Source: an uncultured Rhodopila sp.
GTDB lineage: Bacteria > Pseudomonadota > Alphaproteobacteria > Acetobacterales > Acetobacteraceae
Direction of reading: 5' to 3'
Length of the DNA: 64,000 nucleotides
Assembly: GCA_903932145.1 (NCBI GenBank)
Contig: CAIZFE010000003.1
Span: 62,001-126,000, forward strand
Shown: piece by piece, positions 1 to 64,000 of the stretch
Layout of the letters: the number at the start of each line of letters is the position of its first letter
How positions within the stretch are numbered: position 1 is the first letter of the stretch
Made by a program: the position numbers and the translations under genes
The notes under the pieces: generated by a model
Databases searched by the model: none
What the model was told of the DNA's origin: nothing
The model's input: only the letters and a program-made list of their open reading frames with translations

Positions 1-1056
1 GCGTTCAAGTTCGTTCCTCGTCAGGCCGGAGACGCGTTCTATTTCGCCCCAGTCCGCGGCGAGCGCGGCCTGAGCAAAGGTCTCGAAATCATGTGTATGT
101 TCGGCGATAAAAGCGCGGTCGATGATCCCTGGCTGGCCATTGGCCAGTCGTTGCTTATCGGTGGCGAAGACGTGCTTGCAAAGCCCCATCAAGGCGGCGA
201 TGTCGCCACCGGGACGCACCTGTAGATACATGTATGACAACGCCGTGCCATGACCGGTCAGCATCTCGATCGGATTCTGTGGATTGACGAAATGTTCCAG
301 GCCTTTTTCCCGCACCGGGTTGAAGGTCACGATCTTGCAGCCGCGCTTCACCGCATCCTGTAGCGGATGCAGAAAGCGCGGGCTGTTGGAGCCCGGATTC
401 TGTCCGAAATAGAAGATCGCGTCACAATAATCGAAATCGTCCAGCACGCAGGTACCGACCGGCGACCCGATCACCTTCTTCAACGCGACCGAGGTCGTTT
501 CGTGACACATGTTCGAACTATCGGGCAGGTTGTTATGCCCGTAGAATCGAGCAAACAGAGCGTAAAGATAGGATGCCTCAAGGCTCGCCTTGCCGGAGGC
601 ATAAAAGATCGTCGATTTGGGATCGAGCCGGTTCAATTCCCGACCGATACTGCCAAAGGCTTCGTTCCAGTCACAGGCAACATATTTGTCCGTAGCGGCA
701 TCATATCGCAGCGGTTGGGTCAGTCTGCCCTGCATTTCAAGGTCGTAATCCTGCCACCCACGCAACTCGGTCACCGTGTGTTCGGCGAAAAAGGCCGGCG
801 TGCAACGGTCGCGCGTCAATTCCCAGATCGTCGATTTCGCGCCGTTTTCGCAGAATTCAAAAACATGGGGATGGGCCGGCTTGCCCCATGCGCACGACGA
901 ACACATGAAGCCCTTGGCTTTGTTCTGCCGAGCGAGCGTCTCGACGATGGCGGGCGTGGCAAGTTCGCGGGCGAAGACATGGCCAATGCCCCTCAGCGAA
1001 CCCCAACCCCCGGCCGGACCATCGTAATGCCTGGTGTCTGGCCCTTCGTCGCCCAT
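1..1056 (-). CDS. FdhF/YdeP-family molybdopterin oxidoreductase, N-terminal part (runs off the window)
   Basis: The reverse strand is open from an ATG at 1056 down to base 1, giving 352 codons with no stop, so the C-terminus lies outside the window. The protein begins MGDEGPDTRHYDGPAGGWGS and has a Cys-x-x-Cys (MCSSCAWGKP) near residue 52, followed by stretches such as SSNMCHETTSVALK and YFGQNPGSNSP. These are typical of the molybdopterin-binding domain of formate-dehydrogenase-like YdeP proteins. Members are predicted cytoplasmic oxidoreductases linked to acid or formate metabolism; the true substrate is not known. The gene reads away from the ArsC-like gene at 1175, leaving about 120 bp between the divergent starts. 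Family is confident, reaction is not. Confidence 0.85.
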   Translation of the reverse strand, partial: MGDEGPDTRHYDGPAGGWGSLRGIGHVFARELATPAIVETLARQNKAKGFMCSSCAWGKPAHPHVFEFCENGAKSTIWELTRDRCTPAFFAEHTVTELRGWQDYDLEMQGRLTQPLRYDAATDKYVACDWNEAFGSIGRELNRLDPKSTIFYASGKASLEASYLYALFARFYGHNNLPDSSNMCHETTSVALKKVIGSPVGTCVLDDFDYCDAIFYFGQNPGSNSPRFLHPLQDAVKRGCKIVTFNPVREKGLEHFVNPQNPIEMLTGHGTALSYMYLQVRPGGDIAALMGLCKHVFATDKQRLANGQPGIIDRAFIAEHTHDFETFAQAALAADWGEIERVSGLTRNELER

Positions 1057-1174
1057 CTTCAAGGTCCCTGATTTGCAAACGCCAGTAGAACGCATGCCAG
1101 GGGTGTCGGTTCCGTCCCGTTGACCGTCCAAACGACTTGGGTCAAACCGGATTTTCGGATGGGAGCGACGCGCG

Positions 1175-1522
1175 ATGACGATCACGATCTATGGCATTAA
1201 GGCCTGCGACACGATGAAGAAGGCTCGGTCCTGGCTCGAGGCAAACGGTGTCGATCACGCCTTTCACGATTACAAAACCAAAGCGATCGGGCGCGATACG
1301 CTGGAGGCCTGGGCGCGATCGGTCGGCTGGGAGACATTACTAAATCGGTCCGGGACCACGTTTCGAAAACTTGCCGACGCGGATAAGGCTGATTTGGATC
1401 AGGCGAAAGCTGTGGCGTTGATGCTCGCGCAGCCGTCAATGATCAAGCGCCCGGTTTTGGATGTGGACGGGCGCCTGATTGTCGGCTTCAAGCCGGAGAC
1501 CTATGCCGCCGCCCTTGCCTGA
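1175..1522 (+). CDS. ArsC/Spx-family reductase (YffB-like)
   Basis: This 115-residue protein has the thioredoxin-like ArsC fold. It opens with a beta strand (MTITIYGI) and a single conserved cysteine in KACDTMKKA (Cys11), and carries a late conserved arginine in SMIKRPVL. Length and layout match the YffB/ArsC-family group, which lacks the extra cysteines of true arsenate reductases. Members are thought to be glutathione-dependent thiol reductases, and a role in arsenate reduction is doubtful. The ATG at 1175 follows a purine-rich GGGAGCGACG. It is divergent from the YdeP-like gene and convergent with the receiver gene that ends at 1529, only 6 bp away. Confidence 0.85.
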   Translation: MTITIYGIKACDTMKKARSWLEANGVDHAFHDYKTKAIGRDTLEAWARSVGWETLLNRSGTTFRKLADADKADLDQAKAVALMLAQPSMIKRPVLDVDGRLIVGFKPETYAAALA

Positions 1523-1528
1523 GGTCGC

Positions 1529-1918
1529 TCAGGCGCCGGGTGCCCGAGACTTTTGATCAGCCCGTCGCAATGCTATTGTAACGGCTCCGAGCAGAGAATT
1601 GCCCTCAAACGGTTTGCTGAGGCGCGGCGCGCGCTGGCAAATTGCCGGAACCGCGAGGCCGGCCCCGAATGCGGTCAGCAGAACGAATGGTATGCCGCGA
1701 GCGTGCAGAATTTCGGCGACCGGCCAGACATAGATGCCAGGACCCAGGTTCACATCAAGGACAGCCGCGTCGATCTGTGTCGTTTGGGCGAATGTCATCG
1801 CCAAGGCCAGATCATCCGCCGGGCCGACGACGGTATATCCGCCGTCTGTCAGTACATCCTCAGTATGAAGGGCGATCATGGCGTCATCTTCAACCAACAG
1901 AATGCGGTGACCGGTCAT
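1529..1918 (-). CDS. single-domain response regulator (CheY-like receiver)
   Basis: The 129 residues form one receiver domain and nothing else. The acidic pair (LLVEDD) is at the start, the phospho-acceptor Asp sits in AAVLDVNLG, the Thr in LLTAFGA and the Lys in LSKPF. There is no output domain, so it probably acts by protein contact or as a phosphate relay, as is common for partners of HWE kinases. Its ATG overlaps the stop of the PYP gene upstream in the ATGA arrangement (1915-1918), so the two are translationally coupled. It is the last gene of the kinase-PYP-receiver cassette. Confidence 0.9.
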   Translation of the reverse strand: MTGHRILLVEDDAMIALHTEDVLTDGGYTVVGPADDLALAMTFAQTTQIDAAVLDVNLGPGIYVWPVAEILHARGIPFVLLTAFGAGLAVPAICQRAPRLSKPFEGNSLLGAVTIALRRADQKSRAPGA

Positions 1919-2310
1919 GCTCCGGTGTCAGCCGCCTGCCGCTGGATGAACATCCAACTTCCACCGTCCGTCGCGGCCTGGACACGCACCGTGAGTGCAC
2001 GGTCGCGGTCGCTGAAATCGCCGACAAAGGAAAAAGCGATGTCGAGGGTACCAGCCGCAAGCGCGCGATCGATCCGCCCTTTGAACGACGGGTTATTCAT
2101 GCAAGGTGCGATATCGACGAAAAATTGCCGCCCCTGTGTTGGCCGCGCTTTACGGCCGGATTGCTGAGCTTCGGTCCGATTGTAGACCCGCACCGTGCCC
2201 TCCGCATCGAGGCCGATCACCCCGAACGGCAATCTATCGAGGTCCGCGGGCGTCAGCGCCTCTATCGCGTCCGCAAGCCGCTCAGTTTCAAACTCCGGCA
2301 AAGAAATCAC
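1915..2310 (-). CDS. photoactive yellow protein (PYP)-family blue-light sensor
   Basis: The protein is 131 residues long, close to the 125 of classical PYP, and aligns along its whole length with an offset of one residue. Chromophore-site residues are kept: Tyr43, Glu47 and Arg53 correspond to PYP Tyr42, Glu46 and Arg52, and Cys70 in FFVDIAPC corresponds to the Cys69 that binds p-coumaric acid. Thr50 is conservatively Ser51. Further matches are LPFGVIGLD near the N-terminus and the closing SWMFIQR. PYP is a cytoplasmic PAS-fold photoreceptor. No tyrosine ammonia lyase or p-coumaroyl-CoA ligase gene is nearby, so the chromophore would have to come from elsewhere. The gene sits between an HWE kinase and a receiver and overlaps the receiver by 4 bp. 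Photochemical activity is inferred. Confidence 0.85.
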   Translation of the reverse strand: MISLPEFETERLADAIEALTPADLDRLPFGVIGLDAEGTVRVYNRTEAQQSGRKARPTQGRQFFVDIAPCMNNPSFKGRIDRALAAGTLDIAFSFVGDFSDRDRALTVRVQAATDGGSWMFIQRQAADTGA

Positions 2311-2450
2311 TCTCGGTCCTTAAGGAAAATATTAATCTGTTACATTTCAAGATAGAGAAAACTTCACGATTTTAACGTATCTGCAAGTGGCTCCTGCGTC
2401 AAACGGCACTGCCGGCCCAGAAATAGGGCGCGTGTCGACCGCCAGCAGGC

Positions 2451-4319
2451 TCAATTCGTATAACCGTCGTAAACCACGATCCCGACGAGATGTGTCACCA
2501 CATTGTCTCCGGCGGCAGACAGCGGCACCAACAGACGCTCAAAAGTCAGAGGATCGCCGTCGCCGAAGTCGAACCGGAGCAACTCGTGTGTCGGTTGGGC
2601 CTGCCGGGCACAGCGTTGATAGGCTTGTATCAGGCCGTCGGGGTCTTCATCCGTGTGATCCCGCACCTGGAGCGGACGGCCAAGTTGTTCGATCAGCGCG
2701 TGTCCGACCTGAACGAAGCGAACGGTGTTATCATCCTCGACCACCGCGATGGTCAGCGCGCCGGTCGCCGCGAAACGCGACCAATCGAAACCGGATAATG
2801 CCGGCAACGCGCGGTCAACATCCTGCCTATGCGACCAGGTGTCGTAGAGCGAGCGGACGATCTCACTTTTGATTTTTCGCCTCACGGGCGATTCGATGAT
2901 GATCGAGCCGAACCGCTCCATAGGCGCGGTGAGCCGGTAGCGAAAGCCGGACTGCGTGTATTCCAGCAGCGGCTTGCAGTTGAATTCGGTTCCAGCGACC
3001 CGTGCAATCAGCGTTGTGCCAAAACCTGTATGGGTTGGCGCAACCGCTGGCGGGCCGCCCGCTTCCCGCCAGTCGAATTGAAACTGCTGCTGACCAGGCA
3101 GGCCGGCGATGCCCCAGGTCAGGAACACCTGGCCATCCGGCACCGATAGTCCCCCATATTTCGCGGCATTGGTCGCCAGTTCGTGGGTGACCAATGCGAA
3201 GGTTTGCGCGGCCTTGACCGTCAGCACGATGTTGGGACCATCGAGTTGAGCCCGTGCGCCAAACGCGCCCAGTTCATTTCGTAAGATCTTGTCCAACGGG
3301 GCACCGTCGAATGCCTCATTCGTCAGGGCATCATAGGTTCGCGATAAGGCATGCAGCCGGCCACTGAAGGCTTGTCTTGCGTCGGGAAGGGTGCGCTCAC
3401 CCGACAAGCTGCGGCTGGCAATCGATTGGATCACCGCGAGCAGGTTCTTGCCGCGATGGGCGAGTTCGAGCAGCAACGTGTGCCTTACGTACTCGGCCCG
3501 CTTGCGTTCCGAGATATCCGAGACCACGGCGATGAAATAGTCGATCCCGCCATTGGCGGTCCGGACGCAACTGGTGGTAACGGAGGCCCAAATCTCCGTT
3601 TTGTCGGGGTGCAGGAAACGTTTTTCCACACTGTAGGAGTCGATGCCGCCGGATCGGATGACTTCGAAATGCGCCCGGTCGGCGTCGATATCGGCCGGAT
3701 GGGTGATGTCGAACCAGGTCATGGTTCGCAGCACCGACGCTGAATAACCGGTCATCCGAGCCAGGCGGTCGTTGACCCGCAGCCATTGTCCGTTGGGGGC
3801 GATTTCGGCGATACCGACGGCCGCGTTTTCAAACATCGCCCGGAAGCGTTTGTCGCTGGCCCGCCGGTCGTCGTCCGCCTGTTTCAGTAATGTAATATTC
3901 TGGTGAGAGACAATAGCACCGCCATTGCCGGTCCGGGACAGCGATGCCACGGTCATCAGAAACCATCGTTGTTCCGTTGGGGAATGACAAGCATATTCCA
4001 GGGTGAACTGCGGCAGTGTCCCGTCCAGGACACTGCTGATACCGAGAAAGGCCCGCATCGATTCCGCATCGGTCGCGGCGGCATCGCGGCAGACCGCCAG
4101 ATAGTCCGTTCCAGGACCAATTGCGGGACTGGAGCCAACGATATTGTCGGCGGCGAAGGTCAGCCAAGCCTGATTGACAATGGTTATCCTGCCGCTTTTG
4201 TCCAGGATGGCAATATTTGCCGGCTGGACGGCGGGATCAGCTTCGCTTGTCCATGCGGGTTGAAACGGTCGCTCCGCGGATAGCTGAGCATGATCGGCAG
4301 GCGGCGCGGGCATCGACAT
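2451..4319 (-). CDS. PAS-PAS-HWE histidine kinase with C-terminal PAS-like domain
   Basis: This 622-residue protein has no membrane segment and should be cytosolic. Two PAS domains come first (about residues 30-145 and 155-280, the second with GYSASVL and ISERKRAE). The HWE/HisKA_2 phosphoacceptor region follows, with its His in LAHRGKNLLAVIQS near residue 288. The ATP-binding part shows an N-box (HELATNAAKYG) and the W-x-E motif (FDWREAGGPP) that names the family. The last 140 residues look like a PAS_5 domain (ERLLVPLS). HWE kinases often respond to light or stress. The gene is followed after 140 bp by the PYP gene and then the receiver, all in one direction, which suggests one signalling unit. 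Direct PYP-kinase contact is an inference. Confidence 0.9.
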   Translation of the reverse strand: MSMPAPPADHAQLSAERPFQPAWTSEADPAVQPANIAILDKSGRITIVNQAWLTFAADNIVGSSPAIGPGTDYLAVCRDAAATDAESMRAFLGISSVLDGTLPQFTLEYACHSPTEQRWFLMTVASLSRTGNGGAIVSHQNITLLKQADDDRRASDKRFRAMFENAAVGIAEIAPNGQWLRVNDRLARMTGYSASVLRTMTWFDITHPADIDADRAHFEVIRSGGIDSYSVEKRFLHPDKTEIWASVTTSCVRTANGGIDYFIAVVSDISERKRAEYVRHTLLLELAHRGKNLLAVIQSIASRSLSGERTLPDARQAFSGRLHALSRTYDALTNEAFDGAPLDKILRNELGAFGARAQLDGPNIVLTVKAAQTFALVTHELATNAAKYGGLSVPDGQVFLTWGIAGLPGQQQFQFDWREAGGPPAVAPTHTGFGTTLIARVAGTEFNCKPLLEYTQSGFRYRLTAPMERFGSIIIESPVRRKIKSEIVRSLYDTWSHRQDVDRALPALSGFDWSRFAATGALTIAVVEDDNTVRFVQVGHALIEQLGRPLQVRDHTDEDPDGLIQAYQRCARQAQPTHELLRFDFGDGDPLTFERLLVPLSAAGDNVVTHLVGIVVYDGYTN

Positions 4320-4621
4320 GTCTTCCGATTAACGGGCGATGCCCATATTTTTATTTTGGTATCATATGGATATTGCCGTATCGCAATGTGCGGGTTACCT
4401 TCCGCCGACCCGGGGACAATAGCAAGCTGTTTGTTCCCCTGTTCGTCACCGTCGGGCGCGCCTTTTCTGAGTGGATGAGAGCTGATCCGGTTCAACCAGA
4501 TCGTGGTGCGGGCTGGCCATTGGCTGGCGCAAGAGACTCCGGTTGACGTTAAGGCTGAAGCTTGGACGTTTACGCCATTACCCGCTACGGTTGTGCAGCC
4601 GCTTTGGCGGAGCTTGAATCG
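4320..4621. other. divergent intergenic region, kinase versus TTT receptor remnant
   Basis: About 300 bp separate the divergent start of the histidine kinase from the broken TTT receptor. Its first half is more AT-rich (around 4340-4400) and should carry the kinase-cassette promoter. No RNA gene, terminator or convincing conserved ORF is visible. No clear operator palindrome was found by eye. Confidence 0.4.
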
Positions 4622-5518
4622 ATGCGACGAACCCTACGCGCAGGCTGTCTGCTGTTGGCAGTGGCTGGTCTGTGGTCGGCATCGGCGCAGGCGGTCTATC
4701 CGGACCGGCCGATCCATTTGGTCGTTCCGTTCGCTCCCGGCGGGGGTGTCGATGTCATCGCGCGGCTGGTCGCACATCGGCTTGCGGAGCGTATCAATCA
4801 GGCCGTGATTGTGGAAAACCGGTCCGGAGCCGGGGGAAATATCGCCAATCAGTATGTGGCCCGAGCAACGCCCGACGGATACACATTGCTGATGGCGTCA
4901 CCGGCCGCGGCGGTGTTGTCCAGCACGATGCTGTTGGTTGTCGCAGCCGACAGTCCCATTCACGACGTGCGGGATCTGATCGCCCGGGCGCAGGCGAAGC
5001 CCGGTGTCTTGAATTACGCCTCGGCCGGTGTTGGCAGCAGCGAGCATCTGGCGGGGGAATTGTTCGGACAGATGGCGGAGATAACGGTGGTGCACATGCC
5101 GTATAGGGGGAGCGGCCTGGCCATGAACGATCTCCTCGCCGGACAGGTACAGTTCATGTTCGGTGGTGCGGCGGGGCTTCTGCCGCAGGTTCAGGCCGGG
5201 CAATTGCGGGCGCTGGCGCAGACCGGCAAAACGCCACAGCCGGACATGCCGGATATTCCGACGATGGATCAGGCCGGCGTTCCCTAATATGATGTTATTA
5301 TCTGGAACGGTGTGATGGCGCCGAAGGGGACACCGCCCGGGATCATCGAATTTCTCAATACCGGGATTTCCGCCGCGGCGAACGATCTCGCGCCTCGATT
5401 CAATGCCCTCGGGGGGCAGGCGATGACGATGACGCCGCGGACATTTCGGGCAGTGATCGCCGACCAGATCGCCAAGTGGGCGGCGGTGATCGAGAAGGTC
5501 AATGTCCATGCCAACTGA
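4622..5518 (+). pseudogene. tripartite tricarboxylate transporter (Bug/TctC) receptor, broken
   Basis: The frame encodes a signal peptide (MRRTLRAGCLLLAVAGL...ASAQA) and clear Bug-receptor motifs: YPDRPIHLVVPFAPGGGVDV, ENRSGAGGNIA, VHMPYRGSG and MFGGAAGLLPQVQAG. Two lesions are seen. An in-frame TAA at 5285-5287 falls right after DQAGVP, and the same frame then continues as YDVIIWNGVMAPKGTPPGII to a normal C-terminus. In addition, about 25 codons that normally follow the TLLMASPAAA strand are missing. The first 221 residues alone would lack the second lobe. Its end overlaps the MmgE/PrpD start by 17 bp, so it once fed that operon with a carboxylate receptor. A sequencing error cannot explain both lesions easily. 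Confidence 0.85.
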
Positions 5519-6899
5519 GGACGCCGCCGATACGATCGCGCGGCATCTGGCGCGGGTGTCGTATCAGGATTTGCCGGATTCGGTGGTGCAGGCGACCAAG
5601 GCGTCGATCCTGGATACGCTGGCCTGCATGTTCGCCGGCAGCGCCAGCGTCGATGTCGCGGCAATCGCCGGGCTGGTCGCGGATACCGGCGGGCGTCCGT
5701 CCAGCACGGTAATTCTGGGAGGCGGGTTGAAAGTTCCGGCCGCGCAGGCGGTGCTCGTGAACGGCGCGATGATTCACCAGTTCGACTTTGACGACACGCA
5801 TGATTTAGCGATCTGCCATCCCACGTCGGCCTGTCTGCCGGCAGCGCTGGCGGTGGGGGAAGAAGTCGGAGGCGTTTCGGGTCGCGATGTGATCCTGGCG
5901 GTCGCGTTGGGGACCGATCTGGTCAGCCGGGTCGCGCTGGCGATCCATGGCGGGTTGCTGGATTATCCGTGGTTTCGGGCGCCGATCGTCGGTTTGTTCG
6001 GCACCACAGCCGTCGCGGCGAAGATCCGCGGTGCCAACGAAGCGCAGCATCGCGACGCGCTCGGTCTGACGCTGCCGTTGATCAGTTGCACCAGTGCCAG
6101 TCTGCATCACGGCAACTCCAGCGTCCGGTCGATCCGCGACGGTCTGGTGTACCGCAGCGGCGTGCTGGCGGCGGAACTGGCGATGCGCGGCCTGCGTGGC
6201 GACCAGGCGGTGTTTGAGGGGAAATACGGTTACTACCAGTCGTTCTTTCGTGGTGAATACGACCGGACGAAACTGCTCGACGGGCTGGGAGAGCGTTTCG
6301 AGTCCGACCGGATATCATTGAAGCCCTGGCCATCCAGACGCACCCTGCATCGAACCATTACGGCGGTGATCGATCTGATGACGTCCGCCGATCTGATGTT
6401 CGATGACATCGAGACTGTTGAGATATTGGTTGGCCCGATTACCCGGCCGTGGTGCCAGCCCGTCACCGTCGGCATGGTGCCGGAGCGGCGCATTGATGTG
6501 TTGAACAACATGCTGTTCGCTGTGGGCGCTGCGATCCGCTACCGCGATGTGCCGCTGAGTCTGTATAACGATCCGCAACGCGCCGATGATGTTGTGACCG
6601 AAGCGGTACCCAAAGTCCGCTGGCGGGAAGTGGAAAAGGTGTCGGACAGCCTGGTGGCAGAAACGGCACAGGTTAAGATCGTTACGGTCAACGGGGTCCT
6701 GCATGAGGCGTCCTGCGACATTCCGCTCGGGCATCCAGACCGGCCGATTTCCGCGGCGCAACTGCGTGCCAAGTTTATGGAGCGCGCGCGTAACGCCAGC
6801 CGAGCACTGGATCCCGGTCGGTTGGATGATATTTTCGAAATGGTCATGGCGTTGGACAAGCTACCCGATGTTGGTGCATTGACGGCTTTGTTGGCGTAG
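5502..6899 (+). CDS. MmgE/PrpD family protein
   Basis: The 465-residue product has the full length of the MmgE/PrpD family (2-methylcitrate dehydratase and related dehydratases or isomerases). Family features are the helical N-terminal domain with DSVVQATKASILDTLACMFAG, the motif INGAMIHQFDFDDTHD-like stretch near residue 90, and the lid region WPSRRTLHRTI. The reaction is likely dehydration or isomerization of a tricarboxylate or related acid in the cytosol; the substrate cannot be read from sequence. The ATG at 5502 lies inside the end of the broken TTT receptor, which suggests a former receptor-enzyme operon. The aminotransferase follows after 81 bp. Confidence 0.85.
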   Translation: MSMPTEDAADTIARHLARVSYQDLPDSVVQATKASILDTLACMFAGSASVDVAAIAGLVADTGGRPSSTVILGGGLKVPAAQAVLVNGAMIHQFDFDDTHDLAICHPTSACLPAALAVGEEVGGVSGRDVILAVALGTDLVSRVALAIHGGLLDYPWFRAPIVGLFGTTAVAAKIRGANEAQHRDALGLTLPLISCTSASLHHGNSSVRSIRDGLVYRSGVLAAELAMRGLRGDQAVFEGKYGYYQSFFRGEYDRTKLLDGLGERFESDRISLKPWPSRRTLHRTITAVIDLMTSADLMFDDIETVEILVGPITRPWCQPVTVGMVPERRIDVLNNMLFAVGAAIRYRDVPLSLYNDPQRADDVVTEAVPKVRWREVEKVSDSLVAETAQVKIVTVNGVLHEASCDIPLGHPDRPISAAQLRAKFMERARNASRALDPGRLDDIFEMVMALDKLPDVGALTALLA

Positions 6900-6980
6900 G
6901 GGCGTCCGGAACCCTGCTGTAGGGGCACTGACTGGTTTGAGGCTATAAGCCTTTCAACCTAAAGCCCGAAGGATCATTCC

Positions 6981-8171
6981 ATGCCCAACCCGCCGACCAC
7001 TAAACCGCGCGGCCGCCACTTCTTCGCCAACCCGGGGCCGACGAACATTCCGGACAGCATCCTGCGGGCGATGGACCGGCCCAGCATCGACTTCATGGAT
7101 CCGGAGTTCGTTCCGGTTTACGACGCCGCCTTCGCCGGGGTGAAGCGAGTTCTACGCACCGAGCAGCATCTGTTCATGTACAACGCCTCTGGCCATGGCG
7201 CCTGGGAAGCCAGCCTGACAAACCTGTTGTCACCCGGCGATACGATCCTGGTGCTGGAATCCGGCTATTTCTCCGACGAGTGGGCTGCCATGGCGCGCGG
7301 TCATGGGCTACAGGTGCAGGTTGTCGCGGCCGACTGGCGGCGCGGCGTCGATATTGCGGATGTCGGCAAGGCGCTGGCGGCGGATACGGGGCACGCGATC
7401 AAGGCGGTCTGCGTGGTGCACAACGAAACCGCCACCGGCATGATGCTGCCGTTGCCGGAGATCCGGGCGGCGATCGATGCCGCCGCTCATCCCGCTCTTT
7501 TGCTGGTCGATACGATTTCCTCGCTGGGGTCGTTAGAGTTCCGGATGGACGACTGGAAGATCGACTGCGTCGTCGGCGGCAGCCAAAAGGGCCTGATGCT
7601 GCCAACGGGCATGAGTTTTACCGGCGTGTCAGACAAAGCCATGCAAGCGCACGAAACCGCCAAACTGCATCGTTTCTACTTCGACTGGACAATGATGGTG
7701 AAGCGCGCGTCGAAAAGTTTCATTGGCACTATTCCAGTCAACATTTTCTACGGCCTGCGCGAGTCGATCCGTCTGTTGGACGAAGAGGGCCTCGATGCCG
7801 TCGTCGCTCGGCATGCGCGTCTGGCTGAGGCAACCCGTCGGGCCGTAACCGTTTGGGCAGGAAACAATGGACCGCGATTGTTCTGCATGACGCCGGGCCG
7901 GTTTTCGAATTCCGTCACCGCGATCCTGATGCCGGAGGGCACCAACGCCGACGCCCTGCGCAAAACAGTGCGGGAGCGGTTCAATGTTTCGCTCGGTGGG
8001 GGACTCGGCAAGCTGAGCGGCACGGTCTTCCGGATCGGGCATCTGGGCGACCTGAACGAACCGATGCTGTTGGGCGCTCTGACCGCGATCGAAATGGCGC
8101 TGCGCATCGATGGCATCCCGCACGGAAGGGGCGGCGTGGAAGCCGCGATGGCGTTTCTGGCCGGGGAGTAA
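6981..8171 (+). CDS. class V aminotransferase (serine/alanine-glyoxylate type)
   Basis: The 396-residue protein is a PLP-dependent fold-type I enzyme of the alanine/serine-glyoxylate aminotransferase group. It opens with FANPGPTNIPDSILRAM, carries VHNETATGM (substrate/PLP region), the PLP-binding Asp in LLVDTISSLG, and the Schiff-base lysine at Lys203 in GGSQKGLMLPTG. Family members convert glyoxylate with serine or alanine to glycine. Which amino donor is used here is not clear. An AAGGATCATTCC precedes the ATG. The pyridoxal kinase gene that would help supply its cofactor is next door but on the other strand, convergent with a 5-bp gap. Confidence 0.85.
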   Translation: MPNPPTTKPRGRHFFANPGPTNIPDSILRAMDRPSIDFMDPEFVPVYDAAFAGVKRVLRTEQHLFMYNASGHGAWEASLTNLLSPGDTILVLESGYFSDEWAAMARGHGLQVQVVAADWRRGVDIADVGKALAADTGHAIKAVCVVHNETATGMMLPLPEIRAAIDAAAHPALLLVDTISSLGSLEFRMDDWKIDCVVGGSQKGLMLPTGMSFTGVSDKAMQAHETAKLHRFYFDWTMMVKRASKSFIGTIPVNIFYGLRESIRLLDEEGLDAVVARHARLAEATRRAVTVWAGNNGPRLFCMTPGRFSNSVTAILMPEGTNADALRKTVRERFNVSLGGGLGKLSGTVFRIGHLGDLNEPMLLGALTAIEMALRIDGIPHGRGGVEAAMAFLAGE

Positions 8172-8176
8172 CGGGA

Positions 8177-9037
8177 TCAGACCACGACCGAGTGGAAAAC
8201 CCGGGTCGGGGTCACGAACTCGTCCTGTGCGGCGACGGTCAGGATTTCCCGCGATCCGGACTGTTCCGTTCGCCGCAACACGCCGTAAACCGACGACCCG
8301 GCGGCCTCCAGAGCGGCGACGGCGCTGCCGGTTCGCAGCCTGTGGAAGAGGAACAGCGCTGTGATGGCGTCGCCGGCACCGTTGACCGTTAGGCCCAGCC
8401 GAGGCGTACGGAGCAAGTGGAACGCTCCGTCCTCGAACGTCATCATGTCGATTTGGCCGGGCGGGGTCTCGTCAGTCTCCAGGCTGGTCAGCAACACGCA
8501 GGCCGGGCCGTTGGCGTGCAGCATAGACCGCAGCCGCAGCACCGCCTGTTTGGCGCCGTGCAGGGTGGAGCAGTCCAGACCGGTCAGGCGTTCGATTTCG
8601 AACCGATTGGGCGTGGCGATATCGGCGGCGGGCAGGGCGTGTTCGCGCAGGAAATCCTCGATTCCGGGGCGGACATAGACGCCGGTGTCGGTGTCGCCGA
8701 TGACCGGGTCACAGCAGTACAGCGCGGCTGGATTGGCGCGCCTGACGGTTGCCACGGCGTGCAGGATCGCGTCGCCGATATCGGCCCCACCGACATACCC
8801 CGACAGCACGGCGTCGCACCGGCTGAACGCGTCCCGGGCGGCGATCCCGTCCACCAGATCGCGCACCGATTGCCCGTCGTAAACCGCGCCTTTCCAGTCG
8901 CCATACCCGGTGTGGTTGGAGAACTGGACGGTGTTGATCGCCCAGACCTCGGCACCCAGCCGTTGCAGCGGAAACACCGCGCTGGCGTTGCCGACATGGC
9001 CGTAGGAGACCCAGGACTGGATCGACAGGATGTTCAT
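8177..9037 (-). CDS. pdxY: pyridoxal kinase
   Basis: The 286-residue protein is a ribokinase-fold pyridoxal kinase. It starts MNILSIQSWVSYGHVGN, the substrate-binding opening of PdxY/PdxK, has CDPVIGDTDTGVYV in the middle, and the anion-hole and catalytic Asp in VNGAGDAITALFLFH near residue 225. It phosphorylates pyridoxal to PLP in the salvage pathway. I chose the ATG at 9037 because the family N-terminus begins there; the open frame further upstream overlaps the oxidoreductase gene. It lies back to back with that gene (137 bp between starts) and tail to tail with the PLP-dependent aminotransferase. Confidence 0.9.
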   Translation of the reverse strand: MNILSIQSWVSYGHVGNASAVFPLQRLGAEVWAINTVQFSNHTGYGDWKGAVYDGQSVRDLVDGIAARDAFSRCDAVLSGYVGGADIGDAILHAVATVRRANPAALYCCDPVIGDTDTGVYVRPGIEDFLREHALPAADIATPNRFEIERLTGLDCSTLHGAKQAVLRLRSMLHANGPACVLLTSLETDETPPGQIDMMTFEDGAFHLLRTPRLGLTVNGAGDAITALFLFHRLRTGSAVAALEAAGSSVYGVLRRTEQSGSREILTVAAQDEFVTPTRVFHSVVV

Positions 9038-9173
9038 GAGCACGTCTCTTTCCGGCGGTCCGCAGGGGCACAAGCTTCCCTCCCGGACGCAATACGCTAT
9101 ATGCACCGGCAACGCATCCGCGCCCGAGACCCAGCCGGGTCCGCCCTCTTGCCCGACCGGGATACCATCCACC

Positions 9174-10250
9174 ATGCACACGCCACTGCTTTTCCAGCCG
9201 ATCAGCTTCCGGTCGGTGACCGCCCGCAACCGCATTGTCGTCGCCCCGATGTGCCAGTACAGCGCCAATGACGGCCTGGGTAACGACTGGCACGTCCAAC
9301 ACCTGGGCGCCCGCGCCGCCGGAGGGGCTGGCATCGTCATGACCGAGGCGACCCATGTTTCCGCCATCGGCCGCATCACGCCGCATTGCCTCGGCCTGTA
9401 TACGCCGGAGCATCAGGCGCTGCTGACACGCCTCGCCGCCGTGATTACGCAGTGCGGGTCCGTCCCGGCGATGCAGATCGCCCATGCCGGTCGCAAAGCA
9501 TCGTCCCATGTCCCCTGGGAAGGCGGCAAGCCGATCCCGGTCGAGGACGGCGGCTGGACCCCGGTTGCTCCGAGCGCCCTGGCCTCGGTTCCGGGCGCGA
9601 CGGTACCGCATGCTCTGTCGGCATCCGAGATCGGCGACGTGATCGGCCAGTTCGTCACCTCCGCCCGCATGGCCCGCGGGGCCGGCTTCAAGATTTTGGA
9701 AATTCACGCCGCCCACGGCTATCTGGGTCATTCTTTCCTGTCGCCGGTGTCGAACCAGCGCAATGACTCCTACGGCGGCGACCTCAACGGCCGCATGCGG
9801 TTCCTGATGGAAGTGATCGAGGCGATCCGCACCGAATGGCCGTCCGACCTGCCGCTGTGGGTCCGGTTGTCCTGCACCGACTGGGTGGCCGGCGGCCTGA
9901 CCATCGAGGACACCGTCAATGTCTCGCGCAAGCTGGCGGCGACCGGACTGGTGGATCTGATCGACGCGTCGTCCGGCGGAGTGTCGCACGAGCAGAAGAT
10001 CCCGTCCCTGCATCCCGGCTATCAGGTCCCGTTCGCCGATGCGATTCGCAATCAGGCTGGCATCGCCACCGGTGCGGTCGGCATGATCACCGAACCGACC
10101 CATGCCGCGGAAATTGTGGCGAACGGCCGAGCCGACGTGGTTCTTTTGGCGCGGGCCTTGCTGGCCGATCCGGCATGGCCGATCCGCGCCGCCAAGGCCC
10201 TCGGCGTGAAGCCCGACGTGCCGCAACAATATCTGCGCGCCGCGTTGTAG
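9174..10250 (+). CDS. NADH:flavin oxidoreductase, Old Yellow Enzyme family (YqjM-like)
   Basis: The 358-residue protein is an FMN-dependent TIM-barrel ene-reductase of the YqjM type. Cys27 and Tyr29 in APMCQYSA match the YqjM redox-tuning pair. The substrate-binding His is in MQIAHAGRKAS, and LSPVSNQRNDSYGG and the FMN-phosphate loop near VVLLARALLADP are present. It would reduce activated C=C bonds of enals, enones or similar compounds with NAD(P)H. The start at 9174 matches the family N-terminus (MHTPLLFQPIS) better than the upstream alternative at 9030, which would overlap the pdxY start. The physiological substrate is unknown. Confidence 0.9.
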   Translation: MHTPLLFQPISFRSVTARNRIVVAPMCQYSANDGLGNDWHVQHLGARAAGGAGIVMTEATHVSAIGRITPHCLGLYTPEHQALLTRLAAVITQCGSVPAMQIAHAGRKASSHVPWEGGKPIPVEDGGWTPVAPSALASVPGATVPHALSASEIGDVIGQFVTSARMARGAGFKILEIHAAHGYLGHSFLSPVSNQRNDSYGGDLNGRMRFLMEVIEAIRTEWPSDLPLWVRLSCTDWVAGGLTIEDTVNVSRKLAATGLVDLIDASSGGVSHEQKIPSLHPGYQVPFADAIRNQAGIATGAVGMITEPTHAAEIVANGRADVVLLARALLADPAWPIRAAKALGVKPDVPQQYLRAAL

Positions 10251-10360
10251 TCCCGCATTGCTCATCCGGCTTCGGGGTTGCACAATACCGTGTGCTTTCC
10301 CGAAGACGATCTGTTCCAGGGGGAGTCGCCGAACGCCCGTTCGGCCTCGCGGAGTTTTAG

Positions 10361-10915
10361 ATGTCCTTTCGTTTGCCTGCTTTCGTTCGTTACTGCACCC
10401 CGGTTTTGCTGTTGCCGCTGTTCGGCTGCGGCCCTGATCGCAATGAATTCGCACCGATCTGTCCGTCCGCCCATCTGGTTCCGGCCCTCGCGGATTTGAC
10501 CCGCTATGCCGGCCCTGGCCCCGGCCACGATGTCACCGACCTCGTGTTCCAGGCTCGGGTCATCGCGGTGAACGGAAGCTGTTCGGCTGGCAAAGACAAA
10601 TCGATTTTGCCTGCCAAGGTCCAGATCACCCTGGCGGTCCAGCGCGGGCCGGCGATGCAGGGGCGCGACGCCGACGTGCAGGTATTCCTGGCGGTGACCG
10701 AAGGCACCGGCGCGCACGAGATCGTCCGCGACAAGCAGATTTTGCCGTTACACCTGACATTTCCGCCAAACGTTGACCGCTTGACAGTCACCAGCGGAGA
10801 GATCGAACTCGACCTGCCGGTTTCGCCCGACAAGACCGGAGCCTCGTACGGAGTCATCTCCGGATTCCAACTGTCGCCGGACGAATTGAAAGCCAACGGC
10901 GGCGGCAACGGATGA
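10361..10915 (+). CDS. predicted lipoprotein of unknown function
   Basis: The 184-residue product has a short basic N-terminus, a hydrophobic core and a lipobox, LPLFGC, with Cys23 as the lipidation site, so it should be a periplasm-facing lipoprotein. The mature part contains cysteines in APICPSAHL and NGSCSAG that might pair. The rest is beta-rich with no motif I recognise. The ATG has GGAG seven bases upstream. It is followed after 124 bp by the protease-like gene. No function is assigned. Confidence 0.75.
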   Translation: MSFRLPAFVRYCTPVLLLPLFGCGPDRNEFAPICPSAHLVPALADLTRYAGPGPGHDVTDLVFQARVIAVNGSCSAGKDKSILPAKVQITLAVQRGPAMQGRDADVQVFLAVTEGTGAHEIVRDKQILPLHLTFPPNVDRLTVTSGEIELDLPVSPDKTGASYGVISGFQLSPDELKANGGGNG

Positions 10916-11002
10916 CGGCCCGATTCGCCGGTTTGAGCGGCTGCCGGCGCCTTGAATCGGCGTCGCGAACCACAGGAAGTACCTCGTTTGTGGTTGCCGG
11001 CA

Positions 11003-11033
11003 TTGTCGGCTGCCACGAAAGGTCGGATATAAT
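11003..11033 (+). promoter_or_regulatory. putative sigma70-type promoter of the protease-like gene
   Basis: A perfect TATAAT lies at 11028-11033 and a TTGTCG at 11003-11008, with a 19-bp spacer that is slightly long. Transcription would start near 11040. That would leave almost no leader for an ATG at 11040 but a 50-base leader for the ATG at 11091. This is read by eye only. Confidence 0.45.
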
Positions 11034-11090
11034 AGGGCCATGACCGATACGCCACCAAAGGGACGACCAAACCAGGGAAGACGGCGAGGC

Positions 11091-12065
11091 ATGAAGAAAG
11101 AAGACTGGGAAATCCCGGCCGATCTGCAGCCCGACCCCGGCGACTACTCGTTCGACCTCGAACGGACGCTGAAGGCTGTCGTCGGCCTGAAATCCTATGT
11201 GCCCGCGGATGCGTTCACGGCCAATTCACTGGGCACCGAGCGCGCTGGCAGTGGCGTGGTGATCAAGGGAACCGGGCTGATCGCGACGATCGGGTATCTG
11301 ATCACCGAGGCGGAGACCATCTGGATCACCACCAACGACGGGCAGGCGGTTCCAGGTCATGCGCTGGCCTATGACCAGGAGAGCGGCTTCGGCCTGGTGC
11401 AGGCACTGGGCAAGCTGGACGTGCCGGCGCTGGACCTGGGCGACTCCGACAGTCTGAAGGTCGGCGATCAGGCGGTGTTCGCTGCCGGTGGCGGGCGGCA
11501 TCATTGCATCGAGACCCGCATCGTCGGACGGCAGGAGTTCGCCGGGTATTGGGAATACGTGCTCGATGACGCATTGTTTACCGCGCCGGCGCACCCGTTC
11601 TGGGGCGGCTGTGGCCTGATCGGCACGGACGGCAAGCTGATGGGCATAGGCTCGTTGATCCTGCAGCAGGGCGACGGCAAGGGCCACCGGATGGATATGA
11701 ACATGGTCGTGCCGATCGGACTGTTGGCGCCGATCATGGACGATCTGTTGACGTATGGCCGGGTGAACCGGCCGTCGCGGCCGTGGCTTGGCCTGTATGC
11801 CACCGAGTCGGATGACGTGATGGTTGTCGGCGGTTTGGCCGATAACGGTCCGGCCGAACAGGCCGGCGTGCGCCAGGGCGACAAGATCCTGACGGTGAAT
11901 GATGAGGAAGTGCCCGATCTGGCGGGTCTGTGGCGGCATGTCTGGTCGTCCGGCAGCGCCGGCGCGGAAGTGCGGTTGCGGATCGAACGCGACGGCTCGC
12001 CGAAGCGGATCGCGGTGCGGTCGGCGGATCGGGCCAGCTTCCTGAAATCGCCGAAGCTGCATTGA
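11091..12065 (+). CDS. S1C (DegP-like) protease-fold protein with PDZ domain, catalytic triad absent
   Basis: The protein has a trypsin-like domain (about residues 40-210) and one PDZ domain (about 230-315, DNGPAEQAGVRQGDKILTVN). Aligned on DegP landmarks, all three catalytic positions differ: the His of TNHHVV is Tyr in ATIGYLI, the Asp of TDLALL is Gly in SGFGLV, and the Ser of GNSGGP is Gly in FWGGCGL. It is therefore predicted to bind but not cut. There is no signal peptide. The start is uncertain: ATG 11040 would add 17 basic residues, but the promoter position and the GGCGAGG before 11091 favour the shorter form. The MBL hydrolase gene begins 2 bp after its stop, suggesting an operon. 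Confidence 0.8.
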   Translation: MKKEDWEIPADLQPDPGDYSFDLERTLKAVVGLKSYVPADAFTANSLGTERAGSGVVIKGTGLIATIGYLITEAETIWITTNDGQAVPGHALAYDQESGFGLVQALGKLDVPALDLGDSDSLKVGDQAVFAAGGGRHHCIETRIVGRQEFAGYWEYVLDDALFTAPAHPFWGGCGLIGTDGKLMGIGSLILQQGDGKGHRMDMNMVVPIGLLAPIMDDLLTYGRVNRPSRPWLGLYATESDDVMVVGGLADNGPAEQAGVRQGDKILTVNDEEVPDLAGLWRHVWSSGSAGAEVRLRIERDGSPKRIAVRSADRASFLKSPKLH

Positions 12066-12067
12066 GC

Positions 12068-12736
12068 ATGAGCGGTCACACAGAAACGCGGCTGCGCGGT
12101 GCGATCGTGCCGGTCACACCGTTCCAGCAGAACTGCGCCATCCTGTGGGATGAGGCGAGCAAGGCCGGCATGGTGGTCGATCCCGGCGGCGATGTGGACA
12201 AGATCCTGGCCGCCATCGCGCAAACCGGCGCCGTGATCGGCAAGATCGTGCTGACTCACGGCCATCTGGATCATGCCGGTGGCGCGGCTGGTTTGCGCGA
12301 TGCGTTGACCGCCCAATACGGCATTCCTGTCCCGGTCGAAGGCCCCGACCAGCGCGACGCATTCCTGCTGGATGGCATCGTCGAGCAGGCGGCCGGGTAT
12401 GGGTTCGAGGCCAGCAACGTCACCCCTGATCGCTGGATGACCGAGGGCGAAGTGTTGATGCTCGGTCCCCACCGGTTCGACGTGCTGCATTGTCCCGGCC
12501 ACACGCCGGGCAGTCTGGTGTTCGTCAACGCTGAAGCGCGGTTTGCGTTGGTCGGCGACGTGCTGTTCCAGGGTTCGGTCGGCCGCACCGACTTTCCGTA
12601 TGGCAGCCACGAGGACCTGATCACCGCGATCAAGACCAAGCTTTTACCCCTTGGCGACGATATGTCGTTCATCTGCGGTCATGGCCCCGGGTCCACGATT
12701 GGCGCCGAAAAGGCCAGCAATCCGTTTCTGCGGTGA
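12068..12736 (+). CDS. MBL-fold hydrolase (glyoxalase II/YcbL-like)
   Basis: The 222-residue protein is a compact metallo-beta-lactamase-fold hydrolase. Zinc ligands are in THGHLDHAGG, the later His in CPGHTPGS, the bridging Asp in VGDVLFQGSVGRTD, and the final His in CGHGPGS. It is shorter than classical glyoxalase II and matches YcbL-like proteins, cytosolic thioester hydrolases of uncertain substrate. The ATG at 12068 lies 2 bp after the protease-like gene, and its stop overlaps the GTG of the methyltransferase, so the three genes appear co-translated. Confidence 0.88.
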   Translation: MSGHTETRLRGAIVPVTPFQQNCAILWDEASKAGMVVDPGGDVDKILAAIAQTGAVIGKIVLTHGHLDHAGGAAGLRDALTAQYGIPVPVEGPDQRDAFLLDGIVEQAAGYGFEASNVTPDRWMTEGEVLMLGPHRFDVLHCPGHTPGSLVFVNAEARFALVGDVLFQGSVGRTDFPYGSHEDLITAIKTKLLPLGDDMSFICGHGPGSTIGAEKASNPFLR

Positions 12737-13950
12737 GCCTCCAGCTTTCGCTGCTTCCTCCCGTCGCGCCTCCGACCGACTTTATCGAGGACCTGCGCCG
12801 GTTTTCGTTGGACGGCGCCGAGACTGTCGAGGTCGAAGAGGGCGGCTTGCGGTACTTCGTCAACGCCTTCTGGACCGCCGGGCAGCGCCGCGGCCACAGT
12901 ATCCACGAGATCAGCTACCGAGCCTGCTTCAAGTCGGAACTTCCGGGGTTCTTTATTGAACGTCTGACCAGCCCCGGTGACCGCGTGTTCGATCCGTTCT
13001 CCGGCCGCGGTACCACGGCGGTGCAGGCAGCGCTGATGGGCCGCGCACCGGCGGCCAACGACGTCAATCCGTTGAGTGCGATGCTGTGCGCCCCACGCCT
13101 CGATCCCCCGGCGGTTGCCGCGGTGGCCGCGCGTTTGGCGGAAATCGATCTGTCGGTCGGGGTGGACGACCCGAACGAGGCGGACCTGCTGGCGTTCTAC
13201 CATCCCGACACGCTGCGCCAGATTACCGCGCTGCGGAGCTGGTTGCTCGGGCGGGGCGATGCGCTGGATTCGGTGGACGCGTGGATCAGGATGGTGGCGA
13301 TCAACCGGTTGACCGGACACTCACCGGGATTTTTCTCGGTTTACACCATGCCGCCGAATCAGGCGGTGTCGGCGCTGTCCCAACGAAAGATTAATGAGAA
13401 GCGGGCGCAGACGCCGGTGGCGCGCAATGTGCCGGCGATCATCCTGAAGAAGACGCGTAGTTTGCTGTCCGACGGATTTCCGGCCGCGCATCCGCCGGCC
13501 ATCCTGCTGACCGGAGCGGCGGATCGAACGCCGGCATTGGCCGATGCGTCGGTGGACCTGATCGTGACGTCACCGCCGTTTCTGGATGTGGTGGATTATG
13601 AGGGCGATAACTGGCTGCGCTGCTGGTTTGCCGGCATCGACCCGGCTTGCGTGCGGATCGACAAGCATAGCAACATCGTCTCGTGGGAGGCGTTTGTTCG
13701 CCGGGCTTTTGGCGAATTTGCCCGGATTGTCCGCCCCGGCGGGTTCGTGGCGTTCGAGGTGGGCGAGGTCCGGGGCGGCAAAGTGCTGCTGGAACGCCAT
13801 GTCGCGGCGGCGATCGAGGGACTGCCGTTTGATATTCTTGGCGTGATGGTGAACCAGCAGGTTTTCACTAAGACCGCGAATTGCTGGGGTGTGAACAACA
13901 ACAAAGGCGGCACCAACAGCAATCGGATTGTCATGGCGGTTCGACGCTAG
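12733..13950 (+). CDS. site-specific DNA methyltransferase, orphan
   Basis: The 405-residue protein carries the two hallmark motifs of amino-methyltransferases: the AdoMet-binding motif I in FDPFSGRGTTAVQAA near residue 93 and the catalytic motif IV VTSPPF near residue 279. Motif I precedes motif IV with a long spacer, and the C-terminus holds NNNKGGTNSNRI. The TSPPF form suggests N4-cytosine or N6-adenine methylation. The GTG start at 12733 overlaps the stop of the MBL gene (GTGA). No restriction endonuclease gene is adjacent, so it may be a regulatory or house-keeping methylase, or methylate a non-DNA substrate. Recognition sequence unknown. Confidence 0.82.
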   Translation: MSLQLSLLPPVAPPTDFIEDLRRFSLDGAETVEVEEGGLRYFVNAFWTAGQRRGHSIHEISYRACFKSELPGFFIERLTSPGDRVFDPFSGRGTTAVQAALMGRAPAANDVNPLSAMLCAPRLDPPAVAAVAARLAEIDLSVGVDDPNEADLLAFYHPDTLRQITALRSWLLGRGDALDSVDAWIRMVAINRLTGHSPGFFSVYTMPPNQAVSALSQRKINEKRAQTPVARNVPAIILKKTRSLLSDGFPAAHPPAILLTGAADRTPALADASVDLIVTSPPFLDVVDYEGDNWLRCWFAGIDPACVRIDKHSNIVSWEAFVRRAFGEFARIVRPGGFVAFEVGEVRGGKVLLERHVAAAIEGLPFDILGVMVNQQVFTKTANCWGVNNNKGGTNSNRIVMAVRR

Positions 13951-14482
13951 GGGCGATTTGTCTTTTGGGTACGCTCACGTCTCGTTGCGGCAGCGGCGCA
14001 TCGGTTTTCGGCGCTTTCCGGGGCCGCTGGTTCCAGGGTTGCGCTCTCACCCACGTCTCAAAAGCCACATCATGAGAATTTGGACCGTAATATGAGACAT
14101 AGCCTTCATTCCTGTGGTCCGCACAAACGGATGGCATTTCGGGCGAGTTATTGAGCGGCGGCGGCAACAGGTCGATGAGGGTGTACACCAAGTGGTAATA
14201 GAGGGGCCGGGACAGATCGATGGCCGGGCACGACGCCGGTAAGGTTTCAATCGTTTGAATGGTAAACCAATTTAGGAAATAAGTCAAGAAAAGATGCTGC
14301 TGTTCCGCTCCGAGGTATCGGGTGCAGAGCGAGCGACGTCTCCGACGAGGTCGGCTCCTTGAGATGGTGGCGCGATCTGCGGTGACGGAAACACACGCGA
14401 TGCGGCGGTTTTGATGCCTTTTTATCGTTATTTTCCCGCGTCTGATTGCATCGGGCTTGCCCGCCCGGCATGATCAGCTTCT
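13951..14482. other. intergenic region without a supported gene
   Basis: About 530 bp with lower GC than the flanks. A reverse-strand frame from 14287 to 13931 (118 codons, containing LYYHLVYTLIDLLPPPL) remains open but overlaps the methyltransferase end by 20 bp and resembles nothing I know. A second reverse frame (14471-14247) is rich in Arg, His and Ser and looks random. I see no RNA gene or clear terminator. It could be eroded accessory DNA. Confidence 0.35.
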
Positions 14483-15091
14483 ATGTTTGAACTCGACGCT
14501 TTTATCGTTCGTGCTGAGATTCATCTCGTGGGGATCGAGCCGGCGATCAGCCGTACGCTCGAACTACCGATGACTCTCAACCTTGCCCAACTGCATGAGG
14601 TAATCCAAGCGGCGTTCGACGGGACCGATAGCCAACTGCACGAATTCAACATAGGCGGATTGATCTACGGAGCACCCGAGTTTGACGAAGGCGGCGCCGA
14701 CAGCAGCCGCACTTTTGAGGCCAGCGACGTCCGATTCTTTGACTTCAGATTCACATACTCCCCAATCGTTTTCTTCTACGAATACGATTTCGATGACGGC
14801 TGGAAGCTCGCTCTGTCGTTGACGCGACATCCGCGTGAGGACGGTGCTGCCTATCCCCGCTGTATTGCTGGAACCCGAGCCGGACCGCCGGACGATTCCG
14901 GCGGACCTCACGGTTACGCTGATTTCGTTTCGGCGTGGGGTGACCGTCTACATGAGGACCATAAGCAGGTGCGGCAGTGGGTCGGGCGGGGTTTCAATCC
15001 CGAACGATTCGACTTGGCCAAAACCAACAAAGCCATTGCGAGCGCCCTGCGGCGTTCACGCGGCGGCTATCGTTTTCGACGTGAAGCCTGA
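14483..15091 (+). CDS. plasmid pRiA4b ORF-3-like protein
   Basis: The 202-residue product matches the pRiA4b ORF-3 family: it starts with a hydrophobic strand and VGIEPAISRTLELP, continues LNLAQLHEVIQAAFDGTDSQ-type helix and LHEFNIGG, then FFYEYDFDDGWKLALSL. The usual CxxxGxRACPPEDCGG signature is degenerate here (CIAGTRAGPPDDSGGPHGY): the family Cys before PPEDCGG is Ala/Ser-like. Family members are small alpha/beta proteins found on plasmids and mobile elements, with no proven function. The gene opens an accessory patch holding several broken toxin-antitoxin-type genes. Confidence 0.8.
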   Translation: MFELDAFIVRAEIHLVGIEPAISRTLELPMTLNLAQLHEVIQAAFDGTDSQLHEFNIGGLIYGAPEFDEGGADSSRTFEASDVRFFDFRFTYSPIVFFYEYDFDDGWKLALSLTRHPREDGAAYPRCIAGTRAGPPDDSGGPHGYADFVSAWGDRLHEDHKQVRQWVGRGFNPERFDLAKTNKAIASALRRSRGGYRFRREA

Positions 15092-15270
15092 GACGCAATC
15101 TGAACCCGGACGGCAGGCATGGGCAGGGCCGGGGGAGCGGATGATGGATGGCGCTGGCAGCCCGCGACGCGGCGATCTGGATAGGCGAGGCAGTGTTGTT
15201 TTCGGTGACGTGGGCGCGATGATGGTCGCCGATGACCCGGCTGCTGTCGCCGCTATGACCATGGTTCGGC

Positions 15271-15653
15271 TTAACCTGCCAACTTCTGTTCAGCCGCCTC
15301 CACGATGAAGCGCGAGCGGTCGCCGGCGCTGACGGCGTCGATCCGGCCCAACAGATGGCGTGGGATCATAACGTTGACCCTCTCCGCTTTGAGGAAGTCC
15401 GCCGGAAGGTCCACCAGGATAAGCAGCGCCCCGGCCTGATCGGGATCGTGTTTCAGGGCTTCCATGTGGAGGGTGCGGCGACGGCATGGCCTTCCTCTTC
15501 CAGCACGGCCAGATGCCCTGCCAGCGATTCGGCCGCCATGGCGCGCGCTTCGTCCAGGGTGCGGCCGGCGGTGATGCAACCCGGAACGTCCGGGAATTCG
15601 ACTCCGTAGTCGCTGTCTGCATCTTTCCGAACGTAGGCGATGTAGGAGAGCAT
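15271..15653 (-). pseudogene. HicB-type antitoxin, frameshifted
   Basis: The first frame, starting at 15653, gives the HicB N-terminal domain (MLSYIAYVRKDADSDYGVEF, then PGCITAGRTLDEA and LAVLEEEGH) and stops after APSTWKP. A shifted frame immediately continues with MEALKHDPDQAGALLILVDL, VNVMIPRHLLGRIDAV and a C-terminus ending EQKLAG, which are the normal linker and ribbon-helix-helix-like parts of HicB. The junction is in the ACATGG at about 15460-15470. No HicA toxin gene is found on either side. It is either a real frameshift in a decaying solitary HicB or a single-base sequence error. Confidence 0.75.
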
Positions 15654-16145
15654 GTTCCTACCTCGACGGTTTTGAGCCGCTTTGGCGTTCTATGGCTTTG
15701 AGCGTTGAATGATCCGTCACATGATCAGATGTATCTGCTGATTTCATTGCTCTTTATATCGCAATGAGTTTATCAACTGGAATGGATTGTCGGGGTTCCA
15801 AATGACAAGTGATTTTGTCGCAAAAATCAAACGGTGTCCAGAGATGCAGCCTACTTCAGAAAATATTGTGAGACGCCAGAGATCGGAATCAAAAAACTCA
15901 TGCAGAACGACAGCAAAACCAAGAGTGCTGCTAAAAAGGCGATCCGCAAACTGGCAGAGTCTGCAATGGAGGAAATGGCAGAAGAAGAACTGAGATCAAA
16001 CCCATACATCCATCTCAAATAACCAAGCATCGACCAGCTGAGCATGTCGTGAGTGGTCAGGGGCGTAGCCGGAGGTCGGAGTATGAACTAATCGCAGGCC
16101 GGGTTCTAACCTCCTACTCCGCCCACGGGCACTCTCGCACGCAGT
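15654..16145. other. AT-richer intergenic stretch with a possible small ORF
   Basis: This stretch of nearly 500 bp is clearly lower in GC than the rest of the window, which hints at acquired DNA. A forward frame at 15834-16022 (GTG start, 62 codons) encodes a charged, helical peptide with KSAAKKAIRKLAESAMEEM. A neighbouring frame from the ATG at 15802 (MTSDFVAKIKR) could join it after a shift. I cannot match it to a family and do not call it a gene with confidence. Confidence 0.25.
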
Positions 16146-17267
16146 TCATTCCGGATAGCCAAACTCGCCCACAGCCATTCCGTCCTCGCCGCACGCAGCC
16201 GCCACAGCTTGCCTCAACAGATCGGCCGCCTCTGTTTCCATCTGCGAACGTGCCTTCGACAATGCTGTTTTCCACTGTGGCCCAAGCGACCACGACTCGG
16301 TCCAGGCCAATCCGATATCCGTCAAACGGCGTTCAAGTTTCAGCGCCTCGATCAACAGTTCCGCCTGCATGATGTCTTTCCGCGCCTTCTGCCGCCCGTT
16401 GTCATCGTCCTTGCGTTGTGATGACACGATCAACTTGTGGATCGCGTATCGCTCCGGCGCCGGAACCGTAACAGGAATCCCAGCCTTATGGAGCAGTACG
16501 GATCGCACCGGCCCATAAATCAGGAAGTCAAGGAAGCGTAACGGCTGCGCCCCGGCACCACCGAGTGCCGGCATTGGCGCCGGCTTTCCCTGATTGCCGT
16601 CGGATCCCCGATTGGGTGTCAGGAATTCGACTTCAAAGCGCGTCGCGTTTCTGAATTTCGTCGATAGCGCCTTGCTCCCCAGATGCGGAACCGCCTGGAA
16701 TGTTGGGTCCACCGCACACAACACGTCCAGGATGGAAGGCATCGCGTCATCGACAGCATAGGAGATCGAATGGAACTGGGCGAAATCGGCATCCCCCGTC
16801 ATCAGCGAGGCATTCGGCATGTTAACGCCAAGGTATCCACCATATGTCTGGAACGCCAGCGTTCCGATCACGATGCCGCGCAGCCTAAAAAAACCCGCCT
16901 TCCACAGTGCCTCGGTGATGTCGCCAACCAGACCGGCGGGTGAGGGAAGTCCGGCGGCAACAAGCGATTGCACCATCTTACGCCGCTCACGGTAGTTGAC
17001 CTTTATATCCGCGAAACTTTCCACACGCGCCGTGATATCCGGGTCGTCAACCGGTCCGACATAGATCTAGCTTCTGGACCCTGGACCGGGTGAAACCGAA
17101 TTCGGTGTGTATTTCGAGTAATACCAGTACGAGCGGCCCTTGGATGCCACCCGCACGAAGCTGCCGTTCTCTGGAAACTGCTCGTCAAAGTCCGCATCCA
17201 TCGCGCGCGCCGACAGTTCGGCAAACATCGTCTGGTGCGCGAATGGGATCTTCTCGATTTTCCGCAC
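16146..17267 (-). pseudogene. GSU2403-family nucleotidyltransferase-fold protein, interrupted by an amber stop
   Basis: One continuous reverse frame runs from a GTG at 17267 (TGAGG eight bases upstream) to 16146, broken only by TAG at 17067-17069. The part before the stop has TMFAELSARAMDADF and GSFVRVASKGRSYWYYSK, the usual N-terminal segment. The part after it resumes with YVGPVDDPDITARVESF and then VIGTLAFQTYGGYLG and LMTGDADFAQF, the nucleotidyltransferase core. Members are thought to act in toxin-antitoxin-like or defence settings. Without the stop the protein would be 373 residues, the family's usual size. Translation from the ATG at 17024 would give a 292-residue core, so partial function is possible. 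Two palindromes lie just upstream. Confidence 0.8.
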
Positions 17268-17282
17268 GGTGGATGCCTCAGC

Positions 17283-17363
17283 TATACCCAAAATCCGGAT
17301 TTGGGTATAGCCCATCCAGCGCGCGAGAAGCAAGGTTATACCCAAAATCCAGATTTGGGTATA
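17283..17363. promoter_or_regulatory. two copies of a 27-bp palindromic operator-like site
   Basis: Copies at 17283-17309 and 17337-17363 differ at one position. Each has the form TATACCCAAAATCC followed by GGATTTGGGTATA (second copy AGATTT), an inverted repeat with one extra A. Starts are 54 bp apart, about five helical turns, so both face the same side of the DNA. They sit 15 bp and 70 bp upstream of the GTG of the nucleotidyltransferase gene. The layout suits cooperative binding of an autoregulator; no regulator gene is adjacent. Confidence 0.7.
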
Positions 17364-17404
17364 ACCACCCGCCCCGCGTTAACGCGCCGGACGTGTCGCC
17401 ACCC

Positions 17405-17710
17405 TCAAGCCACTAAAACCAACCGTGGCACCGCGCCTTTACCCCGCACCTCCGCCTCCTCGAAATCCGCCGCCTTGATCGCCCGATCCAGCGCCGCGCG
17501 CAGTTCCTTCGCTGTCTCCAGCGTCAGCTCCACCCCAGCCCTGGCCTCCGCGCCGAGCGCGCCATTCAGGAAATCCAGCGTAATCACATCGCCCAGCGGA
17601 GCATGCCGCGCGTGGTCATAGGCGACCACCGTCTGCGATAGCGGGAACCACTGGTCCCCGCGTTTCGCCATGCCCTCCGCCCGTACGATCTCGATGATCG
17701 ACGTGCACAT
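17405..17710 (-). CDS. DUF6295-family small protein
   Basis: The 101-residue protein starts MCTSIIEIVRAEGMAKRGD and contains VVAYDHARHAPLGDVITLDF, typical of the DUF6295 family, which has no known function. The ATG at 17710 has AAAGGGA seven bases upstream. The alternative start at 17755 would reach into the dienelactone hydrolase gene. It lies 11 bp downstream of that hydrolase on the same strand, so the two are probably co-transcribed. The conserved DHARHAP stretch might hold a metal or active site, but that is a guess. Confidence 0.8.
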   Translation of the reverse strand: MCTSIIEIVRAEGMAKRGDQWFPLSQTVVAYDHARHAPLGDVITLDFLNGALGAEARAGVELTLETAKELRAALDRAIKAADFEEAEVRGKGAVPRLVLVA

Positions 17711-17721
17711 GTCCGTTCCCT

Positions 17722-18480
17722 TTACTTCGAGAGATACTTGCCGAAGAACGCCCAAATCTTGTTCCAGCCGTCCATCGCCTGTTCGGGCCGATACAGCGGC
17801 CGGTGCCAGTAGAAGAACCCGTGCCCGGCGCCATCGTAACGATGGAACTCATACGTCTTGCCGTGCTTTTTCAGTTCTTCCTCGTGCTGGTTCACCTGCT
17901 CAGGGCTCGGTGCCCGGTCATCGTTGCCAAACAGACCGAGCAGCGGGCAACTCAGGCTCGCGGTCATGTCGATCGGCGCGACGGGCTTTTTCGCGTTCAG
18001 CTCCGACGCGGCCATCACCACGCCGCCGCCCCATTGTTCCACCACGGCATCGACGTCGTGCTTCTGGCACGCATAGATGAACGCGTGCCGGCCGCCGGAG
18101 CATGATCCGATCAGCCCGACCTTGCCGTTATTCTCCGGCTGAGCGCGCATCCACTTCACGGCGGCTTCGGTGTCGCCAACCATCTGTGCGTCGGCAATGC
18201 CGCCCTCGGCGCGCACCTTGGCGGCGATGTCGTCCGGGTTACCGTCGCTGCCGCCACCCTCGCGTTCATACAGATTGGCGCAGATCGCCATGTAGCCGTG
18301 ATGCGCGAAGCGGCGGGTTGTTTCGATATACAGCTCGCTCCAGCCCGGCAGATGGTGGATCAGCACGACGCCGGGGAACGGGCCGGGGCCGGCCGGTTTG
18401 GCGACATAGGCGGTGATCGGGGTGCCACCGTCGCCTTTGATGGTCACGTTTTCGCAGGTCATGCCTCGGTAAAATGACAT
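17722..18480 (-). CDS. dienelactone hydrolase family protein
   Basis: The 252-residue alpha/beta hydrolase has the DLH layout: VVLIHHLPGWSE (oxyanion region), the nucleophile elbow GSCSGGRHAF with Cys as nucleophile, the acid Asp in LFGNDDRAPS, and the His in DGAGHGFFYW. The Cys nucleophile is the mark of dienelactone hydrolases that open lactones from chlorocatechol and similar routes, although many relatives act on other esters. I chose the ATG at 18480 (MSFYRGM) since upstream codons are not family-like. The DUF6295 gene follows directly. Confidence 0.87.
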   Translation of the reverse strand: MSFYRGMTCENVTIKGDGGTPITAYVAKPAGPGPFPGVVLIHHLPGWSELYIETTRRFAHHGYMAICANLYEREGGGSDGNPDDIAAKVRAEGGIADAQMVGDTEAAVKWMRAQPENNGKVGLIGSCSGGRHAFIYACQKHDVDAVVEQWGGGVVMAASELNAKKPVAPIDMTASLSCPLLGLFGNDDRAPSPEQVNQHEEELKKHGKTYEFHRYDGAGHGFFYWHRPLYRPEQAMDGWNKIWAFFGKYLSK

Positions 18481-18706
18481 TGTTCGTCCTCCCTGTGGGT
18501 CTCGGGTTGTGGCCCCATGGCCGGCAGGCGGCGTGAACACGCCTGGCCGCCCAAGGGCGCCGCACAGGCAGTATTCGACGATCGCGGGCGGGAGGCAACA
18601 CAGGGAGGGGCTCCGGGATCCACCGCCGCGCGGATCAGGCAGGGCACGGCGATGGCGTTACAGTATGACGCGTCAGAACAGCCTAAACGACAGCTTTGGA
18701 GACAGG

Positions 18707-19714
18707 TTAGCTGCCATCTTTCGCCGCCATATTGTCCCAAAACAGATCTTTCCAGCTCAGTGCCTGGTTCTTCAGCGTGCCGACATGATGCATAAAATCG
18801 GCGTGCACCTGCATCCCGCGCGGGGTTGCGCTGTAGGTGATATTCTCGGGGTTGCGAATAATCTTCTCGACCCAGTCCAGGCCTTCCTTCCTGGGCTCTC
18901 GCGCGATGTAGATTGCGGCGGCCTCGCGCGGATGCGCATTGATCCAGTCAATCGCGTCCTCGAACGCCTTGGCGGTCGCCGCGTACAGCTTGGGGTTCGG
19001 ATCGTGAAACTGCGCCGAGGCATACACCACGACTGACGTCGAACCGTGCTCCATCACGTCTTCCGAGGACAGTATTTGGTGCACCTTACCGGATTCCAGT
19101 TCAGCGATGGAAAACGGGATGATCGTTGCGTGATTGCGGACCTCGCTGAGGCCGCCGAGGATCGCCGCCTGACCGTCCGGGTTCGACATCGCCACGGTCA
19201 GGGAATCGAGCCGGAAACGCTGATCCCACCCCCATTCTTTCGCCGCCGCCATTTGCAGGGTGATCGCCTGATCGGTGACCTTGATCGCGCTGACGGCGAT
19301 GTGGTCCTTTTCGGTCAGGTCCTTGATGCTGTGGATACGCGGATCGCTGCTCAGGACCAGCATCGGCGAACTGCACAGCGGCAAAACCCCGCGCACTTTC
19401 TGCGTTCCCTTGGTCTTGTCCCACAATGTCAGTGCCGGCCCGAAGCCGCCCATCGCGAGGTCCACATCGCCGGCCAGCAGCATATCGCTGCCAACGGGGC
19501 CGCTTGCCAGCCGGGTCAGCGTCACCTTGACCGGTCCCAGGCCAGCGGCGGCGGCGCGGTCCTCGATCATATGCCGATCGACCACGACGTAGCTCGGCAG
19601 ATAGACCAGTCCATAGGGCTGGGCGATGCGGACGGTGTCTGCCTCCGCCCGCGCGGGATGTGGCAGCGCAAGTGCCAATAGCAACGCAAGGCTGTACCAT
19701 TTTAGGCCGGACAT
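18707..19714 (-). CDS. ABC transporter substrate-binding protein (NMT1/TauA type)
   Basis: The 335-residue protein begins with a signal peptide (LALLLALALPHPARAEA) and has the NMT1/SsuA-type two-lobe layout: VRIAQPYGLVYLPSYVV, MLLAGDVDLAMGGFGPAL and a helical C-terminus with INAHPREAAAIYIARE. Such proteins bind nitrate, taurine, sulfonates or thiamine precursors in the periplasm. The ATG at 19714 has GGGGAAG just upstream. No permease or ATPase gene is adjacent, so it is an orphan receptor here. Ligand cannot be told. Confidence 0.87.
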   Translation of the reverse strand: MSGLKWYSLALLLALALPHPARAEADTVRIAQPYGLVYLPSYVVVDRHMIEDRAAAAGLGPVKVTLTRLASGPVGSDMLLAGDVDLAMGGFGPALTLWDKTKGTQKVRGVLPLCSSPMLVLSSDPRIHSIKDLTEKDHIAVSAIKVTDQAITLQMAAAKEWGWDQRFRLDSLTVAMSNPDGQAAILGGLSEVRNHATIIPFSIAELESGKVHQILSSEDVMEHGSTSVVVYASAQFHDPNPKLYAATAKAFEDAIDWINAHPREAAAIYIAREPRKEGLDWVEKIIRNPENITYSATPRGMQVHADFMHHVGTLKNQALSWKDLFWDNMAAKDGS

Positions 19715-19777
19715 CTGCTTCCCCAATTTTGCTTGGGGTCACAGATACCGCCAGCTTGTCATGGCTGCAACGGAGCC

Positions 19778-20962
19778 TCAGGCGCGGATCAATCCACCCA
19801 TCGCGCCCACGCCTGCGCTGCCCGGGAACACAAGTCCCAGCGCACCGTCGTTCAGACCCATGTGCGATGCCAGCATGCCTTTGGCGACCGCTCGTAAATC
19901 CGTCGTCGGAGCCAGATCGCGGTTTTCGAACAATTGGCCGGTCCCCAGTCCCGGCCACGTCGCTTTCACCCGCCCGCCGGCCACCGCGCCACCCAGAACG
20001 AACGCAACCGTCCCGGTGCCGTGGTCCGTCCCCTTGGTGCCGTTCAGCCTGGCAGTACGGCCGAATTCGGTCATGATCAGGACCGCCGTTTGCGCCCAGG
20101 CCGGACCCAGCGCGGTCTTCAGAGCGACCATGCCGGCGTCCAACTGCTTCAGCGGTCCGTTCAACCGGTTCGCCTGGGCGGTGTGGGTATCCCAGCCGCC
20201 GACCTCCAGCGCCGCGATGCGGGGACCGTCCGGCGCACGCAGCATTTCGCCGGCGGCGCGGGCGAGGGCGGGGAATGCATATTTTTCCTTGGGTTCTTCC
20301 TCGCCGCCCATCACGGACGTGCTGAATCCGCGCGCCCGCAGGCCCTCGGCGATCGCCGGGCCGGTGACCGGATCATGCGCGTTCAGTGCCGCAATGGTCG
20401 CATACAGATCGGGGGCCGGCTGGGAAAACCCGTGCGGCGCCCAGTTGGCGACCTGCGCCGAACCGCGCAGCAGCAGCGGCACGGACACGCCAATGGCCAG
20501 TGCGTCGCCCTCGGGCCGCTTTGTCCCCGACGCAGGCAACGCCGCGACCACGCGATTGAGCCAGCCGCTTGTCATGCGATGGTCCGCGCCTGACTCCAGG
20601 TAGTCCTGCGCCTCGAAATGACTGCGCACGCGGTAGGGGCCGGCGACGGCATGCACGATCAGAGCCTCGTGCTCCTTATACAAGTCGTGAATGCCGCTCA
20701 GCGCCGGATGCATCCCGAAGAACCCGCCCATATCGAGCAGTCCATCGGGCTGCCCCGGCCCTGGTGGCACGATCTCGCCGCGCAACGCCGCCAGCCCGGG
20801 GTCGCCGTACGGCACCACCGCCGCCATGCCGTCCAGCGCCCCGCGCAGGATGACGACGACCAGGCGCTTGTCTCCGGGTGCGTTGGCCAAAGCCAATGTC
20901 GTGCGTCCGATCACGGCACTGGTGGCAATACCGAGCAGGGCGGTGCGGCGGGATAAGATCAT
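19778..20962 (-). CDS. DUF1501 domain protein (Tat-exported)
   Basis: The 394-residue protein has a twin-arginine start, MILSRRTALLGIATSAVIG, and the DUF1501 (sulfatase-like) core: VVILRGALDGMAAVVPYGDP, FGMHPALSGIHDLY, VAGPYRVRSHFEAQD, LEVGGWDTHTAQ and MTEFGRTARLNGTKGTDHG. The last two carry the His/Asp residues kept in the family. It would be exported folded to the periplasm; enzymatic activity is unproven. The DUF1800 gene ends 4 bp upstream on the same strand, a near-universal pairing in bacteria. Confidence 0.9.
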   Translation of the reverse strand: MILSRRTALLGIATSAVIGRTTLALANAPGDKRLVVVILRGALDGMAAVVPYGDPGLAALRGEIVPPGPGQPDGLLDMGGFFGMHPALSGIHDLYKEHEALIVHAVAGPYRVRSHFEAQDYLESGADHRMTSGWLNRVVAALPASGTKRPEGDALAIGVSVPLLLRGSAQVANWAPHGFSQPAPDLYATIAALNAHDPVTGPAIAEGLRARGFSTSVMGGEEEPKEKYAFPALARAAGEMLRAPDGPRIAALEVGGWDTHTAQANRLNGPLKQLDAGMVALKTALGPAWAQTAVLIMTEFGRTARLNGTKGTDHGTGTVAFVLGGAVAGGRVKATWPGLGTGQLFENRDLAPTTDLRAVAKGMLASHMGLNDGALGLVFPGSAGVGAMGGLIRA

Positions 20963-20966
20963 GGGA

Positions 20967-22256
20967 TCAGCGCCTTTGGAATTCGGGACTGGTAAGCAGC
21001 AGCGTCATCGCATCCCGCCGGGAACCGGCCCTGCGGATCGCCTCGCGGGTTTCCGGCCGTAGTAGCGGGCCGAGGTTGGCGTCCGAGATATCCAGCACGT
21101 CACGGTCCCCGATGCGTCCGGCAAAGCCGCTGGCCCAGTCGATCCGGCGCAGCATCGCCTCGGGTGCGGCCCAGTCGGCGGCTCGGTCGGGCCAGCCGTT
21201 CGGGGCCGGGGCCGTCCACAACGGTTGTCCAAGGCCGCCCAGAATACCCACCATGTTGGGGATCTTGTCCGGAGAAACATCCAGCGCCCGCACGCTGGCG
21301 ATCAGCAACTCCATCGGCGTGCGCAGCTTGGTGCCGGGTTGCCACGCGGCGTCCAATTTCACCAAGGCGGCGGAGGCGGCGCCCAGATTGCCGTGCGTGT
21401 CGCGCAACACCGCCTCGATCTTGCGCACCGCATCGGGCGGCGGTTCGTCGGCGACCAAATGCCGCACCAGTTTGGTGGCGAGGAAGCGATGCGTCGCGGG
21501 ATGGTTGGCCAGGAACGCCAGGGCCGCGACTCCGCCTTCCTCATCGGGTGGGAACTGCCGTCCCAGCACGGTCTGGACGCCGGGTTCGTGCGCCATCGGC
21601 CGATAGCGGAAGCCGGGAGGATCGGTCTTTAGTTCCACCGACCAGCCGGTCAGGATGTTCGCGAATGATGTCACATCGGCCTGGGTGTAGCCGGCCAACG
21701 GGCTGACCGTGTGCAGTTCCAGGCACTCGCGCGCCAGATTCTCGTTCAGGCCGCGATGCGTCTTCTGGCCCACCGGGCTGTCCGGGCCGAACGAGCCGGC
21801 GTTGTCCAGATACAGCAGCATCGCCGGGTGGCGCATCACCGCCAGCAGCATGTCACCGAATCGGCCGGTGACGTGCGGGCGAATCGCCTCCTCGACGAAG
21901 GCGGCGGCGACGGCGGTGCACTCGCCCCGGCGCAGGGAGACGACAAAGTGATTGGTCCAGAACCAGACCAGCCGCTCCCGGAACGGGGCAGGGGTGGTGA
22001 CAGCGTTCGCCAGTTGCGCCGCCGCCTGCGCCTGGAACAGTTTTTTGGCCTGCGACTCGCCAGGAGGCGGCTTTGTCGCACGATCTTCACGCAGCGCCGT
22101 CAGACCCTTCACAGTGGTTGGCGGATCATCCAGGCGGGTGGGATCCGGCTGCCGAAGCTGATCCAGCAGCCAAGCGGTCGGGTCGGCCGGCAACGGCTCA
22201 TTGCCGCGGCGGCCAAGGCCAAATCGCACGAGAGCGTGGGCGGTTCGAGTGTCCAT
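20967..22256 (-). CDS. DUF1800 domain protein
   Basis: The 429-residue protein is a full-length DUF1800 member: AHALVRFGLGRRGNEPL at the start, RERLVWFWTNHFVVSLRRG, MLLYLDNAGSFGPDS, NENLARECLELHTVSP and LTGWSVEL. Function is unknown; the constant partner is the DUF1501 gene, whose start lies 4 bp after this stop. Together they look like a secreted two-protein module. No signal peptide is evident here, although a start further upstream was not found. Confidence 0.9.
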   Translation of the reverse strand: MDTRTAHALVRFGLGRRGNEPLPADPTAWLLDQLRQPDPTRLDDPPTTVKGLTALREDRATKPPPGESQAKKLFQAQAAAQLANAVTTPAPFRERLVWFWTNHFVVSLRRGECTAVAAAFVEEAIRPHVTGRFGDMLLAVMRHPAMLLYLDNAGSFGPDSPVGQKTHRGLNENLARECLELHTVSPLAGYTQADVTSFANILTGWSVELKTDPPGFRYRPMAHEPGVQTVLGRQFPPDEEGGVAALAFLANHPATHRFLATKLVRHLVADEPPPDAVRKIEAVLRDTHGNLGAASAALVKLDAAWQPGTKLRTPMELLIASVRALDVSPDKIPNMVGILGGLGQPLWTAPAPNGWPDRAADWAAPEAMLRRIDWASGFAGRIGDRDVLDISDANLGPLLRPETREAIRRAGSRRDAMTLLLTSPEFQRR

Positions 22257-22577
22257 GCCGGGAAACCTAGCGCCAGGGCCTGTTACGCAGTGTGATAAAG
22301 TGTCCGATTGCCGCTAAGCCTGTGACCTGGTTAACTTCCCGGCGGTGAACTCTCTGCGAAGCGTCGCCATGACGGCACCGGGCACCAGCCCGTACCCCGA
22401 ACGATGGAATTCGCACTTGCAAAACCGCGCGCACTGTCGCATTTCCCGCTCCACATAACCGGTCGAGGGTTCGACCGGCACCGTGGGCGGGCGCGCGGGG
22501 GTTGTCCCCGGATCCAGCGATGGGTCACGCGCCCTTTCTGATATGCCCGCCCTATAGACGTTAGATGGAGGTTTGCC
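22257..22577. other. divergent intergenic region upstream of fusA
   Basis: About 320 bp lie between the divergent DUF1800 and fusA starts and should hold both promoters. The fusA ribosome-binding site GGAGG is at 22567-22571. No riboswitch, small RNA or repeat is evident by eye. Confidence 0.4.
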
Positions 22578-24665
22578 GTGTCTGTTACGCCGCTCGATAA
22601 AATCCGAAACATCGGTATTACCGCGCATATCGATGCCGGTAAGACCACGACGACGGAGCGGATCCTGTATTACACGGGTGTGTCTCACCGCATCGGTGAG
22701 GTGCATGACGGCAACACCACGACCGATTACATGGATCAGGAGCGGGAGCGTGGCATCACGATCACCTCCGCCGCGGTGACGTGCGAGTGGAAAGACGTCC
22801 GCATCAACATCATCGACACGCCCGGCCATATCGATTTCAACATCGAAGTGAACCGCAGCCTGCGCGTGCTTGACGGCGCCATCTTTATCATCGAGGGCGT
22901 GGCCGGCGTGCAGCCGCAGTCCGAGACCAACTGGCGCCTCGCCGACCGTTACAACGTGCCGCGCGTCATCTTCATCAACAAGCTGGATCGCACCGGCGCC
23001 GATTTCTATCGCGCCTTCGATACGCTGAAGGAGAAGTTGGACATCGTCGCGTTGCCGCTGCAACTGCCGATCGGCGTGGAAGACCAGTTCCTGGGCGTCG
23101 TCGATCTCGTTGAGATGAAGGCGATCATCTGGGAAGGCGGCGAGCTCGGCGCCAAGTACCATTACGAAGACATCCCCGAGGACATGGCCGAACTGGTGGC
23201 CGAACATCGCCAGACGCTGCTCGACACCGCTTTGTCGGTCGATGAGAAGGCGATGGAAGAATATTTCGACAAGGGCGACGTCGCGATCGAGACTCTGAAG
23301 CGCTGCATCAAGCGCGGCACGATCGACGGCACGTTCCGTCCGGTGCTGTGCGGCACGGCGTTCAAGAACAAGGGCGTGCAGCCCTTGCTCGACGCGGTGA
23401 TCGACTATCTGCCGTCCCCGATCGACGTCCCCGGCATCGCCGTGGCCGTTGAGGAAGGCGACGACGAAAACACCATCGCCAATCGCCGCCGCATTCCGGC
23501 CGATCCGAAGGCACCGTTCGCCGGGCTGGCGTTCAAGATCATCAACGACAAGTACGGCACCCTGACCTTCGTGCGCGTCTATGCCGGCACGCTGAAGTCG
23601 GGCGACACGGTGATGAACACCACCAAAGACCATAAAGAGCGCATCGGCCGGATGTTCCAGATGCACGCCGACAAGCGCGCCGAGATCAAGGAAGTCGAAG
23701 CCGGTGACATCGCCGCCTTCGTCGGCCTCAAGGACACCGGCACCGGCGACACGCTGGCCTCGGCCGAAGATCCCGTGATCCTGGAGCGTATGGCGTTCCC
23801 GGTGCCCGTCATCGACATCTCCGTCGAGCCGCGCACTAAAGAAGCCGTCGAGAAGATGACCCTCGGCCTGCAGAAGTTGGCCGGCGAAGATCCGTCCCTG
23901 CGTTTGAAGACCGACCAGGAAACCGGCCAGACCATTCTGTCCGGCATGGGCGAGTTGCATCTGGAAATCATCATCGATCGTCTGCGCCGCGAATACGGCG
24001 TGGATTGCGAGATCGGTGCGCCGCAGGTGGCGTATCGTGAAACGATCTCCAAGGCGCACACGCACACCTACACTCACAAGAAGCAGTCCGGTGGATCGGG
24101 CCAGTACGCCGAAGTGAAGATCATCTTCGAGCCGCTGGAGCGGAACACGGGCGTGGTGTTCGAGAACAAGGTTGTCGGCGGTTCGGTGCCGCGGGAATAC
24201 ATCCCGGCGGTCGAAAAGGGCATAAAGGTGCAGGCCGATACCGGCGTGCTGGCCGGGTTCCCGACGGTGGACTTCAAGTACACGCTGGTTGACGGCAAGT
24301 ACCATGATGTTGACTCGTCCGCCCTGGCGTTCGAAATCGCGGCCAAGGCCTGCTTCCGCGAAGGCATGAAGCTGGCGACGCCGATCATCCTGGAGCCGAT
24401 CATGGACGTGGAAGTCACCACGCCGCAGGATCATGTCGGCGACGTGGTGGGCGATCTCAATCGCCGCCGTGGCCAGATCCAGAACCAGGAGAGCTCCGGC
24501 TCGACGGTGATCGTCCGGGCGCATGTGCCGCTGAAGGAAATGTTCGGGTATATTTCGCACCTGCGCAGCATGACGAAGGGCCGCGCGTCCTTTACCATGC
24601 AGTTCCATCACTACGATCCGGTGCCGCGTAACGTGGCGGATGAGATCGTGAAGAAGAGCGCCTAA
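22578..24665 (+). CDS. fusA: translation elongation factor G
   Basis: The 695-residue protein is a complete EF-G. The GTPase domain has [19 protein letters not shown] (G1), RGITI (G2), DTPGHIDF (G3) and NKLDR (G4). Domains II-V follow, including [14 protein letters not shown] and the domain IV stretch [15 protein letters not shown]. It drives ribosomal translocation and recycling. The GTG start has GGAGG seven bases before it. It stands alone with its own terminator, away from any rpsL-rpsG-tuf genes, so it may be a second copy or a relocated single copy; the window cannot decide. A long open frame on the opposite strand is only a codon-bias shadow. Confidence 0.95.
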
Positions 24666-24694
24666 TCTTTTCAGGCGGGATTGACTGACGGAAC

Positions 24695-24727
24695 GGGCGC
24701 GGACCTTATTGGGTCCGCGCCCTTTTT
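24695..24727 (+). terminator. rho-independent terminator of fusA
   Basis: An 11-bp perfect stem GGGCGCGGACC/GGTCCGCGCCC with a 6-base loop is followed by TTTTT at 24723-24727. It lies 30 bp after the fusA stop and would also separate fusA from the convergent higA gene. Confidence 0.9.
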
Positions 24728-24746
24728 GTTGGCCGATACTGGACGG

Positions 24747-25121
24747 TCAGGACGCCACGCGCGGCGCGACCTCGCCCCGGATGCGTTCCTCGGCGGAGCG
24801 CTCCGCGACTTCCCGGTCGAAAGCCTTTTGCAGGTTGAGCCAAAAACCGGCACTGGTGCCGAAATGCCGAGCGAGGCGCAGGGCCGCATCGCCTGTTACG
24901 GCCCGCTGGCCGGCCAGGCTGGTGGCGATGCGGTTGGGTGGCACGCGCAGGGTGATCGAAAGCGCATGCCCGGACAGTCCCAGCGGTCTGAGGAAGTCGT
25001 GCCGCACCACATCGCCCGGATGGACCGGCGGCAGCCGCTTGGCGCTTTTCACGCCGGAGAAATCCGCCCGTCCGGCGTCCAGATCTTCGCGGGTAATCAG
25101 GTGTCTCGTCGCCATGTCCAT
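24747..25121 (-). CDS. higA: HigA-family antitoxin
   Basis: The 124-residue protein has the HigA (VapI) XRE-type helix-turn-helix: PPVHPGDVVRHDFLRPLGLS, then RVPPNRIATSLAGQRAVTGD and ALRLARHFGTSAGFWLNLQ. HigA binds and neutralizes the mRNA-cleaving toxin HigB and represses its own operon. The toxin gene upstream is broken, and its C-terminal frame runs into this gene without a stop, so the true start (25121 or 25115) could be altered in the current arrangement. It may persist as an orphan repressor or antitoxin. Confidence 0.85.
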   Translation of the reverse strand: MDMATRHLITREDLDAGRADFSGVKSAKRLPPVHPGDVVRHDFLRPLGLSGHALSITLRVPPNRIATSLAGQRAVTGDAALRLARHFGTSAGFWLNLQKAFDREVAERSAEERIRGEVAPRVAS

Positions 25122-25410
25122 GCTCCGTGCCGCGACGGCTTGCCAATGATAGTCAAAGATTTCAACCTGGTGCGCACCGTCCGCGCGCCAGACAACACAT
25201 TACGCCACTAGCTATTAATCCGGATCGAATGCTGACCCGCTCGGTCGCCTCGCAACGCTTCCAGCCGATTGCCAGGGGAAAGGCGCAAATCCTCCAAACG
25301 CTCCGCCGCATCAATCACGGCGAGCTTCCGGACGGTCGCGATAGCCAAATCCCGCGCCATGCCGGGCGGCAGTTCGCCAGCGAACACGCGTGATATGCTA
25401 CCATCCCGGT
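25122..25410 (-). pseudogene. HigB/RelE-type toxin, broken
   Basis: Reverse-strand reading gives VFAGELPPGMARDLA, then IDAAERLEDLRLSPGNRLEA and LRGDRAGQHSIRIN, the body of a HigB/RelE toxin. TAG at 25208-25210 then interrupts it; Trp-Arg follow in frame, and after a one-base loss the normal end (CVVWRADGAHQVEIFDYHW) appears in the higA frame. There is also no good start codon at the N-terminus. The end is open straight into higA. The combination of a stop, a frameshift and a lost start argues for real decay. Confidence 0.75.
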
Positions 25411-25488
25411 CAATGATTGCCTCGTTCGCCGGTCGGGACGCCGAAGCGCTGTTCCGCAGCCGCCTTTCCGCGGTCTGGGAGCAGACAT

Positions 25489-26094
25489 TCAACTGGTATC
25501 ACTGGCAGGGTCGAAAGACTTCAGCGCCTTCAGGAAAGAGACTTCGTCGCAGGGATGGTTGGTGCCCAACGCCGCTCGCAGCGTACCATCGCAAGTTGCC
25601 GCTTTGGCGACATGATCGACGACATATGCGGTCCCGCGGGCATCACAGATCATCCGTAAGCATTTCTCAAAAGTCAGAAGGCGTCCTCTGATCATGCAGA
25701 AGACGTCGGGAAAATGGACTCTCAGCGCGGCAACGAATCGCTTGTCTCCCGTTACCAGGACATTGGGATCTTGAGATATCTGGAGCATGCCCACCAAAAT
25801 CGCTTCGCCGTCATCGATACCCGGCGTGTTCGCCATGGCAATGAAAGAGTCTGCTGCAAACACCTGATCGGCAAGGTCGTCGTCGATCGGTGGGACCCTC
25901 GCGATAATGTAGGCCAAGCGATGCTCAATCGTCGCAAGTTCCCGGGAGTCTTGAAACCATCGCGCAAGAACGCGCCGCGAACCGGCGACACTACAGGAAG
26001 GCAACCGCCGCGGTTCGGTTATCCCTGTGGCGGCAAGTGTTTCATACCACAAATCGCAGCACACGAGCTTCAAGAACGCGTCGCGGTCGAACAA
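25489..26094 (-). CDS. PIN-like protein of unknown function
   Basis: The 201-residue product is not one I recognise by name, but its middle has PIN-like acidic marks: Asp14 in CCDLWYETL, the PGIDDGEAILVG cluster (Asp94, Asp95, Glu97) and Asp117 in VLVTGDKRF. This is the order seen in PIN ribonucleases such as VapC. It begins 27 bp after the stop of the ImmA/IrrE-type protease gene on the same strand, so the two form an operon. A ribonuclease effector controlled by the protease is a plausible but untested reading. Confidence 0.6.
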   Translation of the reverse strand: MFDRDAFLKLVCCDLWYETLAATGITEPRRLPSCSVAGSRRVLARWFQDSRELATIEHRLAYIIARVPPIDDDLADQVFAADSFIAMANTPGIDDGEAILVGMLQISQDPNVLVTGDKRFVAALRVHFPDVFCMIRGRLLTFEKCLRMICDARGTAYVVDHVAKAATCDGTLRAALGTNHPCDEVSFLKALKSFDPASDTS

Positions 26095-26121
26095 GCCGAC
26101 TAATTTTTGTGGCAGTGGTAT

Positions 26122-27186
26122 CTAGAGGACTTTCAGTTTCTCTAGAAAATCGATCGTATCAGACTTGAGCGCATCGAAATCAAGATGCCGGTTCATGGCG
26201 TCCCGGCAAATCTGGGGCGTCGAAGGCAAATGCATTTGCTCTTTCAGAACATTCAGGGCTTTCATCGCGAGTGGGTACAAATTCTGCCCCGCGGTCGGCG
26301 TATGTCGCACGGCATTCAGGATGGCATGGCCGGGACTGATTCCATGCTGAGTTCCGTAGGTGATTGCCTCTTGCGCCAGTTGCTCCGCTTTGGGCCATCT
26401 ATTGAGACGCAGCGGTTGTCCGGATGGCACAAGCACGTGTGACGCGTAGGCATTTGCCTCGGCCTCTTGTGCATCTTCGGCATCGATGCCGGGGCGGATT
26501 TCCTCATCCACTACCGCTGCACCATCGTCAGTACCGACATGGTCTTTCGCGATATGGCCAATCTCATGCGCAAGGATAAACAGCATCCAGTCGGGATGAT
26601 CATGCTGCTTCATGAGGACGACAACCGGCCTTCCCTCGACGAAGGTTGCCATTCCATCAGGTTTTTTCGTTTTCCCAGGCAGATTCGGAAGATAGACGAC
26701 CGGAATACCGATCTGCCACATCGTCTCGACCAACGCCTCGAAGTCCACCCAACCGCGGCCGTCTGCATTTGAGAGTGCAAGGCGGCGAATGTCCTTGTGG
26801 TGCAATGTGTCGCCGTTCCAGGGTTTCGTGCATCCCTGTGCCGCCATCCTGGCTACCGAAGTGGCAAACTGCCGAGCGTTGGATACCTGTTCTTTACTCG
26901 TGTCCGATTTGAGTTTGAAGAGCGCCTGTGGAAGAGGTTGCTTCTCGAACCCCCCACCTTGGAGGAGTTTGAAACCGAAATGCCGGGCGACGAATCCTTC
27001 CAGTTCGATGAGTCCTGCTCGGTGCTGACAGGCATCCGGAGCCCAGTCCGGCAGGAAGCGTTGGACAGCCGCCCACTTCAGTCCCACCGCGTCTGTATGG
27101 GCCTTTAACGTCGTCAGTTGGTCTCGCCGGGCACGATTAGTGTTCAGTCGATTCTCCATGGGAAGGTGTTCTAGTAGGTAGTTCAT
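26122..27186 (-). CDS. ImmA/IrrE-family metallo-endopeptidase
   Basis: The protein (354 residues from the ATG at 27186) has the zinc motif HEIGH at residues 207-211 within MLFILAHEIGHIAKDH, preceded by the strand GRPVVVLMKQ and followed by AEANAYASHVLVP, the usual ImmA/IrrE arrangement. These proteases cleave repressors or antitoxin-like regulators on stress. The first 100 residues lack an obvious XRE helix-turn-helix. The start is uncertain (27201 GTG, 27186 ATG or 27159 ATG, none with a strong ribosome-binding site). It leads a two-gene operon with the PIN-like gene. Confidence 0.82.
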   Translation of the reverse strand: MNYLLEHLPMENRLNTNRARRDQLTTLKAHTDAVGLKWAAVQRFLPDWAPDACQHRAGLIELEGFVARHFGFKLLQGGGFEKQPLPQALFKLKSDTSKEQVSNARQFATSVARMAAQGCTKPWNGDTLHHKDIRRLALSNADGRGWVDFEALVETMWQIGIPVVYLPNLPGKTKKPDGMATFVEGRPVVVLMKQHDHPDWMLFILAHEIGHIAKDHVGTDDGAAVVDEEIRPGIDAEDAQEAEANAYASHVLVPSGQPLRLNRWPKAEQLAQEAITYGTQHGISPGHAILNAVRHTPTAGQNLYPLAMKALNVLKEQMHLPSTPQICRDAMNRHLDFDALKSDTIDFLEKLKVL

Positions 27187-27426
27187 AGGTGGGTTGAACA
27201 CAATGTTGATGGGCGCTGCGAATGATCGCGCTGGTCAGATTGGGGGGCACGCTGATTGCTTATCCTTGCCTTATGATCGCTTGGCGGGCGGAGAAATCTT
27301 GTCCTCCTGTTGGTTCCATGTGGTCAGCACCTCTTACCCCGGGCATGCGGGACCTCGACATCTAAGGCTGCAGCGTTCCTGCGCCCCTGGAACGGGCGGG
27401 AACGGCCTTCTATCAGGGTCGAATCC

Positions 27427-27448
27427 GTGCAAGAAATTTTTCTTGCAC
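27427..27448. promoter_or_regulatory. perfect 10-bp inverted repeat
   Basis: GTGCAAGAAA and TTTCTTGCAC form a perfect palindrome around a TT spacer. It lies 11 bp before the SOS-like box. It could be an operator for another regulator or the stem of a short terminator, but there is no T-run after it. Confidence 0.55.
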
Positions 27449-27458
27449 CGCGCGGAAT

Positions 27459-27473
27459 GTTCATCTAATGTTC
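27459..27473 (+). promoter_or_regulatory. LexA-type SOS box (GTTC-N7-GTTC)
   Basis: GTTCATCTAATGTTC fits the direct-repeat LexA box known in alphaproteobacteria (GTTC, seven bases, GTTC). A GAAC follows at 27478-27481. It is 50 bp upstream of the ATG at 27523, a usual operator position. Confidence 0.6.
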
Positions 27474-27522
27474 TATTGAACAAAAGATGAACTGGTATCG
27501 CCGCAAACCCGCGAGGCACACG

Positions 27523-28158
27523 ATGTCGCTGCACAACACGATCACCCCCGCCATCCTGGACACCGTCATCGGCCATCTCGCCGGACACTTCATGAGCGGT
27601 GCCAACGGCGATCTCCCCACTGCCCGGCATGCCGCCGGCCGGATGCTCGCCTGCTATAAGGTGGAAACCGAGGAGGAACTGCATCTCGCCAGCGACATCG
27701 TCAGCTACGGGTTTCATGCGCTGGAGGCGCTCAGTGACTCAACGGCGCCAGATCTGTCGCTGAACAACAAGCTGCGTCTGCGCGGCGCGGCGGTCAACCT
27801 GAGCCGGGAGGGTCACAAGGCAAGGTGCAAACTGGATCAGCTTCAGCGCGCCCGCATGGCCGCCACCCCGCAACCGGACGCGCAAGCCGACATGATTTCC
27901 GGCATGGCGGAACCCGACAAAGCCAGCACCGGCCCGGCACTCGATCTGATCGAGATTGCCCGCGAGGCGATCCAGGCCAGCGCCCAAAAGCGCGCCATTC
28001 ACGGATTTTCCCTCAACCACCAGCAACGCCGCGCGGCCGAGACGATTGCGAAGAATCTGCAGCGGAACCGGGATGAACACGAACGCAGGGAAGCCGCGAT
28101 GGCAGCCGCGGCGGCGATACCGTCCGGATCTATGCCAGCAACCAGACCGGCTCTTTGA
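27523..28158 (+). CDS. conserved-looking protein of unknown function, possibly LexA-controlled
   Basis: The 211-residue protein is cytosolic and helical. Residues 1-75 contain HLAGHFMSGANGDLPTARHA and the middle DIVSYGFHALEALSD; the C-terminal third is charged (QQRRAAETIAKNLQRNRDEH) and may form a coiled coil. I know no family match. The ATG at 27523 has GAGG close upstream; an earlier codon at 27487 is less likely. Its last 29 bp overlap the end of the convergent dnaQ gene. The GTTC-N7-GTTC site upstream suggests induction by DNA damage, which would fit its place beside a proofreading exonuclease gene. Confidence 0.7.
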   Translation: MSLHNTITPAILDTVIGHLAGHFMSGANGDLPTARHAAGRMLACYKVETEEELHLASDIVSYGFHALEALSDSTAPDLSLNNKLRLRGAAVNLSREGHKARCKLDQLQRARMAATPQPDAQADMISGMAEPDKASTGPALDLIEIAREAIQASAQKRAIHGFSLNHQQRRAAETIAKNLQRNRDEHERREAAMAAAAAIPSGSMPATRPAL

Positions 28159-28807
28159 TGCGCGACAGAAACGCTGCGTGCGCCGCCAGTTCCGCCTCGG
28201 TCGGCACGATTGGCAGCGGAGTCCGCGGCCCGGCGTGCGTGTAAACCGTGACCGGCCCGCGGCCATCCTGAGCCGCCAGTGACAACCCCCGCTGCCGGCC
28301 GCCGGTCAGTTCGACGTAGACCTCGGCGAGCAGTTTGCAATCTAACAGCGCGTTGTGGGTCGTTCGCGCTGATAGGTCGATGGCCAGCCGGCGGCATAGC
28401 GCGTCCAGGCTGTTCGGCATCCCCGGATACTTGGTTTTTGCCAGTGCCAGCGAATCGATCATCCGGCCGCGTTCCAGCCTGGGGAAGCTGGCGCGTCCAA
28501 ACTCCATGTCCAGAAAGCCAAAATCGAACGGCGCATTGTGCGCGATCAGCTTGCTGTCCCCGAAGAAATCCAGCAGCGGCTGCGCAATCGCCGCGAAGAA
28601 CGGCTTGCCCGCCAGATCGCCATTACTGATGCCATGGATGCGCGTGGCGTCCGATGGAATGTCACGCTGCGGATCGATCAGCGCGTGGAAATGCTTGCCG
28701 GTGGGCAGATCATTCAGAAGCTCCAACGCCGCGACCTCGATCACCCGGTCGCCGTTCAGTGGGTCCAGGCCAGTAGTCTCGGTGTCGAACAATACGGAAC
28801 GGATCAT
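28130..28807 (-). CDS. dnaQ: DNA polymerase III epsilon subunit (3'-5' exonuclease)
   Basis: The 225-residue protein is the proofreading exonuclease of DNA polymerase III. The DEDD residues are visible: VLFDTETTGLDP (Exo I), LIAHNAPFDFGFLDMEF (Exo II) and the Exo III His/Asp in THNALLDCKLLAEVY. It is the size of the alphaproteobacterial form. The ATG overlaps the coaE stop by 4 bp (28804-28807), making it the last gene of a coupled four-gene operon. Its end overlaps the convergent unknown gene by 29 bp. Confidence 0.93.
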   Translation of the reverse strand: MIRSVLFDTETTGLDPLNGDRVIEVAALELLNDLPTGKHFHALIDPQRDIPSDATRIHGISNGDLAGKPFFAAIAQPLLDFFGDSKLIAHNAPFDFGFLDMEFGRASFPRLERGRMIDSLALAKTKYPGMPNSLDALCRRLAIDLSARTTHNALLDCKLLAEVYVELTGGRQRGLSLAAQDGRGPVTVYTHAGPRTPLPIVPTEAELAAHAAFLSRIKEPVWLLA

Positions 28808-29391
28808 GGCCGCAGTGTTTGGATGAACCGGGTCAGGATTCGCAAGGTGTGATTGCGCGACAGCCCGGTTTTGACCACCAGATCGGCTCGACGGCGCTTG
28901 TCCCGGTCGGGCATTTGCCGAGCGATGATGGCGGCGATATCGGCTTTGCTCATGCGTCGGCGCATGCCGACGCGATGGACCTGGATCGCCAGCGGCGCCG
29001 AAACCACGACGATCGTATCGACCCGTTTGTCGCCCTTGGTTTCGAACAGCAACGGAATATCCAGCACCACGGCGCGCCGCCCGGCCCGCCGTGCCCGCGC
29101 GACGAAGGCACGTTCGTCGGCTTCGACCATGGGGTGCAGGATATGCTCCAGCAGGGTCAACGCCTCGCGGTTACCCAGCACGGCGTTGCGCAAAGCGGCT
29201 CGATCGACCGCCCCGTCCTTGGTGCTGCCCGGAAACGCCGCCCCGATCAGCCTGACCGCCCGGCCGCCCCGCGCCTGCATGCGATGCACCGAAAGGTCGG
29301 CATCGAACACCGGAATATGGGCACGCCGGAAGGCGGCGGCGGCGGTGGATTTTCCCATCCCGATGCCGCCGGTCAGGCCGATCACTCTCAT
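28804..29391 (-). CDS. coaE: dephospho-CoA kinase
   Basis: The 195-residue protein has the CoaE P-loop GLTGGIGMGKSTAA, the CoA-domain Asp in VFDADLSVHRM, and LDIPLLFETKGDKRVD. It performs the last step of coenzyme A synthesis. Overlaps of 4 bp with both neighbours (dnaQ downstream, aroE upstream) indicate translational coupling. The aroE-coaE-dnaQ order is common in alphaproteobacteria. Confidence 0.95.
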   Translation of the reverse strand: MRVIGLTGGIGMGKSTAAAAFRRAHIPVFDADLSVHRMQARGGRAVRLIGAAFPGSTKDGAVDRAALRNAVLGNREALTLLEHILHPMVEADERAFVARARRAGRRAVVLDIPLLFETKGDKRVDTIVVVSAPLAIQVHRVGMRRRMSKADIAAIIARQMPDRDKRRRADLVVKTGLSRNHTLRILTRFIQTLRP

Positions 29392-30227
29392 GCCGGGACG
29401 AGGTCCGATGCGACGAAACGGATCAGTTCATCATCGACCACGGGCACGATCCCGAACCACGCCTGGAACGCCGGCACCGCCTGGTGCATCAGCATGCCCA
29501 GACCGCCGACGACCCGGAAACCGCGCGCGCTTGCGGCGGCGAGCAGCGGGGTTTCCATCGGCACATACACGATATCCGCCACCGCCAACCCCGGCGTGGC
29601 GCGATCGAGATCGATTTCAAGCGGCGGATTGTTACCCATGCCAAGCGACGTGCAGTTGACCAGCAAGGACTGGCCGGGCAGGGCGCGGTCGCGGTCGTCC
29701 CAGTCGATCACGTTCAAACCCGGCAGCAAAGCCGCAAGTTCCTCGGCCTTTTCCCGCGTGCGGTTGGCGATGGTGACCGGAATGCCGAGTTGCAGCAGCA
29801 CCGCGACGATCGCCCGGGCACCGCCACCAGCGCCCAGGACCAGCGCCGGCCCCGCCGACGGGTTGACACCGTGCGCACGCAGATTGCCGAGGAAGCCCAG
29901 GCCATCGGTGTTGCAGCCCGTGATACGGCCGTCTTCGAAGATCAGCAGGTTCACCGCGCCGGCCCGTTCGGCCGACTCGTCCACCGTGTCGCAGATGGCG
30001 AAGGCGGCGAGTTTGTGCGGGATCGTCACGTTCACACCAGCAAACCCCGCCAGCATCAGGCCGCGGATGGCCGCCGGAAAGTCATCCGGTGCGATGGGCA
30101 GCGGGACATACGCGGCGTCGATCCCGTGCCGCTCGATCCAGAACCCGTGCAGCCGCGGGGACCGCGAGTGGCTGACCGGCCACCCGGTGATGCCTGCGAG
30201 GCGAGCTTTACCAGTGAGAATGCTCAT
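29388..30227 (-). CDS. aroE: shikimate dehydrogenase
   Basis: The 279-residue protein has the shikimate-binding GWPVSHSRSPRLHGFW, the catalytic Lys in VTIPHKLAAF, the Asp in GCNTDGLGFLGNL, and the NADP-binding VLGAGGGARAI followed by NRTREKA. It reduces 3-dehydroshikimate in aromatic amino-acid synthesis. Its ATG overlaps the stop of the oxaloacetate decarboxylase-like gene by 4 bp, and its stop overlaps coaE. Confidence 0.95.
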   Translation of the reverse strand: MSILTGKARLAGITGWPVSHSRSPRLHGFWIERHGIDAAYVPLPIAPDDFPAAIRGLMLAGFAGVNVTIPHKLAAFAICDTVDESAERAGAVNLLIFEDGRITGCNTDGLGFLGNLRAHGVNPSAGPALVLGAGGGARAIVAVLLQLGIPVTIANRTREKAEELAALLPGLNVIDWDDRDRALPGQSLLVNCTSLGMGNNPPLEIDLDRATPGLAVADIVYVPMETPLLAAASARGFRVVGGLGMLMHQAVPAFQAWFGIVPVVDDELIRFVASDLVPA

Positions 30228-31084
30228 GCGCCGAGGAACTTTTCCGTCCAGGTCTTGTAGTCGCCCTCACGCGTGACACGCGCCATCATGTCCGCCGAGG
30301 CGACGCCCTTCAGGTCGGAGGGCTTGGTGCCCTCGCGCAACGCTTTCAACGTGTCGTAGGTGGCCTTCACCGCCGCGGAGAACGGTTGATGGCCTTGCAG
30401 CGCGACGCGTACGCCGCGGCTGGCGAGGTAGTCCCTGTCCTGCAGATCGCCGGAAACGCCGCCGAGCATCAGCGGGATTTTCACTTCCGCCGCGATGGCA
30501 TCGAGGTCGGAGCGTGTCAGGCCGCCGGCGATGAACAGGGCATCGACACCGGTTGCCTCGTAGGCTTTCAGGCGCTTGATGCCATCCGCCAGGCCGGTGA
30601 TCGACGGCGAACTGGTGCGGCCGATGATCGTCAGCGCCTTGTCCTCGCGGGCTTCGAGCGCCGCGCGCATCTTGCCGACGCCTTCGTCGATCGAGATCAC
30701 GGTAGGCTTTTTCTCGCCATACGCGCGCGGCAGCAGGGTGTCCTCGATCATCAGCGCCGCGACACCGGCGGTTTCCAATTCCTGGACCGTGCGCATCACG
30801 TTCAACGCATTGCCGTAGCCGTGATCGGCATCGACCATCAGCGGCAGCTTGCCGGCGCGGTTGATGCGGTAGGCCTGGGCGGCGAACTCGGTCAGCGTCA
30901 GAACGATCAGGTCGGGCACACCGAGCACGGCGAAGGAGCCGATGGAGCCGGCGAACATGCCGATCTCGAACCCCAGTTCCTCGGCGATGCGGGCGGAGAT
31001 CGCATCATAGACGGAACCCGGGTGAATGCAGGCAGCGCCCGCGATGGTGGCGCGATAGCGTTCGCGGCGATCTGTCCAATGCAT
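30224..31084 (-). CDS. oxaloacetate decarboxylase-like protein (isocitrate lyase/PEP mutase superfamily)
   Basis: The 286-residue TIM-barrel protein follows the Pseudomonas PA4872-type oxaloacetate decarboxylase closely: PGSVYDAISARIAEELGFE, VDADHGYGNALNVMRTV, IEDTLLPRAYGEK and GVGKMRAALEAR. The Mg-binding acids are in DADHG and IEDT. It lacks the KKCGH lyase signature of isocitrate and methylisocitrate lyases, so decarboxylation of oxaloacetate is the best guess. It heads the four-gene coupled operon, the slot often held by maf in related genomes, and couples to aroE by a 4-bp overlap. Confidence 0.88.
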   Translation of the reverse strand: MHWTDRRERYRATIAGAACIHPGSVYDAISARIAEELGFEIGMFAGSIGSFAVLGVPDLIVLTLTEFAAQAYRINRAGKLPLMVDADHGYGNALNVMRTVQELETAGVAALMIEDTLLPRAYGEKKPTVISIDEGVGKMRAALEAREDKALTIIGRTSSPSITGLADGIKRLKAYEATGVDALFIAGGLTRSDLDAIAAEVKIPLMLGGVSGDLQDRDYLASRGVRVALQGHQPFSAAVKATYDTLKALREGTKPSDLKGVASADMMARVTREGDYKTWTEKFLGA

Positions 31085-31157
31085 GGTGGTGGTTTCCCCG
31101 GAGTGAATGTGACTGCATGGTAAGGGTGTTGGCGGCGATGGGGAAGGGAGGCTGATT

Positions 31158-32009
31158 ATGGTTGAGCACGGATATGCCGATCTGGGGGATGTGCGGCTTC
31201 ATTACGTGACGGAAGGCAACGGCTTTCCGGTCGTTCTGCTGCATGGCTGGCCGCAAAGCTGGTACGAGTGGCGGGGGATTATTCCCGGTCTGGCCGAACG
31301 GTTCCGGGTGATCGCACCGGACCTGCGTGGCCTGGGCGATTCGTCCCGGCCGGCGGGCGGGTATGACAAGAAGACCGTGGGCGGCGATATCTGGCGTCTG
31401 GTTCACGATGTGCTGGGTATCTCCGAGTTCTATCTGGTCGGACACGATTGGGGCGGCCCCACGGCGTACGCCGTCGCGGCGGCTCACCCCGAGGCGGTCC
31501 GGAAACTGGCGATCCTGGATGTCACGATCCCCGGCGATGGCAGTCCGAACATCAGCCAGGGCGGGCGGCGGTGGCATCACGCGTTCCACCAAACGCTGGA
31601 TTTGCCCGAGGCTTTGGTGGCCGGCCGCGAAGACATTTACTTCGGCTGGTTCTACCGCAACTACGGTGCTCGGCCCGATGCATTGTCCGAGGCGGATATT
31701 GCCGAGTATCTGCGGGTGTATCGCCAGCCCGGCGCGCTGCGGGCCGGGTTTTCCTACTATCGGGCGATCCCGCGGGACATTGCCGACAATGCGGCCTCGG
31801 CGACGGCGCTCAAACTGCCGATGCCGGTGCTGGCCCTGGGCGGCGACCGATCCTGGGGCAGGGGAATGGAGGTTGTGGAGTCGCTCCAGCGGCTGGCTGT
31901 GGATGTGCAAGGTGGGATTATCGAGAACTGCGGCCACTGGATGCCGGAGGAACAGCCGGCCGAGTTGTTGCGCCGGTTGCTGGGGTTCTTTGACGACGCG
32001 AGGCCATAA
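31158..32009 (+). CDS. alpha/beta hydrolase (epoxide hydrolase / haloacetate dehalogenase type)
   Basis: The 283-residue protein has HGWP at residues 29-32, the nucleophile elbow GHDWGG with Asp97, and the catalytic His in NCGHWMPEEQP. An Asp nucleophile with HGWP and a cap domain places it with soluble epoxide hydrolases and fluoroacetate dehalogenases. The cap carries WFYRNYGARP. GGGAAGGGAGG lies shortly before the ATG at 31158. It is divergent from the decarboxylase operon and convergent with the PrpF-type gene. Substrate not known. Confidence 0.87.
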   Translation: MVEHGYADLGDVRLHYVTEGNGFPVVLLHGWPQSWYEWRGIIPGLAERFRVIAPDLRGLGDSSRPAGGYDKKTVGGDIWRLVHDVLGISEFYLVGHDWGGPTAYAVAAAHPEAVRKLAILDVTIPGDGSPNISQGGRRWHHAFHQTLDLPEALVAGREDIYFGWFYRNYGARPDALSEADIAEYLRVYRQPGALRAGFSYYRAIPRDIADNAASATALKLPMPVLALGGDRSWGRGMEVVESLQRLAVDVQGGIIENCGHWMPEEQPAELLRRLLGFFDDARP

Positions 32010-32068
32010 GGCCAGCCGGCGGCGGTGTCGTCACAATGCCCTCGCCCCGGCTGATCCAAAATCCGGCA

Positions 32069-33208
32069 TCACCCCTGCGGCACGTAAATCCGCCCGTCGA
32101 ACAGCCGCCGGGCGGTGCGATAAAACGCGCCGCTGTGCGCCGTCCACTGGCCGGCGGCGTCGCATGTCACGTCGGCACCCACCGTCAGGATGCCAGACGG
32201 CATGCCGATCCGGATCGAGCCCTCGGGTTCTGTCAGTAAAGCCTCGGCCACCAGCGTTCCGGTAATCCGGGCGGCAACGGCGGTGCAGAGCGACGACGTG
32301 ACCGGCAGCGCGCGGTGCGGCTGGCCGTTGGAGATAAACCGCGCCGTCAGATCGACCTGAGCCGCACCGATCGTTTCGCCCGACAGCGTGGGCGCATCCA
32401 TCGGCGGTGCAATGAAGCCCACCGCCGGGATGCCGCGTCCCTGTCGGGCTTCGTCCAGAGTGCGCGCCAGTCCCATCGCGACCGCCGCCGCCTGCCGGAT
32501 GCTTTCCAGTTTGCTCAGCACCGCAACATTGGCATCCAACGCCTCCGGCAGCTCGGTTCCCACCAAACCGATATCCCGAGCCCGCACGAACACGCAGGGC
32601 TTGGCGGCATCGACCATGGAGACCTCGATCGATCCCCCCTGGATCTCCAGCCAATCTCGCACACGACCGGTCGGCAACACGCCACTGGTCGCGGACCCGC
32701 CCGGAGACAGGAAATCCAACCGAACCGGCGCACCGGTTCCGGCAACCCCCGGGATCGCCAGATCGCCATCGGTCGCCGCCCGTCCATCGACCAGGGAGAA
32801 GGTCGAGCGGATGATCTTGCGTGTGTTGGTGTTGAAAATCCGCACCACGGCGGTGTCGCCGTTTGGCCGCACAATGCCCTCATCCACCGCGAACGGACCT
32901 ACTGCCGAGGACATGTTGCCGCAATTGCCACGGTAATCGACTGACGCCTCGCGGATCTGGACCTGCGCGAATGTGTAATCCACATCGGCATCCTCGCGCG
33001 TCGACGGGGCCAGCACGCAAATTTTGGACAGCGACGAAATACCGCCGCCCATGCCGTTCAACTGCCGTCCGTTCGGGTCCGGGCTGCCCATCGCCGCCAG
33101 AAAAATTGGATCCCACGCCGCGCGTTCCGGCAGATCCCTGGCGTGAAACATTACCGCTCGGCTGGTGCCGCCACGCATGAAAACGGCGGGAAGGGCGAGC
33201 AGCGGCAT
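32069..33208 (-). CDS. PrpF/4-oxalomesaconate tautomerase-family isomerase
   Basis: The 379-residue protein is a full-length PrpF (DUF453) family member with two diaminopimelate epimerase-like halves. Marks are AVFMRGGTSRAVMFHARDLP at the start, GGGISSLSKICV, VDYRGNCGNMSSAVGPFA, and HRALPVTSSLCTAVA in the second half. Relatives isomerize 2-methylaconitate or oxalomesaconate. The ATG at 33208 has a strong AGGAGAA upstream. There is no prpB/prpC or lig cluster here, so the acid substrate is open; it adds to the tricarboxylate theme of the window. Confidence 0.87.
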   Translation of the reverse strand: MPLLALPAVFMRGGTSRAVMFHARDLPERAAWDPIFLAAMGSPDPNGRQLNGMGGGISSLSKICVLAPSTREDADVDYTFAQVQIREASVDYRGNCGNMSSAVGPFAVDEGIVRPNGDTAVVRIFNTNTRKIIRSTFSLVDGRAATDGDLAIPGVAGTGAPVRLDFLSPGGSATSGVLPTGRVRDWLEIQGGSIEVSMVDAAKPCVFVRARDIGLVGTELPEALDANVAVLSKLESIRQAAAVAMGLARTLDEARQGRGIPAVGFIAPPMDAPTLSGETIGAAQVDLTARFISNGQPHRALPVTSSLCTAVAARITGTLVAEALLTEPEGSIRIGMPSGILTVGADVTCDAAGQWTAHSGAFYRTARRLFDGRIYVPQG

Positions 33209-33309
33209 GGGGGTTCTCCTGAAGGGTTGGCTCGGGCTGGGCCAAAGCGGCGCGGAACCGGAATCATGCCGGAATTTCGGCAATGCGGCAATCTGGCCGC
33301 CGCCGCCCG

Positions 33310-34548
33310 TCATCGGCGTCCGAACCCACCGGTCAGTGGCCGCAGCAGGGTTACGCCGAGCGCACGGGCGTTGACCCACAGAGTGTAGGGAGTGATCAAA
33401 ACCTGGCTGACGGTCCAGATCATCACCGCGTTCCAGGGCGTACGAGGCTGGAACAGCAGCACGCCGGCCGCACTGGCGAACAACGCGGCCACATTTGCAT
33501 ACAGTGCAAACCGGGCCTGCCCAACCGCCACCAAGGCCACGCCGGACGGAAAGCTGAGTGCGGACCATGCCATTAAGGCTACCAGCGGAACCGCCGTCCG
33601 CCCGGTTTCGGTCCAACCCGGTCCCATTAGTAGGGGAACGGCGTGCGTCAGCCCAATGGCCAACAGCAGACATAGCGGCAACATCACCGCGGCGCATCGC
33701 CGCAGCCAATGGTCCACCCTGGCCAGCATCGCGGCCCGGTCATGCTGATGTTCCGAAAACGCAGGCAGCATCAGGCGCCAGAGGGCGGTGAACGTCAGCT
33801 CTCGCACCGTATCGACCAACCGGAAAGCGACATGCACCTGCCCCAGAACCGCTGGACCGGCCGACCCGCCGATCAGGATCGCGAACAGACGATAGCGCGC
33901 GATCAGAACCAGCGTGGATGCCGTTAGCGGAACGCCGACCGTCAGCAGCGCCCGCACCGCGGCCCAGTCCAAACACAACGCCGGCCGCCAGCCTCGCCCG
34001 AGCAGCAAGACCACTGCGCCGACGGAGGTCCCGACGGCCTGTTGCGCTATTAACGCCCAAGCCCCGGCCCCGGCCAAGGCTGCTCCGACGCCCATAACGG
34101 TGCCCAGACCCTGACCGATCATGGTCCGCAGCGCGAGTTCGCGATAAGCGCGCTCCCGCGTCAGCAATCCCTGAATGACGCCGGCCGCCCCCACCAGCGG
34201 AAACGGGGCCGCGAGAACCAGGGCCATGGCGATCAACCGGCGATCCCCAAACAGGGCGGCAAGACCCCAACCCGAGGCGGCCTGAAGCAGCATCGCGACG
34301 GTGCCCACGGCCACCGAGGCCCAAAATGCGCTGGAAAGAACCCGGTCGTTGACCGACACCCGTTGAACCAGCGCATCGGCGAACAGCGCGTTGGTGACCA
34401 CCCACAGCAGAACATGCACCGCGACCACCGCCGCGCCGATGCCAAGCTCGGACGGCCCAACGATGCGGGCGATCACGAATGAGGCGACGATCGACAGGAT
34501 GGCGGACACGCAGGCCTCCAGGCCGGACCAGACCGCATCGCGTCTCAT
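33310..34548 (-). CDS. polysaccharide flippase-like membrane protein (Wzx/MATE type)
   Basis: The 412-residue protein has about twelve membrane segments and the layout of oligosaccharide flippases of the Wzx/RfbX family: an N-terminal GLEACVSAILSIVASFVIAR, SELGIGAAVVA, and the C-terminal LWVNARALG. It would translocate lipid-linked sugar repeat units across the inner membrane. The kinase, epimerase and membrane gene 1 to 6 kb away fit an exopolysaccharide locus, though a 356-bp gap and an unrelated small gene lie between. Confidence 0.82.
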   Translation of the reverse strand: MRRDAVWSGLEACVSAILSIVASFVIARIVGPSELGIGAAVVAVHVLLWVVTNALFADALVQRVSVNDRVLSSAFWASVAVGTVAMLLQAASGWGLAALFGDRRLIAMALVLAAPFPLVGAAGVIQGLLTRERAYRELALRTMIGQGLGTVMGVGAALAGAGAWALIAQQAVGTSVGAVVLLLGRGWRPALCLDWAAVRALLTVGVPLTASTLVLIARYRLFAILIGGSAGPAVLGQVHVAFRLVDTVRELTFTALWRLMLPAFSEHQHDRAAMLARVDHWLRRCAAVMLPLCLLLAIGLTHAVPLLMGPGWTETGRTAVPLVALMAWSALSFPSGVALVAVGQARFALYANVAALFASAAGVLLFQPRTPWNAVMIWTVSQVLITPYTLWVNARALGVTLLRPLTGGFGRR

Positions 34549-34904
34549 GGGGCGGGCGGTTGTGGCACGACGCCAACCGGTGTTGGCTTGGACGCAACCC
34601 GCCCGCTTCGCATTGTCGTGGTGCGCGAGGGGCCGGCATCCATGTCTTTGATTGGAGAAGCCATGGAAATGAATGCCGTTTGTCGTCCGCTTGACCGAGG
34701 AGAGGCGATGTCAACGCGATTTGGTGAGAGTTGTGGCAACATTCTGCCAGGATAAACGATAAGAATTAAGAATTGGTAAACGGACGGCAAATAAAGCAGC
34801 CCCGGGCGCTCCCATTTGCACCGGGGCGTTGACGCCTCTCGCTCCACGCATAGATTGACCCGCAACCGACACCCGAACCGCAAGGCCGTTGATTGATCAT
34901 TCCC
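34549..34904. other. intergenic region between flippase and a secreted-protein gene
   Basis: About 355 bp. An AT-rich stretch near 34748-34790 looks promoter-like. A short stem GCCCCGG/CCGGGGC at about 34800-34827 has no T-run and may be incidental. No gene is supported here. Confidence 0.4.
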
Positions 34905-35387
34905 ATGGTCCTTTCAATTCCGTTACTGATGGGTCCATTGCTGGCGAGCCAGGTAAAGGACACCGTTTGGTGGGAGACGCCGGGCGGAAAGGTCACGGAA
35001 CATCGGGATTCATCGGGCGCCAGTTGTTCGTTGATGCTGTATAACGATGCCGGTAGCGTGTTTTTCCAGTGGACAGATGGCGGAACAATTTTGGCCACCG
35101 CGATTGATTGGAACTGGCAATTCCCCGAGGATTCTCCGATGCCCGTGGCCATGCAGCTCGGCAACGAATGGTGGAGCAACGGCGGTGACTCCGCAATCAT
35201 CCAAGGCGAGGGACACGGCAATGCCATCACTTTTGTGTTGAACAAGCCGATCGAGGATCACTTGATCACGGCAGATCATATTACGATCAAAACTAAAGCC
35301 GCGGAACTGTCGATCAGTCTGACTCCGTCCAAATTGAACAAACTGTTATCGCGTGCGCGGCAATGCCGCGACGTTACCGGGCGTTAG
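34905..35387 (+). CDS. small secreted protein of unknown function
   Basis: The 160-residue product starts with a hydrophobic leader (MVLSIPLLMGPLLASQ) that may be a signal peptide, followed by a beta-rich domain with many Trp residues (DTVWWETPGG, IDWNWQFPED, GNEWWSNGG). I recognise no family. The ATG at 34905 is chosen over the in-frame TTG at 34893. The last 42 bp overlap the end of the large membrane-protein gene on the other strand. Base composition is less GC-rich than its neighbours, which may mean transfer. Confidence 0.6.
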   Translation: MVLSIPLLMGPLLASQVKDTVWWETPGGKVTEHRDSSGASCSLMLYNDAGSVFFQWTDGGTILATAIDWNWQFPEDSPMPVAMQLGNEWWSNGGDSAIIQGEGHGNAITFVLNKPIEDHLITADHITIKTKAAELSISLTPSKLNKLLSRARQCRDVTGR

Positions 35388-37115
35388 TTGTTTGCCGGCT
35401 CGATCCCACCAAAGCGATGACGCGGAGACGGCTGCGATAAACGCCGGCAACCACATGATCCGGCTTTGGTAGCGATCGTGCGGTGCGGACAGGGCGCCGG
35501 TAATCGCGGCACTCAGGGGCAAAACAAGGAGTGTTCCCGCCACGAAGCCGGCGCAGGCATGGCGACGCGAGATCGCGACCGGCAACAGGCCAATGCACAC
35601 AATGACCCCCGCCAGTTCGACGATCATATGGATCATGCTCAGAGGTGCCGGGACAGCCAATGCGCCCGATTGCTGGCGCGCGGACGCATAGGCGGCGCGT
35701 TCCCGAATCGGGAAATCAAGCTCGATCCAAGGCGTAACCTGAACGGGCCAGGGGTTCAGGCCGTCGCCGCTGCTGAATCGGGTCAGTTGCTCCGCTGCGT
35801 TGGCCAGGACGAGAGTAGCCTCACCAACAGGGTCCGCCGTCAGTGCTGCCCAAAGTATTGCGCCCGCATCCCGCGATACGGCTTTCGGGCCACCGGCCCG
35901 GGTCAGCGGGCTGTCCGGTGCCCACAAAAAATCGTCGGATGTCGCTGGAAAGCTGTCGAGGAACGGGCACAGACGCCAGTGTCCCGCTGGGCAATCGCGG
36001 CGCAGGGCCGTCATCCCGGGCCCGTCATAGATGACCCGAGCCAGGAGAAAGACGTTCCCGAACGGCGCGATTGCGAAAAATCCGTGGGCGGCAAGGTTGA
36101 CGGTACACACTGCAAACAGCGCAAGGGCAGGGGGGAGAACGATCAGCGGCCACCGACGAAGCGGCCGATGCCGCTGATCCCGGTCGTGATAGTTTGGCTT
36201 GTCGGCGGAGGCATCCAGGTATGCGGTGGGGGCAGAACATTCTTTTCCCGGTCGGGGCTTCATTCTTTCCGACATGCCGGGCCAAGCCCCATAGGCGTCA
36301 GGATAGGCCGTCGAGTGGGGGGGATTTGCCCATTCGTCATGGCCGGGCTCGGCCCCATGGGCATCAGGATAAGCCGCCGGGTGGCGAGGATTTGCCCCTT
36401 CGTCATGACCGGGCTTGGCCCGGTCACCCGGGACTTTGCTCGGCGCGGCATATGAAGTCGTGGGTGGCCGGGCCAAGCCCGGCCATGACGGAGAGAGGAA
36501 AGCCACGCCCGTGGCACAAACCTTCTCCGACCGGCGCTTAACCTGATGCCAATGCGACCTATCCGCGCCTCCTATCGCCGCTTCTGTTGCGGCCAGCACG
36601 GGCGCCAGCACGCACGCCAAGGGCACGCTCGATTGCTGGCTGGCGATCATGAACGCGGCTAACCCGACCAGCAGAACCCGCTCCCGCCCGGACAATCGCT
36701 CCGGCACACACGTCAACAGGCACAGCACCAACACAAGCAACGGCGTAAACACATCCGGCATCAATTCGCAAACGATCCAAGGCAACCAGGTGCAAACCGA
36801 CAGCACCGCCACCCCGGCGACGAACACCCACCCGGACAAACCGGGTGCCAGCACGCGGCAGACCAGCCACAGCAGCCACGCCGTCATCAGTGCCTGCGCC
36901 ACCACCACCGGCCAGAGTGTCACCGTGGCGTGCAGCGGCAGCATAAACAGCGAGTAAAACACCGGCCGATCCCAACCGGCATACAAGTGAATCGCCTGGG
37001 ACAGATACGTGCCGGTATCGGCGAACACGATCGGATAGAAATTCCACAGCGCCGGCCACAGCAACAACGCCGCGGCGACCGGGACGGAAAAAATGGCTGG
37101 CCGGTTAGCCGCCAT
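35346..37115 (-). CDS. polytopic membrane protein carrying an in-frame repeat insertion
   Basis: The 589-residue product has an N-terminal bundle of about six membrane segments (WPALWNFYPIVFADTGTYLS; QALMTAWLLWLVCRVL) and a C-terminal one (VELAGVIVCIGLLPVAI). Between them a hydrophilic stretch of about 110 residues (roughly 205-320) is encoded by repeats: SWPGLARPPTTSYAAPSKVP and two 22-residue units with PGHDEGANP and PGHDEWANP. Such peptides are typical translations of palindromic repeat elements. The remaining protein resembles integral-membrane glycosyltransferase-like or unknown proteins of sugar-polymer loci. It overlaps galE upstream by 11 bp and is probably the last gene of the kinase-galE operon. 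Confidence 0.7.
   Translation of the reverse strand: MAANRPAIFSVPVAAALLLWPALWNFYPIVFADTGTYLSQAIHLYAGWDRPVFYSLFMLPLHATVTLWPVVVAQALMTAWLLWLVCRVLAPGLSGWVFVAGVAVLSVCTWLPWIVCELMPDVFTPLLVLVLCLLTCVPERLSGRERVLLVGLAAFMIASQQSSVPLACVLAPVLAATEAAIGGADRSHWHQVKRRSEKVCATGVAFLSPSWPGLARPPTTSYAAPSKVPGDRAKPGHDEGANPRHPAAYPDAHGAEPGHDEWANPPHSTAYPDAYGAWPGMSERMKPRPGKECSAPTAYLDASADKPNYHDRDQRHRPLRRWPLIVLPPALALFAVCTVNLAAHGFFAIAPFGNVFLLARVIYDGPGMTALRRDCPAGHWRLCPFLDSFPATSDDFLWAPDSPLTRAGGPKAVSRDAGAILWAALTADPVGEATLVLANAAEQLTRFSSGDGLNPWPVQVTPWIELDFPIRERAAYASARQQSGALAVPAPLSMIHMIVELAGVIVCIGLLPVAISRRHACAGFVAGTLLVLPLSAAITGALSAPHDRYQSRIMWLPAFIAAVSASSLWWDRAGKQLTPGNVAALPRTR
36271..36495. repeat. tandem palindromic repeats inside a coding region
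   Basis: Unit A starts at 36271, unit B at 36336 and unit C at 36402; B and C starts are 66 bp apart. Units share GTCATGRCCGGGCTYGGCCC and, for A and B, CATCAGGATAAGCC-type interiors. Unit C is a full hairpin: CGTCATGACCGGGCTTGGCC on the left and GGGCCAAGCCCGGCCATGAC on the right, with about 30 bases between. The set keeps the reading frame of the surrounding gene open. Confidence 0.8.
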
Positions 37116-38091
37116 ACCCGTTCGGATGCGCCTGGCGCCACGCGAATGCGGTGCTCACGATATCGTCCAGATCGCCATGCACCGGCCGCCAGCCCGCCTG
37201 TTGCGCCCGCACCGACGACGCCACCAGCACGCCGGCATCGCCCGCCCGGCGTCCCACGATCCGATACGGCACTTTGAGCGCGGACACCCGCTCCACTGAC
37301 GCAATCACCTGCTTTACGGAGTGCCCGGCGCCATTGCCCAAATTCCACACCACGGACGCCTCGCGCAACGCGTCCAGGGCGAGCAGATGGGCCGAGGCCA
37401 GGTCCGACACATGCACGTAATCGCGGATGCAGGTGCCGTCGGCGGTGTTGTAGTCATCGCCATACACGTCCAGCGCGGCGCGACGCCCCAGCGCCGCATC
37501 GATTACCAGCGGGATCAAATGCGATTCCGGACGATGGTCCTCGCCCAGGCGTCCGGCCGGATCGGCGCCGGCGGCGTTGAAATAGCGCAGGCAGGCGCTG
37601 CGCAGCCCATGCACCTGACCGGCCCAGCGCAACGCCCGCTCGATCATCCATTTGCTGTCGCCATAGGCCGATTGCGGATCGATCGGCGCGTCCTCGGGGA
37701 TCGGCGCATCGCTGTCCAGGTTGAACAACGCGGCGGTGGACGACAGCACGAACCGCTCTACGCCATGCCGCACGCAGCCGTCGATCAGCCGGATGCCGTT
37801 GCCCGCGTTATCCTGCAGGTAGCGCAACGGCATGCGCATGCTCTCGCCCACCTGCGACAGCGAGGCGAAGTGAAATACCGCGTCCCAGTGACCGTCCGAC
37901 AGTACCGCATCGATGGCCGCACCATCGTTCAAATCCGCCACGATCAGTGCGACGCCAGCGGGAACCGCTTCGCGATGACCGGTCAGCAGGTTATCCAGCA
38001 CGGTGACGGACTCACCCCGGTCCAGCAGCGCGGCAACCAGATGGCTGCCGACATAACCCGCGCCGCCGGTGACCAGAATACGTTGATTCAT
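37105..38091 (-). CDS. galE: UDP-glucose 4-epimerase
   Basis: The 328-residue protein is a short-chain dehydrogenase-fold GalE. The NAD-binding VTGGAGYVGSHLV is at residues 6-18, the catalytic Ser is in LSSTAALF, and the Tyr-x-x-x-Lys is in SAYGDSKWM near residue 143. RDYVHVSDLASAHLLAL and the sugar-binding CLRYFNAAGADP are also present. It interconverts UDP-glucose and UDP-galactose for polymer synthesis. It starts 6 bp after the tyrosine-kinase gene and overlaps the membrane-protein gene by 11 bp, so it is part of that operon. Confidence 0.93.
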   Translation of the reverse strand: MNQRILVTGGAGYVGSHLVAALLDRGESVTVLDNLLTGHREAVPAGVALIVADLNDGAAIDAVLSDGHWDAVFHFASLSQVGESMRMPLRYLQDNAGNGIRLIDGCVRHGVERFVLSSTAALFNLDSDAPIPEDAPIDPQSAYGDSKWMIERALRWAGQVHGLRSACLRYFNAAGADPAGRLGEDHRPESHLIPLVIDAALGRRAALDVYGDDYNTADGTCIRDYVHVSDLASAHLLALDALREASVVWNLGNGAGHSVKQVIASVERVSALKVPYRIVGRRAGDAGVLVASSVRAQQAGWRPVHGDLDDIVSTAFAWRQAHPNGYGG

Positions 38092-38097
38092 AAAACC

Positions 38098-40362
38098 CTA
38101 CCCCCGGAAATAGGCCTTGTAGCGGCGGTGATATACCCCCGCATCGGCGTAGCCGGACCGAAGATGTACGCGCGCATCCACTCTTGTCATTACAATTCCG
38201 ATGATTTTGGCGTGTGCGGTGTTCAGCACCTCCATCGCGTGAAGCAGCGTCTTGGTTTGGGTCGAGCGCCAGCGGACGCACATAAGCGTGGCATCCGCCA
38301 GTGAAGCCGCGATCCGGGCTTCAGTCATCGCCTCGACCGGAGGGGCGTCGAGCAGGATCAAATCGTAGTGTTCCCGCACCTCCGCCAGCATGTCCCGCAT
38401 GCGATCAGACAGATACAAACCAAGCACCTCGCCGCCGGGTTTGCCGGCTGTGATGAACGCCATGCCGGTCAATGGATCGGTTTGCACCGCATCGCTCCAC
38501 GCAGCGTCCCCCCGCAGCACGTCCAGTAGCCCGGGCGTATTCCGTCCGGCGAGTCGATGCTGGAATGACGCCTGACGCACATCGCATTCGATCGCCAGCA
38601 CCCGTTCGCCGCCCAGTTGAGCGGATCGCCCGAGTGCCAGGGTCAGCACGGATTTTCCTTCCGCCGGGCGGGCGGCCGTGATCGCGATGATGTGCGGACG
38701 ATCACGATGCAGCGCCACGCCGGCGCGCAGCGAACGGATTTGTTCGGCGAATGCGGTCAGCGGCCGGCGCACTACGTAATCATGAATGTTCAGATGGGCG
38801 AGTGCCCGTCTGCCGGCCTCGGGGATCAGCGCGAAACAGGGCAGTCCGGTGGCCCGCCGCAGTTCGTCTCCGCTGTGCAGCGTCGTGTCGGTCAGGTGCA
38901 GGACATACACCAGCAGCAGTCCCAGAAAGATCGCGGCGACGAACGATGCCACCAGGGTCTGCGCCGAGCGGGGATAGGTCGGATACTCCGGCGGGATCGC
39001 CTGCGATATTTCGTGCCCTTCGGAGGATTCGATGGCGGCCTGCTGCGCGGTCTGCTGGATACGTTCCAGCACTGACTGCAACTGTCCCCGTGCCGCATCC
39101 AGGTCGCGTGTCATGGCGTTCAGAGGGATCTGTGCCAGTGAAGATTTTTCCGCCGCTGTCTTTGCGACGGCCAGGATGTCCTCCAGCGCCGCCACCCGAT
39201 CCGTGGCGGCGCGCTGCTCCGCCTCGGTCGCTGACACGACGCGGGCGATCTCGGCGGCGAGGGCGCGTTGGCCGTCCGCGTATTGGCGCGTCAGGGTTTG
39301 GACTTCGGGATAGGCGGAACCGAACCGCGCTTGCCGCGCATCGATCTGGCCCGCCAGTTGTTCTTGCACCGCGCGAAGCTGCGCCACGGATGGCGCCACC
39401 GCGGCCTGGGCCTGCGCCCCGATCCGCCCGCGTGCCGCGTCCAGCCGGGCGGTTGCGGCGGCGCGCTCCGACTGGGCTTTGACGAGGTCTTCCGTCAGAT
39501 GGGTGATTTCCTCGGTATCGGTGCCGGCATGCATGCCCTGGCTGAGGCCGTTTTCCGTGCGGTATTGGGACATGCTCTGTTCCGCCTGCGTGACCTGACG
39601 GCGGAGGTCAGCAGCCTGACGGGTCAGCAATACGGTCGCGGCGTCCACCAGCCGGTGTTTCGCGGCATACTGGCCCTTGATGTAAGCGTCCATCGCGTTA
39701 TTCACCGCGGCCGCCGCTACCAGTGGATCGTCCGCGACGAAGCTGACCTCTACGACGTGGGAGAATTTAACAGGCGAGGCATGCAGGGCGTCCTGCACGG
39801 CCAGCAGTGTCAGATCGCGCGCCCGATCGAGCGTTGGCCCATAAACGGGATCCTCTGGTGGTGCATCGGTTTCCATCCCCAGTATTCCGAACAACCATGC
39901 CGCGGTACGACGTAGCGGGCCAGGGGGGCGCAGCGCGGCGTTAAAGTGCGGGTTGCCGAACAGGTTTCCGCGTTCGGCCACTTTTTGCGCGATCGACAGG
40001 CTGCGCAGAACCTCCGCCTGGCTCGCCATCATCGCTTCGGTGGTGGGCGTGTCGCGCAGGATGCTTTGCAACTCGCGCGGTTTGTATTCGCTGGGATCGT
40101 AAATCAGTGAACCGGTGGCGGTGTACAGCGGGGTGATCTGTTGCAGCGTCAACCAGCCGAAGAATGGAACCAACAGGATGACCGCCAGCAGGGTCATGCG
40201 GCGTTGGCGGACGGCCGAAACAAATCCCGACAATGTGTCGCGCTGTAGGTCGGGTGCAGCGGGTCGCCCGTCCCGTTTCACGAGCGTCGCGGCCGGTGTG
40301 GTATCGGTTTGGGTGTCGGGCATCCGGCTGGTGCGGCCTTTTTTGGGTCGTGCCCGGGGCAT
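38098..40362 (-). CDS. exopolysaccharide co-polymerase / tyrosine autokinase (Wzc/ExoP type)
   Basis: The 754-residue protein has a Wzz-like N-terminal domain with a first membrane segment (TLLAVILLVPFFGWLTL), a long periplasmic coiled-coil stretch, a second segment (VASFVAAIFLGLLLVYVLH) and a C-terminal BY-kinase. The kinase has Walker A AEGKS (Lys571), Walker A' LAIECDVRQ and Walker B LILLDAPP (near 670). The tail has a tyrosine cluster (Tyr738, 744, 748, 751) for autophosphorylation. It controls chain length and export of exopolysaccharide. The start could be the ATG at 40323 instead. galE and the repeat-bearing membrane gene follow. Confidence 0.9.
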   Translation of the reverse strand: MPRARPKKGRTSRMPDTQTDTTPAATLVKRDGRPAAPDLQRDTLSGFVSAVRQRRMTLLAVILLVPFFGWLTLQQITPLYTATGSLIYDPSEYKPRELQSILRDTPTTEAMMASQAEVLRSLSIAQKVAERGNLFGNPHFNAALRPPGPLRRTAAWLFGILGMETDAPPEDPVYGPTLDRARDLTLLAVQDALHASPVKFSHVVEVSFVADDPLVAAAAVNNAMDAYIKGQYAAKHRLVDAATVLLTRQAADLRRQVTQAEQSMSQYRTENGLSQGMHAGTDTEEITHLTEDLVKAQSERAAATARLDAARGRIGAQAQAAVAPSVAQLRAVQEQLAGQIDARQARFGSAYPEVQTLTRQYADGQRALAAEIARVVSATEAEQRAATDRVAALEDILAVAKTAAEKSSLAQIPLNAMTRDLDAARGQLQSVLERIQQTAQQAAIESSEGHEISQAIPPEYPTYPRSAQTLVASFVAAIFLGLLLVYVLHLTDTTLHSGDELRRATGLPCFALIPEAGRRALAHLNIHDYVVRRPLTAFAEQIRSLRAGVALHRDRPHIIAITAARPAEGKSVLTLALGRSAQLGGERVLAIECDVRQASFQHRLAGRNTPGLLDVLRGDAAWSDAVQTDPLTGMAFITAGKPGGEVLGLYLSDRMRDMLAEVREHYDLILLDAPPVEAMTEARIAASLADATLMCVRWRSTQTKTLLHAMEVLNTAHAKIIGIVMTRVDARVHLRSGYADAGVYHRRYKAYFRG

Positions 40363-40540
40363 GTTACCCGAGGCGAAGGTGGAACAGCCCCCCGTATTAG
40401 GCCGGAAATAGTTAATGATTCGTTAATGCCCCGGCGTTTTCCCGTGTGATGGGAGAAATTGTCTGCCGATTGCCCCGAGGCCGAGCGTTAACAAACCGCT
40501 CCGGCCGGTTCATACCCGTATCACGTGGGAGACAAGCCAG

Positions 40541-41923
40541 ATGACAGACGTGCAGTCAGTTTACCAATGCGGCCTGGACGGGCCGCCGTTGGGTCCCAAC
40601 CAACGCGGGACCAGGCGCGTGGCCGTGATCGGGGCCGGGGCCAGCGGTCTGTGTTCGGCCAAATACCTGCTGCAATCCGGTTTCGACGTGACATTGTTCG
40701 AGATCGGCAGCCAGATCGGCGGCATGTGGTGCTTCAATAACGACAGCGGCCGGTCCTCGGCCTATCGGACATTGCACATTAACACGTCCCGAGGCGTCAC
40801 GCGGTTCAGCGACCTGGATTTCGATGCCGAGACCCAGCCGTTTCCCGACCACACCGACATGCATCGCTATCTGGTGCAGTACGCGGACCATTTTGGTGTA
40901 ACGCCCCGCATCCGCTTCAACAGCAGGGTTTCGGCCATTCGTGCGGCGTTCGACCCCATGCGGGAACCCGCGGTGTGGGACGTCGAACTGGCGGATGGGT
41001 CGGTCGAGCGGTTCGATGCCGTGCTGGTCGCAACCGGCCACCTGACCAAACCGATGCACGTGCCGGAGTTGCAGGCGTTCGGCGAAGGCTATTTGCATGC
41101 GCATTATTATCGGGAACCGGAGCCCTTCGTCGGTAAACGCATCTGCGTTGTCGGAGTCGGCAACAGTGCGTGCGACATCGCCAGCGATGTGTGCGTAACG
41201 TCTCGCGGGACCGTGCTGGTGGCCAGATCCGGCGTAACGATATTGCCGAAGCTATTGTTTGGACGGCCGTTCACCGATATCACCGCGCAGATCCAGCGAC
41301 CCTGGATACCCCGGAAACTACGCCAGAAGCTGGTTCGGGCCCTGGTGTGGCTGGCGCATGGGGATATGACCAGGCTTGGATTTAAGCGCTCAACGACGCT
41401 GAGCCATGTGACCTCCAACGGCACGGTCACAACGGATATCGCCTATCGCCGCATCACCGTGAAACAGGGGATCGAGGCTGTCGATGGACATCGCATCCGG
41501 TTCGTTGACGGCACCGAGGCGGAGTTCGACACGCTGATCGCGGCGACGGGATATCGTATCGATTTGGATATGCTGCCGCCGGATGTCGTGCGGGTGGAGG
41601 ACAACCGGTTGGATCTATACATGAGGATCGTGCCTCCGGGATGGCCGGGACTGTTCCTGATGGGGTTCTTCAATACCGATACCGCCCTGAACATGGTGTT
41701 CGAGCATCAGGCCCGCTGGGTGCGCGAGCATCTGCTCGGCAACGCCGCGCTGCCGTCCGATACCGAGATGCAACAGGCGATCACCGACCGCACCGCCTGG
41801 TACAAAAGCCAGTATCGCGACAGTGCTCGGCATACGATCGAAGAAGAGCACGTGCGCTATCTCACCGATCTTCGCACGACCCTGAAGGCCGCCATGAGGA
41901 AAGGGCCGGTGCGGGTGGGGTAA
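40541..41923 (+). CDS. flavin-containing monooxygenase
   Basis: The 460-residue protein has two Rossmann motifs, GAGASGLCSAKYL for FAD and VGVGNSACDIASD for NADP, with the FMO signature FGEGYLHAHYY between them, and IAATGYRIDL near the end. This matches class B flavin monooxygenases that oxidize N- or S-containing soft nucleophiles. The ATG is preceded by GTGGGAGACAAGCCAG. It is divergent from the polysaccharide kinase operon, 178 bp away, and nothing nearby fixes its substrate. Confidence 0.88.
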   Translation: MTDVQSVYQCGLDGPPLGPNQRGTRRVAVIGAGASGLCSAKYLLQSGFDVTLFEIGSQIGGMWCFNNDSGRSSAYRTLHINTSRGVTRFSDLDFDAETQPFPDHTDMHRYLVQYADHFGVTPRIRFNSRVSAIRAAFDPMREPAVWDVELADGSVERFDAVLVATGHLTKPMHVPELQAFGEGYLHAHYYREPEPFVGKRICVVGVGNSACDIASDVCVTSRGTVLVARSGVTILPKLLFGRPFTDITAQIQRPWIPRKLRQKLVRALVWLAHGDMTRLGFKRSTTLSHVTSNGTVTTDIAYRRITVKQGIEAVDGHRIRFVDGTEAEFDTLIAATGYRIDLDMLPPDVVRVEDNRLDLYMRIVPPGWPGLFLMGFFNTDTALNMVFEHQARWVREHLLGNAALPSDTEMQQAITDRTAWYKSQYRDSARHTIEEEHVRYLTDLRTTLKAAMRKGPVRVG

Positions 41924-42052
41924 TAGGGGTGGCAAGCTCTTAACTGGATGCTGCCGCGCCAGCCAAAGAGATAGTCACACATAATGTTGATCGCAACAAA
42001 AGAGCGATTGTGTAATATCGGTCTGCGTTGGGGGACGACGCTCCCACCCATC

Positions 42053-42081
42053 GTCATGGCCCGGATAACCTGGGCCATGAC
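42053..42081. repeat. palindromic repeat element, short copy
   Basis: GTCATGGCCCGG and CTGGGCCATGAC form a 12-base inverted repeat around ATAAC. The core is the same as in the elements at 36402 and 62479. It lies between the monooxygenase and the Liv-type receptor genes and could act as a weak transcription stop. Confidence 0.7.
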
Positions 42082-42215
42082 GGAATTGGAATGGTGGTAT
42101 GTCACTATCAATGCGGATTGGTAAATGTTTGTAGTTATCGATCCTGCAATACTGCCTTAGGCCCACGCCGACCTTGTCAGCACCTCGTGTTAAGATAAAT
42201 GCCGGAGGACGATCA

Positions 42216-43421
42216 GTGCACAAGCCGCTCCATTATCTCATCGCGATAACCCTGACGCTGGCCTCCGCCACGGGTCGGGCTGATGAGAAAAAATACGGCC
42301 CGGGCGTGACCGACACTGAGATTAAGATAGGCAATTCAATGCCCTACAGCGGCCCGGCTTCCTCCTTCGGAACGGTTGGCAGAGCCCAGGCAGCCTATTA
42401 CCGGATGATCAACGAACAGGGCGGCGTCAACGGCCGCAAAATCACGTTCAGCACGATCGACGACGGCTACAGCCCGCCGAAATCCGCTGAAAATGCCCGC
42501 CGCCTCGTCGAACAAGATGATGTGCTTGGTATTTTCGGTTCCCTGGGAACACCTGGCAACGTCGCGATGCAGCGCTATCTGAACGATCACAAAGTGCCGC
42601 ATTTCTTCGTCTTCAGCGGCGTCGCGCGTTTCCGCAACCCTGAGGTCTACCCATGGACGATTGGCGGCGATCTGGCCTTCATCAACGAAACGAAAGCCTT
42701 CGCCCGCTATATCCTCGATACGCAAACCGACCCGAAGATAGGCGTGCTTTATCAGAACGACGACTTCGGAAAAGACCATCTCGCCGGCTTGCGGCAAGGC
42801 CTGGGCGATAAGGCAACCGCCGCGATCATCAAAGCGGTTTCCTACGAACCCACCGACCCGACGGTCGACTCCCAAATCATCGAACTCCAGCAGTCGGGCG
42901 CCACCACCGTCCTGCTCGCGACCATACCGAAGTTCGCCGCGCAGGCGATCCGCAAGATGCACGACATCGGCTGGACTCCACTGAAGCTGTTGGCCTACCC
43001 GGGCGCGACGATCCCCGGCGCCTTGAAACCGGCAGGACTGGATGCATCCGTCGGCGTCGTAACGGCGGAGTTCGTCAAAGTGCCGGGGGATCCCGCCTGG
43101 GCCAACGACCCGGAGATGCTGGCGTACCTTGGCTTCATCAAGACATACGCGCCGGACCTGGACCCAAACGACAAACTCACCGTCTTTGGCTATTACAACG
43201 CGGCGATCGTCGTGGCCTTGCTGCGGCAATGCGGGGATAATCTGACGCGCGAAAACGTTCAGGCCAAGGCCACGCATCTTAAGGACGTGACTATTCCGAT
43301 GCTGCTTCCGGGTATCACGCTGAATACCAGGCCGGATGACTATTCGCCGATCAAGCAGATGCAGTTGCAACGATTCGATGGCACCGGCTGGGTGATGATC
43401 GGCGGTATCGCTGGCGGGTAA
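42216..43421 (+). CDS. branched-chain amino-acid-type ABC transporter substrate-binding protein
   Basis: The 401-residue protein has a signal peptide (LIAITLTLASATGRA) and the periplasmic Liv-type two-lobe fold: GVTDTEIKIGNSMPYSGP, INEQGGVNGRKITF and VLYQNDDFGKDHLAGL. Members bind branched-chain amino acids, amides, aromatic acids or similar compounds. I chose GTG at 42216 because GGAGGA lies seven bases before it; an earlier TTG at 42174 has no such site. No permease genes adjoin, so the receptor is orphan. Confidence 0.88.
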   Translation: MHKPLHYLIAITLTLASATGRADEKKYGPGVTDTEIKIGNSMPYSGPASSFGTVGRAQAAYYRMINEQGGVNGRKITFSTIDDGYSPPKSAENARRLVEQDDVLGIFGSLGTPGNVAMQRYLNDHKVPHFFVFSGVARFRNPEVYPWTIGGDLAFINETKAFARYILDTQTDPKIGVLYQNDDFGKDHLAGLRQGLGDKATAAIIKAVSYEPTDPTVDSQIIELQQSGATTVLLATIPKFAAQAIRKMHDIGWTPLKLLAYPGATIPGALKPAGLDASVGVVTAEFVKVPGDPAWANDPEMLAYLGFIKTYAPDLDPNDKLTVFGYYNAAIVVALLRQCGDNLTRENVQAKATHLKDVTIPMLLPGITLNTRPDDYSPIKQMQLQRFDGTGWVMIGGIAGG

Positions 43422-43436
43422 GACCCCGCATAACCG

Positions 43437-44501
43437 TTACAGCCGAGCCATTACGGTGCGAGAGAATTCCTCGGCCAGCCGCCACTTGGTTTCGTTTCCG
43501 ACAGCGAAAATCATTTCCTGTAGCCCATCCTTTTCCAGGCCGCGGATTTGCTCGACGAGTTCATCCGCGGTTCCTACCAGACAAGTGTCGCGAATGAGTT
43601 GTTCGTCTATCAGCGCCGCTTCTCCAGGATGCAAATCCGTGTAGTGGAATTCGTGAGTGCGGAAATGCCGATGTTCGGGCGGTGTCTGCTCCACCAGGGC
43701 ACAATAGGGTTTCCAGATGCGGCGCAGAAAGTCCGGTGGCTCGATCCCGGTTTCATGCACAACGTCGTAAAAATAATAGACACTGGCCATCACGTTCGCG
43801 CCGATCGTCCGTTTCACTCGATCGGAGTCCGCCGCCTCCCCGGGCTGCAGCAGCACGACGCTGGTCAGGGTGGCGTTGCGAAAACCGGTCATGTCGCGGC
43901 CGTTGCGCGCGGCCCCTTGTCTGGCGTGACCCAGCGCGTCCTGTATCGGGACGCCACGCGGAGGAATGGCGAACACCAGACCATCGCCGTATTCCCCGGC
44001 CAGCGCCATCGCCCGGGGACCGAAACCCGACACATACATCGGTATCCGCGGCTTCAGGTTCATGAACCGCGTCTCGTGCCGCAGCATCTTCACCGGACGG
44101 GTGCGGCCCGCGAAGGTGTAATCGACCACCTCGGCATCCAGCAGGCCGCGCATCACCCGCAAATATTCGCCGAACGCCGCCATCTTCATCGGCTTTTGGC
44201 CCATGGTGCGCATTGCGGTGTTACCGGTGCCGATGCCAAGGAACACCCGGCCCGGAGCCATGCGGTTCAGCGTTGCCATCGCCGCGACCTGAACAGGTGG
44301 AATGCGGGTGCCGCAAATCGCGGTGCCGGGGCCGATACGCAGACGTCTCGTTTGCTGTGCCGCCAGGGCGCAAACCATATAGACGTCGGAATACATCATC
44401 TGACTGTCGGCCACCCAGGCGGAATCGTAGCCGAGGTTCTCGATGAAACTGAAGAAGCCGATTTCGTCGATGTCCGACATGACGCAGAAGCCGAACTTCA
44501 T
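43437..44501 (-). CDS. luciferase-like (LLM class) flavin-dependent oxidoreductase
   Basis: The 354-residue TIM-barrel protein starts MKFGFCVMSDIDEIGFFSFI and has ENLGYDSAWVADSQ, IGPGTAICGTRIPPVQVAAM, LNRMAPGRVFLGIGTGN and ISGFGPRAMALAGEYGDG-type motifs of F420 or FMN-dependent luciferase-like enzymes. The ATG at 44501 has AGGAAGG upstream. Substrate and cofactor (FMN or F420) cannot be decided. It is convergent with the Liv-type receptor, 15 bp apart. Confidence 0.85.
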   Translation of the reverse strand: MKFGFCVMSDIDEIGFFSFIENLGYDSAWVADSQMMYSDVYMVCALAAQQTRRLRIGPGTAICGTRIPPVQVAAMATLNRMAPGRVFLGIGTGNTAMRTMGQKPMKMAAFGEYLRVMRGLLDAEVVDYTFAGRTRPVKMLRHETRFMNLKPRIPMYVSGFGPRAMALAGEYGDGLVFAIPPRGVPIQDALGHARQGAARNGRDMTGFRNATLTSVVLLQPGEAADSDRVKRTIGANVMASVYYFYDVVHETGIEPPDFLRRIWKPYCALVEQTPPEHRHFRTHEFHYTDLHPGEAALIDEQLIRDTCLVGTADELVEQIRGLEKDGLQEMIFAVGNETKWRLAEEFSRTVMARL

Positions 44502-44749
44502 CACCGCGTTCCTTCCTCGGATGCCCAATGCGTTTGCGCACAGGATCGATTGCGACCCCGGCGACGCAACTCCCCACTGTGAGTAAACAGCCGGTCAGCA
44601 CCTCACGCAATGTTCCTGGCCGGCGAACCCGGGCGTCCACGCCGGAATGGACCCTGCCTTCACCACCGCTGCTCTGATGTACAGGGAACCGCGGTTGGCT
44701 CGCTGAATCCAATTGCTCCGACGCGGTGCGGCGTGGCAGACAGCGCGCC

Positions 44750-45715
44750 ATGCCAACCCGTCGATTCCTGATTGCAAGCGCCGTTCCAGCGGTCCTCGCC
44801 ACGCCTGCGTTCTCCGCTCAAGACGATAGTTTTCACAGCTTTCTCACCGGCGTCCGGGAAGAAGCCCGAAAAGCAGGCATTAAGCCCGCCACACTCGATC
44901 ATGCCTTCGCCGGGGTGTTGCCGAACCAGAAAGTGCTGGACCGGGACCGTCATCAGCCCGAATTCACCATGACCTGGGCGCGATATCGCGGTCTTGTGAT
45001 CTCGGACAAGCGCATCACCGATGGACGCAACGCGGTCGCCGCCAACCGAGCGCTGTTTCAACGGGTGCAAGAACGCTACGGCGTCGGCGCCGGGGTGATC
45101 GCGGGCATTTGGGGCCTGGAATCCAGTTTTGGCACCGGCACCGGTGATTTCCGGGTCGTCGAAGCGCTGGCGACCCTGGCCTGGGAAGGCCGCCGAGCGA
45201 GCTTCTTCCGTGGCGAACTGATGGCGGCGCTGAAAATCCTCGATCACGGGGATGTCGCACCGAATGCGATGACCGGATCATATGCCGGGGCGATGGGGCA
45301 GCCGCAGTTCATGCCCACCAGCTATCTGCGCTACGCGGTGGATTTCGATGGTCATGGCCGTCGCGATATCTGGACCAGCAAGGCGGATGTGCTGGGGTCG
45401 ATCGGCAATTATCTTAAGGCTTCGGGATGGCGGGACGGCCAGACCTGGGGCCAGGCGGTCACGGTGCCGACGGGGTTGGATGCGCCGGGACGCGACGCCA
45501 AGAGGCCGGTGTCGGATTGGGCGGCGTCTGGCGTGCGGCCGCTGTCTGGTCGTTGGGCGGCCATAGCCGATACCCCGGCCGGATTGGTGGCGCCGGATGG
45601 CGCCGGGACCGACGCTTTTCTGGTGTTCGGCAACTTCGCGGCAATCCGCCGGTACAATCCTTCCGATTTTTATGCCATTGCGGTCGGCCTCATCGGCGAT
45701 CAGGTGGTCGCATGA
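44750..45715 (+). CDS. lytic murein transglycosylase, MltB type
   Basis: The 321-residue protein has a signal peptide starting MPTRRFLIASAVPAVLATPA, the catalytic Glu in AGIWGLESSFGTGTG, and GSYAGAMGQPQFMPTSYLRY and VDFDGHGRRDIW, all marks of family 3 (MltB) lytic transglycosylases. It cleaves peptidoglycan glycan strands to 1,6-anhydromuropeptides in the periplasm. The start at 44750 gives the normal leader. Its TGA overlaps the ATG of the RlpA-like gene (ATGA), so the two are coupled. Confidence 0.9.
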   Translation: MPTRRFLIASAVPAVLATPAFSAQDDSFHSFLTGVREEARKAGIKPATLDHAFAGVLPNQKVLDRDRHQPEFTMTWARYRGLVISDKRITDGRNAVAANRALFQRVQERYGVGAGVIAGIWGLESSFGTGTGDFRVVEALATLAWEGRRASFFRGELMAALKILDHGDVAPNAMTGSYAGAMGQPQFMPTSYLRYAVDFDGHGRRDIWTSKADVLGSIGNYLKASGWRDGQTWGQAVTVPTGLDAPGRDAKRPVSDWAASGVRPLSGRWAAIADTPAGLVAPDGAGTDAFLVFGNFAAIRRYNPSDFYAIAVGLIGDQVVA

Positions 45716-46596
45716 ACACCGGTTTCGTCGCCGGCCTCGGCCTGACGGTCGCGCTGTTCGGCTGTAGCGGCCCGCCGCCCCAACCCAATCCGCGCTACAC
45801 GCTCGGCCAACCCTATCAGGTTGGCACTGTCTGGCATTACCCGCGCGAGTCGTTCGACCTGGATGAAACCGGACTGGCGTCCATCGCCAAAGACGGATCG
45901 CCGCGATTGACGGCTGATGGCGAACTGTTTGACCCGACGGCACTCGCGGCGGGTCATCCGACCATTCAGCTTCCCGCCATCGCGCGCCTGACCAACCTGG
46001 ATAACGGCCGCGAGGTCATGGTCCGGCTGAATGATCGGGGCGATGGCGATCCAAGGCGTTTGGTGGAGATCACCAGCCGCACGGCCCTGTTGCTGGCGAT
46101 GCCGCCCGGCAGTGTCGCGCGGGTGCGCCTGACGGTTTTGCGGAACGAAAGCCATGCCGCCGCGGATTCCCTGGCTGGCGCGCCCTCTCTGGCGATGACC
46201 GCCGTCCCCAGGGGCGGGGTGGAGGTCGCTGAACTGGCCCCACCGCCGGGCGTGCGTCAGGGCAATGCCCGAACATTACCGCCGGCCGTCGCAGTCAGTG
46301 CGGCCGCGCTGCCGATGCAGGCACCACCAATGCGGTTGCCTGAGGCGATCATTCAGAGGGAGCCGCATCCCGGCCGCCTGATGGTGCGCCTGGATACATT
46401 CGAAGAATATCAATACGCGAACGTTCAGCAGGCGAAAATGAGCGGACTGGGCGCGCGAATCGTTTCCATGATCGATCGCCGGACCCATTGGTTCCGCGTT
46501 GAAATCGGCCCGTTGCCGGATGTCGCGCAGGCTGACGCCGTATTGGATCAGGCTCTCGCCGCCGGAATACCGGACGCGCGAATCGTGGTGGATTAG
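45712..46596 (+). CDS. RlpA-like septal-ring lipoprotein with SPOR domain
   Basis: The 294-residue protein has a lipobox (TVALFGCSG, Cys18), a double-psi beta-barrel with LTADGELFDPTALAAGHPT, LTNLDNGREVMVRLNDRG (His and Asp equivalent to the RlpA catalytic pair), a Pro/Ala-rich linker, and a C-terminal SPOR-like domain (residues about 220-294, GRLMVRLDTFEEYQYAN). RlpA cuts naked glycan strands at division sites. It overlaps the mltB-like gene by 4 bp and precedes the PBP5-like gene by 14 bp, forming an envelope operon. Confidence 0.85.
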   Translation: MNTGFVAGLGLTVALFGCSGPPPQPNPRYTLGQPYQVGTVWHYPRESFDLDETGLASIAKDGSPRLTADGELFDPTALAAGHPTIQLPAIARLTNLDNGREVMVRLNDRGDGDPRRLVEITSRTALLLAMPPGSVARVRLTVLRNESHAAADSLAGAPSLAMTAVPRGGVEVAELAPPPGVRQGNARTLPPAVAVSAAALPMQAPPMRLPEAIIQREPHPGRLMVRLDTFEEYQYANVQQAKMSGLGARIVSMIDRRTHWFRVEIGPLPDVAQADAVLDQALAAGIPDARIVVD

Positions 46597-46610
46597 GAGG
46601 TACCGTCGAG

Positions 46611-47843
46611 ATGCTGACCCGTCGTCTTGGCTTGCTGGCGTCCGCCATCCTGTGCGGTGCCGGATCGGCGTTCGCGCAAAGCAAACACCCGTCCACCGGA
46701 GCCGCCGGCAAGGCGGGCGCCGCCGGTCACAAGGGGAAGGAACAAGCGGTTCCGACCGGCAGTCCGGCGGACACTCCCTTAGGGCCGATCGATACCGCCG
46801 CCAAATGGGCCTACATTCAGGATTTCGATACCGGCGCCACCCTGCTGGAAAAACTGGCGGACGAGGAAATGCCGCCGTCGTCGATGACCAAGCTGATGAC
46901 GATGTACCTTGTGTATGATCAGTTGAAGCAGGGTCGCCTGAAGCTGGAAGACGAACTGCCGGTAACCGAAAAAGCCTGGCGCATGCAGGGCTCCAAGATG
47001 TTCGTCTCGATCGGCAGCACAGTGAAGGTGGAAGATCTGATCCGCGGCGTCATCGTGCAATCCGGCAACGACGCCGCCATCGTGCTGGCCGAGGCGATCG
47101 GCGGGTCGGAAGAACAATTCGCCGAAAAGATGAATGCCAAAGCCAAGGAACTCGGCATGACACATTCGTTCTTCAAGAATTGCACCGGTTGGCCCGATCC
47201 CGAACAGCATATGAGCGCCCGCGATATCGCGACGTTGGCCGGGCGCATCATCCACGATTTTCCGGACTATTACCATTACGATGCTGAAAAGTCATTTCGG
47301 TACAACGGTATCGATCAGGGCAACCGCAACCCGATGGTGCAAAAAGGCACCGCCGACGGGTTGAAAACCGGTCATACCGATGCGGGCGGGTACGGTCTGG
47401 TGGCCAGTTCAATCCGCAACGGCCGCCGGGTGATCCTGGTGCTGAACGGCATGGCCTCGATGCGCGAACGTGGCGAGGAAGGCGAACGCCTGATGGACTG
47501 GGCGTTCCTTAACTTTGAGGACGTGACTTTGTTCTCGGCGGGCGATGTCGTCGAGACCATTCCGGTCTGGTTGGGCACCGCGCATTCGGTGCCGCTGGTG
47601 GCCGGTCGCGATCTGATCGTGACGATGCCACGCAACTGGCGGCAGAAAGCGTCGGTGAAGATCAGCTTCGACACGCCGCTGACGGCGCCGGTCACCAAAG
47701 GCGACGTGTTGGGGAAACTGGTCCTCAGCGGGCAGGGTGTTCCGAATCTGGACGTGCCGTTGCTGGCGGCGGCGGACGTGCCCCGGTTGGGGCTGCCGGG
47801 GCGCGCCATGGCGGTGCTGTCGAAATATGTGACCGGGACGTGA
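46611..47843 (+). CDS. D-alanyl-D-alanine carboxypeptidase (PBP5/6 type)
   Basis: The 410-residue protein has a signal peptide and the three penicillin-binding motifs: SSMTK (Ser nucleophile and Lys), SGN in VQSGNDAAIVLAEA, and KTG in DGLKTGHTDAGGYG. A C-terminal PBP5-type beta-domain follows. It trims the terminal D-Ala from peptidoglycan stem peptides. An AGGAGG lies before the ATG. Its stop overlaps the GTG of tmk. With the MltB and RlpA-like genes it makes a cell-wall remodelling group. Confidence 0.92.
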   Translation: MLTRRLGLLASAILCGAGSAFAQSKHPSTGAAGKAGAAGHKGKEQAVPTGSPADTPLGPIDTAAKWAYIQDFDTGATLLEKLADEEMPPSSMTKLMTMYLVYDQLKQGRLKLEDELPVTEKAWRMQGSKMFVSIGSTVKVEDLIRGVIVQSGNDAAIVLAEAIGGSEEQFAEKMNAKAKELGMTHSFFKNCTGWPDPEQHMSARDIATLAGRIIHDFPDYYHYDAEKSFRYNGIDQGNRNPMVQKGTADGLKTGHTDAGGYGLVASSIRNGRRVILVLNGMASMRERGEEGERLMDWAFLNFEDVTLFSAGDVVETIPVWLGTAHSVPLVAGRDLIVTMPRNWRQKASVKISFDTPLTAPVTKGDVLGKLVLSGQGVPNLDVPLLAAADVPRLGLPGRAMAVLSKYVTGT

Positions 47844-48460
47844 CCCGGGGGCGATTTATTACGCTTGAGGGCGGCGAGGGGGCTGGCAAGACGACCCAGT
47901 CCGTTCTGTTGGCCGACGCATTGACCGCACATGGTGTCGGGGCATTGCGTACGCGCGAACCGGGGGGCTCTCCAGGCGCGGAAGTTCTGCGTGGATTGTT
48001 GCTCGGCGGTTCGATCGACTGGTCGCCCCGGGCCGAGACGCTGCTGCATTTCGCTGCCCGGGCGGAGCATGTCGCCGAGACGGTGGATCCCGCGTTGGCG
48101 GCGGGAACCTGGGTGATCTGTGACCGGTTCTTCGATTCCACTTTGGCGTATCAGGGATACGGACAGGGCGCAGACCGGTCCTTTATCGCGTCGTTGATCG
48201 GGCTGTTGGGGATCGCTCCGGATCTGACGCTGGTGCTGGACGTTCCTGAATCCGTGGCCGCCGAACGCATGCGGAAGCGGGGTGGCGATGCCGACCGCTA
48301 CGAACGCCTGGACAGCGCCTTCCACGCCCGCGTCCGCCAGGGATTCCGAGATATCGCTCTATCCGAACCTGATCGGTGTGTGTTGTTGGATGCCTCGGCC
48401 GATATCCAGGCGGTCCACACCGCTATCATGACAGCGGTGTGGACGCGCTTCGGTCAGTAG
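47840..48460 (+). CDS. tmk: thymidylate kinase
   Basis: The 206-residue protein has the P-loop TLEGGEGAGKTTQ, the DRx motif in VICDRFFDSTLAYQGYGQG and LREPGGSPGAE-type TREPGGSPGAEVLR. It phosphorylates dTMP to dTDP. The start is GTG at 47840, overlapping the PBP5-like stop, so it is co-translated with the wall gene. Its last 7 bp overlap the end of the convergent receptor gene. The usual partner holB is not in view after it, so the dacC-tmk-holB order seen in relatives is broken here. Confidence 0.93.
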   Translation: MTRGRFITLEGGEGAGKTTQSVLLADALTAHGVGALRTREPGGSPGAEVLRGLLLGGSIDWSPRAETLLHFAARAEHVAETVDPALAAGTWVICDRFFDSTLAYQGYGQGADRSFIASLIGLLGIAPDLTLVLDVPESVAAERMRKRGGDADRYERLDSAFHARVRQGFRDIALSEPDRCVLLDASADIQAVHTAIMTAVWTRFGQ

Positions 48461-49644
48461 CCCAGGGCTGTTTGCTCGACCGGCACCCAGCGGCCGTCTT
48501 TCACGACGGTCAGGAACGAACGGGTTGAGCCATGATGTTGGTCCGGTCCGAAGGACAATTCTGATCCGAAAATGTCCTTGTAGTCGTGGATGCTTTCCAT
48601 CGCGTGGATGAAACCGTCCACGGTCAGGTCTTTGCCGGCTTTGTCCAGCCCCATCAGGACCATGCTGGCGGCCGTATAGCCGACCTCGCCATGGAAATTC
48701 GGATCGCGGCCATAGCGGGCCTTGTACCGCTTGGCGAAATCCTGCACGGCGGGACGGGGATCATCGGGGTAGGCATAGAGGGCAGGGGTCATGCAGTAAA
48801 ACCCTTCCGTCGCGCCGCCCGGCAAACTGGCCACGGCGGTATCATAGGCGGCGAACTGACCGACCAGATCGACGGTCCAGTTCATTTTCTTCACGGTTTG
48901 AATGATGATGTTGGTATCGCGCACGATGGTGCCCAGCATGACGGTGTCGCAGCCGGCATCGTGCAGTTTGGTCATCGGGGCGTTGAAATCGGTGTCGGTC
49001 GGGCGGTGTGCGGTGGTCTCGATGACCTTCAGGCCCAGCGCCTCGGTTTCGGCGACAACGCCGGCGAGGACGTCTTTGCCGAAGTCGGAATCCTGGTAGG
49101 TGACGCAGAACTTCGTGCGGCCTTTCTGGTCGTGGAAATACTTTACCGCCGCTCGCATCTGGTCGTAGTACGAAGCGAACTGGGCGAACTTCAGCTTGTT
49201 GTAGGGCTCATACATGGACCGGGCCGCGGTCAGCGGGAACATATTCGGCACGCCCTTGGCGAATTGCGTCGGCATGTTGGCGTCGTTCATCGGCGTGCCG
49301 CCATCATCGATCGTGGCAAAGACGGTGTCGTTGTTCAGTAGTTTGTTCATCGCCTGGACGGCGCGAGGCACCTGATACTGGTTGTCTTCAACGATATACT
49401 TGATCTTGCGGCCATTGACGCCGCCCTTGGCGTTGGCTTCGTCGAACGCTATGCGCACGGCATCGCTGTTGTTGACGCCTTGCACGGCGGTCACGCCGGA
49501 CAGGTCGGTAATCGTGCCAATGACAATTTCCGTATCGCTGACTCCGCGAACGGCATCGGCGGCTCGGGAGGCTGTTGGGGCGGCGGTCATCAGCAGACCA
49601 GCGGCGAGAGCGGGCAACCAACCCTTTCTGGGCATCACAGGCAT
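48454..49644 (-). CDS. Liv-type ABC transporter substrate-binding protein
   Basis: The 396-residue protein has a leader (LPALAAGLLMTAAPTASRAA) and Liv-type motifs: GVSDTEIVIGTITDLSG, NAKGGVNGRKIKYIVED, VTYQDSDFGKDVLAGV and GYTAASMVLMGLDKAG. It binds a small organic ligand in the periplasm. It differs from the Liv-type receptor at 42216 and has no permease genes beside it. The three genes downstream on this strand and its divergent TRAP partner suggest a carboxylate or aromatic-acid ligand, but this is inferred. Confidence 0.88.
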   Translation of the reverse strand: MPVMPRKGWLPALAAGLLMTAAPTASRAADAVRGVSDTEIVIGTITDLSGVTAVQGVNNSDAVRIAFDEANAKGGVNGRKIKYIVEDNQYQVPRAVQAMNKLLNNDTVFATIDDGGTPMNDANMPTQFAKGVPNMFPLTAARSMYEPYNKLKFAQFASYYDQMRAAVKYFHDQKGRTKFCVTYQDSDFGKDVLAGVVAETEALGLKVIETTAHRPTDTDFNAPMTKLHDAGCDTVMLGTIVRDTNIIIQTVKKMNWTVDLVGQFAAYDTAVASLPGGATEGFYCMTPALYAYPDDPRPAVQDFAKRYKARYGRDPNFHGEVGYTAASMVLMGLDKAGKDLTVDGFIHAMESIHDYKDIFGSELSFGPDQHHGSTRSFLTVVKDGRWVPVEQTALGY

Positions 49645-49759
49645 CATGCATCCCTTCCTGACTGCCGAATGTTGTCGGCAGGTCTTGTTTTGTTACCCGG
49701 CTTGGTCCGGACTTCAGACGCTAGCCGGGGTCGGCGGTTGCTTCAACTGGCGCCCTGCG

Positions 49760-51250
49760 TCAGAGACCGGCCGCCACACGCGCCGCGCCCTCGCCTGCTA
49801 TGCGGCCGAACGTCACGCCGGCCACCAGGCCCGTGCCACTGCCGTAGTTGTGATAGTATAGACCGCCGACAATCTCCCCCGCTGCAAACAGACCGTTGAT
49901 CGCTACGCCGGAGGTGTCCTGCACCCGCGCCTCGGTGCTGACTTTCAGTCCGCCAAAAGTGAAGGTGACGCCCGCGGTAACCCCATAGGCATGATAAGGG
50001 GGAGCATCCAGTTTCTGTGCCCAGTTGGTTTTGTCTATCGCCAGCCCGGTTGTGCGGTACCCGTCATGAACGTTCGGGTTGAACGGCACATCGGGGCGCG
50101 GCGCCGCGTTATAGGCCTTCAAAGTTGCCAGTGCCGCAACCGGATCGACGCCGGTCAGTTTGGTCACCAGTTCTTCCAGCGTGTTGGCGGTTTCTTTGGT
50201 AATCCGGGCGATGCGGTATTCGTCGCGCAACAAGCCGATGATCTTCTGGTCGAAGACCTGCCAGGCGAACAGGCCGGGTTGTTTCATCACCTCATGGCCG
50301 TATTTGGCATAGGTGTAGCTGTGGAAATCCAGGCCCTCATCAAGAAATCGCTCGCCCCGAGCATTCAGGATCACGCCGAAAGGGTAGTTGTGTTTTTGAA
50401 AACGGTCACCGATTGAGATATCGCCATACGGCGGTGCATTCATGTCCCACTGCACCGCGTGCGCGCCGGACCAGTGACCGGCCGAGGCAGCGCCGATATC
50501 CATCGCCATCTTGTGGCCGTAGCCGTTGTTGAAGCGGGTGCCGCGAACTTTCGCCAGATCCCAGTTCGGGCCGATGTAGCGCGCGCGCATTTCGGCATTG
50601 GATTCGAAGCCGCCGCAGGCCAGCACGACGGCTTTCGCGCGCAGGTCATAGGATTTGCCTCCGTGGCGCGCCTTGACGCCCTGGACGCGTCCGTCGTCGG
50701 TCAGCAGTTGATACGCCGTCGTGTCGTACAGCACGGGGATGCGGGCTTTCTCCAGCGCCGCGTGCAGCGTTGCGACCAGATGCAGGCCGCCGCCATGGAT
50801 ATGGCACGCCAGACCGCCCCAGAACTTGAATTTGCCGTCAACCTTGAACGCTTGCCGTCCCAGCGCCGGCTGGAATTTGACGCCGTGCTTTTTCAGCCAG
50901 AGCGCGGACTGGTAGGACCCGCCGATCAGCACCTCGGTCAGTTCGGGATCGCAGCGGTAATCCGTCAGGCGGCCCATATCGTCAAAGTATTGTTCGGTGG
51001 TGTACGTGCCGAAATCGATGTTCGCCAGATCGAGGTCGGCGATGGTCGGGTCCAACGCCAATAATTCGTCGATCCCATCATAGACGAAGCGAAACGCGCC
51101 GCCGGTAAACGCGGAATTGCCCGCGCGCGCTTCCTGAGGCGCGGTTTCAATCATGGCGACCGAGGCGCCGGCCTCGTGGGCGGCCAGCGCGGCGTTGGCG
51201 GCGGCGTTGCCGGCACCGATGACCAGGACATCGACAGGTTGGTCGTTCAT
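49760..51250 (-). CDS. tcuA: FAD-dependent tricarballylate dehydrogenase
   Basis: The 496-residue flavoprotein belongs to the succinate dehydrogenase/fumarate reductase superfamily: FAD-binding VLVIGAGNAAANAALAAHEA, ARAGNSAFTGGAFRF, VVLACGGFESNAEMR and the C-terminal LFAAGEIVGGLYYHNYGSGT. The AFTGGAFRF region and length fit TcuA, which oxidizes tricarballylate to cis-aconitate. TcuB (the electron-transfer partner) and TcuC are not here, so a related dicarboxylate or steroid substrate remains possible. It lies 4 bp after the cyclase gene, likely in one operon. Confidence 0.82.
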   Translation of the reverse strand: MNDQPVDVLVIGAGNAAANAALAAHEAGASVAMIETAPQEARAGNSAFTGGAFRFVYDGIDELLALDPTIADLDLANIDFGTYTTEQYFDDMGRLTDYRCDPELTEVLIGGSYQSALWLKKHGVKFQPALGRQAFKVDGKFKFWGGLACHIHGGGLHLVATLHAALEKARIPVLYDTTAYQLLTDDGRVQGVKARHGGKSYDLRAKAVVLACGGFESNAEMRARYIGPNWDLAKVRGTRFNNGYGHKMAMDIGAASAGHWSGAHAVQWDMNAPPYGDISIGDRFQKHNYPFGVILNARGERFLDEGLDFHSYTYAKYGHEVMKQPGLFAWQVFDQKIIGLLRDEYRIARITKETANTLEELVTKLTGVDPVAALATLKAYNAAPRPDVPFNPNVHDGYRTTGLAIDKTNWAQKLDAPPYHAYGVTAGVTFTFGGLKVSTEARVQDTSGVAINGLFAAGEIVGGLYYHNYGSGTGLVAGVTFGRIAGEGAARVAAGL

Positions 51251-51254
51251 GTCT

Positions 51255-52136
51255 TTACACCATCACAATGGGGCGCACGGGCGCGCCGGTCGCGCCACGG
51301 ATTTTCGTGGCAAGCAGGATGAAACACGCGGCGTAAATACGCGCGGCCGCGAGTTCCTCCAGCGCGAGGTTTTCGATCAGATAGACCCCGCATTCCGCCA
51401 GCGCGTACTGGTGGACCGGCATCATCACGCTCTTGTTGGGGTTGGGCAGGACTTCGACCGCCATGTTGTCGGCGCCGATCGCGACGATACCCTGGTCGAT
51501 CAGCCATTTGGCCGCCGGGACGTCGATCCCGGGTTCGCCTTCGAGATACCGCGCATTGTCGGTGCCATAGTAACGGCCCCAGCCGGTGCGGATCAGGGCG
51601 ATGTCGCCTGATTCCACAGTGAACCCGCCTTTGTCGGCCGCGCGTTTCAGATCGTCCGGCGTCACGGTCTGGCCGGGAGACAGATGTGTGGCGCCGCCGA
51701 CGTCGAACAGCACGGCTCGGGTAATCATCGGCGGTGCGTGCTCGATCCCCAGACGGTCCAGGCCCCAATCGGTGACCACATCGGCGCAGGCATTGCCGTT
51801 ATAAAGCATATCGCCGTTGGAAAAATGCCCGAGCGCGTCGATGTGGGTGCCGACATGGGCGGTCATTTCGATACGTTCGAGGTTGGTGCCCGCGTCGTTC
51901 GTGGCACCCGTCTTGCGGCGGCGTTTGATGGTGTCGCGCCACGATCCGAAGATCGACATCAGGAACGGTGTCTGGTTCGGCGCCATATACGGCGCGCCCA
52001 TGTAGATCTCGTGGCTGACGTCATAGATGCGGCCCTGCTTCACCGACGCCAGCGCGGACAGGCGCTTTTCGACTGTCAGCAGATTGCCGGCGCCGATCTG
52101 GTCGGTTGGTCCCCACTGCGCATGGTTATGGATCAT
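51255..52136 (-). CDS. cyclase-family (kynurenine formamidase-like) hydrolase
   Basis: The 293-residue protein has the cyclase metal signature HVGTHIDALGHF near residue 95 and IRTGWGRYY, the standard family marks. Relatives hydrolyze cyclic imides, formylkynurenine or related amides with a metal ion. The ATG at 52136 is 90 bp from the divergent TRAP receptor gene. The tcuA-like gene follows after 4 bp. I infer a catabolic unit in which TRAP uptake feeds the hydrolase and flavoprotein. Confidence 0.86.
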   Translation of the reverse strand: MIHNHAQWGPTDQIGAGNLLTVEKRLSALASVKQGRIYDVSHEIYMGAPYMAPNQTPFLMSIFGSWRDTIKRRRKTGATNDAGTNLERIEMTAHVGTHIDALGHFSNGDMLYNGNACADVVTDWGLDRLGIEHAPPMITRAVLFDVGGATHLSPGQTVTPDDLKRAADKGGFTVESGDIALIRTGWGRYYGTDNARYLEGEPGIDVPAAKWLIDQGIVAIGADNMAVEVLPNPNKSVMMPVHQYALAECGVYLIENLALEELAAARIYAACFILLATKIRGATGAPVRPIVMV

Positions 52137-52226
52137 TTTGGATGCTCCGTTTCCTCATTTGCCATAACGTGCCACTGCTGTACCATGTTGGGCAACCGGC
52201 CAAGAATCACTCAGGGGAAACTATCA

Positions 52227-53237
52227 ATGCGCATAATCTCATCGCGTCGTTCGCTGTTGCGGTCCGCCAGCGGCCTTGCCGGCATTTTGGCGACCGGCCG
52301 GGCACCGGCGTTTGCGCAGGCGACGCCGAAGAAGATGCAGTTGGCTGCGGTCAATCCGTATCCGGAGTCGGGCGCGGTGGCGACCGAGTGGTTCGTCAAG
52401 GCGCTGACCGAACGCAGCAAGGGTGAACTCGACGTCAGTTTTCATGGCGGCACGTTGCTGACCAAGGAAATCGACATCATGAACGCGGTGAAGTCGGGCA
52501 ATATCGCCATGGGGAACCCCGGCGGTGCCTCGGCCACGTTGTTTCCGGAAATGGGCGTGTTCCTGGTCGGATACCTGATCAGCAGCTACGATCAGGCCTA
52601 CAAGGTGATGAACGGTAAGGTCGGCGACGATCTGGACAAGATATTCCAGGAAAAATACGGCATCAAAGTCATCTATTACTTCGACTATGGATTCCGCCAT
52701 TTCTGGAATGCCAAGCGCCCGATCGAGGTGCCAAAGGATCTGCGCGGCCTGAAGATTCGCGCCCAACCGTCCAAGGTGTTTGCCGATACCATCAACAGCC
52801 TTGGTGGCGTTGCGGTGCCGTTGGGCTGGGCTGAGGTGATTACCGCGGCGCAACAGGGCGTTATTGATGGCGCGGACTTGCCCGTGGTCAACATGGTGCC
52901 GTTGAAGGCGTTCGAGGTCTCAAAATACTACTCGCTGACGGGACACAACTACGGCGCCACGCTGATCGGCATGAATCTGCAAATGTGGAACGATTTGCGT
53001 CCCGATCAGCAGAAACTGGTGCTGGATACCGGGCGTGAGGCCCAGGGTGTCGTCCGCAAGGTGACCGAGGATGTGGACACCTTGGCCAGCGCCAAGGCGC
53101 AGCTTGAACCGCGCGGCATGATCATCAACGAACCCAACCACGGGCCATTTATCGACATCGCCAAGGCGAAGCTGTGGCCGCAGTACGAGGCTAAGTATAG
53201 CGGACTTTGGGACCAAATCCTCGCCACGAAGGTCTGA
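52227..53237 (+). CDS. TRAP transporter substrate-binding protein (DctP)
   Basis: The 336-residue protein has a Tat-like leader (SRRSLLRSASGLAGILATG) and the DctP fold: LKIRAQPSKVFADTINSLG with the carboxylate-binding Arg in RAQPS, and PLGWAEVITAAQQGVIDGAD. It captures an organic acid in the periplasm. AGGGGAA lies eight bases before the ATG at 52227. DctQ starts 5 bp after its stop and DctM follows, a complete TRAP set. Confidence 0.9.
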   Translation: MRIISSRRSLLRSASGLAGILATGRAPAFAQATPKKMQLAAVNPYPESGAVATEWFVKALTERSKGELDVSFHGGTLLTKEIDIMNAVKSGNIAMGNPGGASATLFPEMGVFLVGYLISSYDQAYKVMNGKVGDDLDKIFQEKYGIKVIYYFDYGFRHFWNAKRPIEVPKDLRGLKIRAQPSKVFADTINSLGGVAVPLGWAEVITAAQQGVIDGADLPVVNMVPLKAFEVSKYYSLTGHNYGATLIGMNLQMWNDLRPDQQKLVLDTGREAQGVVRKVTEDVDTLASAKAQLEPRGMIINEPNHGPFIDIAKAKLWPQYEAKYSGLWDQILATKV

Positions 53238-53242
53238 TACTT

Positions 53243-53749
53243 ATGCGGGCGCTGTTTCTGCTGCCCAGGATTCTCCTGGGCGGCCTCGTGCTGTTCGCGA
53301 TCGGGGTCATGCTGTACGGCGTGTTCGCCCGCTATGTCCTGCTGCCGCTGACGGATTGGCTCGATTGGGATCAGCCCAACTTTTTCTGGGTCGAGGAGGT
53401 TGGTGAAACGACGTTGGCGTGGCTGACGATGATCGGGGCGGCGATCGCGGTGAAGGAACGCAGTCACTTCGCGCTGAATTTGATCACGCATCGTTTGTCA
53501 GAACGGACGCGGGCCGGGCTGCATATCGCGCATAATCTGATCATCGCCGGTTTCGGCGGCTTAATTGCCTGGTTCGGCTACAAGCTCGTGCTGCTGAACA
53601 TCACCCTCACGTCCCCGGCGTTAGAAATGAGCCTCGGTTGGCTGTACGCCTCAACCGTCGTGGGCGGCATTCTGATGGCGTTGTTCGCACTCGATGCGGC
53701 AAGACGGCCTGCCGGTCCCGAACACAGCTTTGCCGACGTGCGGGAGTAA
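53243..53749 (+). CDS. TRAP transporter small membrane subunit (DctQ)
   Basis: The 168-residue protein has four membrane segments, with the DctQ marks FFWVEEVGETTLAWLTMIGA and KERSHFALNLI between the second and third. It joins the DctM channel to the periplasmic receptor. It starts 5 bp after dctP and is followed by the dctM GTG 5 bp after its own stop. Confidence 0.9.
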   Translation: MRALFLLPRILLGGLVLFAIGVMLYGVFARYVLLPLTDWLDWDQPNFFWVEEVGETTLAWLTMIGAAIAVKERSHFALNLITHRLSERTRAGLHIAHNLIIAGFGGLIAWFGYKLVLLNITLTSPALEMSLGWLYASTVVGGILMALFALDAARRPAGPEHSFADVRE

Positions 53750-53754
53750 GACCG

Positions 53755-55038
53755 GTGATCCTTCTCGCAACACTTCTCACCTTTCTGATTCTGCTGATCC
53801 TGTCACTGCCGATCGTGTTCTGCCTGGGTGCGGCCGGCGTGGTGGGACTGATGGTGAGCGGCCTGCCGCTGCAACAGCTCAGCTCCACGATCGTATCGGC
53901 CTCGCAAAGCTGGGTGCTGCTGGCGATCCCATCCTTCGTCTTCGCAGGCTCGTTGATGGAGCGGGCCGGCATGTCCACCGCGCTGGTGGAACTCGCCCGC
54001 GCGCTGGTGGGCTGGCTGCGCGGCGGACTGGGCATGTCGGTGATCGTGGTGTCGTATTTCTTCTCCGACATCTGCGGTTCCAAAATGGCCGAAGTATCAG
54101 CGCTCGGTTCTGCCCTGATGCCATCACTGAAAAAAGCCGGCTACCGGCCGGAAGATGGAGCGTCGCTGATCGCCGCCGGCACCGCGATGGGCATGCTGGT
54201 GCCGCCCGCGATCTTCATGATCGTCATCAGCGCGGTGACCAACCAGTCCGCCGTGGCCCTGTTCCTGGCCGGTTTCATTCCGGCCGCTGTGATCGGCGCC
54301 TGCCTGTGCGTGCTGGTGCTGGTCCAGGCGCATTTCCTGAAATGGCCGAAAGACACCCGCACCAGCTTCGACCGCATTCTGAAAGCACTGAAGAACGCCG
54401 CCGTGCCGCTGGTTATTCCGGTGGTGATCCTGGGCGGCTTCTACCTGGGCGCCTTCACCGCCACCGAGGCCGGAGCAATCGTCGCGCTGTATTCTCTGCT
54501 CGCCGCCAAGTTCTACTACAGAAGCGTGACCTGGATGGAGGTCCTGCATCTGGCTTACGATGCCGGCGTGCTGACTGGGGTCGTGGTCTTCCTGCTGGCC
54601 GTTGCGACCATCTTCCAATACTTGCTGGGCCTGTCCGGCGCCCCCGCGTTTCTGGCGTGGCTACTGGCTCCCTTGGAGGGCCATCCCTGGATGTTCCTGA
54701 CCGGGGTGGCGATGCTGACGCTGGTGTTCGGCATGGTGCTGGAAGGCCTGCCGGCCGCTGTCGTTCTGATCCCGGTGGTGTTCCCGATCGCGTTGAAGAT
54801 CGGCATCCATCCGGTGCATTTCGACATCGTGCAGACGGCGGCGGTCGGTATCGGCCTGTTCACGCCGCCGTTGGGCGTCGGGCTGCTGATGGCGTTGCGG
54901 TTCGCGGACGTCTCGGTCGGGCAGCATGCGAAGACCTACTGGCCGTATCTGTTGGCACTGCTGATCGGCCTGATGCTGATCATTTGTATTCCAGAATTGT
55001 CGTTGTTCCTGCCGCGCAGCGCGGGGTTGATCAAATAG
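53755..55038 (+). CDS. TRAP transporter large permease (DctM)
   Basis: The 427-residue protein has about twelve membrane segments and DctM landmarks: AIPSFVFAGSLMERAGM, GGLGMSVIVVSYFFSDICGS, MGMLVPPAIFMIV and FTPPLGVGLLMA. It is the sodium-coupled channel subunit for organic acids. The start is GTG at 53755. The TRAP operon faces away from the cyclase-tcuA operon, with one shared 90-bp control region. Confidence 0.92.
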   Translation: MILLATLLTFLILLILSLPIVFCLGAAGVVGLMVSGLPLQQLSSTIVSASQSWVLLAIPSFVFAGSLMERAGMSTALVELARALVGWLRGGLGMSVIVVSYFFSDICGSKMAEVSALGSALMPSLKKAGYRPEDGASLIAAGTAMGMLVPPAIFMIVISAVTNQSAVALFLAGFIPAAVIGACLCVLVLVQAHFLKWPKDTRTSFDRILKALKNAAVPLVIPVVILGGFYLGAFTATEAGAIVALYSLLAAKFYYRSVTWMEVLHLAYDAGVLTGVVVFLLAVATIFQYLLGLSGAPAFLAWLLAPLEGHPWMFLTGVAMLTLVFGMVLEGLPAAVVLIPVVFPIALKIGIHPVHFDIVQTAAVGIGLFTPPLGVGLLMALRFADVSVGQHAKTYWPYLLALLIGLMLIICIPELSLFLPRSAGLIK

Positions 55039-55101
55039 GTGACCATGCCCTGTTCCGAAAAGCAGCAGGACAGCGGGCGCATTTCGGCCTAAACTACCCG
55101 C

Positions 55102-55416
55102 ATGGACCACTCGGTATCCATCAGCGCATCCGACGTCATCGCCACCTTGCGGGCTAACCAGTAACGGCTGGAACAGGCCGGAATCGCGCGCCTGTCTCTG
55201 TTTGGCTCGTTCGCCCGCAACGAGGCCGGTCCAGAAAGCGATATCGATCTTGCGGCGGAACTCGATCCGGACGCCAAGGTGAGCCTGCTTGATCTCGTGC
55301 GGATAGAGCGGGAACTCGGCGCACTACTGGGGCGCGAGGTCCAAATTCTACCCGAACCGATTACCAGGGAGCGTCTGCGTCACAACGTCGATCGGGACCG
55401 TATTCGTGCCTTCTAA
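55102..55416 (+). pseudogene. MntA-type nucleotidyltransferase, broken by an early stop
   Basis: From the ATG at 55102 the frame reads MDHSVSISASDVIATLRANQ and then TAA at codon 21, after which it stays open to 55416. The rest has the minimal nucleotidyltransferase motif LFGSFARNEAGPESDIDL, typical of MntA antitoxins that AMPylate HepT toxins. No alternative start follows the stop before the motif. A truncated HepT remnant overlaps its end. Confidence 0.8.
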
Positions 55417-55459
55417 GCGCCATCGCGACACCGAGAGTCTGCAAGATATGATCGACTAA
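55406..55459 (+). pseudogene. HepT (HEPN) toxin remnant, first 17 codons
   Basis: A GTG at 55406, overlapping the end of the MntA-like gene as is normal for this pair, opens a frame VPSKRHRDTESLQDMID and then meets TAA at 55457. This resembles the HepT start (ending in DI/MIDNI). Nothing HEPN-like continues afterwards, so the toxin is gone. Confidence 0.55.
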
Positions 55460-55546
55460 CCATATTAGTATTTGGAAAACCATTCCTTAATCGGATCAAA
55501 TAGGCTGAGGCTGGGCAATTTTCGTCCCATGCGACACACTCGGCCC

Positions 55547-56755
55547 ATGACCGATTCCAAACCACTCTCCAACCTGCGCCTCTGGCTCCTGCTCGCCGCC
55601 GCGTTCGGCACCTTCTCCGTCGGTGCCGGATTCATGCACTCCTACACCGTCTTCCTGGTCACCTTCATCGAGGCGTTCGGGTGGAGCCGAGCAGAGGTTT
55701 CGCTGGCGTATTCGGTGTCGCAGGTGGTGACAGGGATCAGTTCGCCGCTGGTGGGATGGCTGGTGGACCGGCTTGGGCCACCCCGCCTGATCCTGATGGG
55801 CGGCGTGCTGCTGACGATCGGGTTGATCGCCAACGCCGGCGCGACGGAGCTTTGGCATATCGTCGTGTTGTATGGCGTGGTGATGACGTTGGGCGCGAAC
55901 TGCCTCGGGCTGGTGGTGTTCGTGCCGCTGTTGTCGAAATATTTCGTCCGCAACCGGGGCATGGCGGTGTCCGTCGTGCAATCGGCCAACGGCTTCGCCC
56001 GGGCATTCTCGGCGCCGCTGACGACGCTGATGATCTCCGGTCTCGGTTGGCGCGGCGCCTACCTGTGGCAGGGCGTGTTCATGGGCGTGGTACTGTTGCC
56101 GCTGGCCGCCATGTTTCGCGGTATCGGGCAGGGCGGGCGCCGGCGCGTCGCGGATGCCGAGGGCTGGACCGTTCGCCAGGCGGTCAGAACACCGCATTTC
56201 TGGCTGTTGTTCCTGGTGTACATGTTCACCGGCCTGGGCAGTTTCCTGGTCGCCCTGCACCAGTTGGCATTCGCGGTCGATATCGGCTTCGACAAACTCT
56301 ATGCCGCCGGTGTTCTCGGCATGGGGGCATTCCTGTCGCTGCCGGGCGTCATCATCACCGGCACGCTGTCCGACTATATCGGGCGAGAGGTTTCCGCGGT
56401 CGTCACCTACGGAACGTCGATCCTGGGCGTGATATTCGCGATGATGATCACCTCACCCGATCAGCATGTGCTGCTGTGGCTGCACGCCTGTTTCTTCGGC
56501 CTGACATGGGGCGCCAGGGGGCCGGCGATCACCGCCAAGACCGCCGACCTGTTCCCGGGGCCGAATCTGGGCGCTATTCTGGGTGTTATCACCATCGGCA
56601 CCGGACTGGGTGCGGCGGCCGGAGCATGGCTGGCAGGGTTCGTCTTCGATACCACCGGCAGCTACCGGGTAGCGTTCGGCCTATCAATCGTGTTCTACGT
56701 CGCCGGCAGCGTGGCATTTTGGGCACTGCGCCGCCCGCCCGCCATTCGCGCTTAG
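55547..56755 (+). CDS. MFS transporter
   Basis: The 402-residue protein has twelve predicted membrane segments and the MFS loop motif GWLVDRLGPPRL between segments 2 and 3. The early LLLAAAFGTFSVGAGFMHSY and SRAEVSLAYSVSQVVTGISS match the oxalate/formate antiporter-like (OFA or monocarboxylate) group. Substrate is probably an organic acid. ATG 55547 was chosen for the normal cytosolic lead; 55529 is also possible. It precedes the DUF3303-like gene by 11 bp. Confidence 0.88.
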   Translation: MTDSKPLSNLRLWLLLAAAFGTFSVGAGFMHSYTVFLVTFIEAFGWSRAEVSLAYSVSQVVTGISSPLVGWLVDRLGPPRLILMGGVLLTIGLIANAGATELWHIVVLYGVVMTLGANCLGLVVFVPLLSKYFVRNRGMAVSVVQSANGFARAFSAPLTTLMISGLGWRGAYLWQGVFMGVVLLPLAAMFRGIGQGGRRRVADAEGWTVRQAVRTPHFWLLFLVYMFTGLGSFLVALHQLAFAVDIGFDKLYAAGVLGMGAFLSLPGVIITGTLSDYIGREVSAVVTYGTSILGVIFAMMITSPDQHVLLWLHACFFGLTWGARGPAITAKTADLFPGPNLGAILGVITIGTGLGAAAGAWLAGFVFDTTGSYRVAFGLSIVFYVAGSVAFWALRRPPAIRA

Positions 56756-56766
56756 GAGAGACTCTC

Positions 56767-57060
56767 GTGCTTTTTCTGGTGATCAGCGACCCTCGTCCCG
56801 AACGGCCGTCCAGCGTGACCGCGGCCCGGCAGAGCTACTGGACCTGGATCCAGCCGCTGATCGATAAAGGCGAAGTGCGCTCCGTGCACGCAAAAGTCGG
56901 GCGCGGCGCCGTGGTGCTGTTCGATGTCGCCTCAAACGAGGCCTTGCACGCGCACCTGAACGCCTGGGCCGACATCATTCCCGCGCGGTTTGAGGTCCAC
57001 GCCCTGATCGACCCGGTCAACGCTTTGCGCTTCCTGAATCAACAGGAGGCGGCGGGTTAG
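56767..57060 (+). CDS. small muconolactone-isomerase/DUF3303-like protein
   Basis: The 97-residue protein has a ferredoxin-like dimeric alpha/beta-barrel feel: LFLVISDPRPERPSS, then SYWTWIQPLIDKG and GRGAVVLFDVASNEALH. This resembles muconolactone isomerase-like or DUF3303 proteins, with no proven reaction. The start is GTG at 56767 with AGGAGAG nine bases upstream. It lies in a run with the MFS gene before it and RMD1 4 bp after it. Confidence 0.75.
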   Translation: MLFLVISDPRPERPSSVTAARQSYWTWIQPLIDKGEVRSVHAKVGRGAVVLFDVASNEALHAHLNAWADIIPARFEVHALIDPVNALRFLNQQEAAG

Positions 57061-57064
57061 TGCG

Positions 57065-58192
57065 ATGACTCCCGACGAAACGGTGGCCCTGGACGTCGCC
57101 ACCGGCACGATTCTGGCGTACCGGCTGTTTGACGTCGCCTATGCGATTGATCTGGCTATCGCCGAACAGACCTGGGCACGCACCGTCCGCACCGAAAGCT
57201 CCCGCGGGCGGCTGACCACGACACCCGCGAAAGCGGTGGCGTTCGGGGTGCCACCGGTTACGCTCGGTTTGGGCTCTATCGTCCTGGATCTGCCGGAGGG
57301 ACCGTTGCAGGCCACCGTCACCGCCCGGCTTTACGATTTTGGCGTCGTCAGCATCGCTTTGCGCGTGGGCGTCACGGACTTGTCCTGGGCGGCCTTCTCT
57401 CAGCGACTGAACGCGATCGATCTGGCCGTCGGGCTGGCTCCGGCGACGGCGCTTTGGACCGATCTGCTGGATCGGGTGCGCAAGGGCGTCGGCGACGCGC
57501 TGGTGCGGCCGATCCCATCCACGCTGGAGGAAGACTACATTGTCGGCGTGGTCACTGCCTTTAGCGAGAAAATTACCGCCGAAACGTTGATCGGACGCCT
57601 GGATATGGTTCCGTTGTTGTCCGGTGAGCAACGTCCGCTGTCCGAAGGCGCGAGGCGGGATCTGCTGCGCCACCGGTATTCCTATTACACGGACGATCTG
57701 GTCGTCCTGACCTGGGACCGCGCCTTCGTTTACGAACCAAGAGGCGATTCCGACGTCATCGATGTGATCGAGGTGGCCAACGCTCAGTTGCTCGAAATGC
57801 GGTATTACGACGAGTTGCTGGATGCAGAATTGCCCCGGATGTACGATCTGGTGGAAGCCACCAGACGCCGTTGGGCACTGCCGGGCGCGCGTCGGTTCGC
57901 CGATCTGGCGCGGCGGTTATACACCATGGTCGCCGAAGTAACGGAATTGACCGAGAAAGTGGACAATGCGTTGCAGGTGACCGAGGACGTTTACCTCGCC
58001 CGCATTTATGCGGCGGCGCTGGAGTTGTTCCGTGTGCCAACGGTCAGCGCGGCTGTGGACCGCAAGCTGTCGATTATTCGGGATACCTACACCGCCCTGT
58101 ATGACGAGGCGCACGCCAGCCGGTCGGAAGTGCTGGAAGTCATCATCACGGTGATGATCGCCGTGGAGATCGTGCTGGCGATTATCCATTAG
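57065..58192 (+). CDS. RMD1/DUF155-family membrane-anchored protein
   Basis: The 375-residue protein matches the RMD1/DUF155 family: a beta-rich first half, HRYSYYTDDLVVLTWDRAFV, then helices with VTELTEKVDNALQVTEDVYLARIY and a single C-terminal membrane segment (VIITVMIAVEIVLAII). Eukaryotic relatives are mitochondrial (RMND1, tied to translation); bacterial roles are unknown. It starts 4 bp after the DUF3303-like gene. The cupin gene follows. Confidence 0.85.
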   Translation: MTPDETVALDVATGTILAYRLFDVAYAIDLAIAEQTWARTVRTESSRGRLTTTPAKAVAFGVPPVTLGLGSIVLDLPEGPLQATVTARLYDFGVVSIALRVGVTDLSWAAFSQRLNAIDLAVGLAPATALWTDLLDRVRKGVGDALVRPIPSTLEEDYIVGVVTAFSEKITAETLIGRLDMVPLLSGEQRPLSEGARRDLLRHRYSYYTDDLVVLTWDRAFVYEPRGDSDVIDVIEVANAQLLEMRYYDELLDAELPRMYDLVEATRRRWALPGARRFADLARRLYTMVAEVTELTEKVDNALQVTEDVYLARIYAAALELFRVPTVSAAVDRKLSIIRDTYTALYDEAHASRSEVLEVIITVMIAVEIVLAIIH

Positions 58193-58237
58193 AACGACGA
58201 TGACGGTTCGGTTCGAAATGACACCGGGAGACAGTCA

Positions 58238-58552
58238 CTGCCCAACATCTTCGATAATCTTCCCGCCCGGGCAAACGACGAAATATTTACCGAACTGCTG
58301 TCGCGTCCCGGCGTTCGGATCGAACGGATCGTTTCATACGGCCAGGTTACGCCCGAGGATGCGCCGTTCGACCAGCCCCACGACGAATGGGTCCTGCTGC
58401 TGCTCGGTTCGGCCAGTCTGTGGATTGACGGAGACGGAGACTACGAACTTCGCCCCGGTGACCATGTGCTGATTCCGGCTCGGCGCCTTCATCGGGTAAC
58501 CCGGACAGCCGAGAACGAGCCGACGGTCTGGCTCGCCATCCACTTCGGTTAG
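58238..58552 (+). CDS. cupin-domain protein with a CTG start
   Basis: The frame encodes a 104-residue single cupin: FDQPHDEWVLLLLGSASLWI (first cupin motif, Glu and His metal ligands) and YELRPGDHVLIPARRLHRV (second motif, His). An in-frame TAG at 58190 bounds the frame upstream and no ATG, GTG or TTG occurs before the family N-terminus PNIFDNLP. CTG at 58238 directly precedes it, with GGGAGA seven bases upstream. I therefore call a CTG start; a lost ATG is the alternative. Short cupins of this kind bind a metal; their reaction is unknown. Confidence 0.75.
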   Translation: MPNIFDNLPARANDEIFTELLSRPGVRIERIVSYGQVTPEDAPFDQPHDEWVLLLLGSASLWIDGDGDYELRPGDHVLIPARRLHRVTRTAENEPTVWLAIHFG

Positions 58553-58560
58553 CCGGAATT

Positions 58561-58586
58561 GCGTGGCCCGGGTGATCGGGCCACGC
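58561..58586. terminator. bidirectional terminator-like hairpin
   Basis: A perfect 10-bp stem GCGTGGCCCG/CGGGCCACGC with loop GGTGAT lies between the convergent cupin and luciferase-like genes and is followed by AAATTATAAC. It can serve both directions. Confidence 0.75.
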
Positions 58587-58590
58587 CAAA

Positions 58591-59571
58591 TTATAACGTT
58601 GCGAACACCTCGCCCAACCGGCGGATCGAACCCAGCACCTTTTCCTGCTCCAATCCCGGCCACTGGCTGCGCATGATGAAATGGTCAACGCCCAGAAGTT
58701 CGGTGTATCGCAGGATCTCGTCCTTCACCGATTCCTTGTCGCCGATGATGAACCGGTCACGCGCGAAATCGTCGAAATCGACGCCGTCCAGCGGGCTGGT
58801 CATGCCCCAGTCCTTGTACGCTGCGTACTTATACTCCAGCGCCGCTTTGCACTCCGCATAAGCCGACGCCCGGCTGCTGCCAACGTAGCATTCCCGGGCG
58901 ATCGGGAATTCCAGCGGCGTGCGGCCGAATTCGGTCAGCGCCGCGCGATAGGTCTTCATCTGCGGCATGATCTCCTGGATCGAGGACGCGTTCGCGATCA
59001 GCCAGGCATCGCCAATCCGAGCCGCCCGGCGGACCGAGGCATCGACCAGCCCTGCGATATAGATCGGCACGCCGCCCGGACGCGCCGGTTTGACGCTGAT
59101 GCCCGCGTCGCGGACGTTGAAGAATTTGCCCTCGTGGGTGATCTTGCCGCCGGCCCAGAGCTTGCGCATCAGGGTCACGCTTTCGGTGAAGCGGCCAGCG
59201 CGTTCGGACAACGGAATCCCGAAGGCGGTGAACTCCGGCTCCCGGTAGCCCAGGCCGGCACCCAGCACGTAGTTGCCGCCGGTCAGCACATCCAGCGTCG
59301 CGGCTTCCTCGGCCACATGCATCGGGTTCAGCAGCGGCAGGATGAGAATGTTCGGCCCGATGACCATGCCCTTCGCCTCGGCCGCCAGGAATGCCATGGC
59401 GGGCATGATCTGCAGCATCTGCATCGGCGCGGTCAGCCAGTGGTGCGGGAACCACAGCGATTTGTATCCAGCGTCGCGGGCCACACGGACCTGCTCGACC
59501 AGGGCCGGGATTTGCGCCGGCACATCGACGTCTTCCGGATACTGCGTATTGATAAAAAGCCCGACCTTCAT
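58591..59571 (-). CDS. luciferase-like (LLM class) flavin-dependent oxidoreductase
   Basis: The 326-residue TIM-barrel protein has MKVGLFINTQYPEDVD, WFPHHWLTAPMQM, MHVAEEAATLDVLTGGNYVLG and ERAGRFTESVTLMRKLWAG, typical of bacterial luciferase-like monooxygenases. It differs from the one at 43437 and belongs to another subgroup. The ATG at 59571 is 75 bp from the small membrane protein gene on the other strand. Substrate unknown. Confidence 0.87.
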   Translation of the reverse strand: MKVGLFINTQYPEDVDVPAQIPALVEQVRVARDAGYKSLWFPHHWLTAPMQMLQIMPAMAFLAAEAKGMVIGPNILILPLLNPMHVAEEAATLDVLTGGNYVLGAGLGYREPEFTAFGIPLSERAGRFTESVTLMRKLWAGGKITHEGKFFNVRDAGISVKPARPGGVPIYIAGLVDASVRRAARIGDAWLIANASSIQEIMPQMKTYRAALTEFGRTPLEFPIARECYVGSSRASAYAECKAALEYKYAAYKDWGMTSPLDGVDFDDFARDRFIIGDKESVKDEILRYTELLGVDHFIMRSQWPGLEQEKVLGSIRRLGEVFATL

Positions 59572-59646
59572 TGCGGCGTCCCCTTACAGTTCGGCCATCA
59601 TAAGACCGGGCTTGAACCGGGGCCAAGGGTGCGCCACATTCCATGT

Positions 59647-59922
59647 ATGAATAAGCGCAATCCCCCCGACCTGGAGATGACCCTCGAAGGTGAGTTCGTC
59701 TCGCCGCCGCATGTTCCCGTTGCCACACGCTTATTGGCGTGGGCCATCGTTGCCGCGGTCGTCGCGGGGGCACTCTTTCTTGCGGCGTTCGCTCTGTGGC
59801 TGGCCATGTTGATGCTCCCTGTCGCGATCGGAGCGACATTGATAGCCTGGAGCATCTATCGCTACCGCCTGTGGCGCGAACAAAAAGCGTTCGGCATCGG
59901 CAGACCTATGACGCGCTCGTAG
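59647..59922 (+). CDS. small two-helix membrane protein
   Basis: The 91-residue protein has a hydrophilic start (MNKRNPPDLEMTLEGEF) and two adjacent membrane segments (LAWAIVAAVVAGALFLAAF and ALWLAMLMLPVAIGATLIAW), ending in a basic tail. It resembles small conserved inner-membrane proteins of unknown function. An ATG four bases earlier (59643) meets a stop at once, so 59647 is the start. Confidence 0.7.
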   Translation: MNKRNPPDLEMTLEGEFVSPPHVPVATRLLAWAIVAAVVAGALFLAAFALWLAMLMLPVAIGATLIAWSIYRYRLWREQKAFGIGRPMTRS

Positions 59923-60130
59923 CGGACGGACATACGTTGATTGCTGAGCGTCGTTTGACACCGGCTTGGATGCCAGGACTGCCAGTCTAAAGAGAACCCT
60001 CCCAGCGACGCCTTGCCGGCCCGCAGGGATGCGAACAGCGGAGGTGGACCCGCTTGCCGTGGTCGGATAGTGCGTTCCAACGGCGTTGCCTGACAGGCGC
60101 AACGCGGACGGTAACGACAGGGGAAACACC

Positions 60131-61171
60131 ATGACCACGCGCTCATTCCATTCCGTCGCCTTGGTGCCGCCGCATGGCCAGACCTGCGCGCCTTTGCCTG
60201 TCTCCACGGCGGAAAGATTGCCGCTCGGACCGCTTCCCGTCTCCCGCTATCCTGATCCGCACATCGAAGCGCTCGATAAACGTTTCAAGGGCAGCCCTGG
60301 CACTGGCGCGGTGGAGCGTATCGCGACCGGATTCCGCTGGGCCGAAGGGCCGGCTTATTTCCGGGCCGGTGGCTATCTGATTTTCAGTGACCTGCCGAAC
60401 AACCGGATGATGCGGCTGCTGGAGGACGACAACCATCTGAGTGTGTTCAGATCGCCGTCGTATAATTCCAATGGTAATACGGTGGATCGGCAGGGAAGGC
60501 TGATTACCTGCCAGCATGCCGGGCGGCGGGTGGTGCGCACCGAGTTCGACGGCCGGATCGTCATCGTCGCTGATCGGTTCGAGGGCAAGCGGTTCAACTC
60601 CCCGAACGACGTTGTCGTGGCCAGCGACGATTCGATCTGGTTCACCGATCCGTCGTACGGCATCGGCGGCAATTACGAAGGTTTGCGGGCCGAACAGGAG
60701 CAGACGACGCAAAATGTGTATCGCGTCGATGCGCGCACCGGTGAGATCACCATGGTGGCGGATGATTTCACGCAGCCGAACGGCCTTGCGTTCTCGCCCG
60801 ACGAACGGAAACTCTACATCGTCGATAGCGGTCTGACGCATGGCGGTGCCGCGCATATCCGGGTGTTCGACGTCGATGGCGGCAAGCTGAGCAATGGCCG
60901 CATTTTCGCCGAAGGCTTCGCGCCCGGCTTCACCGACGGGATGCGCGTCGATATCGAGGGTAACGTCTGGACCAGTATGGGGTGGGCCGATCCGAACGAG
61001 GACGGCGTGCGTTGCTTCGCACCTGACGGCGACCTGATCGGAAAAATCCATTTGCCGGAAACCTGCGCCAATCTGACGTTCGGCGGGTTGTTGCGAAATC
61101 GGTTGTATATGTGTGCCAGCACCTCGATCTATGCGGTGTACGTTAACACGCAGGGCGCGGCGGTGCCGTAA
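60131..61171 (+). CDS. SMP-30/gluconolactonase-family protein
   Basis: The 346-residue beta-propeller has family marks: RWAEGPAYFRAGGYLIFSDL with the metal-binding Glu, FNSPNDVVVASDDSIWFTDP with Asn and Asp, and NGLAFSPDERKLYIVD. Such enzymes open sugar or other lactones. The start at 60131 has AGGGGAA upstream. A CoA-transferase gene follows after 91 bp. No signal peptide is clear, so it is probably cytosolic. Confidence 0.88.
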   Translation: MTTRSFHSVALVPPHGQTCAPLPVSTAERLPLGPLPVSRYPDPHIEALDKRFKGSPGTGAVERIATGFRWAEGPAYFRAGGYLIFSDLPNNRMMRLLEDDNHLSVFRSPSYNSNGNTVDRQGRLITCQHAGRRVVRTEFDGRIVIVADRFEGKRFNSPNDVVVASDDSIWFTDPSYGIGGNYEGLRAEQEQTTQNVYRVDARTGEITMVADDFTQPNGLAFSPDERKLYIVDSGLTHGGAAHIRVFDVDGGKLSNGRIFAEGFAPGFTDGMRVDIEGNVWTSMGWADPNEDGVRCFAPDGDLIGKIHLPETCANLTFGGLLRNRLYMCASTSIYAVYVNTQGAAVP

Positions 61172-61262
61172 CGATTGGTCCGCCCGACCGGCCGGCTGTC
61201 GCCATCCGGACGGGCAGCCCGTAAGGTCGATGCCAACGCAGTTTCGACACGAGGTTTCCCCG

Positions 61263-62447
61263 ATGACGACTCCCTTGGCCGGTATCACCGTTTTGGATTT
61301 CGGCCAGATTTTCCAAGGCCCCTACGCCACCATGCTGATGGCCAAGGCCGGCGCCGACGTCATCAAGATCGAACCGCCAGGAGGCGAGCCGTTGCGCCGC
61401 AGGGTGATCGCGACCGGTGGCGATACCACGCTGCCGATGGCGATGCTGAACGCCAACAAACGCGCGGTGACGCTGAACCTGAAATCCGAAATCGGCAAAG
61501 ACCTGCTGAAGCAGATGGTCGCCAAAGCCGACGTGCTGCTGGAGAATTTTTCGCCAGGGACTCTGGACGGTCTCGGTGTCGGCTATGACGTTCTGAAAGA
61601 AATCAACCCGCGTCTGGTTTATGCCACCGGCACCGGATTCGGCATCAGCGGGCCGGATCGCGATAATCTGGCGATGGATTTCACCATTCAGGCCGCCTCC
61701 GGCATCATGAGCGTAACCGGCGATCCCGACGGCCCGCCGATGAAAGCCGGCCCGACGCTGGTCGATTTCATGGGCGGCATTCATCTTTACGCTGCTGTCA
61801 TGACCGCGCTGTTACAACGCACCGCGACGGGGCAGGGACAGTTGGTCGAAGTGGCGATGCAAGAAACGGTTTATCCGAGCCTCGCGTCCAGCTACGATTA
61901 TCATTTTAGGACCGGTAAGATACCGCCCCGCGCCGGCAATCGCCAGTCGGGTTTGGCGAGCGCGCCGTACAACACGTTTCAAACCAAAGACGGCTGGGTC
62001 GCGGTGCATGTGGTGACCGAGGGCCATTGGCAGAACCTGCTACGGGCGATGGGCCGGCCGGACCTGCTGGACGACCCTCGCTTCAACACCAACGCCGCGC
62101 GCACCGCCAACATGGCGGCAACCGAGGCTTTGGTGACCGCCTGGACCATTGGTCTGGGCAAGCACGAGGTCGCCGCCACCGCGAAACGTTACAAAATCCC
62201 GGTCGCCGCGGTGCGAAACGCCGTCGAGGTGATGAACGACCCGCATATGCACGAACGCGGCATGCTGCAACGTATCGAGCATCCGTCGCTGGGGTCCATT
62301 ATTGTCCCGAATACACCGTTACGGCTGCACGGTTCGGATCCGGTCGAACCGCTTCCAAGCCCGTCGCTCGGGCAGCACAATTTCGACATTTATGGCGGCT
62401 GGTTGGGGATGGATGTGGACGAACTGAAGCGGGCAGGGGCGATCTGA
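61263..62447 (+). CDS. CaiB/BaiF family III CoA transferase
   Basis: The 394-residue protein has the family III start GITVLDFGQIFQGPYATMLM, GADVIKIEPPGGEPLRR, LLENFSPGTLDGLG and the catalytic Asp in AMDFTIQAASGIM (Asp139). It moves CoA between organic acids. The ATG at 61263 is preceded by a weak purine stretch. The preceding SMP-30 gene may be in the same transcript. The acid pair cannot be told. Confidence 0.9.
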   Translation: MTTPLAGITVLDFGQIFQGPYATMLMAKAGADVIKIEPPGGEPLRRRVIATGGDTTLPMAMLNANKRAVTLNLKSEIGKDLLKQMVAKADVLLENFSPGTLDGLGVGYDVLKEINPRLVYATGTGFGISGPDRDNLAMDFTIQAASGIMSVTGDPDGPPMKAGPTLVDFMGGIHLYAAVMTALLQRTATGQGQLVEVAMQETVYPSLASSYDYHFRTGKIPPRAGNRQSGLASAPYNTFQTKDGWVAVHVVTEGHWQNLLRAMGRPDLLDDPRFNTNAARTANMAATEALVTAWTIGLGKHEVAATAKRYKIPVAAVRNAVEVMNDPHMHERGMLQRIEHPSLGSIIVPNTPLRLHGSDPVEPLPSPSLGQHNFDIYGGWLGMDVDELKRAGAI

Positions 62448-62478
62448 CCCGGGAGTACCGCGTTAATGCCGACTCTCA

Positions 62479-62571
62479 CCCCTGTTGTCATGGCCCGGCT
62501 TGTCCGGGCCACCTATCGCGGCACCATCAGGCCACAGGTGGCCCGGACAAGCCGGGCCGTGACAACAGGGG
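62479..62571. repeat. 93-bp imperfect palindromic repeat element
   Basis: Arms at 62479-62514 and 62536-62571 are 36 bases long with a single mismatch (CATGG on the left, CGTGA on the right), around a 21-base loop. The left arm reads CCCCTGTTGTCATGGCCCGG and goes on CTTGTCCGGGCCACCT. It lies between the convergent CoA transferase and aldo/keto reductase genes, and shares its core with the repeats at 36402 and 42053. It may be a REP-type element that also stops transcription. Confidence 0.9.
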
Positions 62572-62692
62572 AATAGACGCGCGTCAGTGTCAAAGCGGAC
62601 TGGTATAATGCCAAGCTTCCCAAATAATAATCTCTCCCGCCATGGCGAGGAATAAACAGAATCAATACCGCGCGCTTGGTGTTGCGCGCCGT

Positions 62693-63631
62693 CTACCCGG
62701 CGATGCGGTCGATCTCCGCCAATACCTCCGCCGTCATCGTCCAGTCGCCGGCCTTAACATTCTGCTCCAACTGTTCCGGCCGCGTTGCACCCGCAATGAC
62801 GCTGACCACAGGTCGTTGCGCCAACAGCCAGGAGAACGCCAGTTCCAGCATCGAGTGACCCCGAGCCTCGGCAAAATCCGCCAGGCGCTCGGATTTTTCC
62901 CAGTTCTGTTCGGTCAGATAGCGATCCGCCAACCGTTGCGTCCTGGCCAAACGGGTCCCGACGGGCAGGGGTGTATTGCGACGGTACTTTCCAGTCAGTA
63001 GTCCGCTCGCCAGCGGGAAATATGGCAACAGTCCTAAACCCAGCTTGCGGGCCGCCGGCAGCAATTCGGCTTCGGGCGCACGATGCACGAGAGAATACTC
63101 GTCCTGACAGGACACGAACCCGTTCAATCCGGCCGTGCGGGCGGTCCAGGCGGCGTCCGTCATCTGCCATGCGGCGAAATTCGAGCACCCCAGATACCGC
63201 ACCTTTCCTTGCCGTACCAGATCATCCAAGGCGCGCAGGGATTCCTCGATCGGCGTGTTCGGATCGACCCGGTGCATCTGGTACAGATCGATCCAATCGG
63301 TTTTCAGCCTCCGCAAGCTGTCCTCGACCGCCGCCATGATATACCGGCGCGACCCGCCCAGTTTTTCGCCGCTGTCATCCATCGGGGCGGCGAACTTCGT
63401 GGCGAGCACGATCCGTTTGCGGTCGTCACCCAAAATGTGGCCCATGACTTCCTCGGATCCGCCGCGCTCCCCATACACATCGGCGGTGTCGAATAACGTG
63501 ATCCCGAGGTCGAGCGCCTTGTGGATCACCGCTTTGGTCGCCGCCTCGTCAATCCGGCCGCCAAAATTGTTGCAGCCGAGGCCGATCGCCGACACCCGCA
63601 GGCCGGATTGGCCCAGATTGCGAATTTCCAT
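62693..63631 (-). CDS. aldo/keto reductase
   Basis: The 312-residue TIM-barrel protein has the catalytic tetrad Asp48 (LFDTADVYGERGGSE), Tyr53, Lys79 (ATKF) and His120 (DLYQMHRVDP). It opens with MEIRNLGQSGLRVSAIGLGC as in YajO-like/AKR11-12 members. It reduces aldehydes or ketones with NADPH; the natural substrate is unknown. The next gene upstream on this strand is the glutathionyl-hydroquinone reductase, about 70 bp away. Confidence 0.92.
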   Translation of the reverse strand: MEIRNLGQSGLRVSAIGLGCNNFGGRIDEAATKAVIHKALDLGITLFDTADVYGERGGSEEVMGHILGDDRKRIVLATKFAAPMDDSGEKLGGSRRYIMAAVEDSLRRLKTDWIDLYQMHRVDPNTPIEESLRALDDLVRQGKVRYLGCSNFAAWQMTDAAWTARTAGLNGFVSCQDEYSLVHRAPEAELLPAARKLGLGLLPYFPLASGLLTGKYRRNTPLPVGTRLARTQRLADRYLTEQNWEKSERLADFAEARGHSMLELAFSWLLAQRPVVSVIAGATRPEQLEQNVKAGDWTMTAEVLAEIDRIAG

Positions 63632-63702
63632 GCGCGGTGACTCCTTCGACGACAGTGTCCGGCAGATTTGTCCGCGAACCGCGTCCCGTCAAACCGAACC
63701 GC

Positions 63703-64000
63703 TCAGAACACGATCAGCTTGTCCACACCGGGGCTGCGATCGACCGGAGCGCCAAAATCCAGCGTCGGCCCGAGCGGAACGATCCCGGTCGGATTGATGC
63801 GCCGGTGGCTCATGTAATAATGCCGTTTGATATGTCCGAAATCGACCGTCTCGGCGACACCTGGAGTTTGGAAGATGTCGCGCGTGTAGGCCCACAGGTT
63901 GGGGTAATCGACAATTCGGCGAATGTTGCATTTGAAATGGCCGTGATAGACGGAATCGAAACGGACCAGGGTGGTGAACAGCCTGATATCGGCCTCCGTC
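63703..64000 (-). CDS. glutathionyl-hydroquinone reductase (YqjG/Ecm4 type), C-terminal part
   Basis: The reverse frame from the window edge to TGA at 63703-63705 gives 98 residues with VRFDSVYHGHFKCNIRRIVD, YPNLWAYTRDIFQTPG, FGHIKRHYYMSHRRINPTGI and the end VDKLIVF. These are the conserved C-terminal parts of Xi-class glutathione transferases. They reduce glutathionyl-hydroquinones. The N-terminus with the catalytic Cys-Pro lies outside the window. Confidence 0.88.
   Translation of the reverse strand, partial: TEADIRLFTTLVRFDSVYHGHFKCNIRRIVDYPNLWAYTRDIFQTPGVAETVDFGHIKRHYYMSHRRINPTGIVPLGPTLDFGAPVDRSPGVDKLIVF

Follow-up and report, generated by a model that had tools for sequence, protein, structure and literature searches.

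The window, by which we mean the whole stretch of 64,000 nucleotides of the uncultured Rhodopila sp. that was analysed, codes for an HWE histidine kinase, a photoactive yellow protein (PYP) homologue and a stand-alone receiver, all three in the same direction on the minus strand. The features of the locus are as follows:

1529..1918, minus strand: stand-alone receiver, 129 aa
1915..1918, minus strand: four-base ATGA overlap of the PYP stop and the receiver start
1915..2310, minus strand: photoactive yellow protein homologue, 131 aa, GTG start
2101..2103, minus strand: Cys70 codon (by alignment, Cys69 of H. halophila PYP, the chromophore attachment)
2170..2172, minus strand: Glu47 codon (by alignment, Glu46)
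2182..2184, minus strand: Tyr43 codon (by alignment, Tyr42)
2451..4319, minus strand: HWE histidine kinase, 622 aa, with PAS domains, then the HWE core, and a PAS_5-like domain at the C-terminus
2454..2936, minus strand: PAS_5-like C-terminal domain of the kinase, proposed PYP contact (profile match, predicted PAS fold, homologues upstream of pyp in relatives)
3234..3467, minus strand: HWE_HK dimerisation/phosphoacceptor domain (PF07536, residues 285-362)

A sequence-only reading of this DNA had placed a PYP between an HWE kinase and a receiver, with ATGA coupling to the latter, and had proposed a search for the triad in related genomes. Its observation as a whole is confirmed: the three genes and the overlap are in place, and the complete triad was found in two further genomes, that of Rhodopila globiformis and, from a different family, that of a Beijerinckiaceae MAG, both with the same ATGA overlap between PYP and receiver. 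A gap of 140 bases separates the kinase and PYP genes of the window, so that this junction is not coupled; in R. globiformis the gap is about 490 bases.

Based on its sequence and predicted fold, the window protein belongs to the PYP family, although it scores under the curated cut-off of NCBIfam TIGR02373 (E 3.5e-27, 94.9 bits; cut-off 143 bits), a model that matched about 20% of the PYP homologues in the set of Xing 2022 (PMC9664959). Among solved structures, 1mzu, which is the PYP domain of Ppr, comes closest by sequence (E 1.2e-22), and an AlphaFold2 model (pLDDT 86.2) retrieved, as the best 40 rows in Foldseek, PYP or PYP-derived structures only. In the alignment, Tyr43, Glu47 and Cys70 take the places of Tyr42, Glu46 and Cys69 of H. 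halophila PYP, so that the chromophore pocket is intact, and Ser51 and Arg53 correspond to Thr50 and Arg52. The receiver matches PF00072 (E 4.6e-7, 30.4 bits; cut-off 30.2) and appears to possess the acceptor Asp and the Lys; the motifs LDVNL and SKP are kept across the three triad receivers in an alignment inspected by eye.

In the kinase, the HWE_HK domain is well supported (E 7.1e-20, 72 bits; cut-off 22.8) and residues 158-274 were assigned to PAS_4/PAS. The last ~145 residues form a divergent domain, predicted as a PAS fold (pLDDT 81.5), on which the Pfam search returned nothing at E 1, PAS_5 included. A profile built without the window's domain and its nearest relative (HWE-type rows left out) nonetheless finds this tail at E 9.2e-33; PF07310 is matched by 7 of the 15 profile rows (best 4.6e-5), and the same profile recovers, at about 1e-29, Rhodovibrio proteins whose PF07310 scores are 44 and 40.3 bits (cut-off 22). 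As a Pfam match of its own is absent and the profile link to PF07310 members is present, we name the domain PAS_5-like and do not count it as a member of PAS_5. In the PAS-PAS-HWE-PAS_5 architecture given in the sequence-only reading, the PAS_5 part is borne out by the profile and not by Pfam itself.

Of the window's kinase, only this tail is found again in front of pyp in relatives, where the remainder of the protein varies. In relatives of this PYP the domain usually lies immediately upstream, in most cases at the C-terminal end of a HisKA hybrid kinase and sometimes as a small protein, and throughout the set L033-L044 and L046 (13 of 13 loci) the stop of the kinase or of the small PAS_5 protein overlaps a candidate PYP start or lies at most 55 bases from it. 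Two further results do not depend on the way in which the profile was built. Among 385 genomes of the class, the sole non-self domain match above 100 bits has a PYP directly downstream; the other 28 loci inspected in the class (up to 87 bits) have no PYP within about 1.5 kb. Seven loci outside the profile (L104, L112, L114, L115, L117, L119 and L120) likewise carry a PAS_5 domain upstream of PYP. Distances between PYPs and between PAS_5 domains correlate (Spearman 0.74 over 21 pairs, with 0 of 2000 permutations as high), which co-inheritance alone could yield. Within the family, 10 of 28 profile matches have no adjoining PYP, including four whose genomes lack any PYP match, and the domain is thus not exclusive to PYP.

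Mere co-inheritance, with a kinase that senses a ligand of its own, a PYP that has the receiver or something else as its target, and a PAS_5 domain that serves as an internal sensor with no relation to PYP, would be in line with these ten domains of the same kind and with the triad, in which the receiver overlaps PYP and the kinase does not. A Sphingomonadaceae MAG, in which a receiver start follows PYP and neither a kinase nor PAS_5 lies upstream, also fits such an explanation. We nevertheless regard it as unlikely, as the PAS_5 domain remains next to PYP when the type of kinase and the arrangement of the receiver change, and the pairing reappears in other families. The proposal that a stand-alone PYP-HWE-receiver unit makes PYP the input to a soluble kinase is partly supported as a whole: it is strengthened by the neighbour pattern and by the triads of the two other genomes, but the recurring element is PAS_5 plus PYP, which occurs on several chassis, the HWE kinase among them.

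Two PYPs lie within long open frames (431 and 290 aa) that had the look of PAS_5-PYP fusions. The idea was rejected, since the frame is just open upstream of the PYP start and the kinase stops ahead of that start or right at it. No relative of the window PYP was confirmed in viral contigs.

In the PYP tree, all 22 PAS_5-linked PYPs (one of which, L012, has just a 39-position PAS_5 remnant upstream) fall inside one group of 26 with support 98/94, and the domain is absent from all 54 rows outside the group. The association goes together with an intact pocket. Glu46 and Cys69 are kept in 22 of the 22 linked PYPs, and position 42 is Tyr in 18 and Phe in 4; the loss of Cys70 or Glu47 in close relatives, which according to the sequence-only reading would speak against a photoreceptor, was not seen among these linked PYPs. 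All five pocket residues listed in that reading are found at the aligned positions, but Arg53 is not conserved in the group (Arg in 3 of 22). The three other group members with a known lack of a PAS_5 neighbour and a decayed pocket have lost Tyr42 and Glu46, and two of them Cys69 as well. There is one counter-example, a Paracraurococcus PYP split across two contigs, with its pocket intact and no PAS_5 upstream, in a genome with PAS_5 genes elsewhere. Fisher's test of pocket loss against neighbour loss gave p 0.0004 without the split gene and 0.0015 with it; it should be noted that the test counts sequences and not events, and that both losses coincide on two branches only.

No PF00221 member, and hence no tyrosine ammonia lyase (TAL) or other aromatic ammonia lyase, was found in the genome, a result that by the earlier reading's own measure counts against light sensing; within the genus, 31 of the 33 genomes likewise lack PF00221. 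A PYP-type p-coumarate:CoA ligase (pCL), which the same reading proposed to look for elsewhere in the genome, gave no match above 97 bits in the genus's four PYP carriers (family set), and in this genome TIGR02372 detects only weak AMP-binding matches, the best at 51 bits (cut-off 334.7). Out of 25 AMP-binding genes, 20 were scanned against NCBIfam at strict E-values; two were members of the benzoate-CoA ligase family over cut-off, and none of the families shown for the 20 is named for p-coumarate. Both genes of chromophore synthesis, usual but not required for a PYP, are therefore missing from what was found in the genome, and the chromophore must be scavenged or differ. Their absence beside pyp had been pointed out from the sequence and holds, but it is less odd than was implied, as the 2025 survey (PMC12826048) counts TAL in 5% of pyp operons and pCL in 32%.

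In an alternative reading, the cell could not make the chromophore, and PYP would feed the kinase via PAS_5 with p-coumarate light sensing gone, through another thiol ligand on Cys70, a redox signal or the apo-protein. The missing lyase and ligase are consistent with this, as are the absence of Met100 in 22 of 22 linked PYPs and the presence of Gly at position 96 in 18 of them, against Phe or Leu in the 60 other rows; redox sensing has been proposed for some Cys69-less PYPs (PMC9664959). We consider this improbable, since a new ligand would hardly preserve Glu46, Cys69 and Tyr or Phe at position 42 throughout the linked PYPs, and p-coumarate uptake is regarded as possible in PMC12826048. The two benzoate-CoA-ligase-family genes could, moreover, activate an aromatic acid. 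It is highly improbable that the PAS_5 domain itself binds p-coumarate or p-coumaroyl-CoA and helps to load PYP in place of the missing chromophore genes: PAS domains often bind small molecules, and a dedicated ligase is mostly missing in the group (TIGR02372 matches of at least 245 bits in 3 of the 14 genomes whose PYP belongs to the PAS_5 group, against 15 of 26 other carriers), but the domain matched no enzyme family in the Pfam search and sits on kinases.

We lean, by a small margin over an even chance, towards PYP as a separate input protein that acts on a portable, kinase-borne PAS_5 'socket' with a p-coumaroyl-type chromophore and feeds the HWE kinase and, through it, the receiver. PYP would then be a light-input subunit with its chromophore on Cys70. 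Light would bring the protein into its signalling state and so alter how it touches the PAS_5-like tail of the adjacent kinase; the altered contact would shift HWE autophosphorylation, and the phosphate would pass to the co-translated receiver. The PAS_5 domain may serve as a portable docking module, borne in relatives by HisKA kinases or a small protein of its own, each beside its own PYP, and the chromophore would come from outside or via an enzyme not dedicated to PYP. Tentatively, and at somewhat less than an even chance, the domain may be a portable receptor dedicated to PYP in its stand-alone form. Evolution would have put this PAS-on-PAS 'light socket' on HWE kinases, HisKA hybrids and small proteins, PYP would signal by heterotypic docking, the chromophore pocket would decay once the socket is lost, and the group would live on scavenged chromophore; light sensing would then be coupled to external p-coumarate, e.g. 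from plants.

Dohmen 2025 (PMC12826048) describes the signal chain of PYP as 'an important gap in knowledge'. A PAS_5 domain that is constant beside PYP while the kinase changes is a concrete candidate partner of about 145 residues, which can be expressed and tested, and the old question of PYP's partner can now be addressed directly through the PAS domain of the kinase tail. If the proposal is true, it would connect the structural dynamics of PYP with an output in the case of a single-domain PYP, and kinases could be given a modular light input in this way. Our literature search found no published report of the PAS_5-PYP link and no paper treating R. globiformis together with PYP.

PYP-kinase operons as such have been published, and in the parts available to us (Dohmen 2025, PMC12826048, Table 2; Xing 2022, PMC9664959, Fig. 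4B legend) they show an upstream histidine kinase and a nearby receiver, as in the window; those parts name no C-terminal PAS_5 domain, whereas the window kinase has a PAS_5-like tail, and the HWE kinases of Table 2 occur only within fused proteins, whereas that of the window is separate from PYP. With the single-domain PYPs (H. halophila PYP and those of Xing 2022 and Dohmen 2025) the window PYP shares the Tyr42, Glu46 and Cys69 equivalents, the predicted fold and the single-domain form, but it has Gly at position 96, lacks Met100, is tied to a PAS_5 domain and comes from a genome in which neither TAL nor a PYP-type pCL was found. From the published trend for Ser at position 50, its absorption maximum would be expected near 432-434 nm, and the lack of Met100 would point to slow recovery. 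Ppr of Rhodospirillum centenum, a PYP-phytochrome-kinase fusion that holds the nearest solved sequence relative, has PYP as input to a kinase, as proposed here, but fused, whereas the window PYP is separate and the window has no phytochrome. The core of the window kinase resembles the LOV blue-light-activated HWE kinases (NCBIfam NF052306; E 3.8e-40, under its cut-off), but the match spans residues 237-466 only, and the light-type receptor of the window is a separate PYP. A precedent for the proposed contact is MopJ, a single-domain PAS_5 protein of Caulobacter that was pulled down with the kinase DivJ (PMC4432633) and acts by contact with a two-component system; no PYP is involved there, and in the window the PAS_5-like domain is the tail of the kinase itself.

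Scans of the window bore out the triad described in the sequence-only reading, an HWE kinase with PAS domains, a PYP and a receiver, all encoded on the minus strand:

4319-2451, minus strand: HWE kinase, 622 residues, with HWE_HK and PAS domains by scan
2310-1915, minus strand: PYP, 131 residues, by TIGR02373, the PYP domain of Ppr and predicted fold
1918-1529, minus strand: receiver, 129 residues, with a receiver domain by scan

Three lines of evidence identify the PYP: a TIGR02373 match, similarity to the Ppr PYP domain, and the fold of a confidently predicted structure. Its residues Tyr43, Glu47 and Cys70 correspond to Tyr42, Glu46 and Cys69 of H. halophila PYP, whose numbering is used below. 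The ATGA overlap reported between PYP and receiver is present, and 140 bases separate the kinase from the PYP. This is the sole PYP detected in the 6.66 Mb assembly, the other, weak match (E 0.08) covering 43 residues. The flanking genes, named by eye as molybdopterin-oxidoreductase-like, ArsC/Spx-like and a tripartite-tricarboxylate-type receptor, look unrelated to the triad. The receptor gene (4562-5518, upstream of the kinase) is interrupted at 5285-5287 by an in-frame stop, and similar-looking sequence continues beyond it in the same frame; by eye, it looks like a pseudogene.

The triad is real, and the best part of the finding, a link between PYP and a PAS_5-like domain, was missed in that reading. 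When the window's kinase was compared with the DNA around relatives' PYPs, the recurring part was mainly its last ~145 residues, directly upstream of pyp. Fifteen such upstream domains were built into a profile (A1) with eight invariant columns; Pfam PAS_5 matched seven of the 15 rows, and also, over its cut-off, two small Rhodovibrio proteins found upstream of PYP by the profile. The assignment of the kinase C-terminus to PAS_5 stood in part: Pfam PAS_5 did not match the window's own row, but a profile built with both HWE-type rows left out recovered its domain at E 9e-33. The domain is predicted to adopt a PAS fold (pLDDT 81.5).

PYP was detected at E 1e-6 in 40 of 397 Acetobacteraceae genomes. 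The search for the triad in related genomes was successful, with full copies in R. globiformis (identities of 59% for the kinase, 70% for PYP and 55% for the receiver) and in a Beijerinckiaceae MAG (52%, 59% and 43%, respectively). In both, the interval between kinase and PYP holds an antiparallel XRE-like helix-turn-helix gene, named by eye (L032:8140-8650 and L104:3540-4000 of the respective PYP loci), whereas the window has only the 140-base gap. In a Sphingomonadaceae MAG a receiver gene begins after the PYP but is cut short by the contig end; neither a window-type kinase nor PAS_5 was found in the 6 kb upstream.

The proteins carrying the domain are diverse. Among nine upstream proteins scanned at E 1e-6, one (R. 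globiformis, L032) was an HWE kinase, and the remaining eight had HATPase (6), receiver (5) and HisKA (4) domains, with no domain call for a 204-residue protein. Of those scanned further, the Azohydromonas, Skermanella and Hyphomicrobiales MAG proteins each combined HisKA, HATPase and receiver, and the Beijerinckiaceae protein was an HWE kinase. The receiver is a gene of its own in the HWE-type triads and lies within the kinase, ahead of PAS_5, in most others. R. globiformis has three PAS_5-PYP modules, formed by an HWE kinase, a HisKA kinase and the 204-residue protein (L034:7622-8233), which lies directly upstream of its PYP and whose hydrophobic N-terminus, noted by eye, is perhaps a membrane anchor. 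Genome G204 retains a 39-position remnant of the domain upstream of its PYP, and an intact PAS_5-tailed gene (1591 aa) starts ~260 bases downstream.

The PYP tree comprised 84 full-length rows and two solved PYPs, with 13 fragment rows left out; PAS_5 lay within 700 bases upstream in 22 rows (L012 counted by its remnant domain), was lacking in 57, and five rows were contig-cut. All 22 linked rows fell into one group of 26 (support 98/94, the bootstrap being short of full settling), together with one contig-cut row and three without PAS_5; inner forks were weak because columns were few. None of the 54 non-PAS_5 rows outside the group (53 genes, as genome G024 was entered twice) had the domain upstream. 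Loss of Glu or Cys from the pocket in close relatives, raised in the sequence-only reading, was seen solely in unlinked members: Glu46 and Cys69 were retained in all 22 linked PYPs (position 42 being Tyr in 18 and Phe in four), whereas the three without PAS_5, which fall on two branches, had lost Tyr42 and Glu46 (His and Arg in L107, Ile and Ala in L049, Leu and Ala in L058) and, in two, Cys69 (Ser, Trp). These two, L049 (genome G258) and L058 (G076), share their genomes with intact PAS_5-linked PYPs and are candidates for a new, non-chromophore role. A counter-example is the Paracraurococcus genome G271, whose PYP, split over two contigs and so among the fragments left off the tree, keeps the pocket with PAS_5 absent upstream; PAS_5 matches occur at other loci of that genome. 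With G271 included, pocket loss and neighbour loss were associated (Fisher's p = 0.0015, counted on sequences).

The profile gave at least 28 matches in 20 of the 397 family genomes, the best nine candidates per genome being scored, so that weaker matches may be missed. Fifteen are the sequences from which the profile was built, and so necessarily beside PYP; two adjoin the G204 PYP, and one (G369) lies at a contig edge, with the PYP of that genome at the edge of a different contig. Ten (L092-L094, L096, L097, L099-L103), in kinases or short proteins, have no adjoining PYP, four of them in genomes without any PYP match. Across 385 genomes drawn from the class, apart from the window's own match (169 bits), only one scored above 100 bits, and it too has a PYP directly downstream; 28 further loci (≤87 bits; 30 read in all) had none within ~1.5 kb. 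A scan of species genomes gave 29 named PYP loci, 15 with the domain upstream, one starting at a contig edge and 13 without. Of these 15, eight duplicate records already in the profile and seven are new (L104, L112, L114, L115, L117, L119 and L120, from Beijerinckiaceae, Rhodopila, Azohydromonas, Skermanella, Rhodovibrio (two) and Hyphomicrobiales); the PYP frame of L120 is broken. PYP and PAS_5 distances correlated at 0.74 (21 pairs), which co-inheritance would also give.

Chromophore genes, reported absent beside the triad, did not turn up elsewhere in the genome. PF00221, which comprises the ammonia lyases acting on tyrosine, phenylalanine and histidine, had no match in the window's genome or in the other three PYP-carrying Rhodopila genomes of the family draw. 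Of 33 Rhodopila genomes, 31 lacked it, including all 23 good ones; 28 of the 40 family PYP carriers have a PF00221 member, not necessarily a tyrosine ammonia lyase. For the p-coumaroyl-CoA ligase, the cut-off of the PYP-type model TIGR02372 was exceeded in six of the 40 carriers and scored at least 245 bits in 18, with at most 97 bits in the four Rhodopila carriers. Scores of at least 245 bits occurred in 3/14 genomes with a PYP of the PAS_5-linked group versus 15/26 other carriers, and only in G086 did a match adjoin the linked PYP. By these counts the group is mostly detached from dedicated chromophore genes, yet keeps its pocket; passages of Dohmen 2025 (PMC12826048) allow for p-coumarate uptake. 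Ser occupies position 50 in 20 of 22 linked PYPs, a residue associated with 432-434 nm in two measured cases. Met100, proposed as catalyst of re-isomerisation in a passage of PMC9664959, is absent from all 22 and present in 47 of 60 other rows, so slow recovery would be expected of linked PYPs.

No paper tying PAS_5 (PF07310) to PYP was found in a search that covered few subscription journals; PMC10468136 mentions both, in unrelated passages. Main-text passages of Xing 2022 (PMC9664959) and Dohmen 2025 describe pyp genes preceded by a histidine-kinase gene, as well as neighbourhoods containing histidine kinases and response regulators; to these the PAS_5 link adds a concrete, testable candidate partner for a single-domain PYP.
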